The notes beneath the pieces are model-generated. The model worked only from the letters and a program-made list of their open reading frames with translations. It did not search any database and was not told the origin of the DNA. Shown piece by piece: positions 1-64,000 of a DNA stretch of 64,000 nt. The position numbers were made by a program, and so were the translations under genes. Within the stretch, counting starts at the first letter, position 1; each line of letters starts with the position of its first letter. The stretch comes from Medicago truncatula (Eukaryota; Streptophyta; Magnoliopsida; Fabales; Fabaceae): contig NC_053047.1 in the NCBI RefSeq assembly GCF_003473485.1, positions 32,722,972-32,786,971 of the forward strand, read 5' to 3'.

Positions 1-4
1 TTAA

Positions 5-115
5 GAGTCGCAGGTGGTTGATCTGAGCCAGGAGGTGGAGTACCTGAATTATCAAGATCAGGTACACCACGATGTGACTAATGGTGGGTATGACCAGGAT
101 CATATACCAGAGTGA
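5..115 (+). other. Short open stretch at window edge, unidentified
   Basis: A 36-codon open stretch runs from just after a stop at 2-4 to a stop at 113-115. It is rich in Gln, Asp and His. It could be the 3' end of a coding region or transposon gene lying left of the window, but nothing in it is diagnostic and I do not assign a function. Confidence 0.15.
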
Positions 116-181
116 CAGCATATAGCATATGACGATGACATTGCAGAAGCGGCTGCCCCAGCAGTGTTACCTTTGGAGCCT

Positions 182-765
182 ACCTTATCTAGCATTAGTT
201 ATATAGAATTGGTCGAAACCTTATCTAAATTATAAAATTAATAGGCGCCATGTTTCCCATAGATAATCTCTCTCATATTTTTCACTTTTAATTGATCAAA
301 AACAATGAAGAGAGAAAAAAGAAGAGAGAGAATAAACAAATGACGTGAGTATGAGAGAGAAAGTGGTTAAGAAGATGTCACAAACATCATTTTTTTAAGT
401 AATTAATATCCATCCACTCAGTACTCATCATAGTGAATATATAATGAGCGGTGCTACTTATCAAGAAAGAATACATCTCGAATGTATATTGCGAAGAAAA
501 CAAAGATGTTGAATCCTAAAATTGTTTAAAATACACATAGTAGATGAAAGGGAATAAAACCTGCGACATTACAATTACACCCGTCGCGATGCTGTCGTGA
601 GAATACAATTCGCGATATTTTCCATCTATGTCTGATTTGCTGACGTGGGAAAGCTCAGGCCAGTCACCAGTATCCACATAGGCGCCACGTTTCTAATCAC
701 AATCCATGGGGTTGAAACCTTATCTAGCATTAGTTATATATAATTGGTCGAAACCTTTCTAAAAA
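182..765. repeat. Pair of ~48-bp direct repeats 535 bp apart
   Basis: A block beginning ACCTTATCTAGCATTAG occurs at 182-229 and again at 717-765 with few differences. A second short block, ATAGGCGCCAYGTTTC, lies inside the pair at 241-256 and 678-693, in opposite order relative to the first block. The origin is unclear; it could be a decayed duplication or the edges of an old insertion. Confidence 0.5.
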
Positions 766-1519
766 TGGGATTGATTGAGTGGAGGGAGAGGTTTAAGCCT
801 TATCGTGTGTGACCACTCATAGATTAATTCATGGTCAAAATTCATTATCTAGATTAATCTTCTTTGTTTCCTCGTAAAGCTTTAATGAATCAAATCTGGC
901 AACTGAAAATGTGATGATCTTTGATGGTGTGCGTTGAGAGATCACAAATTACATAAACTTTTCTTATGATCAAACAGTTTGCAAATTGCACCGTAAGGAT
1001 TGCAATTTAATTCTTTCAAAGCACTCGAAGTTTTTCGTGGAAACAGTCCTTGAAACAAGAACATTATATGCGATTAAACTTAGGGCTGACTTGATAGTCA
1101 GTGCTAGAAACCTAAGAGTGTGTTCATCTCTGATATCGGAATTGAATTCCATAAATGCCAACAATTATTGTGTTGGGTCGGTCCATCCAAAGCTTCTCTT
1201 TAGCCGATTACTGAGTTTTTTTTTTTTTTTTTGAAAAAAAAAAGAAGAACATCATATGCACTTTGATGTTAATTAGTTCAATATATTCATCAAAACGTAC
1301 ACTTACTTGGTTCTCCAGTTTTAGATTCTTGTTCCTTATGTTCTATTCCATGCATGTTTTACACTTTTATTAGATGAACACTAGTTTCTACTAAGAGAAG
1401 CAAAATCTTGCTCACTATTAAACAACAATAATGTGTATATATACCAGTAGCCCTATATTTTTTATTTATTTTTTAGGAACAGTACACATTAATTTGCTTT
1501 GCAGTAATTTATGCAAAAT
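766..1519. other. Intergenic, no gene seen
   Basis: AT-rich spacer with poly-T and poly-A tracts near 1217-1243. Short open frames here have no recognisable product and no plausible splice context. Confidence 0.5.
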
Positions 1520-2136
1520 TCAGCAATGACCTCTGGATGGAATATCATATATATCGATCATATCCTGTATGAACAACATTAGATTAATTAGACAATGTGG
1601 TTGGATATTGTAAAAAATGATAAATGAATTAATAATTAATATATGTATAAACTTACTGAATGTATTCAACATTGATATTTGCATTAGGGAAGCGTGAGAT
1701 AGCAGCAAATGCTTCAGTTGACATGTGGAAAGTTTGGTGGCATGAAGATCTTGTACAAGTAATTTTATCAACAACTTTAACATCAATACTACTACCAACT
1801 TTGCATGGCTTATTGATTCCACTTATACACCTTATTCTGTATCTCCTTCCACATGCTGCCCCATTATCCCACAACCCTTCATTCACTGCCACAAATATAT
1901 TTCCTGGTGGAAACTGTTGTCTCCTATTCCCATCACAAGCTGTAGCTGCACAATCAAACATTGTTTTATTATATATATCATATATACGTAGGAATAAGAA
2001 ATATTGAATGAATAATATGGTTCTACTCACGTATATATGGAGGACCATAAGAAGAAGCAGTACCAACATCTGCAAGAATAATGCTCATTTGTTTGAGCAA
2101 TAAGCTTGAAATTATTACAAGGGTAAATGACCTCAT
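1520..2136 (-). CDS. EG45-like domain protein (plant natriuretic peptide-like)
   Basis: Three-exon model: 2136-2031, 1945-1657 and a tiny last exon 1532-1520, giving about 135 aa. Exon 1 supplies a hydrophobic signal peptide followed by the GTASSYGPPY segment typical of the family. Exon 2 carries TACDGN, the LWDNGAACGRRYRIRC core and DVKVVDKITC, which together read as the six-stranded double-psi beta-barrel (expansin-like domain 1 without the cellulose-binding domain). Cysteines are where family members have them. Proteins of this family are secreted to the apoplast and affect ion and water balance; that role is family knowledge. Donor GTGAGT and acceptor TGTGCAG are clear for intron 1. The third exon is uncertain: the frame reaches a stop directly after EYIQ, but that stop overlaps a GTAAGT donor, so either ending is possible. 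Confidence 0.85.
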
Positions 2137-4130
2137 TATTTGTTTTCAAGCTAAAATGCGCAGGCTATGGTTTTTTGCTTGATGGTGCAAAAAACCCTCC
2201 ACCTTATGAATCATATAACATCCATCACACTCAACCTTTTTATTGGTTTTGATGCTTCTTTTAACACGGGATTTCGATGAATTGACCTACTTTTCAGGAC
2301 CATTTTAGATAATAATATAAACTTCAATTGATAGGCTATATCTATGAACAGATCGGAAGAGACAAAACATATATTAGACCACAAAAACCGTTTTTGTTTT
2401 TTCTTTGGCAATTTTGTAAAAGTTCAATTATAGGGTTTCCGTTCAACCGCCACCAAAATTTAAGCAATCACATTCATATCATTTTAACCAGTTAATAGAA
2501 ACATGAACATTCTAATTTTTTTTGGTTTGAATCAATTTTATTTTATTATAAAAAATATATTTTATTTAAAAAACAAAAAGAAGTTTTTTTTTTTTTTTTA
2601 TAAAAAGAAGTCATCAATTGGATTTCATCCCAAAAATATTTGTTGTATTTTTTAAAATGTTGGATGCATTGAATGAACCCATATTATTCTTTTGATTTCC
2701 ACTATAATGAATGGAGGCAAAATCATTTGTTCTGTCTCTCTGCTGTAACTTAAATGCTCCTTTGTTTTTGTTTTTCTCTTTTCCTTAAGACTCTTGTATC
2801 TAAACAAGATCTTTATATCTGCCTAAGCACACCTTGTGTTGGTTGACTCTTTTGATGGTTATTAAATTTCATTTTAGCCTCTTAAAAAAAACCATATTAT
2901 TCCCTCAAATACATTTTCTAAGAAACGAAGGTGTCAATTTTTTTTTTATAAGAAATATTAACCAATTTTCAAATGTATTAGATGTTAAGTTTTACTGTAC
3001 ACTTATTTATTATAAAAGAGAATATTAAAAATAAGATAGTAGATTTAAGTATGTACAAAAATCTATATTACTCCCTTCATGAATATTTCATACATTCCCG
3101 TGATTATTTATTTCATTTCAAATGAGTTATTATAAATAATTATATTTATTAATTTATTCTTATTTTTTTTGCCATCTTGAGCTAAGAGTTAAGTAAAAAA
3201 CCGAGAAATATGCTAATACAGTAACTAATTAAGTTACCAAACTGAACATTTAAAATAAGGTAAGAAACTAGTCATCATGAGTTTTGCTTATATGCAGAGT
3301 TCGATGTTCGAATCCCGGATATTAATTCGTCACATAAAATGTGTGAGCTCCAACTACTGAGTTACTTAACCAAACAAAATGTGCAAAGATAAACTTCTAA
3401 TTGAAACATTTGATTTATATTATGAAATGGTTGATAAGAGCATTTGATTTATATTCTAATATGTTTTACAAAAAATACACATAAAAAAAAGTCCAATTAT
3501 GAAATCTTGTGGTTGCATCTAGCTTTTGTTTCGTGTTTTGACATGAATTGGATTATAAGGTTGTTGGTTAAGTACTTGAATCTATCAATATCATACCAGC
3601 CTTGGTATATGAAAGAGTGTTCCCAAGAAATGGAATTGAGTTTCATAATCTTAAAGTGTTGATATACTATAGAAATTTTCCTGCATTTTGAAATTTAGTA
3701 TTACGTTGTATTAATTATCGTATGGGACTTAGCATGTAAAAATGCCTCTCCATTCAATCCATCGCAAGTCAATTATTAATGGTGATATACGTGACTGCAA
3801 AATGCCTGACAAACATGTTGTAAATGTTCCAATATTTATAAAATACGCATTCAAAGGGGACTTAGCATGTAAATGTTTCCTGCACAGTTTTTGTTTGATT
3901 CTTTGCTCTCCTGTTACTTCATAATGATGTTTGTCGGGTTTAAATTTTTGTTAAGATGAAACCTCCAAAAATTCTACATTACAATGCTACATTTAATTTG
4001 TTGTTATTTTTAAAGCTTGTGCTTAAAATGGTAAGTTTATGAGCTCTTATAAGTGAACCACCTTAGGTTGCATACACACATTTGACCTCCACACCAAAAT
4101 GTGACACGTGACCTCCTTGTACCGTGTGAA
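2137..4130. other. Intergenic with decayed repeat pieces
   Basis: AT-rich spacer. The stretch about 2740-2890 resembles the 3' untranslated tail of a legume L1-type LINE (a CACCTTGTGTTGG block ending in a short A run). About 3280-3375 resembles the 3' half of a tRNA-like SINE (see separate entry). No gene recognised. Confidence 0.4.
3280..3375 (+). mobile_element. Partial tRNA-like SINE
   Basis: The segment has the TTATATGCAGRG block, a B-box-like GTTCGAATCCC, and the TGTGTGAGCTCCAACTACTG block that end-on matches the better copy at 35855-36003. The 5' A-box half is not recognisable, so the copy is truncated or decayed. Confidence 0.5.
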
Positions 4131-4339
4131 TCCATAAAAAAAAAACAATGAAACGTCCTCTCTCTTCCTCCATCCTCTGCCTTCCTTATTTCTCCAAGTC
4201 CCCACTCCGTCGTTCCCTCTCCTCCACCACCACCATCCCTCTTCTGTCTCCGGTGACGGCGGCTACCAAAAACCCCCCTTTGTCTCACCCGCAACCACCA
4301 TTGGCTGCTGCCATGGCCTCTCTCACTCTCCCTCGTCAA

Positions 4340-4855
4340 ACATCCTTGACATCTTCTCTTTCTCTCTCTCTCACTCACTCTCTCTCCCTCTCTCTCTCTC
4401 TCTCTCTCGCAGCCTACCTGCTCACCATCTTCTCTCTGTCTCGCAACCCACATCATCGCCATCTTCGTATGTATCTCACAGTCTCGTTCTGGTGCAACGA
4501 GTTTCGTGACAGAGACAACCACGACTAAGGAGAGGGGAGGCGACAAGAGGCTTCTGATCTCCGCAGAACGCAAGGCAGAAGGCCGACAGATACGAGGAGG
4601 AGCGGCGGAAGTGATGGGGAGGGGTGATATTTAGATCTGAGACGGTGGTGGTAGCGGTTGTGAAATTTGGTGTGAGGAAGACAACAATGTTGAGATTTAA
4701 AGGTCGGGATGGTGACGATGGTGGTGGTGCGGTGAGACGAGAGCATGAGATATGGTGATGATGGTGGTTAGATCTGACCGCGATTGTGGTGGTAGTGAGA
4801 TTTGAGGTCGATGACGGCGAAAATGGTGGTGGTTGGTGGCCGATGAGAAGGAAGG

Positions 4856-4892
<37 letters not shown>
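4340..4892. repeat. (CT)n and (GA)n microsatellites about 450 bp apart
   Basis: A pyrimidine run of CT repeats lies at about 4356-4410 and a clean (AG)16 tract at 4861-4892. The sequence between is low-complexity and GGT/GAT-rich. Open frames across it (for instance 4148-4528) owe their length to this composition and are not credible genes. Confidence 0.75.
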
Positions 4893-4894
<2 letters not shown>

Positions 4895-5200
4895 GAAATT
4901 GCTAAATTGCCCCTGCCAACGGCACAAAGTGTGTACAACATAGAGTTGTCAACCTATCATTTTCCTAAGTTTATTTTAGGGTTAAAAAATGTGAAAAAGT
5001 TGTACATTCAGCTTTTTGAAAGTAAAGATCTTTTGAATTTATTCACGGAGACAAATTCAACAACATTCTATATGCTACTATTTGTCTTTATATAATAGTA
5101 AAAAAAATATGATCGAAATTTGTTACCGAAAGAATGCACATATTTTGGAGGAAATAAAGTATTACGTACTGAAAGTGATATGCCTTTTTAAAAAAATATT

Positions 5201-5325
5201 CAGTCCCTCGTCCTAAATTATAAGTCGCTTTGGAAAAAATTGTCCTAAATTATACATCGTTTTACAATATTAATAAAACATTATTGTTACTTTTGTTATT
5301 ATACCCCTAACTATTTACTACTCTC
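5201..5325 (+). mobile_element. 5' part of a Stowaway-like MITE (probable)
   Basis: The block starts near CAGTCCCTCGTCC and continues with CTAAATTATAAGTCG, the usual terminal sequence of legume Stowaway-like (Tc1/mariner-derived) elements. It is cut off by the solo LTR that starts at 5326. The matching 3' end, expected right of 6490, is not clear by eye. Confidence 0.35.
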
Positions 5326-6490
5326 TGTTGGAACAAAATGTGTTTAACATTATCACCTTTAAGTTTTCATAATAACAAGGTATTAAAAATGTTAATTGGA
5401 TATGCTAATATTTCTTCAAGTGTGCAAGACCATAGATAAGAAGTTAAATGTCTTTAATTCAAGTATAGGTTGTGGAAGAACAAATGAGAGCAATAAAATT
5501 TACAAAAAGGAAGCTTGTGTTGCAAGATAGAGTATGAAGAAGACAGCAAGACAGCTTCCGAAGACAAACATCGTCAGAAAACCATCAGAAGTTGACGTCA
5601 TCAGAGAGTCTCAAGAACCATCAGAAGCTGGAGTTCATCAGAGTCTGAAGACTGGAAGCTGAAGTTAGTTAAATGTTCTTTTTCTGAATGCAGAAGGAAT
5701 GGAAACCTAGTGCAATGGCTATTTCAGAGGAATTAGAAGGCATTGGATGCTTATCCACTGAAGAGTGCAGGAAAAGGACATAGTACAATTGTACAACCAC
5801 TACTCCACTCCTCATGTCTGCAATAGTACAAGACAACAGTTGTGACTACGCTGGTTATTCTTTATACAAGGAATGGATTTGAAATTGGTCCTTCTTGGGA
5901 CAATAACCAAATCAAGCAATAGATCATTAGTGATTATCAAGATTCAACAACGACTCTTTTTCATATGTTGGCAATCAACAACGTCTCTTTCACGCTTCAA
6001 TATAAAGGAGTGAAGACTTGAAGATTGTAAGTGCCAAAACTCTACTGAAATTGTTTCACATCAAAGTTCACTTAAAATTTCTTAACAACTTTTATATCTT
6101 AGAAACTCTAAAGTCTTAAGAGTCTGTATCTGATTTGTATTATGAACATCATTGATTGTACATCAAGTGTTCAACCTCAAACATATTTCTGTGTAATTGT
6201 GTTTGTTTAGAAGTCTCTTGCTTTTGTGCTTGAGCATACGAAGACTCTTGCGTGTGGGCTTGAGCATAGGAAACCTCTTGCTTTTGTGCTTGAGTAGTTT
6301 GAAGTCTTTTGCTTTTGTGCTTGAGCAATTGTAATAAGATATTGATTTTAGTGAACTCTCCTTGGAAAGTGCAAGGGGGACAAGACTACTTCCGGATTGT
6401 GGAAGGAACTTGTATAATTGTTTTGTGTCTTTCTCTCCTCTCTATCTCTTTACATTATCCGTTGCATAAGACTCTGAATTTTGTTCAACA
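5326..6490 (+). mobile_element. Solo LTR, probably Ty1/copia type
   Basis: A 1165-bp unit bounded by near-complementary ends: TGTTGGAACAAAAT at the left and GAATTTTGTTCAACA at the right, with canonical TG...CA termini. The flanks are CTCTC (5321-5325) and CTCTG (6491-6495), an imperfect 5-bp target duplication. No internal retroelement genes lie on either side, so it is an LTR left by recombination. Inside, a 30-31 bp unit (CTTGCTTTTGTGCTTGAG...) is tandemly repeated about four times at 6217-6330. Copia is suggested by the terminus style only. The end-to-end preservation argues for moderate age, but it cannot be dated from one LTR. Confidence 0.8.
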
Positions 6491-6748
6491 CTCTGAACAC
6501 TAGACTTAGTTTTAAAAAAAAAAACATTATTTTGAAATAAATTTTCTTTACAAAAATGATTAATATTTTTGAAGTTTTTAATGGAGAAGTAGTAAATTTG
6601 AGTAAATTCCTTTATTTTTGCAATAAAATTCTAAAAAGGTGACATTTGGGCGTGTATGTATGTAGTAAGTAGAACAAGATTGATTCAATGAAATGGCATT
6701 TGGGCATTCTTAATCCGTTTAGTTGCAATCCACTCACAGAGAACAATC

Positions 6749-8422
6749 ATGTCATTTTCAACTTTGAGATCTGTTCTTTTCTCTGTTTTCATACCCAATT
6801 TTTCACATTTTCAACAATCTCCAAACCCTAATTTCATTGGTTTATTCCCCTCTTCAATAAGCCTCTATTCACAATTACATCACCACCAAGATGAAGAAAA
6901 CAATCTCATTTCATCATTCAACAGCTTACTCCATCACAAGAATCCTACCCCACCCATCATCCAATTTAACAAGATTTTATCTTCCCTTGTAAAAGCTAAG
7001 CATCACTCCACTGCTCTTTCACTTCATCAACAAATGGAATTAAATGGAATTGTGTCAGATTTCTTCACTTTCAACATCCTCATCAATTGCTTTTCTCAAT
7101 TGGGTCTAAACTCTCTTTCTTTTTCTGTTTTCGGCAAGATTCTTAAAAAGGGTTTTGACCCAAATGCCATAACATTCAATACACTCATCAAGGGTCTCTG
7201 TCTCAAAGGTCACATCCATCAAGCATTGAACTTTCATGATAAGGTGGTAGCACAGGGATTTCATTTGGACCAAGTTAGCTATGGGACCTTGATTAACGGA
7301 TTATGTAAAGTTGGACGAATAACAGCTGCTCTCCAATTGCTGAAACGAGTTGATGGGAAATTAGTTCAGCCTAATGCGGTAATGTACAACATGATTATTG
7401 ATAATATGTGCAAAGCTAAGCTTGTTAATGATGCTTTTGATTTATATTCTCAAATGGTTGCTAAGAGAATTTCTCCTGATGATTTCACTTGTAATAGTTT
7501 AATTTATGGCTTCTGCATTATGGGTCAATTGAAAGAGGCAGTTGGTTTGTTACACAAAATGATATTAGAAAACATCAACCCTCGTATGTATACATTTAGC
7601 ATATTGGTTGATGCTTTTTGTAAGGAAGGAAAGGTGAAAGAAGCTAAAATGATGTTAGGTGTGACGATGAAAAAAGACATTATACTTGATGTTGTTACTT
7701 ATAACTCTTTAATGGATGGATATTGCTTAGTTAAAGAAATTAACAAGGCCAAAGATATATTCGATAGTATGGCCTCAAGGGGAGTCATTGCTAATGTTCA
7801 GAGCTATACCACCATGATTAATGGATTATGTAAGATTAAAATGGTGGATGAAGCTGTAAATCTCTTTGAAGAAATGCGTTGTAGAAAAATTATTCCTAAT
7901 GTGGTAACTTACAATTCCCTTATTGATGGTTTGGGTAAATTGGGGAAAATCTCTTGTGTGTTGAAGCTAGTCGATGAGATGCATGATAGAGGTCAACCAC
8001 CTAATATAATAACTTACAATTCTATATTGGATGCTTTATGCAAAAACCATCATGTTGACAAGGCAATTGCATTATTAACAAATTTGAAAGACCAGGGTAT
8101 TCGACCAGATATGTACACATACACTGTTCTTATCAAGGGATTGTGCCAAAGTGGAAAACTGGAGGATGCACAAAAAGTTTTTGAAGATCTTTTGGTCAAA
8201 GGCTATAATCTAGATGTCTATACATATACCGTTATGATCCAAGGGTTTTGTGTCAAGGGCTTGTTTGATGCAGCGTTGGCCTTGCTGTCAAAAATGGAAG
8301 ACAATGGATGCATTCCAAATGCTAAAACTTATGAAATAGTTATCCTTTCTCTGTTCGAAAAAGATGAAAATGATATGGCAGAGAAACTTCTTCGTGAAAT
8401 GATTGCAAGAGGTCTACTGTAA
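6749..8422 (+). CDS. P-class PPR protein, Rf-like, intact (557 aa)
   Basis: A single-exon gene with a clean ATG and a TAA stop. The first ~40 residues (MSFSTLRSVLFSVF...) are Ser/Arg-rich and hydrophobic without acidic residues, as in a mitochondrial presequence. From about residue 65 the protein is a run of roughly 13 tandem 35-residue PPR motifs with the repeated pattern TYNSLIDGLCK...G...EA...L...M...G..P. No E, DYW or SMR domain follows; it ends in MIARGLL. This layout is that of the restorer-of-fertility-like clade, whose members bind and process specific mitochondrial RNAs (family knowledge). The RNA target cannot be read here. A broken paralogue with the same C-terminal end lies at 15869-17448 in the opposite orientation. 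Confidence 0.95.
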   Translation: MSFSTLRSVLFSVFIPNFSHFQQSPNPNFIGLFPSSISLYSQLHHHQDEENNLISSFNSLLHHKNPTPPIIQFNKILSSLVKAKHHSTALSLHQQMELNGIVSDFFTFNILINCFSQLGLNSLSFSVFGKILKKGFDPNAITFNTLIKGLCLKGHIHQALNFHDKVVAQGFHLDQVSYGTLINGLCKVGRITAALQLLKRVDGKLVQPNAVMYNMIIDNMCKAKLVNDAFDLYSQMVAKRISPDDFTCNSLIYGFCIMGQLKEAVGLLHKMILENINPRMYTFSILVDAFCKEGKVKEAKMMLGVTMKKDIILDVVTYNSLMDGYCLVKEINKAKDIFDSMASRGVIANVQSYTTMINGLCKIKMVDEAVNLFEEMRCRKIIPNVVTYNSLIDGLGKLGKISCVLKLVDEMHDRGQPPNIITYNSILDALCKNHHVDKAIALLTNLKDQGIRPDMYTYTVLIKGLCQSGKLEDAQKVFEDLLVKGYNLDVYTYTVMIQGFCVKGLFDAALALLSKMEDNGCIPNAKTYEIVILSLFEKDENDMAEKLLREMIARGLL

Positions 8423-9046
8423 GACTGAAACTAGGTGAGATGATTATGTTAGACATTGTTATTTTGAACTGATATTTCTTTTGTTAAATTTGTTTATACT
8501 TCAAAAACAAATTTTATTAACGATCGCGAGAGGTCTATTGCATTTCATTTTTGTAGTTGCCTCTCCTAATTAGAAACAAATTATATTATTGATGTTTCTT
8601 TTGTTATGTTTGTTTAAACTTCAAAAACCGAGAAATCAGTGAGTTTCAACCTGAGGGGAAGTTGAAGAATTAGAATGTAATAGTTAGCATTGTCTTCGAA
8701 ATATTGGTTGTGTTAGGATTTTACAAGTTGTACTACACTTGCTATAGCCAATTTCTTATTCTCAATAGCTAATATATAGAACAGATTATAAAAAAGGTCT
8801 AAAAGCAAGACTCGTAATAGTTAAGGGAAAGAGAGAGTTAAAGAAGAAGAACGTTGTAAATACAATTTTCGTTTTTAGTTTTTGGAGTTGGAATCTCATC
8901 GCCATTGACTCTGCTGGATTTACAATTTCTCTTTCTCAGTCAGCAGCATGGTTGGACTACATGTTTATATGCACATCATTTTGATTCATAGTTTAAAAGT
9001 GTGTTGAAGAAGAAGTAAAAGTGTGTTGAAGAAGTTGTAAATATAA
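8423..9046. other. PPR 3' flank, no gene seen
   Basis: Downstream of the PPR stop. A short segment at 8526-8545 repeats the end of the PPR coding region (gcgagaggtctattg), suggesting a small local duplication of the gene's 3' end. Otherwise AT-rich. Confidence 0.4.
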
Positions 9047-9055
9047 TTTATTGTA

Positions 9056-9436
9056 GGGTAAATACCTCTTTTCGTCCCTGTAATATTAGCGAATTCCGGT
9101 TTTAGTCCCTGTAAAAAAAAAAAAAAATTAGATTTTGTCCCTGTAATTTCAGATTCTTCTACTTTTGGTCCCTCCTTTCATCAAGTCAACATAATCTACA
9201 TAAATTACGTCCTTGTAATTTCAGATTCCTCCCACTTTTGGTCCCTATAATTTCAGATTCCTCCACTTTTGGTCCCTCATTTTACGTACCATGTATGCAG
9301 ATTCTGCTTACGTGGTGGAATGAGGGACCAAAAGTGGAAGAATATGAAATTACATGGACAAAATCTAAATCTTTTTTTTTACAGGGACTAAATTGGAATT
9401 CGCTAATATTACAGGGACGAAAAGAGGTATTTACCC
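9056..9436. mobile_element. Mutator-type palindromic MITE with 9-bp target duplication
   Basis: A 381-bp element starting GGGTAAATACCTC and ending GAGGTATTTACCC. Its arms stay complementary for about 70 bp (the 'tttt-cgtccctgtaatattagcgaattcc' type of end). It is flanked on both sides by the exact 9-bp duplication TTTATTGTA (9047-9055 and 9437-9445), which is the Mutator superfamily hallmark. It has no coding capacity. The exact duplication suggests it is fairly young. Confidence 0.9.
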
Positions 9437-9445
9437 TTTATTGTA

Positions 9446-11688
9446 TTTCCTGCCTTATCCTTATAGAAGAAGTAACTTGTTATGGCTTGGCTTATATCAT
9501 TTCAGAGGCTTGTTTTTACAAGTAGTTACATTTATCTTGCATCAAAGGAAACAGGTGTGATGGGCATGGGTGCAGCTGGGACTGTTTATTAGGCTGAGTT
9601 TGTTGTAGATAAAAGTAAGCACCAAAAGCACTTATTTGTCTTCTACAAATGGTGGCTCAATTTTCAGAAAAGATACATGTGAGCTAGCAAGGGAAGAGAA
9701 AGGTCAGACATGTGTTTAGTAGTGTGTGGTGTATGTCAATGATAAGGGATGATATGATAAGAATTCAAGCATGAATTATGTTTCTACTGCATAATTGGTT
9801 TTCTGCATTTTTTATAGTTTTTAACAGAGCTGAAATTGATGCCTTAAAAGAATGTATATAGTGAATATAGATTAGTGCAGTTAGTCACTACCTAAGTATT
9901 CAATTTGAATGAATTCAACAAGTAGGATTCGTCGAATCGGCATGAAATTGATGTGCTTTCATTTACTGCATTCTCTTAAGATTTTGATAGTAATAAAATT
10001 GCACAATATGCTTGACATGTTTATAAAGGCTTTCAAATTATACTTATCCCGATGTTAGTGTTAAGAAGGCAAGTTTGCTAGTCAAACAAGTTTAAAATTC
10101 ATATAGGATTCTTGATGCAAAATATGGAAAGAAACCACAAATATATCCTCAAAGTAAAGGTTTGGACACATAAATAAGCCTACTTGCCAAATTTGAGGGG
10201 ATTTGAACTTTAATAACTCAGTTTGGACAAGTTAGTTCTGAATCTGAATTTAGTAACAACAATAGCGAACTAGGGTGGACAACTTCTGATACTGGTTAGG
10301 TTCTGAACTGTAATGAAGTCCAATAAGTTTTAATCACATGCAGGAATCCAATTCATGTTTGTTTGTTCATGTTGGCCACCTATAGAACTGTGTTTCTGTA
10401 AACTAGGACAGGATCTATATACTCAATCAAATCTATATTTTTTAATTTGGAAACATCAAGGTAAAAGATGATTCCATGGCTTTTGCAAATTAGATTTCAA
10501 ACAAAAATCTGATACGATGTTATAGAGATTGAATTCCCATTTTCAGGGAAAGCCTTATAATTCCTTGTAGTCTTTGGTGTATAGACACTGATTTATATTC
10601 TCCTTATGTTACTCAATTTATGCACAAATAGAAGTCTAAAAACGGCGATAAGAGTGGTTTTAGCGGGAACCAGAGGGTTATGATCAGAGTTTTACATATC
10701 AGGTTAGATTCTCCTATATTTCTCTTGATGTTTTAGGAATGTTTTAGGAATAAGGAATCATTTGAAAAATGAGTCCAAGTGGGTTAGCTGAGATTTCGGA
10801 CCTTCATACCCAAATTAGCCTAAATATAGAATAACGCATGGAACTTATATTGAGTAAAGGAAACTAAAATTGAAGTAAAACCACAATGCTGTGCAACTAT
10901 CATAATTAAAGTAAAAGCACAATTTTGTGCAACCATCATAAGATGAAAAACATGGATCCTTGGATGGATAATGATAGTAGTGCTAGTAACGATTGGGACG
11001 CTAGTATTGTTTTGATGCTCCATACTTAACTGGCTTCTCTCTTTTATCATAGAATGTTTATGAAACGTAACTTTTGTTTAATATTTTGGTGGATACCCTG
11101 ATTGTGTTTTTTGCGTATACACTAAGGATATAATTGTATATATTCTAGACATGCCACACCGTTATCTATGCACCTGATGCTTATATTTTATCACCATTGT
11201 GTCCACAATATTTTCATACTGCAACATACCGGGACCATCATGATTTAAATAAATTTTATTTTAGCACATGCCTTGTTATGTTCAGAATTGTAGAGAGCAC
11301 ACATGTATTCTGTTATGGTTGCTGGTTTAGCCTATATGCTGTTGTAATATTCCTTTTATCATCGTCAAATTCACTGCATAATTACTTTCTTCTTTGATAT
11401 TCCCTGACCTTATTTTCCTGCTCTCTTTGACTGAATTTTTGGCACTTGTTATTGAACACTATTTATTATGGTCTGGACTTTCTTTTCTGCTATAAACATA
11501 TAAGCTGAGACTTGAGAGGAGGAGCCCTCAAGGGATATTTTGGATATATATAATTAGGGACACTGAGCATGAGATTAAAAGCAAGTGAAGAACTATTTAA
11601 TATTGAACTAAGGTGGGAAAGTTTCATTACTTTTTAACTTATATGTCGATTGTTTGGAAAGTTTCATTACTTGTGGATTTTTATAAAT
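9446..11688. other. Long intergenic stretch, nothing recognised
   Basis: About 2.2 kb of AT-rich sequence. No frame longer than about 95 codons and no recognisable protein motif or RNA gene. It could include extended 3' transcript of the PPR gene. Confidence 0.45.
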
Positions 11689-11703
11689 CTAGGATAATTA
11701 TCG

Positions 11704-12283
11704 GGAAGAGAGGTAACATTGGCGCAACTGGTAAAGTTGTTGTCATGTGACTGAAAGGTCAAAAGTTCAAATCCTTGAAACAACCTCTTGTGTAAAAAAA
11801 AAAAAAAACAGGGTAAGGTTGCGTACAATACAACAAAAAAGGTGGGACCCCTTCCCGGATCCTGCGTATGCGGAGCTTTAGGCTTTGTTTGGGAGTTTGG
11901 AGGGGAAGGGAGGGTTTTGGAAAAAAGGAACGAGCAAGTGGAAGAAATAGAAGACATTGGGAGGAGAGGGCTTTGGAGGTTAATTTTTTACTCATAATAA
12001 AAAATCCCCCTCATTTGGGGGAACTCAAATTGTATTGGGGGAGGGTTTTAGGGGGTTATGGAGGGTTTATATGAATTTTTCAAATTCAATCTATGTTGTT
12101 ATAATATTCTTAAAATTAAAAGTATATTAATCATAAGTATTAGTTTATCATTCTCTAAAAAACTGTTCTTTCAAAAAATGTGAAAATTTTTTGTCCATTT
12201 TTCTATATATTTCCAACCCCCCAAAACCCTCCCCTCCCCTCCCCTCCAAACTCCCAAACAAAACCTTAGTGCATCGGGTTTCC
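11704..12283 (+). mobile_element. Au-type SINE, interrupted by a Tourist-like MITE
   Basis: The left part (11704-11880) has the tRNA-like head (gcgcaactggtaaagttg, then ctgaaaggtcaaaag-ttcaaatcc) and the body with GCGTACAATAC and CTGCGTATGCGGAGCTTTA. The right remnant (12266-12283) is TTAGTGCATCGGGTTTCCC, the standard Au 3' end. Flanking 15-bp copies CTAGGATAATKATCG at 11689-11703 and 12284-12298 differ at one base and are its target duplication. The interruption is the MITE at 11881-12265. Confidence 0.88.
11881..12265. mobile_element. Tourist-like (PIF/Harbinger) MITE nested in the SINE
   Basis: A 385-bp element with ends GGCTTTGTTTGGGAG and CTCCCAAACAAAACC, complementary for about 45 bp including the G-rich AGGGGAAGGGAGGG run. 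It is flanked by TTA on both sides (11878-11880, 12266-12268), the 3-bp target duplication of PIF/Harbinger elements. Removing it and one TTA restores the expected SINE sequence GAGCTTTAGTGCATCGGG. It is non-coding. Confidence 0.88.
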
Positions 12284-12298
12284 CTAGGATAATGATCG

Positions 12299-13554
12299 AG
12301 ATTCTTTCTTATGATGGTAGGAAGCCATATACTACTAATATATTATGCTGGCTGAGAGTGTTTCAGATGATGCAAAAGCTTAGGTTGGATGATTTTTTTG
12401 AATATGATACTAATACGTTAAATATTATTTTCCATATGAAGCTATGTCATTTTGAGAGGAATGATTATTTAACCACTATGCACAACATTCATTCACACAT
12501 AGTTGTCATGATTGCACAATGCACACACAAATTGCGACGGACCTACGGCCAAGACCTCCACCCGAAATGAACCTGTGAGTGTGACAAAGGTACAGTGTTA
12601 TGAAATTTGAGATCTGAGTGTGATGCTTGATTATGTGTTGTTCCATTTGTTCAATTTAGTTATGCATGTTGTTATTATGTTGCACATCAAGCTCATAACC
12701 AAAAACTTCAGACTGAAGTTTGTATTGTAATTTTCTTGTGACCTATCCAATTAGATGCTGATTTAAAGTATTTGTTTTCTTTTATATAAACTTTTTAAAG
12801 TATGTTTCTATGGGAAATTTTCTTGTACTAAATCGATGAAGAAATAGGAATAAAGAGATGTCCAAGTCATGTTGTATGAAACTGTTTTGAAAATATATAG
12901 TAAAGCTAGAAAAACTTGTTACTTTATTTTCTAATTGTACTGATTTCAATGTTGTAGATATTGGCACTGAAAAGTAGAGGGATCTAGCAGAAAAAGGCAT
13001 TCAGTGTCAAAAGATTGATCACAAGGTCATAAAGGAGAGATTGAGCAACATGTTTTGCAGCGTTGATGACTAAATCTGAGCTATGGCCATGTTTGAGCAG
13101 CAACACTTGAACTCAACAAATAAAGGGAGAGAAAGAGAAAGGGTTTCAAAAGTTTAGACTGAAGTTTATTTCTTAGATGAAATCAAGAGTGTGTGAAATG
13201 ATTAACATGCTCAATAAGTTGCTAAAGTTAAAAACCTTATTTTGGTAAACAATGGCAGCATATCATATTCATGAATAAGAGTTCAAGTAAATTAATTCCT
13301 AGAGTTGAAGAAATCTATGAGTAGATTCACAAAATTGTGTATACATCTTATTTTAATAAACAAATATGAGTAGATTCACTTGTGTAGTCTATCTATTTGG
13401 TTTCACTTGAATCTAGGGGATGATTTTCTCTTTTTGAAAAGAGTGTACCAAGTCATGTAGAGTTGATCTTTCTCATGAAATCTTCAAGTTCCACAATCTT
13501 AAATATGCGGGTATTATAGAAAAGTGAAGGGACCAAGAAGGTAGTTTAGCTCTG
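12299..13554. other. Intergenic, no gene recognised
   Basis: AT-rich. A 92-codon open frame at 12292-12570 starts in the SINE's flank and shows no known domain; I do not call it a gene. Confidence 0.4.
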
Positions 13555-13658
13555 GTTCATACTATTATGAGATGTGTGTCCATGGTCAGCTTTTCTATCC
13601 TTATCAACGGAAAACCTAATTCTGATATAAGGCCTCAAAGGGGTTTAAAACAGGGATC

Positions 13659-14861
13659 GGTTATGGTGCATAAGGAAATTCTTACCAAATGCGGAAATCC
13701 CAACATAATTGCTTCCTACACCCCCAAAGGAAATCCCAACATAATTGCTTCCTACACCCCCAAAGGAAATCAAACAAAATGAACCAAACGCGGAAACAAA
13801 CTGAATCATCACCGTCGTTCATCATCACCACTAGAATCTTCAATCTCATCATCAACACTGTCGTTCATCATCATCACGGTCATCTTCACCGTACTGGAAT
13901 GCCAAAACCATTTTGTTGTGGAAATGGTTTCTGTGAGTTGTACTCCAAACCCATTTTGCTGTGGAAATGGTTTCCAGAATCTTCAATCTCATCATCAACA
14001 CCGTCGTTCATCATCATCACCGTACTAGAATGCCAAAACCATTTTGCTGTGGAAAACCATTAGATGTACTTAATGGTTTCCAGCAGTTTTCCCGCCATAA
14101 ATTCCTCTAACATCACAAAGATTTCGAATCCATAACAACTTCAGATCTGAAACCGTGAACCTCATGAACACTAAACCGCATAAAATCACATAAACATCAT
14201 CTACCACTCTCGAATTCATCAATAAATCCATAAATAAGTTCAGATCTGTCGTTATCTACGACGACGAATCGATTTTAACTCAAAACCGCGTCGTTCCCGC
14301 ATAAAGAAGAACATCCAGAATCGGTTTAGAAGAGGTAGAGGGAGAGTTCGTACAGCCTACCACAACAAGATTCGAACCGGATCGGAACAACACTTCAACA
14401 CAACAACAAATCCGAACCGGATCGGAGAAGAAGACCAAAACGTGAAACGGAGCCGTGAAGAACAAGAGGTAGTTTCATTTTCTCTTTTTGTTCCGTTTTT
14501 TTACTCGTATATCTACGCTTGTGTGAGTTTTTTTTGAGAAATCTAAGGAGATATTTTGAATCAACACAAAAAAGGATGTCTAAAACCGTGAAAACTATTT
14601 GATTTGGACGGAGTTTTGAACTCCGGCGCGGTGGTGCCACCACCAGCGACCACCGTGCCGGAATCATCATGTGTGGCCGGAAGAGATGAAGACTCATCTG
14701 AATTGTAGAGAGAGGGAGAGTTTTATGTTTTAGTGAGAGAAATGTTTGAAGCAAATGAAGTTTGATTTGGTGTAGTTTAAGAAGCCTAGGATTATTACAC
14801 GTGTACACTAGATCTGATGGTTGTGAAGTGTTTATGCACGGTGCATATCATAACTTTTGCC
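13659..14861. mobile_element. 1.2-kb insert in the LINE, class uncertain
   Basis: The insert is bounded by direct copies TTTAAAACAGGGATC (13644-13658) and TTTAAAACAGGGGATC (14862-14877). It starts GGTTATGGTGCATAAG and ends GTGCATATCATAACTTTTGCC, which are weakly complementary (GTTATG...GTGCATA). It contains a 36-bp tandem duplication (13705-13774, ggaaatcccaacataa...) and two repeats of a CATCAACACCGTCGTTCATC block. It has no obvious transposase. The 15-bp duplication is long for a DNA transposon, and there is no A tail as for a retroposon. Confidence 0.5.
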
Positions 14862-14944
14862 TTTAAAACAGGGGATCCTCTCTTTCCCTTTCTTTTCCTA
14901 TGTTGTGCTGATGTGTTGTATGGGTTAATTACTAAATCATATCT

Positions 14945-15285
14945 ATAGTTGAGTCATTCATATATCCTACTGACTTGCTACAGATAGTTAACTTCTTCAA
15001 GTCAAAAAATCAACTTTAGTTCACTTATGCATCTACTTGCAAAGTTTCAATCAAACAAATTCTGCCACGTCATTTATTTTGCTTAAAAAACATATTACCA
15101 AGCATGATTTTTTTTTTAGGGATATTACCAAGCATGTTGTTAGTCATGCCTTTACAATACATAGTACACAGAAAATGAGCGTGTACTACTAAAACTTAAT
15201 AGTACTAAACAATGAAACATAGACTTGATTTTCTCTGTCTTTAATCAGTTTGAAACACAAATTATTGCTAGTATACCTCTTTCCT
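14945..15285. other. Unassigned sequence inside LINE remnant
   Basis: AT-rich sequence between the RT and zf-RVT pieces, where the reverse transcriptase C-terminal part would be expected. No domain is recognisable. Confidence 0.35.
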
Positions 15286-15868
15286 TTAGGCTTCCGGAGG
15301 ATTCTTTTTTGTGTAATGGTGAGAAGGATGGTATGTATTCAGTTCGCTCAGTTTATCATCAATTAGGAATTCTAGCAAATTGATCTCCCAAACAGAGTTA
15401 AAAACTTTGTTTGGAGGTTGGCGTAAAATATCCTCCCCACTCAAGGTAACCTGTGTAAAAAAGTAGAGAAACTTGAATCTGTTTGCCCTTTTTGCTTCGC
15501 TGAGGTAGAAACATCCAAACACTTATTAATGGAGTGTAATGTTGCAAAGCTAACTTGGTTTTCATCTAGCCTTGGGCTCCATGATCCTCAAAACTCTTCT
15601 TTGAACTGTGGAAATTGTGGTTTTATAGGAACCTACTTCTGTTCAAGCAACTAAATAAAAACATATCACTCACTGTTTTGTTAAGACATTAGTATGCACC
15701 TTAAAACATATTACTGTACCAAAAACTAATTTAGTATTTAGCCTGTTGCATAGTCCAATTTACTTTTTACGTGACAGACTAACAATAAAAGGAAATAAAG
15801 ATTGGATGGTTGTATTGAAATTGGAAATACCAAATTGTAACTAAAAAGCATCTCACCTTGTTTTATTC

Positions 15869-17448
15869 TTATAGTAGACCTCTAGCAATCATTTCACGAA
15901 GAAGTTCCACTGCCTTATCATTCATGTCGTTTTCAAACAAAGCACGGATAAGAATTTCGAAAGTTACAGGATTAGGGGTGCAACCATTGTCTTCCATTTT
16001 TGACAGTAAGGACAATGCTTTATCGAACAAGCTCTCTTAACAAAGGCCATTAATCAGAACAGTATACATCCTCACGTCTAAATGATAGCCTTTAATCAAA
16101 AGAATCTGATAAACCTCTTGCGCGTCCTTGAGTCTTCCATTTTTGCATAAACCATCAACAAGTATTGTGTATGTATATATATCCGGCTGAATTCCTTGGT
16201 CTTTGATCTTCGTAAGTAATGTGATTGCCTTGTCAACCTGATGGTTTTTGCACAAAGCATCCAATAAGGAATTGTAAGTGATCACATCAGCAGGTTGGCC
16301 TCTATTATGCATCTCATTTACAAGATCCCAAGCATCAAAGATTCTCCCAGATTTGTGAAGACCATCGATAAGTGAACTGTATGTTACAGTATTAGGAGCC
16401 ATACTTTTGGAATGCATTTCTTTGAGGAGATTAACGGCTTCATCCACCATTTTAGTCTTACATAGTCCATTAATCATGACACTATAGCTATGAACATCAG
16501 GAGTCACTCCCCTTCTAGCCATAGTGTTGAACACAAATGTGGCCTTATTCTCTTGTTTGACCAAGAAATACCCATCCATCAAAGAATTATAAGTAATGAC
16601 ATCAGGATCCACACTTTGTTTTATCATAACAGCTAACACATTTCTAGCTTTTTTCATCTCTCCTTCCTTACATAAACCATCAACCAATATATTAAATGTA
16701 TAAATGTCTGGTTTAATGTTTTTCAACAACATTTGATTGAACAAACCAACTGCTTCTTTCAATCGACCCACAATCAAACAGCCATACATTAAAGTATTGT
16801 AAGTGATGACATCAGGAGAAATTCTCTTGAGAAGCATTTGAGAATATAAATCAAAAGCATCAATTACAAGTTTATCCTTGCATAAACTATAAATAATTGT
16901 ACTGTACATGACCACATTAGGCTGAACCAACAGCCCATCAATATTTCTAAGAACCTGCATGGCAGCTCTTGTTTCTCCTGCTTTGCATAACCCATCAATC
17001 AAGGTCCCATAACTAACTTGATTAAGTTGAAACCCCTTTGCTATAACATCATCATGAAAGTGAAGGGTTTCCTTAACTTTGTCATTAAGACAGACCTTTG
17101 ATAAGTGTATTGATTGTTACAATATCAGGGTGAAAACCAAGCTTGACCGAGGTGGCAGAAACAATTAACCAATATATTGAGATTAACAAGATCAGTTTGA
17201 ATTCCTCTGAGTTCCATTTGATGAGAAAGGGAAATAACAGTGTGGAAATGATTGATTTTAACAAGGGATGCGAAGATCTTACCAAATTCAAATATGGTTG
17301 GGGTAGGGTTGTTCATATTGAGCATTCGATTGAATTGTGAAACAGCTTCATCAACATTAGGAACGAACGAAGGAAGAGGGTGCGATTGAAAGTGAAATAA
17401 ACGACGAAAGAGAAGTAAATTGGGAGTGGAAACAGAGAAGAGAGAGAA
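15869..17448 (-). pseudogene. Rf-like PPR pseudogene, main body
   Basis: Reading right to left, this is a second P-class PPR gene closely related to 6749-8422 (shared blocks such as VSYGTLI.GLCK, ITYNSLLDALCKNH, and the same IARGLL end at 15869). At least three lesions are visible. A deletion near 17140 (after CFCHLG) removes about ten codons of the LNFSVFAKIL-type segment and shifts the frame. A 2-bp deletion near 17088 turns GLCLND into GLS-stop. An in-frame TAA at 16037-16039 is followed by 55 more codons of good PPR sequence. In addition, a mariner element inserted at 17449 separates the body from its start codon (see 21396-21419). Otherwise about 12 PPR motifs are well kept, so decay is recent. 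It is the host's own gene, not a transposon. Confidence 0.9.
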
Positions 17449-17482
17449 CACCCTCCGGTCTTATATATAAGCAAAAAAAACA
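17449..17482 (+). repeat. Left terminal inverted repeat of mariner element
   Basis: Starts CACCCTCCGGTCTTATATA and runs into an A-rich tract. It is the inverted partner of 21360-21393. Confidence 0.9.
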
Positions 17483-17903
17483 GCTTTTACGGTGATTAAG
17501 AAATGCAGTTAAGTGTAGTTGATTTTCTAAATTTTGTATAAAACATAAGTTAAATTGACTATATTGCCCTTTTCTTAAAATTAATGTACACCAACATGAT
17601 TGTACAACTGCATTAGAGAAATTTAATACTGTACCTCACGTTGAAATACCTTCTGGTTTCCCACCTCACGTTGAAAATATGCAAGACATTGGAAACATCA
17701 ATTCAATTATATGCAAGGCATTTCAGCTTCTTAACACCAAATATTTGGTGTGCCGCCAAAATTTTCATTTGAATGAATGAAACTACAATTTTCATTCCAT
17801 GTCAAATTTCAAAAGTTTTTTTGGGATGATTCATTTTCCTTATCATGTTCCTATAAATAGCTATGAACATTTACACTATCACCATCTATGAGTGTTCTTC
17901 AAT

Positions 17904-20011
17904 ATGGATTTTGATATTGACTTGAACGAACCTTATAATGATGCCGACGGAATCGCCGATGAAAACAGAGATGTATTACCCATCGACTTAAATGTGCAGC
18001 CTTACGATGAAGATTACATTTTCGACTTGAATGTTGTCCCGTCACTTGAAGATGATTGTGTAAATGATGCTGAAAATGTCACTGGTGGAAATGAAGCTGA
18101 TGATATATTTAGAGGTAAATTAGTTAGTTTCATTGAAGCTGAGGAATCTATAATGTAGTATAATCAAATGAGTTTTCTTTTTCTTACTTTATTTTTTATA
18201 ACTTTTTGTTTCAGGGACCCAAGATGATACAAATGGTGAAGATGAAGACATGGGTGACTTATTTAGTGAAGAAGATGAAGATATGGGTTATACATTAAAT
18301 GAAGGTGAGACAGCTAATTCAAACTATTACACACCATTGTTTGAGATATTATCATTGCTTGCTGTATTATCATTGCTTGGTGTATGTAATTTTATTGGAA
18401 CTTTTCATTAACCAAAGATATTATCAAGCATGCATTTTCTTAATAAATATGGTTAATTTCGTAAAACTAGCATGTAGAAAGAAACCTTAAACGGCTGTTA
18501 ATTCGAAACAGAGTATGTATAAGAGAGTTGATGCAGTAATTTTTTGGGAGGCAATGAAGAGAGATATACAAAATTTTGTTGCAAACTGTGACCACAATGT
18601 TTTAATTTTAAAACATTGTTTTTTTCTTACGTTTCTGTATTTTTTCTTCTTGTATATAATAACAATAAGAACTTCTTTTTTTAATCATGTAGAGGCAATT
18701 ATCGTTGAGGAAATTGAACAATCTAATAACAAACGTTCTTTTCTCGACAACAATCAACGGAAACTTGTTTCTCATTTATTGTTAAATTCAAGTTATAATG
18801 GAAAACTTTGTCGTGGGATTGTCAGAACATTGGCATCTTATTTTTCAGTCTCTCAAGATGTCATTTATCGGATTTGGAGGCAAGTAAAAAAAACGGGTGA
18901 TCCGTGTCATAAGAAATCAAAAAATTGTGGTCGAAAAAGGATCCAAATAGATTTCGACAAAATGCGCAATGCTTCATTAGCTAAGCGTAGCACTCTTCGA
19001 TCTTTACAAACTGTCTTGGGGCTTAAAACCAAGACAACTTTGCTGAAGTACATAAAAGAAGGGGTCTTACGCCGACATTCGAATGTGCTCAAACCATATT
19101 TGAATGATAATAATTTGAAAGCTCGTATTGAATTCTGCTTGGATATGCTTGAGGAGAGTAGCATACCACATGATCAAGTGTTTAAGCCTATGTATAATGT
19201 TGTTCACATTGATGAAAAATGGTTCTATATAACGAAAAAGTCATCAAACTATTACCTTCTTGCTGATGAGGATGAGCCACATCGTATGTGTAGGAACAAA
19301 AATTACATCGGTAAGGTCATGTTTTTAGTTGTTGTGGCTAGGCCAAGATTTGATGGTGATGGTAATGAGACCTTCTCAGGAAAAATTGGTTGCTTTCCAA
19401 TAGTTCACAAGGTACCAGCACAAAGGTCTAGCATCAATAGACCTGCCGGGACACTTGAAACAAAACCAATCACTTCTATAAATAGAGAAGTCACTCGAAA
19501 GATGTATATCGACGAAGTTTTACCGGCAATCAAAGAAAAATGGCCACGAGAATATGCACATGAAACAATTTACATTCAACAAGATAATGCACCTTGTCAT
19601 GTGCCTCTAGATGATGAAGAGTTTTGTAGAGCGGCTTGCGATGGGGGATTCGACATTCGTTTGACTTTTCAACCTCCTAATTCTCCCGATTTGAACGTAT
19701 TAGATTTAGGCTTTTTTTCTGCCATTCAATCCTTGCAGCAACAGGAAGTAACTAATTCGGTTGATGCACTTATTGAAGCTGTGGAGAAATCTTTTGATGC
19801 TTTTTCCGCCCAAAGTTCGAACAACATTTTTCTCACACTTCAATCTTGTATGATTGAGATAATGAAGGCGAAAGGATCCAACAACTACAAAATTCCTCAC
19901 ATGGAGAAAGAGATGTTGCTTAGGAGAGGCATGTTACCCACACAACTAAAATGTGACCCGGAATTATTTCAAGAAACTTTTGACTACTTGTATAATGTTG
20001 AGGAGATATGA
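17904..20011 (+). CDS. Mariner-like transposase, DD39D type (539 aa)
   Basis: Three exons join in frame: 17904-18114, 18215-18304 and 18693-20011 (1620 bp, 539 aa), with GT-AG introns and a TAG acceptor for exon 3. The N-terminal ~120 residues are acidic and hold IDLNEP, IDLNVQP and FDLNVVP. Exon 3 opens with two helix-turn-helix modules (NNQRKLVSHLL... and the LASYFSVSQDVIYRIW helix, then GLKTKTTLLKYIKEG), which bind the terminal repeats. The catalytic core has HIDEKWFY (first Asp), QQDNAPCH (second Asp) and NSPDLNVLDLGFF (third Asp), with 39 residues between the last two, the plant signature. The enzyme cuts and pastes the element at TA sites in the nucleus. A short upstream ATG at 17888, out of frame, overlaps the start. 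No stop or frameshift is seen. Confidence 0.93.
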
Positions 20012-20516
20012 GGGCAGAAACTTAAACTCTTAAGTACTTGTATTTCATGATTTCTTTTGGTTTACTTGTATAATGTTGAGGAAACTTTTTTATTTCAAGA
20101 AATTTTTCAGTATTTTTAGTGTGCCTACTGAATAATTATTGTTTCTTTATTTACATAAAGATAAAATAACATGGCAGCTTTAGAGGGAAGATAATTTATT
20201 TAAGGCTACACGTAATGCCACACGTAATGCCACTAACATAAGAAAATCCACTTTTTTATGTTCCATGTTAGATTCACACAATTCATTTCAATTTATCTTG
20301 CCACACGTAGTGCAATGCATGCAAACAAATGAACGCAGACGTGAAAGTTGAGGAATTATAAGTAAAAGAAAGAAAATAAAATATTATAATCGGGACAAAT
20401 ACAATTTTATAAAGAGATGTGTAGTTTCATTATGAAAGAAGGATTAACCAAAGATAACAGGTTACAAAAAAAACTCATTCCAATACCCAAAAACATCAAC
20501 TCTTTCTATGTCACAC

Positions 20517-21077
20517 CTAGTTCAATGAATCTATGTATATTTTCAGCACATCTTCAATCCCTTTCCTCAACTCTTCATTATTCAACTCCTCAATCTCAAG
20601 TCCATTCTCCAACTCTTCATCCTTCAACTCCTCAATCTCATCTCCAGAGTCCATTGTTTCTACTGGAACTTCATTCAGATCAAAGTTTTCCATGTTTAAG
20701 TTCAGAAAAGCTCTCTCACATGGTTGGACGAATTTTTGACGCAGATTTTTCACTCTTCCAGATTGCATTACCTCTGGAACTTCACCACAAACACTCATAG
20801 AAGACCCATCTTCATTAGGGGCTTTGTTCAAGTCAAAATTGTTCTTGTACTGCCCTCCAAATGCTAGATCTTCAAACACCCATGTTTGCTTTGTTGTGAC
20901 CTCATCATCACTTTTTGACATCACTTCACCTTCAAACAAAGTATCTTGAATTAGGTTGGTATCTCCATCCCCATCAAGTGAGTCTTCAACAACAAGAAGA
21001 GAAATATCTTCCAAGTTGCTGTCAATGCCCAAATCAAATGAGGGTACTTCATCAAACCATTTTTGTGGGGATGCCAT
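20517..21077 (-). CDS. Second mariner-encoded open frame, DLNxxP-bearing acidic protein (186 aa)
   Basis: An ATG at 21077 opens a 186-codon frame wholly inside the mariner element, facing the transposase tail to tail (505 bp between stops). It begins MASPQKWFDEVPSFDLG, is strongly acidic, and contains FDLNKAP and FDLNEVP. A basic patch, GRVKNLRQKFVQPCERAF, lies between them, and the last 45 residues are a Glu/Leu-rich, probably coiled-coil tail. It matches no enzyme I recognise. The DLNxxP spacing is the EAR repression motif that binds TOPLESS-type corepressors, and the transposase N-terminus has the same motif. The frame could be open by chance or be part of a spliced gene, but its position and shared motif favour a real element gene. 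Its leader holds a 54-bp tandem duplication (21091-21164). Confidence 0.6.
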   Translation of the reverse strand: MASPQKWFDEVPSFDLGIDSNLEDISLLVVEDSLDGDGDTNLIQDTLFEGEVMSKSDDEVTTKQTWVFEDLAFGGQYKNNFDLNKAPNEDGSSMSVCGEVPEVMQSGRVKNLRQKFVQPCERAFLNLNMENFDLNEVPVETMDSGDEIEELKDEELENGLEIEELNNEELRKGIEDVLKIYIDSLN

Positions 21078-21359
21078 TTTTTTTTTTGAGTTGAAAAGAA
21101 GAAGATGTATGGGTGGTAGAAGACCGTAAAATGAGTTTTTATAATTGAAAAGAAGAAGATGTATTGGGTACACCAAGAGTTATGAAAAGCTGTTATGAAG
21201 AATTGAAATGAATGCATTATGGAGAATTGAATTGAAATGTATTGGTGTACGTGTATTCCAATAGGTGATTGAAAACCACAAAAGACTTTAAAGGGGTATA
21301 TTAGGAATAACAGTGTAAAAAGTGGTTAGTTTTGCTTATATTTGAGACCAAAGATTGAT

Positions 21360-21393
21360 GTTTTTTTTTGCTTATATATGTGACCGGAGGGTG
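21360..21393 (-). repeat. Right terminal inverted repeat of mariner element
   Basis: On the minus strand it starts CACCCTCCGGTCACATATA; the flanking TA follows at 21394-21395. Confidence 0.9.
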
Positions 21394-21395
21394 TA

Positions 21396-21419
21396 CCTTT
21401 TTGACATGAAGAATGACAT
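21396..21419 (-). pseudogene. First eight codons of the PPR pseudogene, cut off by the mariner
   Basis: Read leftwards from an ATG at 21419, this gives MSFFMSKR and runs directly to the mariner's right end. The main PPR body resumes at 17446 with FSLFSVSTPN in the same frame once one TA/TT target copy is kept. The intact paralogue starts MSFSTLRSVLFSVFIPN, which matches in both spacing and style. This is therefore the lost start of the gene at 15869-17448. Confidence 0.8.
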
Positions 21420-21449
21420 TGTGAGTAATGAATTCAATTGATATTTTGA

Positions 21450-21891
21450 GGATAAATTACCTTTTTGTCCTCTAACTATTTAATTGGTATCGGATTAGTC
21501 CTCTAACTAAAAATTGATTTATTTCGGTCCTCTAACTTTCACACCGTTACTGCATTTAGTCATTTCTGTTAGTTTTATTCAAATAAACGTTAGGGTTTGT
21601 GTTATGTGGGTCCTCTAACTTTATTTATTAGTATCATTTTGGTCCTATTTCTTGTTAAGGTATTATGATTAAATAGTGACTGATATTATTGGTAACTGTT
21701 CATTGTATGTGTGAAACAGAAGGTCAGGTACCCACATAACACAAACCCTAACGTTTATTTGAATAAAACTAATAGAAAAGACTAAATGTAATAACAGTGA
21801 GAAACTTAAAGAATGGAAATAAATCAATTTTTAGTTAGAGGACCAATTAATACCAACTAAATAGTTAGAGGACCAAAAAGATAATTAAGCC
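21450..21891. mobile_element. Mutator-type palindromic MITE
   Basis: A 442-bp element. Its left end (GGATAAATTACCTTTTTG, then TCCTCTAACTATTTAATTGG) is complementary to its right end (CCAACTAAATAGTTAGAGG, then ACCAAAAAGATAATTAAGCC). A second pair of arms (the AAACGTTAGGGTTTGTG block, in reverse at 21737-21754) lies further in. The flanks ATATTTTGA (21441-21449) and ATATTTTCGA (21892-21901) look like a 9-bp duplication with one extra base. It is non-coding. It lies only 30 bp outside the displaced PPR start codon, so it sits in what was that gene's promoter or 5' leader. Confidence 0.8.
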
Positions 21892-22444
21892 ATATTTTCG
21901 ATTTGCTTCAGCTTCTAAAAAAACAATGGCCGAAACGAATAGAAAAAATATACAAAAAATAATGCCAGAGTTGCTGAAACGCACCGTTTCATTTTTTAGC
22001 AAGAGAAAAAAAAAGAAGGGGACAACATATAGAAAAAATATATAAACTAGAGGAAACCACCACCTAACTTTCTAGTTCTCTCTTTCACCTTCTACTTCCA
22101 TTGCCATCCTTCACCCATGACCCAATCTTCTTCTCTCTTTCAATAACCAATTTCCTTTCAAAATTCAAATCATACAGCATTGTGATTATTTTCTATCCCT
22201 CAACAAAATTGTGAGAATTGAATTCAGTCTACAATAAAAAATAAAAAAAAAAATCCTTTCTTTGGTGGAAGCAAACAGAATCCAAATCGCGGCAGAAAAG
22301 CAGAGAGCTCGAAGCGAAGAAAAGAAAACAAGAAGTGAGTATCTATCCTTTGAGTTGGCCGTTCTTGTTTTTTTTTAGTTTTATATATTGCACGCAAACT
22401 GTTTGACAAAATGTTCTTTACGATTTTTTCGATTATGTTAACTG

Positions 22445-22640
22445 CATGTTCTAGATAGATCTATAAGCGTGTATCGTGATAAACTAGCTTATCTATAAGC
22501 TATTTCTGTAACAAAAGATAAAATAAAATTGTTTTTGTTTAAGCTATTTTCATAAGTTATATCTTAGAGAGCTTGTAAAAATAAGCCGAAAACAACTTAT
22601 GAAGGTGTCATAAGTTGTACTCATAATGGACTTGATGTTG
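22445..22640 (+). repeat. Legume MITE-like repeat, partial
   Basis: The blocks TATAAGCTATTTCTGTAACAA and CTTATGAAGGTGTCATAAGTTG recur in 51692-51925 and 59091-59452. This copy lacks the GTTTGGATAA end. It lies in the presumed leader intron of the LYR gene. Confidence 0.5.
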
Positions 22641-22839
22641 GATGTGTTAGAACTCTACCTCTATTCTTTTCGGAATTTTTTGTGAAGGGTTGAGTGCCAA
22701 AAGTGGTGAACATTGTATGATGATGGAATATTTTGACGAGTGAATTACTTAGATACTGACAGATTTCATTAGTTGAATCAATAGATGTACTCTTGCAATT
22801 CTGAGACTCAAAACATATATCTTTTTAGAATCTGGGTTG

Positions 22840-23000
22840 AGCCATCATCATAGATCTTGAATGGGCTCTAACACCATCTTAGAATTTGGGTTGAGCCGAA
22901 CTCAACCCTTTCAAAACCGGCTTGTAAGGTGAGGATAACCCCCACCATAAATACATGTTTAGGTCATATCTCATCCAATTTAGGACTTTTAACGTCTCTT
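22840..23000. repeat. Legume dispersed repeat fragment
   Basis: Contains AACCGGCTTGTAAGGTGAGG, CCCCCACCATAAATACATG and the AGGTCATATCTCATCC block, a combination I associate with a common legume dispersed repeat. Its ends and class are not resolved. The following 23000-23640 may also be repeat-derived, but nothing definite is seen. Confidence 0.4.
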
Positions 23001-23918
23001 GTAAAGAACAATTTTAGAAATCTTTCCTGACCTTAGAGGCTTGACCATTCCAAGAATTGAATGAGCAGTGGACTCTGAGATTGAAATTTGAAGCTTGTAT
23101 CCTGCCCATGCACGCAAATAGTTAATCAGTAGCCGCCGGCTTCTTGATGCTCCCATCAATAAACATCAACATGTGCTTGGATAGCAGAGCTAGTTTCATT
23201 ACTCTAGCCCGCCCGTGAATGATAATTCTTCCTATTCAAGGTGAAACCAACACCAACCAAGGATCTGATGAAGATCAATGTAGTGGGGATCCGGAAGTTT
23301 GGTTGAATAATCATAAGAAAGAAGTGGAAGATACAAGGAGTGGTGCTCTGGTTTTCAATTAAATATCAGAGAAGAAAATCATGAAACTTAAAATACAGGT
23401 GATAGAAACCAGATATCTATATGTGGAGTTCTGACCGATGGAGGATTTTTTGTTCTCAATCATCACAACAATTGATGAGTACAACTCTTATATAATGAGC
23501 TGATCGAATGGACAGCTCAATCAGCGACAGTAAAACTAACCTGCTTACCCCAAACATAATTGAAGTGACTGATTACTTACTGAACTAACTGATATTATTA
23601 GTTTTGGAATCCAATATACAGAGGAGTAGATGATCCTTACTATGTGAAACTTTCTTTATCTTTTCTTTATTTCTTTGCTCATTCTTGAGACTTACTTTCC
23701 TTTTTTCCTTACAATCCTTCTTTGATCTCTCTAACTGTATTTCTTTCTCTCATAGAGACAAATTGTATTTCTTTCATCTTGGTGAGAGAGAACACCCTTC
23801 TCCCACTTTTTAGGTTCTTAGTTTATCTTCTTATCCGGTAACAAGGTTCCTAAATTTTTTTCAATTCCAAATATGTCATCCCTTGTAGGAAGTAGGTTGT
23901 GGATATTTATAGAATAGA

Positions 23919-24641
23919 ATGAGAACTGAAGCCTTCCAAACAGTTAACATCTATCGCCATCTTCTCAAGGCAGTCAAGAAACATATTGGGAAAGAAGAGA
24001 ACAAGAAGCATTTTTTAGAATTTGTAACCTCGGAGTTCCACAAGAATCGGAATCTGTCTGATGGTGTGGCTGTCCAACAGAAAATAAAGCTTGCTCGTGA
24101 TTATACTTACATGCTTAATGGTGTGCACCATCACAAGGTATTACTTTGTTTTTATTGTATTTTCCCTTCAAACAGTCACTTGTATTGTTAAGCCTGTACA
24201 TTGTGCTGATTGGTCAAATGACACAAATTCATTCAGTTTAAAACTTGATAAGATATCAACAGCTTTAGCTGTTCTCTATATATATTGCAAAATAAAAGTA
24301 AGAGGTGTAGAAGAGGATGTGATGCGACTGTTATGCTAGTGATGAGAAATTCAGCATAGCCAAGTTGGATCCAAGCCAATCCTTTGCAGATGTAGTATTA
24401 TAATGGATATCAATCATATCATTTTTGTTTTGACTCATTTTATGTCTAGTGTAGATCATTACTAGGAAAAAGCCGCATTTTATTTGGCTGATTTTCTGAC
24501 CATGAATCATTGTCATCAATCTTGCAGGATTTGCTTTTCTCATATAACATTGCAATTGATAGATCAAATGAAGTGCAAAGAACACTTGGAAAATCTGCTG
24601 CAAGTGTTGGTCTTCAGCTTCCTGAGGTTTATCAATCATAA
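23919..24641 (+). CDS. LYR-motif (complex 1 LYR-like) protein, 110 aa
   Basis: Two coding exons, 23919-24137 and 24528-24641 (333 bp with stop), joined in phase 0 at CACAAG|GT...CAG|GATTTG. The protein begins MRTEAF, then VNIYRHLLKAVKKHIG, where the I/LYR tripeptide sits early in the first helix as in LYRM proteins. It continues with basic helical segments and ends QLPEVYQS. LYRM proteins are small mitochondrial adaptors that bind acyl carrier protein and help Fe-S cluster delivery or complex assembly; that is family knowledge, and the exact partner is not readable. A pyrimidine-rich region at 22050-22335 ending at GAA|GTGAGT looks like a non-coding first exon, spliced to an AG just before the start codon. 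Confidence 0.85.
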
Positions 24642-25413
24642 TGATTGGCTGTGTTAATTTTTGCATGTATGGAACTTGCCTTTGTACTTGTACAAAGAAA
24701 GGCTTTCGTGTTTTTTTGGTAATCACGAAACCAGTTGATTGGAAGTATCTACTGTCATAGCAGATGAAATAATTTATACTATTTATGCATTAGTTAATGT
24801 TTTTTCTTTTTCTCCAGTAAGAACTATTGCCATTGTGTTGTAGGACTTTGTTTCAGGATAATGTATTTCCATGTCCTTTTCAAAGCGACTAATTTCTTAC
24901 TCTAAATGCCGAATTATGTTCATAAGGGCACAGTGTGTTGTTCTAGAATATTGAGCTTCTTTTACAGATGTTTGCAATGGAAGTTCAGTTCTTGCTTCAG
25001 GTTTTTTGCCTTTTGGGATTATATGAGAATTTTGGCAAACTCCATTTAACAATTGTTTATACATTATTATATATATTGTTGTAGTTTAACACAGACCCGA
25101 TTGGAGTGTTTGCGGATTGGACTTTAGCGGTCAAAGCTTAGAGTCAATGTCCAAATTTTGAACCAATTGGACTGCATACTACATTGCTTTTATACATTTA
25201 TCTTCATACCATTATTCTATTCAGTGGTCCAATTGTGTCGTGTGTTCCATTCAATATTTGTCTTAAACCTTTTATCTTCAGTTAATTGTTTTTCTTTATT
25301 TTCTTTCCCTTGGTCTTCTTTTGTTTTGGTCTAGACTTGTATATAACATGTACTCCTTTTCTGTTTGAGTAGAGGCTAGTTAAATTTAGTTTTGATTGAC
25401 ATAGGCTGTTGTT
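24642..25413. other. Intergenic, no gene seen
   Basis: 3' flank of the LYR gene; AT-rich, with no recognisable coding or RNA gene. Confidence 0.45.
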
Positions 25414-25612
25414 GTTAGGTCTATTGGCGAGTGTTAGCAACACTTACTCTAACAATTTGTTTTAAATACTCAGTCTATTATAATAATTTTATTGGTTAAC
25501 ATTTATGTAGGTCCCGCCAATTAGGAATGAATCTCTTTTATACTGAGATCTATATGAATTTCACTAAATAAGAGTGTTGTTAAATAAGAGTGTTGTTAGT
25601 ACTTTACTAGGC
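25414..25612. mobile_element. Possible MITE with GTGTTRNCAACACT ends
   Basis: GAGTGTTAGCAACACTTACT at the left is roughly complementary to the doubled AAGAGTGTTGTTA...AGAGTGTTGTTAGTACTTT at the right. Size is about 200 bp. No clear target duplication, so the boundaries are approximate. Confidence 0.35.
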
Positions 25613-26206
25613 GTATTTATCAGGCTTTGAAATCATATCGGGTTCTTCCTCCAGACCAAATTGGCGGAGTGTTTGCAATCTGAGTTTGTGGTCAAAATTT
25701 GGGGGTGTATAAATCAAAAGGTCCAAAAGTGGTCAATACATTGGTCTTCAAAAGTGGTCACTTTTTATGCTTGTTTGTATAAATCAGATATTTCTCGCGC
25801 TAACTGTGAAGATTATTTTTGAAGTCAGAGGGTTAAATGGTCCGTAATTTGTAAATCTCTTAAAAGTTTCAATACTTGAAAAAAAAAATTAACGCTTTTG
25901 TTAAAGATATATGATTTCAGGGAGAAAAAAAATTGAAGACTAAGAAAAGAGCAAAACACTTTTTTTTTTAGGGTTAAATTTTTATATTTACTTACTCTCC
26001 ATGCGAACTACACATGTTCATATATCTTCTAAGACAACCGTAGTGTCAATTTAATTAATTACAAGTTTCCATCTTCTCAATTTTATTAAAAAAAAAAACT
26101 AAATTGAAAATGTGTAGTTTTTTTTTTTTTTTTAATCTAATAGGTTACCACTACAATAATAGGTTACCAAAATCCTTAACAATAATAGGTAACCACTGCA
26201 ATGATA

Positions 26207-26790
26207 CCTAAGGATTTTTTTTTTTTTGAACAAACCAAAATTAAATTATAAAATCAAACCAAATAGCAGTTCCCAAGCACAATATGTGCCTAGGTAACCA
26301 CTACAGTACAACAAAGTATGTCAGTAATGGAAGGTGTAAAACAATAGTAGTTAGCCAATGCCCAAACAAGCTAAAGGGCTTGACCATCATCTCTGAGTGC
26401 CAAAAACAAACATGGTATTTTTGGTTTTCAGCCACCCTAGAGATAACAATTTAATCTTGTCTAACAGACGGGGAACTAAGGTCACAACATTATTGAACAA
26501 CCGGTTGTTTCGTTCATTCCAGACAACCCAAGTACACAGAAGCCAAATTAGCTGCAGGAGCGAACATTTAGCTTTACCATGACCTGTCATATATGAAAAC
26601 TGCAGCAAATGATCGGAAATATTATTAGAATCGACCCCAACGAAACCAATCCAGTCAGGCACATGTTTCCATAACGATGCAAAAGTTGAGCAAGAAAGAA
26701 ATAGGTGTTTGGCCGTTTCAACCTGGCCACACCCTAAAACACAGAAAGTCGCTGATGTTGGGATAACCCCACAAACTCTTCCATTCTAGT
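26207..26790 (-). pseudogene. 3' end of an L1-type LINE (zf-RVT domain)
   Basis: On the minus strand it reads FCVLGCGQVETAKHLFLSC, then WKHVPDWIGF, and WLLCTWVVWNERNNRLF...LLDKIKLLSLGWL, the zinc-binding reverse transcriptase tail. A 3' untranslated region follows and ends in an A run (the T tract near 26216-26227 on the plus strand). It is strongly 5' truncated. The block is homologous to the 3' part of the LINE at 43222-45219. Confidence 0.8.
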
Positions 26791-27612
26791 TAATATTCCA
26801 TGCGAGAATATGAACAAACTTATAGAGAATATATATTGGTAAACATCAATATTATGAATCATTCTTAAAAAAAAAAATCAATATTATGAATAAAGAAACA
26901 ATTTTTCATTTTTTATTTTTAAAAAAGGAATCATGAAATAATATGTTGAAATGAAAAAGAATGGAATGTCGTTTTCAAAGAAATACTTTAACGTTGGAAT
27001 ATTAAAGATCAAGGTGGGGCTTCTCAATGCATCAAAGAAGTTCACGAGAATCTTAGGGGATGCCAAAATTCTAAATTTGAGTATAAGCTTATACATCAAA
27101 TTATGACTTTTATTATCAATTGTTTGATCGAAGATTCAAAATAATAGAAACTGTGTAAGCTTTCTGAAAAGGCATTGGTGCCAGAATATTTTGAACTAAA
27201 ATGGTTAAGAATATCACTTTTCTTGGAGAAGAAACAACTGAAAACTCCTTTGGAAGTTTGCATGTTGAGAAGGTATTGTAATTAAACAATCCTTGCAAAT
27301 ATGAGACAACTAAGAATCAAAGAATATTTTCTCATCTTGCCTTGTATGTGAAGTACAAAAACTCATCTTTACAACCCTAAACAAATATTTTAATCTAATA
27401 AGTAACCTTGTCAAGAAAAGAACCCGGTTTTTGTTCAATCCATTTTCTCATATAAGAAACTCTCTCTCACTAGTGCATAAAAACATGCATTTCCTATTCA
27501 TTGCATTATAGATTTTCATTCACTACTTATTACACCCCGTAGTTCTTGTCTTTGATCCAAGTAGCACTTTCCTTATCCATTAACACTTAATACATAGTTT
27601 GGTTGGGAAGAA
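26791..27612. other. Upstream flank of AWPM-19 gene, nothing recognised
   Basis: AT-rich. CTCATATAAG at about 27450 may serve as a TATA region. I see no clear ACGT-core ABA element, although relatives of the downstream gene are often ABA-induced. Confidence 0.35.
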
Positions 27613-28933
27613 ATGAAGTCCGTAGCCACACTTCTCTTGGTGCTTAACTTTTGCATGTATGTCATAGTTATAGGCATTGGTGCATGGGCTATGAATAGAG
27701 CAATAGATCATGGTTTTATTATAGGTAAGAAAAAATTTCATATCTTTCACATTTGCTAAATATTTTTAGGATGTCAGAAAAACAATGGAGACTCTATTGA
27801 ATTTTCAGTAGCTATTTGCGTGGTAACGTGTACGTGTTCATGTGAGTTAGGGTTACCAGACCGGAAATAAAACTTCAGCATACTTATTTTTATATGAAAT
27901 TACGCAGGTCCGGAATTAAATCTTCCAGCTCATTTTTCACCCATTTTCTTCCCAATGGGAAATGCTTCAACTGGATTCTTTGTTACAATTTCTTTGTTGG
28001 CTGGAGTAATTGGTGCTGCATCGACAATATCAGGAGTCAAACATATCTGTTCATGGACTGCTGAGAGCTTGCCATCTGCTGCTTCAATTGCTACCTTGGC
28101 TTGGACTCTTACACTGCTTGCCATGGGGTAAATTTCTCTCTTTGATCTACATTCTTCATGCAACCATACCTCCAAAAAAATAGTAAAAAATGGCAACCCG
28201 GTGCACTAAAGCTGCTCATACGCATACGCACGGTTCGTGAAGGGGTCTCACCATTTTAGTGTATTGTACGCAGTCTTACCCTATTTTTTACACAAGTAAT
28301 AAAAAGAATTAAATTTGTATTTAGTCTCAGCAAAATGTAAAATAGTTTATTGATTTTATCCGTTCTATAGGTGATTGATAGACATACTTTTATCAAATTT
28401 CTATATACAAAAACTTTAATAAAACTATAAAAATTAAATGAGCATATTAAAAGGAATAAAACTTATTCAAATCTACTATACTATTGCATACTAACAATAA
28501 AATAAAATGATATTGCTCTTCTTTTATCTTACCAAATGCATGTTTGGATTGACGATGAATTTGATAAAATCATGGTAGTAGTGTGATTTTGTTCAAACTT
28601 CAAAGTGTAACTTTTGTCAAAATTACAGTGATTTTACCAAATTTGCTTTCAATTAAATCATGCACGAAATTGTGAAATTATATTGATATAACAAGAATTT
28701 TAACTTCTACAGATTTGCATGGAAAGAGATTGAGCTTCAAATTAGAAATGCACGTCTGGTAAGACAAGAAAAGAATCATTTAATAATTTTCTTGGTGACT
28801 ATATATTTTTAACTCTTGAAATTTCCTCTTTTTGCAGAAAACCATGGAAGCTTTCATAATTATCCTTTCAGTCACACAGCTTCTCTACATAGTTGCTATT
28901 CATGGTGCTGCTGCATATAATATATATATTTGA
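27613..28933 (+). CDS. AWPM-19-like (PM19) plasma-membrane protein, 157 aa
   Basis: Four exons, 27613-27724, 27908-28127, 28713-28758 and 28838-28933, splice in consistent phases to 474 bp. The protein has four hydrophobic segments: residues ~5-27 (ATLLLVLNFCMYVIVIGIG), ~57-80 (TGFFVTISLLAGVIGAAS), ~95-115 (AATIATLAWTLTLLAMGF-like) and ~130-150 (AFIIILSVTQLLYIVAIHGA). Signature stretches are WAMNRAIDHGFI, PAHFSPIFFPMGNA and GFAWKEIELQIRNARL. AWPM-19 proteins are plasma-membrane proteins linked to ABA, cold and seed maturation, with ABA influx proposed for one rice member (family knowledge). Length is normal. Intron 2 holds a reversed Au SINE piece. No lesion is seen. Confidence 0.93.
28192..28304 (-). 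mobile_element. Au SINE, 3' half
   Basis: On the minus strand it reads ACTGCGTACAATACACT, then a GACCCCTTCACGAACCGTGCG block, CTTTAGTGCACCGGGTTGCC. It matches the Au body and 3' end; the tRNA-like head is missing. It lies in intron 2 of the AWPM-19 gene. Confidence 0.75.
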
Positions 28934-30995
28934 AAGGTTTCTTTTCTTTTTATTTTGGTTGGCATGAGGGAACGCATGAATGATTGTATTGATTAATTTC
29001 CCTCTTTTTTTTATTTTATTATATCTTTGATTTATCTATTTTTATTTCTACGTGATTTGAATGATTGGATTTGTAATAACTTGAGATCATGTTGTTTCCA
29101 AAAGCAATAAAGAACATTATATGCATATTTCTACTTTTTCTTCTATCTTTCAAATTAGGAGATAAAGCTGTGACCATTCTCATAGCAAACATCATAAACT
29201 GCACAGAGGGTGATAACAATACCTAGCTGCATTTTTATGTCTTTTTACTTAGGATGCAGAAATTTGGAGGAGAAAAAAAGGTAGGGTAAAATAATTTTTA
29301 TTTTCGAACAAATACTTTCAAATTTAATGATTTTTTTTTAATTTTTTTTAAATGATACTTTCAAATAGAATCCTTTCAATTTTTGTATCAAAAATATAGT
29401 TACGAAAGTTGTTCTAACTTATTGATATTTATCCACTTTGTGACAACTTAACAACTTTTTTGACCAATGAAAAGTGAGAAAAAAGAAGTTGTACCAAAAG
29501 TTGTCTAAAATGGTTGTTCAAATATCACTACTTTTTATTTAATGCATGGATGGAATGGACTAGTAGGGTGGGAATGGTTCGAATCTTCAACACTCTCACT
29601 TCTATGCATCTCAAAACTCAACACTGAGTTACCTTCTCATAAATTCATAACGATGGAATTATACCACATTGCCACCACATGACTGTTGGGAAACAACACA
29701 TTTTCATCTTAGTCCATAACCAAATTTGCACGAACGTTCGTATGACAAGAAATTCTCAATCACAAAATGAGTTGATAAATCTTCACTTGCAAAAAAGAAA
29801 AAAAGAGCTTTAAAAGCTTGTAGATATTAATAGAAAGACTACACAAGAGAACTTCTACAAAAATTGAGATAATAAAGGCTAAAAGACATTTGAAGAGGGA
29901 TAATCTTGACATGATTCCACCATATGTTATTCATCGTACTGCTAGGTACTATGATAAGGTAATCTCCTTTATGAAGTGTACATTCATAAATTTCATTCAA
30001 TTCAAAGTGCACTATCAACATAGATCCTTCAAAAAAAAAAAAACATAGTTGTAACTAGAATATGCATAAGAAAATTATTTATGAAAGTTCCTAGGCCATA
30101 CAAGTATTTCAATTCAATGGGCATATTGATCTAAAATCACAGAACTAACAATGTAGTTTGACATGCTCAAGGATTGAGCTCTAAATTGTTGTCAACACAA
30201 TAACTCCAAAAACTTCCCTAGAGTAATGTAAACAAACCTTATATGATCATATACTTAGGCCTGATTGGCCATTATATTTTGGAAACTCTTAAGCTAGACA
30301 CTCTACATCAAAATAACACAATGTTTTAACAAAGTCCGTCTAATTTGTTTGTTTTCGCTTTTGAGTTGTCTCAAGCAAGATTTCAGGAATTCAGTAGAAG
30401 AATTAAAAACTTGCATCAGTGAAAAGTGTCTCATGACGCCCTAACTTCCATTTTGACATTTAAGTTGAGATCCTCAGCTTGTATTTCTGCAAGAAAAGTA
30501 GAAAGCGGATATTGTCAACTGTAACACAATTTACAACGTCAAAATGTATACTGATACCGTGATAGACCATACAAAAAATCCCAAAAATATGCATTATCAT
30601 AAAGAATATTGCAACTTGTTTGTCAAAAAAAATAAAGAATATTGCAACTTAAAAATCAATTGATTGAAACAACACACAGGACTATGAAGTAACATCTTAA
30701 CTAATCATGAGTGCATATGAATATAGGATCAAATTGATTTAAGCGCTTCAGGCTCAAACTGCCTAATCTTAAGCCATATAAAAATGCACCAAGACTGTAA
30801 GGATTGCAAATTGCCATGCAAATTTAGCATTTTCAGTTCCAAAACAATGAAGTGTTTTCTTATTCCTTCATACCCTTCACGGCTCCACTGAGGAAAAATA
30901 GATAGTGATTAAAATGAAAAAATACAGCCACTATAAAAGCACCTGCATATTGATATCTAACACCATAAACTACTCTTCAAACTTTATCACGAGAA
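28934..30995. other. Intergenic, no gene recognised
   Basis: About 2 kb of AT-rich sequence with several poly-A and poly-T tracts. No credible coding region. Confidence 0.45.
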
Positions 30996-31574
30996 ATGGA
31001 ATTTTCGAAGACCCTGAGTAAGCTTGATGAATTCGAAGGAAACATTGAAAATAAGGACCGCTTTCGTTATTGTGTGACTATTAATTCCTCGATACACGAT
31101 TGGCAATATGTGTGGTCACGTTATACAATTCCATTAGGAGCAGAACCAATCAATACATATTGAACAAATGTCCACTCTATACTTTCTCAATAAAATTCCC
31201 ATGATACCAGCAGAACATCCTGCTTATACAGATTCTCAACTTGTACTACTTTTTACAATCAACATGGAAACATTATTGAAAAGCATAGAGATGACACGTA
31301 CTCCGTATGCATTGCATTTGATTTTCATAGGACAGCAGCCAAGCACATTGCCAATTATGTTTTGAGAAATAACTAGTCACACACAACAATGAAAGTTATC
31401 CGTACTGTCGACGTGTCCTTTGAATTCATCAAGCTTACTCAATGTCTTCCAAGATGCAATATCTCGTGAAATTATTGAAAAAGAGTGTATTGCTGTTAGA
31501 AATCCGTCCCTAGTATTGCTAAGTGGAACATTGAATGACTGGAAGGGAATGAATTTGAAAACAATCCAAAACAA
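30996..31574. pseudogene. Two inverted fragments of an unidentified gene family
   Basis: On the plus strand, 30996-31163 is a 55-codon frame starting MEFSKTLSKLDEFEGN and containing FRYCVTINSSIHDWQYVW. On the minus strand, 31574-31377 gives SRDIASWKTLSKLDEFKGH, then a frame change to a segment resembling the same Trp-rich part. The nucleotide match is an inverted repeat around GAGTAAGCTTGATGAATTC (31016-31034 and 31424-31442). Both look like exon pieces of one family, facing each other. I do not recognise the family. Confidence 0.45.
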
Positions 31575-31850
31575 AATGCACCAAGTATTTGTAACTACTA
31601 ACTAAAAATTGGTTCCGAGAATTGTGGCAAAATGAAAACACCACGAAACATCTCTCTTATAATTAATAAGTAACGAAACACCAAAACCAGAGCAGTTAAA
31701 AATTATGTAACAGGATAAGCAATTAAGACAGCCACAAGCAGGCATATAAGAGGTGAGCAATGACCACAGCAAGAACAACTTTATAAGTTAAAAGAGTCCT
31801 AACAAATATGACTTTGCACAGTAGAATAACATAAGAGGTCAAACCTGAAA

Positions 31851-33305
31851 TTATCGATTTGAACCTGACAGAATTTCAAACATTCCACAGCAACTCAACC
31901 ATGAAGTCTTTTTCACCAAATTTGGAGTCAAGCTTACTGAAGGCTGGATATCATATCAACAAAGAAAAATATAACCAAAATGAATTTTAAACACACAAAC
32001 AAAAGACAATCCATAATTATGCGATGAAACATGTATACAACGGTAAATGCCAAACCTGATTTTTGGAGGATTTTGGAGTCTCAGAATTCTTAGTATGTAC
32101 TGCACCATTAGTAAATTTATTTAATGGACTAGCAGATGATGGAGTTAACACTTTAATATCAGATTCTTTTGGGTTAGGCTCCTCGAAACTTGATGTTTTC
32201 GCATTCTCATTTGTTGAGGGATATACACTATCCTCATTCATCCTCCCAGCAAGATCAATCACTTCTTGAAGAGGGGCTACTGAATTCTCTAGAAATACAC
32301 TTCGAGTGTTGCTCTTTTCTACCTCAGACACAGAAGCCGCGGTCTTAACTGAATTAGTAGAATCTTCAGCAGCTGATTTACTGCCAGTCTCTTTGACCGC
32401 AGCCATATTGGAAGGTGAAGAATCATCCGATTTAACAAACTCATCATCCTTTGAGTTCTTCTCAGCTAGGGACTCGCCATTTGAAATAACACCAGGGTTC
32501 CCACTCTCAAGACATGATTCCTTCGCAGACATGACTTCAGAAGCAATTGGTCGAGCAGCTGATGTGTGTGAATTATACTCTCCACCATCACTTCCTTTCT
32601 CATTTTTGGACTTCAAATCATCATTTCCTAACATTTTCATAGAATCAATCAAACTATCATCAACTAAAACCAATCTAATCAATATAAACCAAAATTCCCA
32701 ATAAAAATAATACAAAGCAAGAACTATTAACATATACCCATCAACCCAAATTAACCAAAAAGACCCAAAACAAAATTGAATGAGAATAATTAACAAATAC
32801 CCATGCACCCAAATTAACCAAATAGACCAAAAATTATGGTAAAAAACAAAACATGATAAAAAAACTGAATCTGACACAATATATAATTGAAAAGTACCCT
32901 TATATTATATGATTAATTGACAATTACACATGCACATGTTTTTATAAAGCTGTGTGTTTAATGCAAGTAAAAATTGATTTTAATTAAATTGACTTGAATG
33001 CAATGTTTGTGTTTAAGATGCATTCACTTAAAATTAAATTGAACAATTTTGAGACTTGAAAGCAAAAGCTACAAATACCAGCTTAAAACTGTAATCAATT
33101 CTAGAGGCAAAAACAATTCAATCAAACATGTCAGAATCAATTATAAATGTAAGTAATCACTTTTGCACAAAAATGAATCCAAACATGTACTAAACAAAAA
33201 TGAGGTACCTTGAATAGGGTTGTTGGTTGATGAGAGGTTGATGTTGATGTTTTCCTTTTCCTTCTTGTTCCTGGCAGCTCTTCTCTTCTTAGGACCTGAA
33301 GGCAT
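31851..33305 (-). CDS. Plant-specific protein of unknown function with TSWLSCCG tail (253 aa)
   Basis: Three exons: 33305-33209, 32627-32056 and 31943-31851, in consistent phases (762 bp with stop). The N-terminus MPSGPKKRRAARNKKEKE is strongly basic and looks like a nuclear or nucleic-acid-contacting segment. It is followed by GNDDLKSKNEKGSDGGE. The middle ~180 residues are Ser/Glu/Asn-rich and probably disordered. The last exon encodes KKTSWLSCCGMFEILSGSNR, a compact Cys-Cys tail. I know this pairing of a basic start and a TSW.sCCG.FE tail from plant proteins annotated only as hypothetical. No function is proposed. The tail could be lipid-modified or a protein-binding motif; that is inference. 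Confidence 0.8.
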
Positions 33306-34014
33306 GATTTGAAGAATAGCTACAAATTTTGATTCAACTCAAAAATGTTAATTGAAATGGTTTTTGGCTCTATTGTATTTTGAATATATGTATGATACTA
33401 GGCGCGTGAAAAAGGTTAGATTTTGTTGTTTGTTTAGGTCATTTTCTCCCTTTCAAATATTCAAACTTTGGGACCAAATACAACTTTATAAAGAGTTTCT
33501 TTTAGTTTAACCGTAAATTTGAAATTCGATATCAACGGAGTGTGATTCATTGTAGTTTTACTCGACTAAATAGATTAGTTTTAGTTGTGATATTCAATTC
33601 AAACCAAATTTTAGAATCTAACCATAAGAGAATTTTTAAATTTGGACATTGTTGGAAATATAGAAAAATGAATATAGGAAAGGATTAAATTTGTAAAAAT
33701 CATTTTTCTATGGAGGAAACTACTCAAATTTTTAATTAACTCATTTTGACCGTAAAAAAAATAATAATTCATTTTTAATCACTTGCCATCCTATTCAATC
33801 ACTTTTAGATTTTGGGTCATCGTTTACTTTATAAAAATATTTTTTATTTTTCATTTTCTAAAATATTTGTTCATTAATGAGATGGTGTGAGAGTCTAGAA
33901 GTGATTAGTCGCTTTTTTAAAAAACAAAATTGAACGTTTGGTCCCTCAATTAATATCATATTTTTATTTTAGTCTCATAACTTTAAAAAAAATTCTTTTC
34001 GGTCCTTTAAATAT
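33306..34014. other. Promoter side of the preceding minus-strand gene
   Basis: AT-rich. It begins with the 5' leader of the 253-aa gene. No other feature is recognised. Confidence 0.4.
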
Positions 34015-34145
34015 GCTTTGAGGTTAGCTCAATTGATAGGGACATTGCATAATTTATGCAGAGGCTGAGATTCGAACCCCATATACCCCACTTCTCACAT
34101 TTAGTTTGATCCATGTCAGTTAACTTTAACCACAAAAGTATTAGA
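34015..34145 (+). mobile_element. tRNA-like SINE, diverged copy
   Basis: GAGGTTAGCTCAATTGATAGGG resembles an A box. GATTCGAACCCC is the B box. CCCACTTCTCACA follows, as in the 35855 copy. The 3' end differs and no target duplication is clear. Confidence 0.55.
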
Positions 34146-34439
34146 TGGAGCAACATTGTAGGTGGTCTACCTTAGACCTTATTAATTCTTTTAATTTTAA
34201 CAATTTGATCTTTTTATCAAAAAGTAATTGTTAGATCACGAAGGTCCATTGTATCTTACGGTATACCATCAATAGATAATTTTTTCTCATTTCTTCATAT
34301 TCATACTATCTTCATAAAAAATACAAAAGAAAAAAAAAACCCAAAAGAACTGATATATTTTTTGTGATTTGTGATAGATTTGTTTTTTTTCTTCTGGATT
34401 TACCATATTCAAGATCACTTTTTTTAGTTTGTTATTCCT

Positions 34440-34803
34440 CAGGTGGGTTGTGAGCTCGTCGATCTTTTATGCAGCTTACCTGACTCTCCTGCGCATGAGT
34501 TTTGTGGAATGGAAGAAATAATAGATTATTCAAGAACAAGTAAAGCTTCATTCACCAATTAATAGATAAAATCAAGTTGCATTCTTTTGGAGGATAAAGG
34601 CTACTCATGTTGATTTTGGTTTAAGCTTTCCTGTTTGGTTGTCGAACACGTTTGTTTGTTTGGATATCGGCTAATTCGTTTTTGTTTTGCTCCTTTTGAT
34701 GACTTGTTTCCGTTGTAAACTTTGAGATCTTCTTTAGTACACCTTGTGTTAAAGATGACTCTCCTTTGGTGTTAACATATCTCATTTTTGCTTGTTAAAA
34801 AAA
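34440..34803 (+). pseudogene. LINE 3' tail fragment (probable)
   Basis: The end GTTAACATATCTCATTTTTGC, then TTGTTAAAAAAAAC closely matches the last ~30 bp of the LINE at 43222-45219. The upstream CACCTTGTGTTAAAGATGA also matches that element's 3' region. No reverse transcriptase part is present. Confidence 0.5.
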
Positions 34804-34844
34804 ACTAAATTAATGATTCATAAATTTTAACATATGTTCTTGTG

Positions 34845-35150
34845 ACTTAATTTAATTGATGGAGACATTGTATAATATATGCAGAGAATGGATTCGAACT
34901 TTTTACATCCCACTTAATCACTTTGAGAGGTAAATTTCTAGACATCGACTACAACACCAAAAAAAATTAAAATATTTAACATATGATATATTCATTAACG
35001 AAATACTAAATGTATTTAATAAATCCACAAGTCATAACTCAACTGATAAAAAAGTTAAAATTATTAGGTCAGACCTTGACCAAGGTTCGAACTCCAACTC
35101 ATCCACTTATATGTGTACGTTTTAAGGTTATTTGTCATTTCGTCTATTAA
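34845..35150 (+). mobile_element. Two further diverged tRNA-like SINE fragments
   Basis: 34845-34940 has TTAATTGATGGAGACATTG and GGATTCGAAC. 35029-35150 has CATAACTCAACTGATAAAAAAG and AAGGTTCGAACTCC. Both keep box-like elements in the right order but are heavily diverged. Confidence 0.4.
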
Positions 35151-35854
35151 AAAAATGTATTTAACCAATTATTTAGAAGTGTTACATAAAAAAATGTCTC
35201 TAAAGTTGTCTAAATTTGGTCTTTCGACTGACACAATGTGCATATGGAGATCATTATATGATATAATATTAATTAAAATCTTTTTTATAGATTAGGGACC
35301 ACATACACATTTACGTGGGGATGGAAAGGGTGAAAACCTCATATTGAACTCAAGCAAACGCCCGCATAACAACGGCTATAAAATTAATTAAAATCTTAAT
35401 AAAACAGTACTCAATAGTGATTAAAAATAAGTTAATTAGAAACAAAAAAAAATCTAAAATAATCCATAGTGATTTATTCATTTTTAACCAAAATATGACA
35501 TTTATCAGAAGGATCATATTTATTTATTTTTAGGCAAAATAAAATATGTAGAGGGATCTCCAGCTGCAGCACCTTGAAATATATAGATAGAAAAAAAGTA
35601 CAAAATAGAGGGACCCTCGAGGATAAAAGAAAAGAAAGAAAGAAAATAGAAAAAGGAAAAAACAAAATAGAACAGATGAAACAATCAGAATCTAGAGGAG
35701 CAACATTTAACCAAATTACTAGCAAGGCGAACGACGAGAAGCCCCAACCTTAAACCATTTGCTAGTCTCAGAGTGCTGCTTTAATTTCTTTTTCTTTTTC
35801 TTTGGAATCACCAACTGAAATTATTTATAGAGGTGAGTTAATCTAACTAACTCT

Positions 35855-36003
35855 ATCCCCGTGAGCTTAACTCAATTGGTAGGGATATCGCATTTTATAT
35901 GCAGGGGTCGGGGTTCGAACCCCGGATACTTCACTTCTCCACAATTAAATTGTGTGAGCTATAGCCACTGGGCTACTTGACAAAAAAAAACAAAAAAAAA
36001 AAA
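35855..36003 (+). mobile_element. tRNA-like SINE, well preserved
   Basis: A 149-bp unit. The A box is in GAGCTTAACTCAATTGGTAGGG and the B box is the perfect GGGGTTCGAACCCC. A body with TGTGTGAGCTATAGCCACTGG follows, then an A-rich tail. Flanking 12-bp duplications CTAACTAACTCT lie at 35843-35854 and 36004-36015. This is a SINE rather than a tRNA gene: no cloverleaf 3' half, but a tail and a target duplication. Confidence 0.88.
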
Positions 36004-36459
36004 CTAACTAACTCTTAACTATCCAACTAACCATAGTTTAGCTATCAACGGACTTTGCATATATTATGTGCATTGTCCTTACCAACGCTCACGAAAACTT
36101 AGTTTATTCAATATACTCTAATATATAGAGTTAATACATATTTTAATAATTATAAAATAGAAAAGCAAATATATGTCAAAAAATTAAATATAAACATTAT
36201 TATTTATGATGGTCAAAAGAATATTAATTTTATAAATTATTATAATATTCATTTATAAGAAGTTGAAAACAAAATATTAAATTGATTTTGTGATATTATC
36301 TTTGTAACGATTCTTCAAAGAAAAAGATAAATATCAATGTTTCATTGTTATTGTAAACAACTTATAATTTAAGATAATATTTTTTTAGACCGAGGAAATA
36401 CATTTTTAAGACCAATACGTCAAAACCATAAAGTTTTGGAATAAACCTAGGTCAAAGTC

Positions 36460-36463
<4 letters not shown>

Positions 36464-36511
<48 letters not shown>
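36464..36511. repeat. (TA)n microsatellite
   Basis: About 24 uninterrupted TA units. Confidence 0.95.
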
Positions 36512-36513
<2 letters not shown>

Positions 36514-37132
36514 CCTTCTTTAAAACATGTCGTCACGACACTAATTATATTTTGGATAATAGTCATTTTGTTATCTAAATATGTAATGAGTAGCAATATT
36601 AATCGTTAAATGTACCAAAATTTTAAATCATATTAATCTTTATAAGTACTTATTTACTCTCATATTAGTCTTGCTGTATTTTTCGGATGTCTTAAAAAAA
36701 AAAAGTTTCTATATAAAAAGAATTAATATCAGCATTGATACACTATTTTAATGTGAAAGACTATTTTACTAATATAATGAATAATGAAATACAATTTTAG
36801 AATTTTGATACATTGATGGATTGTTGCGACTACTTGTTGTTACACATCTTTTCTTGATAATAAGAATAATATAATAGTCTCCCTCAAAAAAAAAAAAGAA
36901 TAATATAAAAGTCCTTGGTCAAAAAATAATGTTAATAATAGTCCTCTAAAAAATATATTAATATTAAAAAAATATATTAATATTAATTATAGTCCCTCAA
37001 GAAATAATTAATAATAGTAATAATAATTAAAAAAGAATATGAAAGAACATAACACACACTCTCAGCTTCACCCAGCTTCCAAATTTCCCTCCTTTCTCCT
37101 CTCACTCTGTCTGAACCAATTTACCAATCTTC
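36512..37132. other. AT-rich intergenic
   Basis: Very AT-rich. The only pattern is a short TATATTAATATTAA duplication near 36952-36984. Confidence 0.4.
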
Positions 37133-40100
37133 CATGGCGTTTTCCATACCCAACTTCTCATTTCATGCTTCTCTGCTTCAAAAAGGTACCTTTTTTACTC
37201 TTCTCATTCTTACCCATTTTCTGTATTTCTCACACTCACTCATAGTCACAGGGTTTTGTTTTTGTTTGTGCTAAAACCTTTCAGTATTTAGAGCTTTTTA
37301 TGTACATTTGATTTTCAATATGTTAGTAGTTCTCATTTGATTGGTTTGGTTATCTTTATTTGCTCAATGTTGTTGCTAGACCATACAATTTTTTTGGCTA
37401 AAGATTTTATTTATTTTATTCGTTGGTTATTTCTTTGATTAGTAAAGTGATTTTGGTGGTGGGGGCAGGGTTTTAAATAGCCATTGTGATAATGATTGCG
37501 GTCAAATCGGGTTTTAAATAGGGTTTTAAGTGAGGGTTGCGCCGTGATCTTTGATATTGTGGAGAATTGTGATGAAATGCGACCAATGTAGCCTAATCGT
37601 GGCCGCATTGTGGTTTCAGCAACATTAAAAAACTTTATGCCGTCGTCAATTAGGGTTTTAAGTTATGGTGGTTGTGTCGCTATCTCTGATAATGTAGGCA
37701 ATTGTGATCAAATGTGGCCAATTTAGACTAATCGCGGCCACATTGTGGTTTCAGCAACACCAAAATCTTTTATGTCACGACCCAGATCGCGATTTCAAGG
37801 GATGGTGGTTGCGTCACGGACTATGAAATTACAAAAAAAAAAGTGTTCAAATGCAGCCAATGTAGCCTAATCGCGGTCTTGTTGTGGTTTTGGCGACATC
37901 AAAAACCTTTACGCCGCGGTCAAATTGGGTTTTATGTTTTGGAGTTCGCGTCATGATCTCTGATATTGTAGCCGATGTAGCCTAATCGCGGCTGCATTGT
38001 GGTTTAGGCAACATAAAAAAAACGTTATGCCACAGCAGCCTAGATTGTATTTTTGGACCTTTTGTTTAATACCCTAGTGAAGGGTTACTTCAATTTTTGT
38101 GATGTAAGAAACTCACATCAGTGGTTCTTAGGAAATTAATTGATGTGTCTCGTTATCTTAATGATTCGATTCATTCATCATGTTTCCTGTGAGGAGAGTT
38201 GTGTCTGTAGAGTTGTCTGTGAGAGAGTTGATGGGAATAAAGGTTAATATGTTACTTTGTTTTGCAAGCATACAGGGTGTATTTGTAATGCTATGAGTCA
38301 TGGGGCCCACTAAAACTAATGTTTACATGAATCCTCTTTTTCCCCATTTGTTATCTTTTACTATATGTTTATGATTTTGCTTAAGATGTTAGAAATTGGT
38401 TACTTGGTGAACAACACTTGGAAGGAAGCTTACAATCTTTGAAGATTGCATATACTTATTTATACTGATTTTGCTATATCTTTTAAAATTATACTGACAA
38501 GCTTTTAAGGCAATAGTGTAACGATGATTGTTCAATTAGGCCAAGCCTTCACTTCTAGTTCTACCTAACCAAGAAATTGGTTCCAAAAACATGAAATTAG
38601 GACAAGCCTTCACCAATACATCTGCTGCTATTGATAACTCTATTCCACCCACCCTAAAGCCATTGCAAGTCCTGACCAATAATATATGAATTAGATGGCT
38701 TTTTAGCCTAGAGTATTGAATATTTGTAATCTTATGTGGATTGTAGCGAATGGGTGTGTGCACACATACACAATGAATTTTGAAATGGAAAGTACTTACT
38801 TTGATTGTCATAAACTACTTACTTTTATAATCTTTCTGAATGATATAGACCAATAGTTTCCTAAATGTGAATTATCCTTAATGCTACGCCTTGTTGCATT
38901 ATCATGAATAGCATTCTTTTCAAGATTCTCCAGTTTTGAACTCTTCAGATATTCTCTTTTGCATTCTTAAACCAATACATTAACCGATAAGCTAGAAGTT
39001 CCTCCTGGTTTCATTATATTCTTTTCATCTTTCTGTTAGTCTAGAGATGGGAATTTCGATCTTGAGTTCATATGGAGTGTTTTCTTGTAAATGCTTCTCT
39101 CGTTTTCTTACTCATACCTGATTTTATCCTCAATAAAGCGATTTGGAAGTCAAAAGGTTCTTTTGAACTCAATGATAGCAGTGTTGTTAAGTGGCTGCCA
39201 TGGTGGTATGGTGCAGTGGTTTTCTAGGAAAAAGCCATATAATGGCTATAGAGTTTCTGGTTTCTCGTGGCAGCTTAGGGCGGCTGCTTTTGCCAATGTA
39301 GTTTTGGCAGTGACTGCGGATATTGTGGAAAAAGCAACAGTTACCATGGTTATCAGTATCTTACGATACATGCAAGTCATATCTCGATTAGATGGAATGC
39401 TAAATTCAATTGATATGAATCTCTAGTGTGTATCTATTTCGAACATGAATCTCATTATGAGTTCCGACACATTTTTAAAAATAAAAAAAAATCATAACTA
39501 GCCCACCAAAATTGGCACCGGGGAGGATCGAACCTAAGACCTTAAGAGGAGCACACACCAAGGTCCCAAGCCAACACCATTAGACCAACCCAAACCTAGG
39601 TCCCAAGCCAACACCATTAGACCAACCCAAATGGGTTAGTTCCGATACATTATAATGAATATTGACTCACTATGATGAATCCTAATTTCTTTTAATGACA
39701 GCCTAAAGTTAATGTAGCGAGTCAATTTCATGTAGCCAAGCACTTTTATTTTGCCATTCGATCTATGACTCGAATCTTGAATTATTTTGAATTTAGTAAA
39801 TGATTTTTTAGCATATAATTATGCTATCACTTTTTTATACTTAAAAATGTTATACTTATATTGTTAATGTATCATACAATTCATAATAAAATTCGGTTCA
39901 TAATTCGGAAAGTAGGTCTGCCAATGCACAATTTGCATCTCGATTCAATAACCATCGGTTACTATTTTTCTATTTTGTTTGAAAAATAAAATTTAAGAAT
40001 CTTTGACAGTTCAGACCCCACTCATCATGCTTTGAATGTGGTCCAAACATCGGAACACTAAACATGCTTTGCTCACGTTATATGCGTTCATGTTTTCTAT

Positions 40101-40923
40101 TTAACTAAACACCTCCACCATCTCTCTTGCATATATAGGAGACCATTCCCGAGTAACTATTCATCTTTGGAAAATGAATGTTTTGGTTTTCTCAGGTAAC
40201 CTCTATGTTCCTGTGTCTTGGTTTCTTTGGTAACACCTCTTCATCTGATCTTTCATCTCCTATCATCCTCTGTTTCCTCCATTTCTCTTTATTCTCTTAA
40301 TCTATTTCTTCTCTTTCTATTCCTCCCTGTTCTGAGTTATCGTTGCATTCTCTTCATATTTGTTAAGTGGTTTTCACTTCTCTGTTTGTTATGCCCTCTT
40401 TGATAATTTGTGTGTGTATTATTTCCATCAGATGCGATGTGCCTTTTCCGTAGTCTACAGCGCCGTCTGCATATTTATATGGCAGATTTTTTGCTTTCCT
40501 TTAGGAGTCACCATCCACCATTAATAGCATTGGATAGCAATAGTCAATAGGATTCATTGACGGTCCAAGTCACTTCCCCCATAAGTGCTATGGTGACTTA
40601 GTAGATCACAGGCAATGACGGATCTATGAAAAAAAGTGAAGGGTGAAGAAAATTTCTCCCTCAATATGATTAGTATATCGGTAGTAGTAGTAGTGTTGTG
40701 TTATGGTTGTCGCTGTTTTTCTCTTTGAAGCCAATAATATGATCTTGATTTTCGCTTTCTTGTCATTACTTCTTTTTTATTTGCTTACCATTTTGTTTTG
40801 CTTCATCTTTGAAAATTTATCCTAACAACTTTGTCATGAATTTTAGGTTTGGAGAAAGCAATGGTGCCTGCTGCAAGGATTCAATCCTGCTGCAGAAGGC
40901 ATGAACAATTTATTGTCATTTAA
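37133..40923 (+). CDS. Possible small spliced gene or long non-coding transcript
   Basis: A plausible start ATGGCGTTTTCCATACCC at 37133 follows a pyrimidine-rich leader and gives MAFSIPNFSFHASLLQK before a donor AAAG|GTACC at 37184. An acceptor TTTTAG before 40848 would join in frame to GLEKAMVPAARIQSCCRRH and a stop at 40921-40923, giving about 43 aa. An alternative start at 40173 (MNVLVFS) joins the same acceptor in another frame. Neither product is recognisable. The 3.6-kb interval holds only repeats. It could be a decayed gene whose middle exons were lost, or a non-coding RNA. Confidence 0.25.
37492..38045 (+). repeat. Degenerate ~135-bp tandem repeat, about four units
   Basis: Each unit has the order GGTCAA(A/T)TNGGGTTTTA, then GATCTCTGATAT-like, CCAATGTAGCCTAATCGCGG, the NNGCATTGTGGTTTCAGCAACA block, and AAAAACTTTATGCC. 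Units begin near 37492, 37637, 37773 and 37910 and have drifted. A related single block appears at about 53690-53800, so the unit is a dispersed legume repeat that expanded here. Confidence 0.7.
39493..39640 (-). mobile_element. Second-family tRNA-like SINE with internal 37-bp duplication
   Basis: On the minus strand it has GGTCTAATGGTGTTGGCTTGG (A-box region) and AGGTTCGATCCTCC (B box), with a GGTGGGCTAGTTATG 3' end and a T-rich tail. The head segment AGGTCCCAAGCCAACACCAT (plus strand) is present twice, at 39561 and 39598. No certain target duplication. Confidence 0.65.
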
Positions 40924-40999
40924 AGGTCTTGAAGCTCTGGATTAATATTCCAAGAGTTTGGAATTTGGAATGAAGCCATCGGTCCGGATATTTTAATGA

Positions 41000-41616
41000 A
41001 AATGTATTATATTAAGTTTATGCTTCTACATTATTATTTGATGTAGTCTGGTTCAATCATTTTTGGCACATCAATTTGGCACCAATGGTGACCTCTTGAA
41101 CTTGTCAAATTTACATGCATTTTTTTTTCTCTTTTGTTCTCAGTACTTTCAGCATTATAAGGTATCTTCCATTTACTATAAATACATTACCATTTTAAGA
41201 AATAATTTATATTTACATATCCAATGATTGTTATTACAGTAATGGTGTTTGTATGAAATCGATATGAAAAACAGATTGAACAAAGCTGGATCGGTTACTT
41301 TACTATTTACTATGCATGAGAGAGAATAATAAACGCACGCATCACTCCTTTCTTTGTTTCGGGTGTAGTGTAGCCGTTTCGAAACATTTAACATTTCCAA
41401 TGTATATGTGAGTCATGCATGCACTAGACTTGGAACTGAACTCTTTCACCTTTTTTTTCTCTGGAATAATTTACATTAATAAAAATTTGTAAAAGCAAAT
41501 TACCATGTTATTTTGTGTTATTCAATTTGAATCAGTTAGTTCAATAACCAATAACATTTAAATTAGATTATTTTTAAAACATTTTTATGAACATAAGAGG
41601 CCATATGGAGCAGCTT
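41000..41616. other. Intergenic, no gene seen
   Basis: AT-rich spacer without recognisable features. Confidence 0.4.
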
Positions 41617-41905
41617 CTAAACTGAGGTGGATTGTGAACTATCTTCTGCTGCAATTTTATGCAGCTTCTTCTGCTGTTGTCGATGTTTCTTCTTTGAGCT
41701 GATTACTTGCGCAAGCAAGGTCTCTATTTCACATCCTGTAAGGGTCTCGTGCTCCATAAGAGCATTCGCCAATGCATGAAGTTTATCGTTGTGTGAGGTC
41801 AAAACTCAAAATAGCTTTTGCATTGATATATAAGTCTTTTCCAGCAATAGCTTTACCTCTTTCTCGATAAGAAGCTCTGTTTCTGAGCTCAGAATCATCA
41901 AGCAT
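41617..41905 (-). pseudogene. FtsH protease C-terminal fragment (M41 peptidase end)
   Basis: On the minus strand it reads SSETELLIEKEVKLLLEKTY, then after an in-frame TGA (41814-41816), LTSHNDKLHALANALMEHET, followed by LTGCEIETLLAQV and a Lys/Gln-rich tail. This is the extreme C-terminus of the FtsH metalloprotease domain, closest in style to mitochondrial FtsH4-type i-AAA proteases. The AAA domain and the HEXXH zinc site are absent from the surrounding kilobases. It is a dead 3' fragment of a host gene. The 61-codon piece after the stop is still open. Confidence 0.7.
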
Positions 41906-41919
41906 CTGTTTATGGCTGA

Positions 41920-42315
41920 TACTTAGTCTTATTCTTCTTCACAATTTGTGGAGTTTCATTTTCATTGATTGCAGATAATAATTATAATTTGAAATAATGG
42001 AATGTGAATCATAGTATTAGTTGTATGTGCTAGGACAGTAACACTACTAATTTGAAGTAAATTAAGGCCTTTGCTAATGAGTGAAGGTAAATACTTCATT
42101 TAATCTACCCCTTCAATTTAGAAATTCTCAAAATTTATCATCCAAATATTATAGTTTACATTGAAGAATTTGAATTGCCTTATATAAATAATATAAGGGT
42201 ATGTAAAAATTTCTATTTAATATAATTTCATTGGATGCATGTAGAATTTCCCATCAATACATAAACATTAATCTCAAAATACATTACCTCACAGAATCGA
42301 CTCATTCAAATACAC
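41920..42315. other. Intergenic, no gene seen
   Basis: AT-rich spacer; nothing recognised. Confidence 0.4.
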
Positions 42316-42686
42316 GGCGTTTGTTTTGGGGAAACACAAATTATTCCCAGGAATAATATACTCGGGAATGAAAATATGAAAATTTGATTCCTGGATATTT
42401 GTTAAAAAAAGTGTTTAATTTGGCGAATAACTTGACATTCATGGGAAAATTGAAAGTTACAGTTTTCTTTTTTAAAATCTATGCAAAATATCATGGGAAT
42501 GCACATTCCCATCTCTTTACATGGGAATAAGTTCATGGGAATAATGGAAGTTATGGGAAGTTACTTCATTCTCAGGAATCTTTATACCCAGGAATAATTT
42601 TTTCTCAGCCTCATAACAAACATGGGTAATCATTCCCTAACCATGTATTCCGGGAATATCATTCTTAACCTTGAAACAAACACCCC
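42316..42686. mobile_element. MITE with GTTTGTTT-type inverted ends (probable)
   Basis: The left end GGCGTTTGTTTTGGGG and the right end TTGAAACAAACACCCCC are complementary over the GTTTGTTT core. Inside, ATTCCCRGGAATAAT and ATGGGAATA-type motifs recur many times in both directions. No certain target duplication, so class and exact ends are open. Confidence 0.5.
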
Positions 42687-42689
42687 CAA

Positions 42690-43221
42690 GGCTTATGAGG
42701 TTTGCTAAAAAAACACTACTCAATGTTTGTGTCGTCTTTAAAAAGTTTGTTTATCCCAAATATAAAACACTCTACAAATGATTTAGTTTACATGGTTAAT
42801 AAACTCATCATATATAGATGTTTGGAAGAACTCAAGTTTAATTCTTAACTAAAATAATTATTGATTAAACTTTATTTATTTCCTATCAAACTTCACATTA
42901 CTAGAATTTTTCACATGAAAATTAAAGGGTTAACTAAAACAAATAAGACATACAGTTGAAGATCTCCATGTTTCTTTGTCTTTGCGATAAACTATAACAA
43001 ACATCGCTTATTTTTAAAGTACCACTTAAAATTTTTATTTTGATCAGAGATGCTCATAGAACAAGAAAATATACACAATCACTTCATTCTTATTTTTTAA
43101 AGTTTAATTAGTATAAAAAATTTCAATGCACAACTATTTTACACATACATAATGATGTGTTGCCACATCAATTAATGAATATGACAACGCATGTGTTTTC
43201 ATATTTATTAATTGAGTATGT
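42690..43221. other. Intergenic, no gene seen
   Basis: AT-rich; no feature recognised. Confidence 0.4.
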
Positions 43222-45219
43222 CGTTCCCGACGTTGTGGTGAAAGTGGATTAAAGAGTGCGTTGGTACCGCTACTGCCTCAGTTCTTGTGAATGGTAGTCC
43301 TACCGATGAGTTTCCTCTTGAACGGGGTTTACGTCAGGGTGACCCTTTATCTCCTTTTTTATTTTTATTGGCAGAAGGTTTGAATGTGTTGATGCAAGCG
43401 TTGGTAGACGCAGGAATGTTTACGGGGTATAGTGTGGGGCGCACGGCTCTAGTGGTTGTGTCACATTTACAATTTGCTGATAATACGATTCTTATTGGGA
43501 ATAAAAGTTGGGCTAATGTGCGGGCACTGAGGGCTGGTCTCGTTTTGTTTGAAGCTATGTCGGAATTGAAAGTAAACTTCCATAAGAGTTCTCTGGTAGG
43601 GGTTAATATTAATGATTCGTGGTTTTCAGAAGCGGCTTCTATGTTGGGTTGCAAAGTAGGTAAAATCCCGTTTCTCTATTTGGGGCTCTTGATTGGGGGT
43701 GATCCGCGTTGATTATTGTTTTGGGAACCTGTTGTTAATCGTATTAAAACTAGATTGTCTGGTTGGCAAAGTCGGTTCCTTTCTTTCGGATTCTTCTAAA
43801 GTCCGTCCTGACTGCTCTACCTGTCTATGCACTTTCCTTTTTCAAAGCTCCGTCAGGTATAATCTCTTCCATTAAATCTTTGTTAAATAAATTTTTTTGG
43901 GGAGAGGGTGAGGATAAAAGAAAAATTTCTTAGATTAGGTGGGATACTTTGAGTCTGAGGAAGGAGTATGGAGGGTTGGGGGTTACGAGGTTAAGAGAGT
44001 TTAATGTTGCTTTGTTAGGTAAATGGTGTTGGCGGTTGTTACTAGATAGGGAAGCTTTGTGGCGAAAGGTGTTGGTGGCTAGGTATGGTGTGGCGGATGG
44101 AGGTTTGGAGGATGGAGATTTGGAGGATGGGGGTCGGAGTTGTTCTTCGTGGTGGAGGGAGATAGTGAGGATTAGGGATGGGATATGTGAGGGTGGAGAG
44201 GGCTGGTTTGGGGCGTGTGTTAGGAGGAGGGTGGGTGACGGTGCTAAAATAGATTTTTGGCGTGATCGTTGGTGCGGTGATGTTCCACTGTGTGACCGTT
44301 TTAGTCGCCTATATGACTTGGCTGTTAACAAATCAATCACAGTTAGGAATATGTTCTTGTTGGGCGTGGACGTGGGTGGGGAGGCGTTGCGGTGGCGTCG
44401 ACGGTTGTGGGCTTGGGAGGAAGAGTTGGTAGAGGAGTGTAGGGTTGTATTACTAACAGTTTCCTTGAAGAGTGACAAATAGATGGCTATGGTTACCAAA
44501 TCAGGATGATAGGTATTCTGTACGTGGAGTCTATGACATGCTGACATCACAGGAGCAGCCCTAGTTACATCAAAATATGGAGTTAATTTTGCATAAACAG
44601 GTTCCTATCAAAGTCTCTATCCTTGCTTGACGACTTCTTAGGGATCGGTTACCTACAAAAAATAATTTGGCAAATCGTGGCATTTTACCTTTGGAGGCGC
44701 GGTTGTGTGTTTTTGGTTGCGGGAACGTTGAAGATGTTAATAATTTGTTTTTGTCTTGTCCAACTTTTAGTGCCTTATGACCATTGGTGCGGGCATGGCT
44801 CGGAGTGGTAGGGGTCGACTCTCAATCAACTTCAGATCATTTTTTGCAATTTATTAATTATGCAGGTTGTTCGAGAGGGCGACATTCTTTTTTCCACTTG
44901 ATTTGGTTGCTTTGTGTTTCGGTGTTGTGGAATGAACGTAATGACATAATTTTTAGAAATAGACAAAGCTCTTTGCCACAAATGCTAGATAAAGTGAAAT
45001 CATCTTCTTTGTGGTGGTTAAAAGCTTGTAATGCTGTATTTAGTTTGGGTATTCATAATTGGTGGTCGAGTCCGCTCTCATGTTTGGGTATTGACTGATT
45101 TGGTTGTAATTTTGTTTGGACCTTGACATTTATGTGATTGTTTTGGCACACCTTGTGCGGTAACAATTATAGTGTCCGTCTTAATATATCTCATTTTTGC
45201 TTGTTTAAAAAAAAAAAAA
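43222..45219 (+). pseudogene. 5'-truncated L1-type LINE (RT to 3' tail)
   Basis: It starts inside the reverse transcriptase: LVNGSPTDEFPLERGLRQGD, then PLSPFLFLLAEGLNVL, LQFADNTILIG (the FADD box changed to FADN) and the IPFLYLGL thumb motif. A stop follows at 43710-43712. The frame then shifts near 43800, with a further stop near 43933, to RKEYGGLGVTRLREFNVALL. Another break follows at 44480. The last part has WLLCVSVLWNERNDIIF (zf-RVT) and a 3' UTR ending TTTGCTTGTTT plus an A tract (45206-45219). It is non-functional. Its 3' part is homologous to the minus-strand copy at 26207-26790. Confidence 0.88.
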
Positions 45220-45451
45220 TTAAATTTAAATTATCTTATAAGTGTAATTTAGTTTGTAACTATCAAAGATATTATTTGTATGGCTAGAGTTCAAACTCTG
45301 GAATTTTAATTGTGTGAATCTAACTACTAAACTTTTTTGAAGAGAAAAAATTCAATTAAAATATCTTGTCTAAAATAATTATTAAAAAAAGGGACATGGT
45401 ACTAGGGTTTTAAGAAATTCCATTAAAGGGTAAAAGTTGATAGTTTGAAGC

Positions 45452-48400
45452 ATGGAGAAAGAGGAGCATAGGATAGCGCAAGTTGAAATAGCAAAGCAAA
45501 GATGCATTTGCGTGATTGATTCAATTCAACAGTTACCATCTTCTTCAAACATCACTCACTCCTGCAAACGAACCCTCCTCAAATTGGCACGTGCCGACCT
45601 CGCTTTTCTCTCTAGAACCTCTTCTTCTTCTTCTTCTTCTTCTTCCCCTCTCAGGTTTCACTCTTTTCTCAAATTCATAATCATTATGCTTTTATTCGTT
45701 ATTACTTTCAATTTATTCATTTTCTCTAATTTTTACGCTTCTCTATGTCTCCGTGTCTGTGTCAATGTTTCATAGTTTACATGTTAGTTTACGAGCAAGG
45801 ATGCTCTCCATTTGTCAAAACAAATATTCTGCAATTTGGTGGAGAGAGATAGACACATAAAAATTAGTCTTATCATTAACTGAGTCGCACCATTATTAAT
45901 TATTTTATACTTTTTTCAGAAAAACAAAAAAAAATTGTGTTTTTATTTCTGCAAATGGAAGAAACAAAGATAATCATAAATGGAGAGGATCTCAACTCGT
46001 TCCTAACATGTCTTCACAAATATTCACGTGGTGTGATTTGAACGGATGCATGTGTAAAATAGTTTTACACTGTCGGTGTAGACAAATTATTTGCGTGGTG
46101 TGATTTAACTGGATACATGTGTAAAATAGTTTTACACTGTCGGTGTAGACAAATTAAATCTAAACTTCTTTTTACCCATGAATCCAACAATGTGTCATCA
46201 TATAGGAAAGTAACAAATTTTTTTGATTTAATTGGATGTATATGTAACAAATTTTTACTCTATTGGTTAGTTTTCAAGCTAAGACAAATTGTGACCAATT
46301 CGTCTTTGTAGTTAGTCTCTCAAATTAGCAAAAATTGTAAATTGTCGATCATTTTAGTTGTGTGTTTCCCTCATGGTATCCCACATTGTCATATAGTGGT
46401 TGTAGCTATGATATAGTATAGCGGAATTTGAACAAATCATTATTGTTCTGCAATACACTATTTAGTACAAAGTATTGTCAAATAGAGGTTATAGTAGGGC
46501 AGCGGAATTTGAACAAACTACTATTTTCCACGACCTGCAGTTGACGACATTGATTTTAGCTAACGAATACGAAGCCAAATTTTATGGCTATAAATAAATT
46601 TCAAAGATCAATTTGATTTTAAGTATTTCAATTTGAAGACTAATTTGAAATATTTTCCTACATAAGGGTATGTCTAGAATCAAGTAACCACCAATTAGCA
46701 AATTTAGGGGTGTTTTTGTCAAATTTGTCTTCAAGGACAGACTTACCATCGTTCTACAATCTCAGAGACTAATTTGGGGATTTAGTATTTCTACTTTGTT
46801 AAATTTGAAGCCCTTGCTAAGAATAATATATCAATTTAGAATATCATGCCATGTTAGTTTGTATAGTGGACTCCTAAAAGCCATTGTACTATAAGGAAGC
46901 ATTTCCAAGTTATTTTTAAGGTGAAAATGAAAAGGTTCAAACATGTTTGTCTTCTTGTGTTTCAGTTATTTTTTCACCTCTTCTTGAATAGATGTATGTA
47001 ACTATTGATGCTTTCTTCATTATGTTGTAATTTACGAGTGCTTCTGTTTATGTGATAATAACAGTGTCAACATTGGGCACCTGGAAGCAGTTGTACATAT
47101 TCTACAACAGCCTTTCATAAGCGGAGTTTCTAGAGTTTGCAAATCAATCCCACTATCGCCTTCAGTTAGTCGTGAAGAGAGACACAGTTCTTCTCTTAAA
47201 GATATCCATGTTGATGTGGTGTGTATCCTCAACGGGAAGCCTGTGTGGATTATAGTATCTGATAGGAATCCAAAGTACATTTCATGGAATGAGTGTCACA
47301 AAAGTAAGGGTTTGAAGCTACGTATTCAACAAGTACTTGCTGCTGCCAAATCGAACTTAACCTTAAGACCGTCCTCAGTTATTATTTTCTTTGCCAATGG
47401 GATCTCAAGCAATGTTTATGACAAGCTTCGGGATGAGTTCGGAGCATCTGAAATCCAGTTGGAGTTTTCGGTTTTCAGTTCAAACATGCTGGAAGAAACA
47501 GAATGTGACTGGATAAATGTTATTGCGAGATCATACAGAGATGCACGTGTTCTTGAAATCAACGTTGCTGGTGACAAGGATGTTTTTCTAAATTCGGGAT
47601 GTAGTGTTGAAGGTTCGAGTGTGAATTCTTCTCAAGTAGAGTTTTCAGTAGAAAAACCTGAAACACGGCTGCATCTTTTGGACGAAAATACCATTAATGG
47701 GGGTTCGTCTCAACTTGAGTGTTCAATAGATAAAGCTGAAACTAGACCGCAGCTCATACAAGAGGGTATTGAAACGAAGTTGGGTGATACCTTTTGTTCT
47801 GTTATTACGAGAATGAAACTTAGCTCCCTGGACGATTCAAATTATGAATCGACTGGGCCTACGAATCTTTTAGATGAAAGTGATCTGGTAAATTTTGATA
47901 CAACAGCTTTGATAGCTTTTGTATCAGGGATTAGTAATGGTGGAACAGAGAAACTTTTGGCCACTCCAGAAATTGAACTGAGACAGCGGTTTAAGGGAAA
48001 CTTTGACTTTGTGATTGGTCAAGTGAGTTATCGATATTTTTGCCACCTGCTTTGTGTTTTTGATCTTTTGCATTCTTGCACCTATATGGTCATGAAACAT
48101 TCCATTCACTGAACAATCATTATTTTGTTCCGTGACACAGTTTTGTTTATCTTAAACATCAAAACTTTCAAAATATGTAGACCCAATGATCCAGTTTTGA
48201 TTTTTGAAATGATTCTTAGTTTAACATATGGACTTCAGGGAAATGCAACATTGCCATTGTGAATTCCAATTTTTTTATCACCATACTCATTGCTCCGTCA
48301 TTCATATTTTGTTACCAAAGTTTATTAAATTGATGAACTTATGATCATGAATTTACTCACATCTCCATATATAGTGACAGGCACAAAAAATACATCATAT

Positions 48401-49584
48401 TCAGTAATTTCCAGTTACTTTATTGATCACTTGTCCTTCCTATGAACCAGTTTACAAACCCTAAGTTATATGGTGTTTAAGTTAACTAAGTAAATTCAAT
48501 ATTTGCATTGCATGCAGTTTTTACACACTATTCTGGTTTTTATCAGCATCAAGTGAATTGACAAAAGCTTTCCTCAATTTTTGTGCTAGATAATGTCTGA
48601 ACTTCAAAATCCAATCCATGTGGAGTTTGGTAAAGTCCTATGTGGGAAGCTTGGCATAATTTGTGAGAGTGTTCTTTCAGAATTTAAGGAGTTGGTACTA
48701 ATGTGTGGAGGGCCCAATGAGAAACTTAGAGCTGACAAGTTAATAAATTGTCTCAGGTGAGTTTAATGCCCTATTCTTTCTCTATTTGAACCACTTAGGT
48801 TTATGTGTAAAAAATAAAAAAACGCAAAGATTTTTTTGACAGTGTTAGTATGAAAACCTGGCACAAAGAATGATGTTTCCTCAAATATTGTAACATCCGC
48901 AAACATATAAAAACAATGTATAATAGGAGAATAGCGGTGATGTCCCTTCTAAACTCAGGAGTCAGGAATACCCAGTAAAGACACATTTTAGATTCCATGT
49001 AGATAATTTATCATGATTAGGAGAGCAGTGTTGTCAATAGCGGTACTACAGCATAGCAGTGTTGTTAAATGGTGGCCAGGGCAGAATGTCGTGATGGATT
49101 TTTTGACAACTGCCATAGTCAATTTGTGAAGGGATTCGCGCTATGGCGGTGCCATAGGCCTCAATGGTGTGTTTATATGGCAGATTTTCAGCCTTCCACC
49201 ATCAGCAAGTAGCATAACGGAATTTGAACAAATTGCTATTGTTTTTTTAACTTAATCTTGTATGTTCACTCTTGACATAGTTTCTGTGTTGATGTTTTTT
49301 TTTCCTTTCCAAAGTTGCCAATGCGTAAAATAATATTTGCAACAGTTTGCACTGACAAGTTGGAGGATCACCACAGGGTTGTTTCCGATACTCCTTCAGA
49401 ACGAATGATGGGCCTCCCAACAACTAGGAAGTTGGCATTAAAAAACAAAGTTGTCTTTGGCACTGGTGACTATTATCGTGCTCCGACTTTGACGGCAAAT
49501 ATGGCGTTTGTCAGAGCAGTTTCACAAACGGGGATGTCCCTCTCTAGTATTGAACATAGACCAAGGGCCTTGACTGGTGATTAG
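45452..49584 (+). CDS. DUF1308 / C7orf25-homologous protein (511 aa)
   Basis: Four exons: 45452-45654, 47065-48022, 48590-48756 and 49377-49584, consistent in phase (1536 bp). Exon 1 begins MEKEEHRIAQVEIAKQRC and has a Ser-rich run. Exon 2 contains VVCILNGKPVWIIVSDRNPK, followed by YISW, the family's most recognisable stretch, then a variable acidic linker. Exons 3-4 give VEFGKVLCGKLGIICE...FKELVLMCGGPNEKLRADKL and the C-terminal block ERMMGLPTTRKLALKNKVVF, followed by GTGD and ending IEHRPRALTGD. This matches the UPF0415/C7orf25 family, found from plants to animals, of unknown biochemical role (a PIN-like nuclease fold has been suggested for relatives; I cannot confirm it here). The exon 4 acceptor is the one at 49376: the upstream AG at 49315 would give a stop in phase. 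Confidence 0.88.
46027..46160 (+). repeat. Two tandem 67-bp units in DUF1308 intron 1
   Basis: CGTGGTGTGATTTRAACNGGA, then ATGTGTAAAATAGTTTTACAC and the TGTCGGTGTAGACAAATTA block, are present at 46027-46093 and 46094-46160 with few differences. The GTAAAATAGTTTTAC core is itself a palindrome. A third, degenerate unit may follow at about 46210-46260. Confidence 0.75.
46380..46560 (+). repeat. Dispersed repeat, copy 1 (GCGGAATTTGAACAAA family)
   Basis: TAGCGGAATTTGAACAAATC, then CATTATTGTTCTGCAATA, TTTAGTACAAAGTATTGTC, and a second GCGGAATTTGAACAAACTACTATTTTCC. The same order is seen at 57485-57650 and, reversed, at 58200-58370. Confidence 0.65.
49028..49250 (+). repeat. Dispersed repeat, related partial copy
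   Basis: AGCAGTGTTGTTAAATGGTGG, CGCTATGGCGGTGCCATAGG, TTATATGGCAGATTTTCAGCC and a final ACGGAATTTGAACAAATTGC. Parts also occur at 39178-39300 and 40460-40500. It sits in DUF1308 intron 3. Confidence 0.5.
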
Positions 49585-50720
49585 TTACATTACATGCATT
49601 CATGACAACTACTGTTAAAGCATTCACACACAAGAAACTAAGGTAATAAAATCTAATTTCAATTTTATGGGTTTGTCATTGCCATTTATCAAACTTCAAT
49701 TGTATAAGTATAAGATTGGCAACTGTTGAGTGTGTGTTTAGTTTAGTAGAGGTAAAGTAATTATTTGTTGGGAGGTGAAAGTTTTTTCTGGTTGAATAAC
49801 TGCATGTTTATGATTATGTACCAAGCACTGTTTTGTTCCGATGACTTTGGTAGAATTGAGGCAACAGCCACTGAAAAGGCTCGATGTTTGTTTACTTCAC
49901 ATAAACCTTCCCCCTCCCTCATAGTAAATACCAATATTCTTGTTAGGTTATTTTACTCTAATCTTCACATCAAACTCTGCATACATTGCTCTGTCAAAAT
50001 TAAGCATCTCACTCGGATCATTATTTTGGCTTGAAGACTAGGTAAAGAATAGGAGCACAAGCAAACTTGGTGACCAACATGTGCACTTACAAAGGAAACC
50101 TCTTTCTCGTGATTTTGAGCATAAGACATGGCAATGAATGATGCTACCACCTGCAACTTTTTTTTTTTTTTTTAAACGGCAGAATATATTCTTTGTCGAG
50201 AGGGTGAAAGAAATACCAACAACTCGCACCTGCAACTGATGACGCTTTTCTGATCTTGAGGAGCCACATTGAAGTTGTTGGTGGGGACAGTGCTTCAACA
50301 ACCACACAAGGTGGACCCTTCCCAAGTTTTGTCTGCCATAAAGAGTGCTTTCACTCTCATCTTTTGTTGTGATTATTAGTTATTACTCCCTCTTTAGTTC
50401 AAGTGAAGAATGGTGGGAGTACTGCAATGTTGGTGCTCTATGTACAGATTTCTTATTTGACAAAAATGTGAACAAAATTTTGGGAGGTGGGTTGAGTGAG
50501 TGGCCTTGTATATATATTTTGTTGTGTTTGCCTTAACTATATGGGTAACCTATACATTTGAATATAGTTTTGTTACTTGTTTGCTGCATCTCTTCTATAT
50601 ATGAAACCTAATTGATTTTCAAGTCCAATGAGACTGAATTGAGGCGATTCAAACTAAATATCAACTGTATTAATCAAAGGAAGATGTTAACTACTGATCG
50701 TTATGTTATGTTACTTGTCA
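49585..50720. other. 3' flank of DUF1308 gene, no further gene
   Basis: No credible coding region. A T tract at 50158-50174 is the only marked pattern. Confidence 0.4.
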
Positions 50721-50721
50721 G

Positions 50722-50814
50722 GCATGCAAATAGCAGCCTTCATAATTGTGACTATTCCAATTACTATTTTGAATGGGAATCTAGACACAATTATGAAGGC
50801 TGCTATTTGCATGC
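50722..50814 (+). ncRNA. Perfect 29-bp-stem hairpin, candidate small-RNA precursor
   Basis: The arm 50722-50750 (starting GCATGCAAATAGCAGCC) is the exact reverse complement of 50786-50814, with a 35-nt loop between. Weak pairing (TATTCC with GGGAAT) extends the stem into the loop. The size and geometry fit a young plant MIRNA or an inverted-repeat small-RNA locus. No flanking target duplication is seen that would make it a MITE, though a 93-bp palindrome of that kind cannot be excluded. I do not recognise a known mature miRNA. Strand is arbitrary. Confidence 0.5.
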
Positions 50815-51072
50815 AAACAAAAAAAAATTATACAGCAGCTGTTAAAAGAAGTATGAGGGGGAAGCGGGAGGGAAGGGGATGGGGATTGGGGAGGGGTTCC
50901 ATAATCCAATTCGCAAACACACTCTTAATTTCCGAGACAAATATTTTGGAAAAATAACAAGGGGAATGGAGCACCAAAAAATAGTGGGGGTGCAAATAGC
51001 AATCCCAAAGTTTAAAGCTAATTAGCTACTTCAAGAATTCTCCCCTTTCATGAAAGAAACAAGCCAAAGGAA

Positions 51073-55221
<4,149 letters not shown>

Positions 55222-56489
55222 GATGGCTGTTTTTGTCTAAGAAGAAAAAAAGAAGTAAAATGCAGTTAAAGTCAAGAGGAACTTAAATTGTTGTTGTTGT
55301 TGGTAGGTAGTGGTGGTGGTGGTAGGTTCCTCCATCTAGCAGTGGTAGGTGGAGAGAAAAAAATGGTCTAAAATATATCAAATCTCAATTAATTCATATT
55401 ATTGTTATAATATCATTTCATTAATTTAGATTATATTCTTACAAGTTTATTTTACTTTTATGACTTAAAATTTAATGAAGTACTATATTTCATTATTTTG
55501 GAGAAACCATTTTTTTTTTATTAAAATCAAAAATTTAAATAAGATGATCATCTCCAAAGGTTTGATCTAGTGGTAAAAAGACAGATATTGAATCTAAAAG
55601 TTTCGAATTTGAAAGAAAGTAAATCAAAATATTTTGTAAATGTAAATTGGAGCATTATCTATCACCCTAATTTTTTGTAAATAAAAAAAAAGTTAAAAAT
55701 TACATGAAACAGTTTTACTCCTTGCTGATAATGTTAGGTTTGATAATACACTTTCAACCTTTGAACGTACACCTCTTGTAACATGATTTTTTTCCAGCAA
55801 TTTTGCCAATGTTTTGAAAAATTGATCCATTTAGGTCTGATTGTTTCAAAAGTATTGAGTACGCAAGGATTAAGAAGAAGAAAATAGATATTAACCAAAT
55901 TCAATCTTTGGTTGAAATGATTATTGATTAGGTTTTACTTATTTTTAGTCAACTCTCTATCAATCAAAAAGTCTTTCAATTTAGAAAGAACAAAAATGAG
56001 AGAAAAGCCTTGCATTCAAAAACATTTCTTTTTCCATTTTTTGTTCTAACTTTTAATTATAAAACTTTTTCTCAAGTCAATCAGTACAGAAAGTATGACT
56101 GAAAATGGAGATAGAAAGAACGGAGTAAAAAGGATGGAAAGAAAAATTAAAAGTGAATTAACAAAAAAGAATTGAATGTCCAAAATTGTTATAAAACAGG
56201 TAAGTTATGTCTTACTTGAATTAAAAATAATAATTTCATATAAAATAAAAAATTGAAAAAATAATAATAAATAAAAGAATACCAACAAAGAAAAGAATAA
56301 ATTACAACATCACTTCTATAACTTAGAATCTTTATTAACTATTTGACTAAACCTATGCGTGACTCATCCTATTCAAATTTCAAATGTCACAACATCACAA
56401 ACTTTTGTAGGTTTATATTAAAAAATGAAGAAACTTGTAAGAAAGAATAATGATGCTATGCTACCAGCATTACACAAAACTAATCTTGA
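55222..56489. other. Intergenic between two minus-strand genes
   Basis: Contains a GTT/GGT-rich stretch just upstream of the ADH start (55289-55330). The rest is AT-rich with no recognisable gene. Confidence 0.45.
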
Positions 56490-59400
56490 TCATTTCTTAA
56501 CTAGAACATAAAGAACAACACGATTGCTGTGATAATCAGGATGCCATAGCGTTTGATCCACACGGCCAATTGTGAAATCGTTCATTGCAGCTTCTAAGAA
56601 GTACTCAAGAATTGCATCTGAAATCAGAAAACATTATTTTTCATATCTCTGGTTAAGATTGTGGTCCAAAAATGAAAGAAAAAACGGTATTATCAATTGC
56701 AGATAGCAGGAAATAACAGTCTCTTCAAATTTAGCTATGCAGCAGTGTTTATAGCGCACTATTTAACAACATATTGTACTTAATAATATCAGAAACAATA
56801 GTACTTTCATCAAACCCTATTGCACTATAGCAGAAAAAAGAATGCAATCCTTACCATTTCTGAGTTCCCCAGCCAAAAAAATTGTTGTGTTAGGCCCAGA
56901 TAGCTGGCCAAGTGTCTCTAGCAGATCTACGACAGCGCCCTCACTGTATACCACGTCAGATCCTAGTACTGAAAAAAGAACAAACTCAGTGAGTTCATGT
57001 ACACCTCTTTAAAAACAGGAAACAAATTGTAAACAAGGTGCAGCTTTGTAATTAAATGAGAAAACAGAAAATGGAAGTACAAATCATGTTTTCAAAGTAT
57101 CTGGTTGTGATCTTTCTCATTCAATTCTCAATAGACCAAAACACCAAATTGGACATTTTTTATGCATAACATTAGCAAGAGCTATATAATTCAAGGTCTG
57201 TAACTCGTACCACTGGCATATGCAAAGTTCTACTTCTATAATGATACGAAATGAATATTTGTTTTGAGGATCATAAAGGTATAAGTTGCAATAACATTAT
57301 GTAATCATACTAATCTTGGAAAGTGATTCTATTAGAAATTATTGTACAGATAGAATATATTTGTTTAAAAATGAAAGATAGTAGAGTATGGTATGCGGCC
57401 TGAAGTTCAGATATTGAACAACATATGCAAATAAGATGAAGGGTAAAAGATACAATTAACCATAAATTAACGAGGATTAAGATCATTATAGTCAAATTGT
57501 GGCTATAGCGTAGCGGAATTTGAACAAATCATTGTTGTTCCGCAATAAGCTATGTAGTACACAGTCTTGTTAAATAGCTGCTATAGCATTGTAGTGTAGT
57601 TGAATTTGAACAAACTGTTATTTTCCGCAATCCCCGATCAACAACACTAATTAAGATGCTGATAATGACAGCAATACAAATGACTACAACATGTCACAGA
57701 GTTCATTACTTGTTAGAAAGGGTTAAGGAAGGGTCATTACTGTAATCAGGTGTCGGGTCAATGAGTTCTTGATCAGGATCATCTCCCCATGTAAGTTCAG
57801 TTGCTGTTATAGAACCGCGCAGAGAAATATGCTTCATATTGGTTTCAATGTTTTTTCTGAGAAGCCTCATCCTATCAGGCAGATCAGTAAGAATGACTTC
57901 TCCACCCAAAAGAGCTGCAATGCAACTAAGGAATAAAAAAAGAAAAAAAGAATAGAGCATTATAGACTGAGTGAGAACAAGCTAATAAAAAAATTCTTCA
58001 CCAGTTCTAGACAACAACCTAACAGCAGTTAAAGTCGACGAAGTATTTTATTTTTTTTATATTAGAAAACCCTTTTCTCATTAATTAGGTGGAGTTAGCT
58101 AAATTGATCAAATGACACCGTAATATTCTGTCATGAATTCTATCCAATGATAACTAAACCTTTTGTCATGGTTTGACCTATATTATTCCCAATGTTGTCA
58201 ATCACGAAAAATAGCGGCTTGTTAACTTCTGATATGCTACAGTGCTATAACGCTGCTATAGCTTCTATTTGGCATCATTCTGTACTAAATAGCAGATTGA
58301 GGAACAGTTGCAATTTGTTCAAATTCAGCTATGCTATAGCGCTGCTAGAACCGCTTTTTTGAAAACACTGATTATACTATTCCTATGTCTCCTTCTACCT
58401 TCAACCATTTGATTATTCTCCATGTGATCTATACTCCTTAATAGTGTTTCTTCAAATCTCCACTACACATGCTCCAAATCATCTAAGATTATCTCATTCC
58501 TAATCCTATCTTGTTTAGTATGAGAGCTAGTAAAACTCTCTCTAATGATTTTATTTCCAATCCTTATCTTGTCTTGTGAAAAAGCTAAAAGCAAATAAAG
58601 AAAAACTACTGAAAAGTTTTAGCCTTTAGTACAACAAAAAACTGATCAACAATAACAATGAGATTGTGATTGTAATTACCCAACCAATCCGCAACCAGAT
58701 CCCAATTCAACAATCTTCTTGCCTTGTAGAACAAGCATTCCTGAGTCAACAGAATGCTCTAGAAACTTCCCCAGCACAATTCCACTGTCCCACATCACTG
58801 ATCCAGTTACTCCAGGCTTGCCCTTGAATCAAAAGTCCAAAAGGCCATAACTGTCAATTGTGATTCAACAATGGTATGAATGTATTATGGCAATTTAACC
58901 ATTAATAATCAGTATTTCAGGAAGACACAGGCTGAAAGCAGAAGCTGCTTAAGCATTACTGCGTATTTATTTACATGATCAGAACTATTAAATCACAACC
59001 ATACATACACAAACATACAAACTCTAATCCTCAATCATCACCATCACACAGACACAACCACACACAGTCACATACCGTAAGGTCTTGTTTGGATAAACAG
59101 CTTAATAAAGCGCAGCTAATAAGCTATTTCTATAACAAAAGATAAAATCAAATCAAATTGTTTTCATATAAGTTATAAGCTACTTTAATAAACTATCCTT
59201 GAGAGCTTATGAAAATAAACTAAAAATAGCTTATGAACGAGTTAGGATCCTCTCCATTTATTCCATTTGGAAAGATAAAGACACAAAGAAGTTTGAAATA
59301 AAATATAAAATAATAGTGGGGCTATCTATTTTTATGTCTATCTCTCTCTAAATGGTTGAGGATCCTTACTCTGTCATAAGTTGTTTCTATAAGCTCTCTC

Positions 59401-59940
59401 AAACAATTTCACAAGTAATGAAAGTACATAAGCTCAAATAAGCTAATCCAAAATTACATTAAATCCTCAATCATCATTACAAACACAATCAGTAGCAGAA
59501 CTGAAACACCAAATCAATGACCATTGCAAGCTTCAAACTTTAAGCAACAACAATCAATAGTATAGTATTTCATGAAATGAGTCATCATGTCTATGCTAAA
59601 AAACCAAATAGGTCATCAAATTAAAACTCATACCATAATCAAAATCAAATATTTAACTAAATAACCTTAATTTCAAGAAGAAGAAAGTAAGAGAGAGGGA
59701 TACCAAGGAAGAAGGGGATTGAAGAATGGAGAGAGAGTGACCACAAGAGTCAAGGCGGAGTTGCAAGGAAGATTGAGCAACAAAAGCGTTGGGTTTGGAA
59801 AGAGTAGGCTGCTGAATACCCCAAAGAAGCATGGTCTCTTCCGCAGCTGATTCCTCCCCAGGAACCACCAACATCACTGAACCACCGTATGAACCTAACT
59901 TCACCATTGCCGCTGTTGCATTCTCTTCTTCTTCCTCCAT
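56490..59940 (-). CDS. METTL21-type protein methyltransferase (268 aa)
   Basis: Five exons read leftwards: 59940-59704, 58822-58680, 57925-57741, 56968-56855 and 56617-56490, with consistent phases (807 bp). It begins MEEEEENATAAMVKLGSYGG. The seven-beta-strand fold is marked by GVTGSVMWDSGIVLGKFLE, motif I VELGSGCGLVGCIAALLG, post-I VILTDLPDRMRLLRKNI, and GSDVVYSEG, the DxxY signature of the METTL21 / Methyltransf_16 protein-lysine methyltransferases. The end LWHPDYHSNRVVLYVLVKK forms the last strands. It should transfer methyl groups from S-adenosylmethionine to a protein lysine in cytosol or nucleus; the substrate is unknown. Introns 3 and 2 hold dispersed repeats at 57485-57650 and 58200-58370. 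Confidence 0.9.
57485..57650 (+). repeat. Dispersed repeat, copy 2
   Basis: Same block order as 46380-46560, including GCGGAATTTGAACAAATCATTGTTGTTCC-type and AACAAACTGTTATTTTCCGC ends. Confidence 0.6.
58200..58370 (-). repeat. Dispersed repeat, copy 3 (reversed)
   Basis: TTTGTTCAAATTCAGCTATGC and GTACTAAATAGCAG are the reverse complement of blocks in copies 1 and 2. TATAGCGCTGCTAGAACCGC marks its right end. Confidence 0.6.
59091..59452. mobile_element. MITE of the GTTTGGATAA family, with a second MITE inside
   Basis: The left end GGTCTTGTTTGGATAAAC and the right end TAAGCTAATCCAAA are complementary at GGATNA. Internal blocks CTATTTCTATAACAAAAG and AAGTTGTTTCTATAAGC are typical of a widespread legume element. 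It is split by the element at 59245-59365. Confidence 0.6.
59245..59365. mobile_element. Small PIF/Harbinger-like MITE nested in the preceding one
   Basis: A 121-bp element with ends GGATCCTCTCCATTTA and TAAATGGTTGAGGATCC (imperfect complements), flanked on both sides by TTA (59242-59244 and 59366-59368), the PIF/Harbinger target duplication. Confidence 0.65.
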
Positions 59941-60977
59941 TCTCTCAGAGCTCGCAGTTTCTGCTTCACTTCGCCCCTTTTCTTTTCTATCAACTCCAGA
60001 TTATGACTGTTCACACCTCCCCTTTTACTTACAAAGTTTTTTTTTTTAATTACCCCCATACTTATTCTCTTGCATAAAAGAGAAACAATATTCGTGTCAA
60101 AGAAACAAAAAATAGAGACAGTATTATATATTTTTTTTCAATATTTAATAAATATTCATATAAAAATAACATGAACCAAAAAAAAAAATTAATATTGAAT
60201 TTTATAAAAATATGGTTAAAGTGCAATAACACTTATCTAATATTAATAAAATGATTGAAATTAATGTGTAAACACAATAGCACACCAATGTGCATCGGAA
60301 ACAAAATTCCTCAAACTTGTAAGAACCCACGAAGAGCAACAACCAATAAATATGGCAACAATAGAACAAATAATCAATGACATAAGTGAACATCGACATT
60401 TTAACATGAAAAATTTCTCAATGTAAAGGTAAAAACCACATGTCCTTCGTACCAATAAAATAGCTCTAATATAATCAAATATGTGTACAAAAGAGTCTTA
60501 AATGTAATGCATAAACAATGTCAACAACTAGCCAAATTTACACGCTTGCAAACGAGAACATGAAAGATGAAAAATACCCAAAAATATCGCTTTATGGCAG
60601 ACAGATTTCTCTCTGCTCAGACCACGTTTCGTCGATCCGAACAATCAAAAGTAAGAACCAGGTGTTGACTAAAACAAGTTTAAGAAAAACAGGATTGACT
60701 TTCGGTGTCCTTTTCTCCCTTTAGTGACTTTTATTCGCATCAATAAACACTCTTTTCTAAACCTTAGCTCTTCATTTATTTAAATAAGTGAGACATAAGA
60801 GGCTAATTTTTAAAAAAAAATTCTCAACATAGGAAAATAGCCTAATGGCCAACATAAAATAGTTTAATTTATGATTTTTTTTAAATGACAAATGTTAGTA
60901 TTTTAGTTGTTATGTTCATATTTTCTTCCTTGTCTAGATCCAAACATTAGACAAGTAATTATTTAGCTGTTAAAGTT
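59941..60977. other. Intergenic, no gene seen
   Basis: Promoter side of the methyltransferase gene, then AT-rich spacer. No coding region recognised. Confidence 0.4.
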
Positions 60978-61145
60978 AGAAGAATGCTAACAACACACAT
61001 TCTCTTTTGATTCGTTAAAATTCATATGGATCCCACCAAATCATGTGGATTCCATATAAATTTGATGGATCTCATGTAAATTTTAATCAATCAAAGATAG
61101 TGTGTTAAAAAATGTGTGTTATAATATGCATGATTAGCATTTCTC
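60978..61145. mobile_element. Possible hAT-type MITE
   Basis: The left end AGAAGAATGCTAAC and the right end GATTAGCATTTCTC are near complements. Inner ACACACATTCTCTTTTGATT and AATCAATCAAAGATAGTGTGT are also complementary. The flanks TTAAAGTT (60970-60977) and TTAAAATT (61146-61153) fit an 8-bp duplication with one change. Confidence 0.55.
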
Positions 61146-61305
61146 TTAAAATTATCCATCTCATGTCTAATTTATAAATAATATGTTTTCACATCAACTG
61201 ATGAGATATGACATATTATATGTTTTTAATATATTAAATTATTATGTGGTAACACATCTCTGAATAGATGTGTAAAACTTTTGTGCACATAAATTAAACT
61301 TAAAA

Positions 61306-61441
61306 AATCTCTGCGAGCTTAGTTTAGTTGATAAGGATATTGCATTTTATATGTAGGGGTTGGGTTTGAACTCCGAACACTTCACTTCTTTACAATTAAA
61401 TTGTGTGAGCTCTAGCCACCAGACTAATTGACCAAAAAAAA
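61306..61441 (+). mobile_element. tRNA-like SINE
   Basis: GAGCTTAGTTTAGTTGATAAGG (A box region), GGGGTTGGGTTTGAACTCCG (decayed B box), TGTGTGAGCTCTAGCCACC and an A tail. The flanks AAATTAAACTTAAAA (61291-61305) and AAATTAAACTCAAAA (61442-61456) are a 15-bp target duplication with one difference. Confidence 0.82.
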
Positions 61442-61508
61442 AAATTAAACTCAAAATGAAATAGATTAATTTAACCTATATCTACGACAATAAATAAATA
61501 AAATTAAA

Positions 61509-61649
61509 TTATCATTAGTTTAACTCAGTTGGTAGGATATTACATATTACATGTAGCGATCGGGGTTTGAACCGTGGACATCCCACTTCTCCGGTTTAAT
61601 TGTGTGAGTTCCGGCCATCGGATTACTTGATTAAAAAAATAAAAATAAA
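61509..61649 (+). mobile_element. tRNA-like SINE
   Basis: TTAACTCAGTTGGTAGG (A box), CGGGGTTTGAACCGTGG (B box), TGTGTGAGTTCCGGCCATCGG and an A-rich tail. The flanks AATAAATAAAATTAAA (61493-61508) and AATAAATAGAATTAAA (61650-61665) are a 16-bp duplication with one difference. Confidence 0.82.
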
Positions 61650-62607
61650 AATAAATAGAATTAAAGTTCACAAAAAAAAAAAAAAAGTAAATAGAATTAA
61701 AGAAATTGGCGTTACATTAGACTCATTAAAAAATGGAACCGCAAAAAAGTGTGTAAAAATGGCGGTTCTTCACTGAACAACAACCAAACGAGTCACTAAA
61801 CATCATCCATCTTCCTCTTCTTCGCTGCTTCAACGATCTCAGATTTATCGTATGCTAACTCCTCTCCCTCTCTCTCTCTCAGCTCCTTTTTCCATTTCAT
61901 TTTTACTTCATTATTATTATCAGGGTAGTAGAAATTTTAGTTGATTTTATTAGGGTAATGGAAACCAAGTTCATTTTACTTTTCGATTTACCGTTAAAAC
62001 TAATGTAGCATTAATCAAACTAGTCAATGTGTGTTTGATCCGCTAAAAAATGAATCCGGTTCTATTGTTCAATGTTTGATTTGTAAAACTGTTTTATGGA
62101 TATGACAAACTCGAGGTAATGGAAAATACAAGGAAGAATTTTATGGTATTGAACAATTTTTTTACGTTTGATCGACAAAATACCATTTTAGTATTTTTAG
62201 ACTGCTTGTACTTGGACAAAAAAATTGTGTTGTGGTTTAGTGAGCGACAAGAATTTCAGTTTTTGTCATGTCCCTTGCCTCCTTTTTTGTCAAGTCACTG
62301 AAACAGCTTTACAATCAAATGCAGTACAACTTGTACTGGAGTTGTCCGGTCCAGTCTCTTATTTTTTAGTGAATAGTTTTTGAAATGAAATATAAGCCAA
62401 AGTTAACAACTTCTCTTATATTTAATGATAGTTGCTCAAAACTACCCTTCATTTGAAGGGTACTCTAGGCGATAAACTAAATTTTTTATTGGGATTGCAT
62501 AACTTAAACGTGCTCAACTAAATTTCTGAATATGCGTAATTTGATCATTTTTGGAGCAAATATAACATTAATGATAATTGTGATCTTTGGGTCCTTTGTC
62601 TGTACAG

Positions 62608-64000
62608 GCCTTGCGAAGTCCCACTAAACTTTTAGAGCAGGCCATGCCAATGTCAGAGGACGACTTGGGATTCTGTACAGAAAATTCAACTCAAGATGTG
62701 GGAAATCATGATTTTGCTTCTCAAGAGGATGGAGAATTACCTCGAAAACGGAGACCCGGTTTAGGCCTCAATCGTGCACGCCCACGTTTCTCCCTTAAGC
62801 CGACCAAAAAGTAAAGCTTATTTGATATTTATGATGGTTTTTTTACTAATATGAGTGCTGATTTTTTATTTTTTTACTTGTATACATGTTTCTCAATTCT
62901 CACGTGTTCAATCTTTGACAGACCCTCTGTTGAGGATTTGTTACCGATTCTTGACTTGAAAAAACTGACAGATCCCGAGGAATTCTTCATGGCCCATGAA
63001 CGGTTGGAAAGTAAGGAATAGTTTGTTTCTTTTCTTGATTGTGCCAAAGATACGTTTTTTTTTGTCTTGTTGTTAACTTCTGCATTTTGATTCGATAGAT
63101 GCAAAAAGAGAAATAGAAAAGCAGTTGGGTATTGTGTCATCTCAGCCAAGTCAGGATTCAACTAAACCACGGGAACGTCGACCGGGACTTCCTGGGTTTA
63201 ATCGGAGGTAACGTCCATGAATACTTCTTCAACAAACAACCTGCATTGTGTTTATGTTGTTTGTCATTCTCTTTTGGTTGCTTGATTTGTTCTTGATGTT
63301 ATATTGGTCAGGCCAGTTAGATACAGACATAGGGTTTCAACAGAAGCTTTGGTCAATAATGATGATGTCCTATCCTCCCAAGAGGCATTTGAATCCGACG
63401 GTCTTGATCCTGTTGGTGATAACACTGACAAAGGCAAATTTTCTCTTGCATCATTGGATAATGAAGTAACTGGTGAGTGAATTCTACTCTGTAAAATCTT
63501 GCCGGGCTTGATTATCCCTGTGCTTTGGATTCTTCTACTGTTGTTCTTTTCTCTTTTGATTTCAGTACCTTTTTTTGTAACTTAATTTTTCGTACTTCAA
63601 ATCGATCGTGATTGTGACAGATTCACCAGCTATTGAAGAGAATAAGATGAATGACATTTTGAAAGGATTGCTTGATTGTGATTCTGAAGAACTTGAGGGT
63701 GAAGGAGCAATGAATCTTTTGCAGGAGAGGTTACAGGTCAAATCGATTGTTTTCGAGAAATTATCTGTTCCAGACTTCCTAGATATCCAACCTATTGATC
63801 TGAAATCTTTGCAAGGGACTTTGTCGAAGCCAAGCAAAGGAAAGGCTTTTTCTGACGTAGATAATTGGTTGAAAGGAATGAATATTCAGACACCTCTTAG
63901 ACGGAGTGTAGGATACGCTGAGAAGCAGTTAGCTTCACCCACACCACCAAAAAGTCCATTTGCTTCATTGTCATCATTACAAAAGCACATTTCACGGTCA
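62608..64000 (+). CDS. CENPC: Centromere protein C (CENP-C), partial, runs off window
   Basis: Exons visible: 62608-62810, 62922-63010, 63099-63207, 63312-63472 and 63621-64000 (open at the edge), all in phase. The reading frame gives LRSPTKLLEQA, PRKRRPGLGLNRARPRFSLK, KKLTDPEEFFMAHERLE, PRERRPGLPGFNRR, and ILKGLLDCDSEELEGEGAMN, then LLQERLQVKS, which is the order of conserved blocks in plant CENP-C. CENP-C binds centromeric nucleosomes and links them to the outer kinetochore. The CENP-C (cupin-adjacent) nucleosome motif and cupin lie beyond the window. The first ATG in frame is 62644 (MPMSEDDLGF), giving 302 codons to the edge. A non-coding first exon at about 61740-61848 ending ATTTATC|GTATGC is plausible. 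The N-terminal block common to plant CENP-C is not visible upstream. Confidence 0.88.

What the first reader, a model, noticed from the sequence alone, without database searches (positions are those of the whole stretch)
17449..21393. Mariner-like element with two convergent genes, both encoding DLNxxP (EAR-type) motifs
The transposase N-terminus has IDLNVQP and FDLNVVP (plus IDLNEP). The opposite-strand 186-aa frame has FDLNKAP and FDLNEVP. DLNxxP is the plant EAR repression motif that recruits TOPLESS/TPL-family corepressors (established knowledge). Finding it twice in each of two proteins from one transposon suggests that the element may tether host corepressors, perhaps to dampen host or self expression or to guide integration. 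Plant mariners are usually described as one-gene elements, so a conserved second gene would be new to my knowledge.
Basis: partly seen in the sequence, partly recalled or inferred. Interest (0 to 1): 0.8.

Follow-up and report, generated by a model that had tools for sequence, protein, structure and literature searches.

The report
Two-gene plant mariner with repressor motifs
A jumping gene in a legume carries, besides its own cut-and-paste enzyme, a small conserved second gene, and both proteins bear a short motif that plant repressor proteins use to dock onto a master off-switch (TOPLESS), which suggests, though it is not yet tested, that the element manipulates its host's gene-silencing machinery.

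Summary
Window 17449-21393 is a 3,945-bp mariner-like element (TIRs; DUF7769 transposase, DD39D) inserted near the start of a PPR gene. A convergent minus-strand gene (ORF2, 186 aa, 20517-21077) lies 3' of the transposase. In the window's own 430-Mb genome, 34 of 41 transposase places of at least 900 bp have this gene, convergent (one more weak; six without). I tell eleven ORF2 families apart, eight beside a transposase match (down to 52% identical to the window's). Between two subfamilies dN/dS is 0.28 (Fisher p=0.0001), only the real frame is open, and the two non-coding stretches beside ORF2 are three to four times more diverged. ORF2 proteins share VED, (F/L)DLN(K/E)xP and a C-terminal helix; DLNxxP is kept in 9 of 11 families (7 of 9 not chosen by the motif). 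DLN in the transposase N-terminus is less general: seen in six families, but in only 4 of 12 loci searched without motif choice. Fungal effectors with identical hexapeptides (DLNKAP, DLNEIP) bind TOPLESS in print. TOPLESS docking here is inferred; no transcript and no other plant genome could be examined. Best reading: a two-gene variant of plant mariner with a TOPLESS-docking accessory protein.

The parts
17449..21393 (+). whole mariner-like element, 3,945 bp, inserted near the start of a PPR-type gene
17449..17480 (+). left terminal inverted repeat (CACCCTCCGGTC...)
   Evidence: (94% over 33 nt)
21362..21393 (-). right terminal inverted repeat; TA at 21394-21395, AA at the left flank
17904..18114 (+). 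transposase exon 1 (inferred splice), acidic N-terminus with DLN motifs
17919..17933 (+). DLNEP motif
17985..18002 (+). DLNVQP motif
18024..18041 (+). DLNVVP motif
18215..18304 (+). transposase exon 2 (inferred)
18693..20011 (+). transposase exon 3: DUF7769, HTH and DDE_3 catalytic core (DD39D counted by eye)
20517..21077 (-). ORF2: convergent accessory gene, 186 aa, acidic (pI about 4)
20817..20834 (-). ORF2 DLNKAP motif
20664..20681 (-). ORF2 DLNEVP motif (the one nearly invariant across families)
20529..20600 (-). ORF2 C-terminal predicted helix (...GIEDVLKIYIDS), residues 160-183, low model confidence

Best explanation
The element is a two-gene plant mariner-like transposon. One gene makes the DD39D transposase; the other, convergent and starting about 320 bp inside the right end, makes a small acidic, probably mostly disordered adaptor protein (ORF2). 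Shown by sequence: ORF2 is a conserved protein-coding gene of many mariner families in this genome, under purifying selection where this could be measured, and one of its most conserved features is the plant EAR hexapeptide DLNxxP, which is also present in the transposase N-terminus of several families. Inferred: both proteins dock through DLNxxP onto TOPLESS/TPR corepressors (second WD40 domain, as published for DLNxxP effectors). The transposase, which should bind the ends near which both genes start, would bring the corepressor to the element and damp it. ORF2, which has no recognisable DNA-binding domain, would most likely act as a soluble competitor or bridge on TOPLESS that relieves repression of the element or of host genes. 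The direction of the effect (derepressing decoy or added repressor) is a guess; I lean towards decoy.
For: Convergent ORF2 matches lie 3' of the transposase at 35 of 41 places of at least 900 bp: 33 within 0.9 kb, one 3.6 kb away, one weak (E 0.12); none of the 166 ORF2 matches taken lay within 6 kb of such a place in another orientation. dN/dS A1 v A2 0.28, p=0.0001 (0.24, p=3e-5 for codons 1-139); the other five frames hold stops; ORF2 differs at 46 of 558 sites against 27% and 33% in the non-coding stretches on its two sides; a decayed copy gives 1.29 against the window. Of nine B copies, none differs from a reference copy by more than 7 substitutions in about 2.1 kb, and 8 of 9 keep ORF2 open. 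DLN, P and VED positions are among the most conserved columns. PMC8126959 passages: fungal DLNxxP effectors co-precipitate TPL; MGG_15391 has DLNKAP, identical to the window's, and Sr10312 has DLNEIP, identical to family B's; mutating the motif weakened binding for Sr10312.
Against: No binding, transcript or protein evidence. ORF2 of family G (4 copies, L057-L060) lacks DLN and K has DLNKFA without P. Six of 41 larger transposase places have no detected ORF2. No convincing DLN was found in up to 1.4 kb upstream of the transposase in 8 of 12 loci looked at without motif choice, among them the C locus L040 and the E locus L039, though most of these are partial or decayed; family B has DLNxP and DLNIS forms rather than DLNxxP. 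The N-terminal exon alone shows no significant constraint (dN/dS 0.70, p=0.28) and the leader between left TIR and start codon differs by only 16.5%. B v the deleted copy B2 gives 0.73. PMC8126959 as read does not say that the DLNKAP effector's mutant lost binding. All families come from one genome.
Confidence: 0.5

Rival explanations
1. ORF2 is a real conserved accessory gene, but DLNxxP serves the element itself or another host partner: for example ORF2 and the transposase bind the same non-TOPLESS ligand or each other to build or regulate the transposition complex.
For: Both proteins of the window carry the motif, and two further ORF2 parts (VED motif, C-terminal helix) are about as conserved as DLN; the DLN-less G family still has the VED motif, and its best copy (L057) the C-terminal part.
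Against: The hexapeptides DLNKAP and DLNEIP are identical to published TOPLESS ligands, and DLNxP/DLNxxP are known plant repressor forms.
Confidence: 0.27
2. Both proteins are repressors: transposase and ORF2 bring TOPLESS to the TIR-proximal promoters and hold the element at a low, host-tolerable activity (self-dampening), not derepression.
For: Both genes start within about 460 bp of a TIR, and DLN is an active repression motif in printed assays (PMC6479872 abstract and passages).
Against: ORF2 has no recognisable DNA-binding domain, so how it would be targeted is unclear; the one comparable helper protein seen in print here, VANC, counteracts silencing (abstracts).
Confidence: 0.16
3. ORF2 is a passenger: a captured host fragment or a frame without function.
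For: 30 of the 65 ORF2 place entries (some entries repeat a place) have no transposase match beside them.
Against: Purifying selection, consistent position and orientation in many families, 8 of 9 young B copies intact. Five of the places without transposase (L048-L052) show at least one element end; L050 and L051 have both ends and are internally deleted elements.
Confidence: 0.03
4. The minus strand matters as an antisense or convergent RNA that regulates the transposase, and the frame is incidental.
For: Convergent arrangement.
Against: The codon frame is constrained while the DNA beside it is not; divergent families keep protein motifs.
Confidence: 0.02

Closest known systems
Plant mariner-like elements (Soymar1, Osmar, Ppmar; relatives of Stowaway MITEs)
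   Same: TA target, C[AT]CCCTCC ends, transposase with DUF7769 and DD39D spacing (DD39D in plants: PMC4054914 passages)
   Different: Mariner elements of rice and other grasses are said to usually encode a single transposase (PMC4423477 passage); here a second convergent gene is conserved.
MuDR of maize (mudrA transposase plus mudrB)
   Same: Two genes, one of unknown function; promoters in the TIRs, so that transcription may converge (PMC3276141 passages)
   Different: Different superfamily; homology between mudrB and ORF2 not tested; mudrB is confined to Zea in that passage, whereas ORF2 occurs in many families of this genome
VANDAL elements with VANC anti-silencing proteins
   Same: Accessory protein of a DNA transposon that acts on host silencing (PMC10398659 and PMC5735166, start of abstracts)
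   Different: VANC is sequence-specific for its own elements; ORF2 has no recognisable DNA-binding domain and carries EAR motifs; homology not tested
Fungal and oomycete effectors that bind TOPLESS (Jsi1, Sr10312, MGG_15391, HaRxL21)
   Same: Foreign proteins with EAR motifs, including the identical hexapeptides DLNKAP and DLNEIP (PMC8126959 passages; HaRxL21 only from title and start of abstract)
   Different: Secreted pathogen proteins with binding shown; here a resident of the nuclear genome with binding not shown

Membership tests
Plant mariner-like element (Tc1/mariner, DD39D) | TA target-site duplication | tested here: met
   TA on both sides in 12 of the 13 elements with two recognised ends printed; the window copy has TA right and AA left, and its joined flanks give an open frame with one TA
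Plant mariner-like element (Tc1/mariner, DD39D) | TIR of the C[AT]CCCTCC kind | tested here: met
Plant mariner-like element (Tc1/mariner, DD39D) | transposase with HTH and DDE/D core, 39 residues between second and third D | tested here: met
   DUF7769 above cut-off, DDE_3 and HTH_Tnp_Tc3_2 below cut-off; spacing counted by eye in the translation (D of QDN to D of VLD)
Plant mariner-like element (Tc1/mariner, DD39D) | single transposase gene | tested here: not met
   second convergent gene; 'usually' single in PMC4423477, so not a strict criterion
EAR-motif (DLNxxP) TOPLESS ligand | DLNxxP or DLNxP consensus | tested here: met
   two DLNxxP in each protein of the window; DLNxxP in ORF2 of 9 of 11 families, two of these nine picked by the motif
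EAR-motif (DLNxxP) TOPLESS ligand | binding to TPL/TPR | not testable with these tools
   identical hexapeptides bind in print in other proteins
EAR-motif (DLNxxP) TOPLESS ligand | active repression in a reporter assay | not testable with these tools
   none
VANC anti-silencing protein | sequence-specific DNA binding and homology to VANC | not tested
   only a Pfam scan of ORF2, best match below cut-off

The most novel reading that the evidence does not exclude
A whole lineage of plant mariner elements carries a dedicated accessory gene whose product is a TOPLESS decoy: it titrates or redirects the plant's main corepressor through DLNxxP, so that these elements escape transcriptional silencing, a transposon counterpart of TOPLESS-targeting pathogen effectors.
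Probability: 0.3. Interest if true: 0.9.

Novelty: new variant of a known kind. Interest (0 to 1): 0.74.

Why it matters
Plant mariner elements are tied to the very abundant Stowaway MITEs and are described, at least in grasses, as usually one-gene elements. A conserved second gene gives a missing part to look for when reconstituting their activity, and makes a clear hypothesis testable: that a transposon controls its host through the TOPLESS corepressor hub, as several pathogens do.

Tried and rejected
Pfam and PDB sequence searches of ORF2 gave nothing above cut-offs or with meaningful E-values. The structure model of ORF2 has mean pLDDT 51.8 (10 sequences), so no fold search was made; it shows one long low-confidence helix, residues 160-183. 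Rejected: chance frame, passenger gene, antisense-only reading. Not decided: whether ORF2 derepresses or represses.

Selection caveats: rows E (L039) and F (L056) of the ORF2 set were first picked by a DLN..P / PSF[DS]LG pattern over six frames, so their motif is no independent evidence; A-D came by homology to the window, G by homology to E, H to F, J to H, and I (L068) and K (L042) by reading the predicted place. The invariance of DLNxxP in alignment A1 is partly due to that choice; A2 leaves out F and J, still holds E, and holds only the part of I after an in-frame stop. The N-terminal exons of D, F, J and K were also first seen by that pattern; only A (given) and B (read at its place) were not. 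A look without the pattern at 12 loci outside family A found DLN in a plausible place in 4 (B, F, K and L054), one chance-like DLN among stops (L043), and none in 7.
Full report
What is there. The element runs from 17449 to 21393 and has TIRs that are 94% complementary over 33 nt. The right flank has TA and the left AA; joining the flanks gives an open frame (MSFFMSKRYSLFSVSTPNLLLF...) with one TA at the junction, leading into a frame with PPR repeats by Pfam (16040-17002, PPR_2 1.6e-110; the piece next to the element, 17128-17451, reaches only 4.6e-5, below cut-off). So the element sits near the start of a PPR-type gene and its left duplication has probably mutated. Pfam gives DUF7769 at 1.2e-12, with HTH_Tnp_Tc3_2 and DDE_3 below their cut-offs. 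The spacing between the second and third D is 39 (counted by eye), as in plant DD39D mariner elements (PMC4054914 passages). Three exons join in frame into one transposase with an acidic N-terminus bearing DLNEP, DLNVQP and DLNVVP (splice sites inferred). On the other strand 20517-21077 encodes 186 aa with DLNKAP and DLNEVP.

The genome. The window lies in a 430-Mb assembly of 42 contigs. That this is Medicago truncatula is my recall of genome size and contig number, not a tool result.

Is ORF2 a gene? The transposase has 83 listed matches, which I grouped into 57 places; ORF2 of the window has 38 matches at E up to 10. Eight ORF2 relatives, one each from families B, C, E, F, D, H, I and K, were used as further queries, and a K-family transposase piece. 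Of 41 transposase places spanning at least 900 bp, 35 have a convergent ORF2 match: 33 within 0.9 kb, C2:10181419 at 3.6 kb, and C3:33946792 only weakly (E 0.12, 0.50). I count 34 without the weak one. Six have none. The first tally, was 30 of 41. Some first matches were weak (E up to 0.93 for C1:36960680 and C8:29521601) but are 5e-67 and 1e-67 with the K query. C8:47050228 was read at the predicted place; its frame has one in-frame stop. Of the 166 ORF2 matches taken into, none lay within 6 kb of such a place in another orientation.

Selection. Between subfamilies A1 (window) and A2, ORF2 has 20.5 synonymous and 25.5 non-synonymous differences in 186 codons: dS 0.21, dN 0.059, ratio 0.28, Fisher p 0.0001. 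The other five frames contain 4 to 32 stop-bearing codons, with ratios 0.51 to 1.23. Transposase exon 3 of the same pair has 0.20. The two non-coding stretches beside ORF2 differ at 27% and 33%, an approximate intron 2 at 48% and the leader before exon 1 at 16.5%. A third copy with stops in both genes gives 1.29 for ORF2 against the window and 0.39 to 0.42 against A2. Against: exon 1 alone gives 0.70 (p 0.28), and B against the internally deleted copy B2 gives 0.73. Comparisons between A, B and C have saturated or near-saturated dS and I do not use them. Nine B copies differ from a reference copy by 0 to 7 substitutions over about 2.1 kb (one also has 30 gap columns and one has 2), and 8 of 9 keep ORF2 open. 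The two B copies held in full are 3,712 bp with 12 differences.

What ORF2 looks like. I tell eleven families apart by eye (A window; B L027; C L033; D L052; E L039; F L056; G L057; H L062; I L068; J L066/L067; K L042). Eight (A, B, C, E, F, I, J, K) have members beside a transposase match; D has a DLN-rich exon opposite ORF2 but no transposase match, and for G and H none was found. The proteins share a VED motif, often repeated (10 of 11; the F fragment has VEK), one or two (F/L)DLN motifs, acidic stretches and a C-terminal part such as LKIYIDS, IYLDRFY or IYLPKFY. A-D also share PSF(D/S)LGI near the start. pI is 4.05 to 4.66 in the seven computed. DLNxxP is present in 9 of 11 families; K has DLNKFA, G has HIEKFP. 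E and F were chosen by the pattern; without them it is 7 of 9. AlphaFold2 gives mean pLDDT 51.8 with one helix at 160-183, consistent with a mostly disordered protein, though a shallow alignment also gives low scores.

Transposase N-termini. DLN occurs 1 to 7 times in the N-terminal exons recognised in six families (A, B, D, F, J, K), with exact DLNxxP in 5 of 6 and DLNxP and DLNIS forms in B. Four of these six exons were recognised by the motif itself, and D and J lack a transposase match at that place, so this count is biased. In 12 loci outside family A looked at without motif choice, over up to 1.4 kb upstream of the transposase match, DLN stands in a plausible place in 4 (B, F, K, and L054 with IDLNIP), one DLN looks like chance (L043), and 7 have none, among them a C locus (L040) and the E locus (L039). 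Most of the 7 are partial or decayed. The motif is therefore better conserved in ORF2 than, on this evidence, in the transposase.

Mechanism. [quoted passage not shown] The table lists DLNELP for UMAG_01236, which I take to be Jsi1 from its length of 641. Sr10312 (DLNEIP) and MGG_15391 (DLNKAP) co-precipitated with TPL; mutating the motif weakened this for Sr10312, and the passage does not say so for MGG_15391. The authors propose interference with endogenous DLNxxP regulators (PMC8126959). The window's ORF2 has DLNKAP and B has DLNEIP. Docking on TOPLESS is thus the most economical inference. That the transposase binds the ends and so could carry a corepressor to both promoters is general knowledge of the superfamily, not tested here. 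That ORF2 acts as a decoy is a guess from its lack of a known DNA-binding domain.

Literature. PMC4423477 (passage) says that mariner elements of rice and other grasses usually encode a single transposase, in contrast to Harbinger and CACTA. Searches: DLNxxP with transposase (1 paper); mariner, plant, transposase and EAR motif (1 review); three of EAR motif/transposase/TOPLESS/transposon (59 papers, 20 listed, none about a transposon protein by title); mariner-like element with second ORF (three of four terms; 130 papers, 15 listed); mariner, Medicago truncatula, Stowaway, transposase (11 papers); two ORFs/convergent/accessory (five of six terms; 4 papers); Soymar1 (10 papers). Listings and starts of abstracts showed no description of such a gene; apart from passages of the papers cited I did not read them. 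The rice DLN survey counted non-transposon proteins (PMC6479872 passage). The EAR review PMC9956375 does not contain the words transposon, transposase or transposable. Subscription papers, the Soymar1 and Osmar originals, and Repbase were not seen, so novelty is provisional.

Verdict.

Noticed in passing
17125-17451 and 21394-21440 (minus strand): The element interrupts a PPR-type gene near its start; further on the PPR frames suggest another frame change near 17140 (by eye), so the gene looks dead apart from the insertion.
   Followed up: partly
21453-21887: A long hairpin (arms of 38 and 118 nt, 84% and 90% complementary) lies 60 bp right of the element, perhaps another MITE-like insertion.
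   Followed up: no
7230-8445 and 15846-17061: Two stretches in inverted orientation, 76-77% alike over about 1.2 kb; the second holds PPR repeats.
   Followed up: no
L051:3266-4777: A 1.5-kb TA-flanked element keeps a DLN-rich N-terminal exon and ORF2 but no transposase match; L052 and L053/L067 look similar. Internal deletions would give this without selection.
   Followed up: partly
genome-wide: The start of the H-family ORF2 (about residues 3-53) matches dozens of short places, many with stops, suggesting a high-copy non-autonomous family that carries the 5' part of ORF2.
   Followed up: no
L012:1501-2184, L013, L014: A2 copies have an expanded acidic repeat (EELENGLEIEEL-like) near the ORF2 C-terminus, 228-242 aa against 186 in the window.
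   Followed up: partly
L007, N-terminal exon (family B): The transposase N-terminus is a repeat of about 22 residues in four to five units, four of them with DLN motifs, as if the motif number were being amplified.
   Followed up: no
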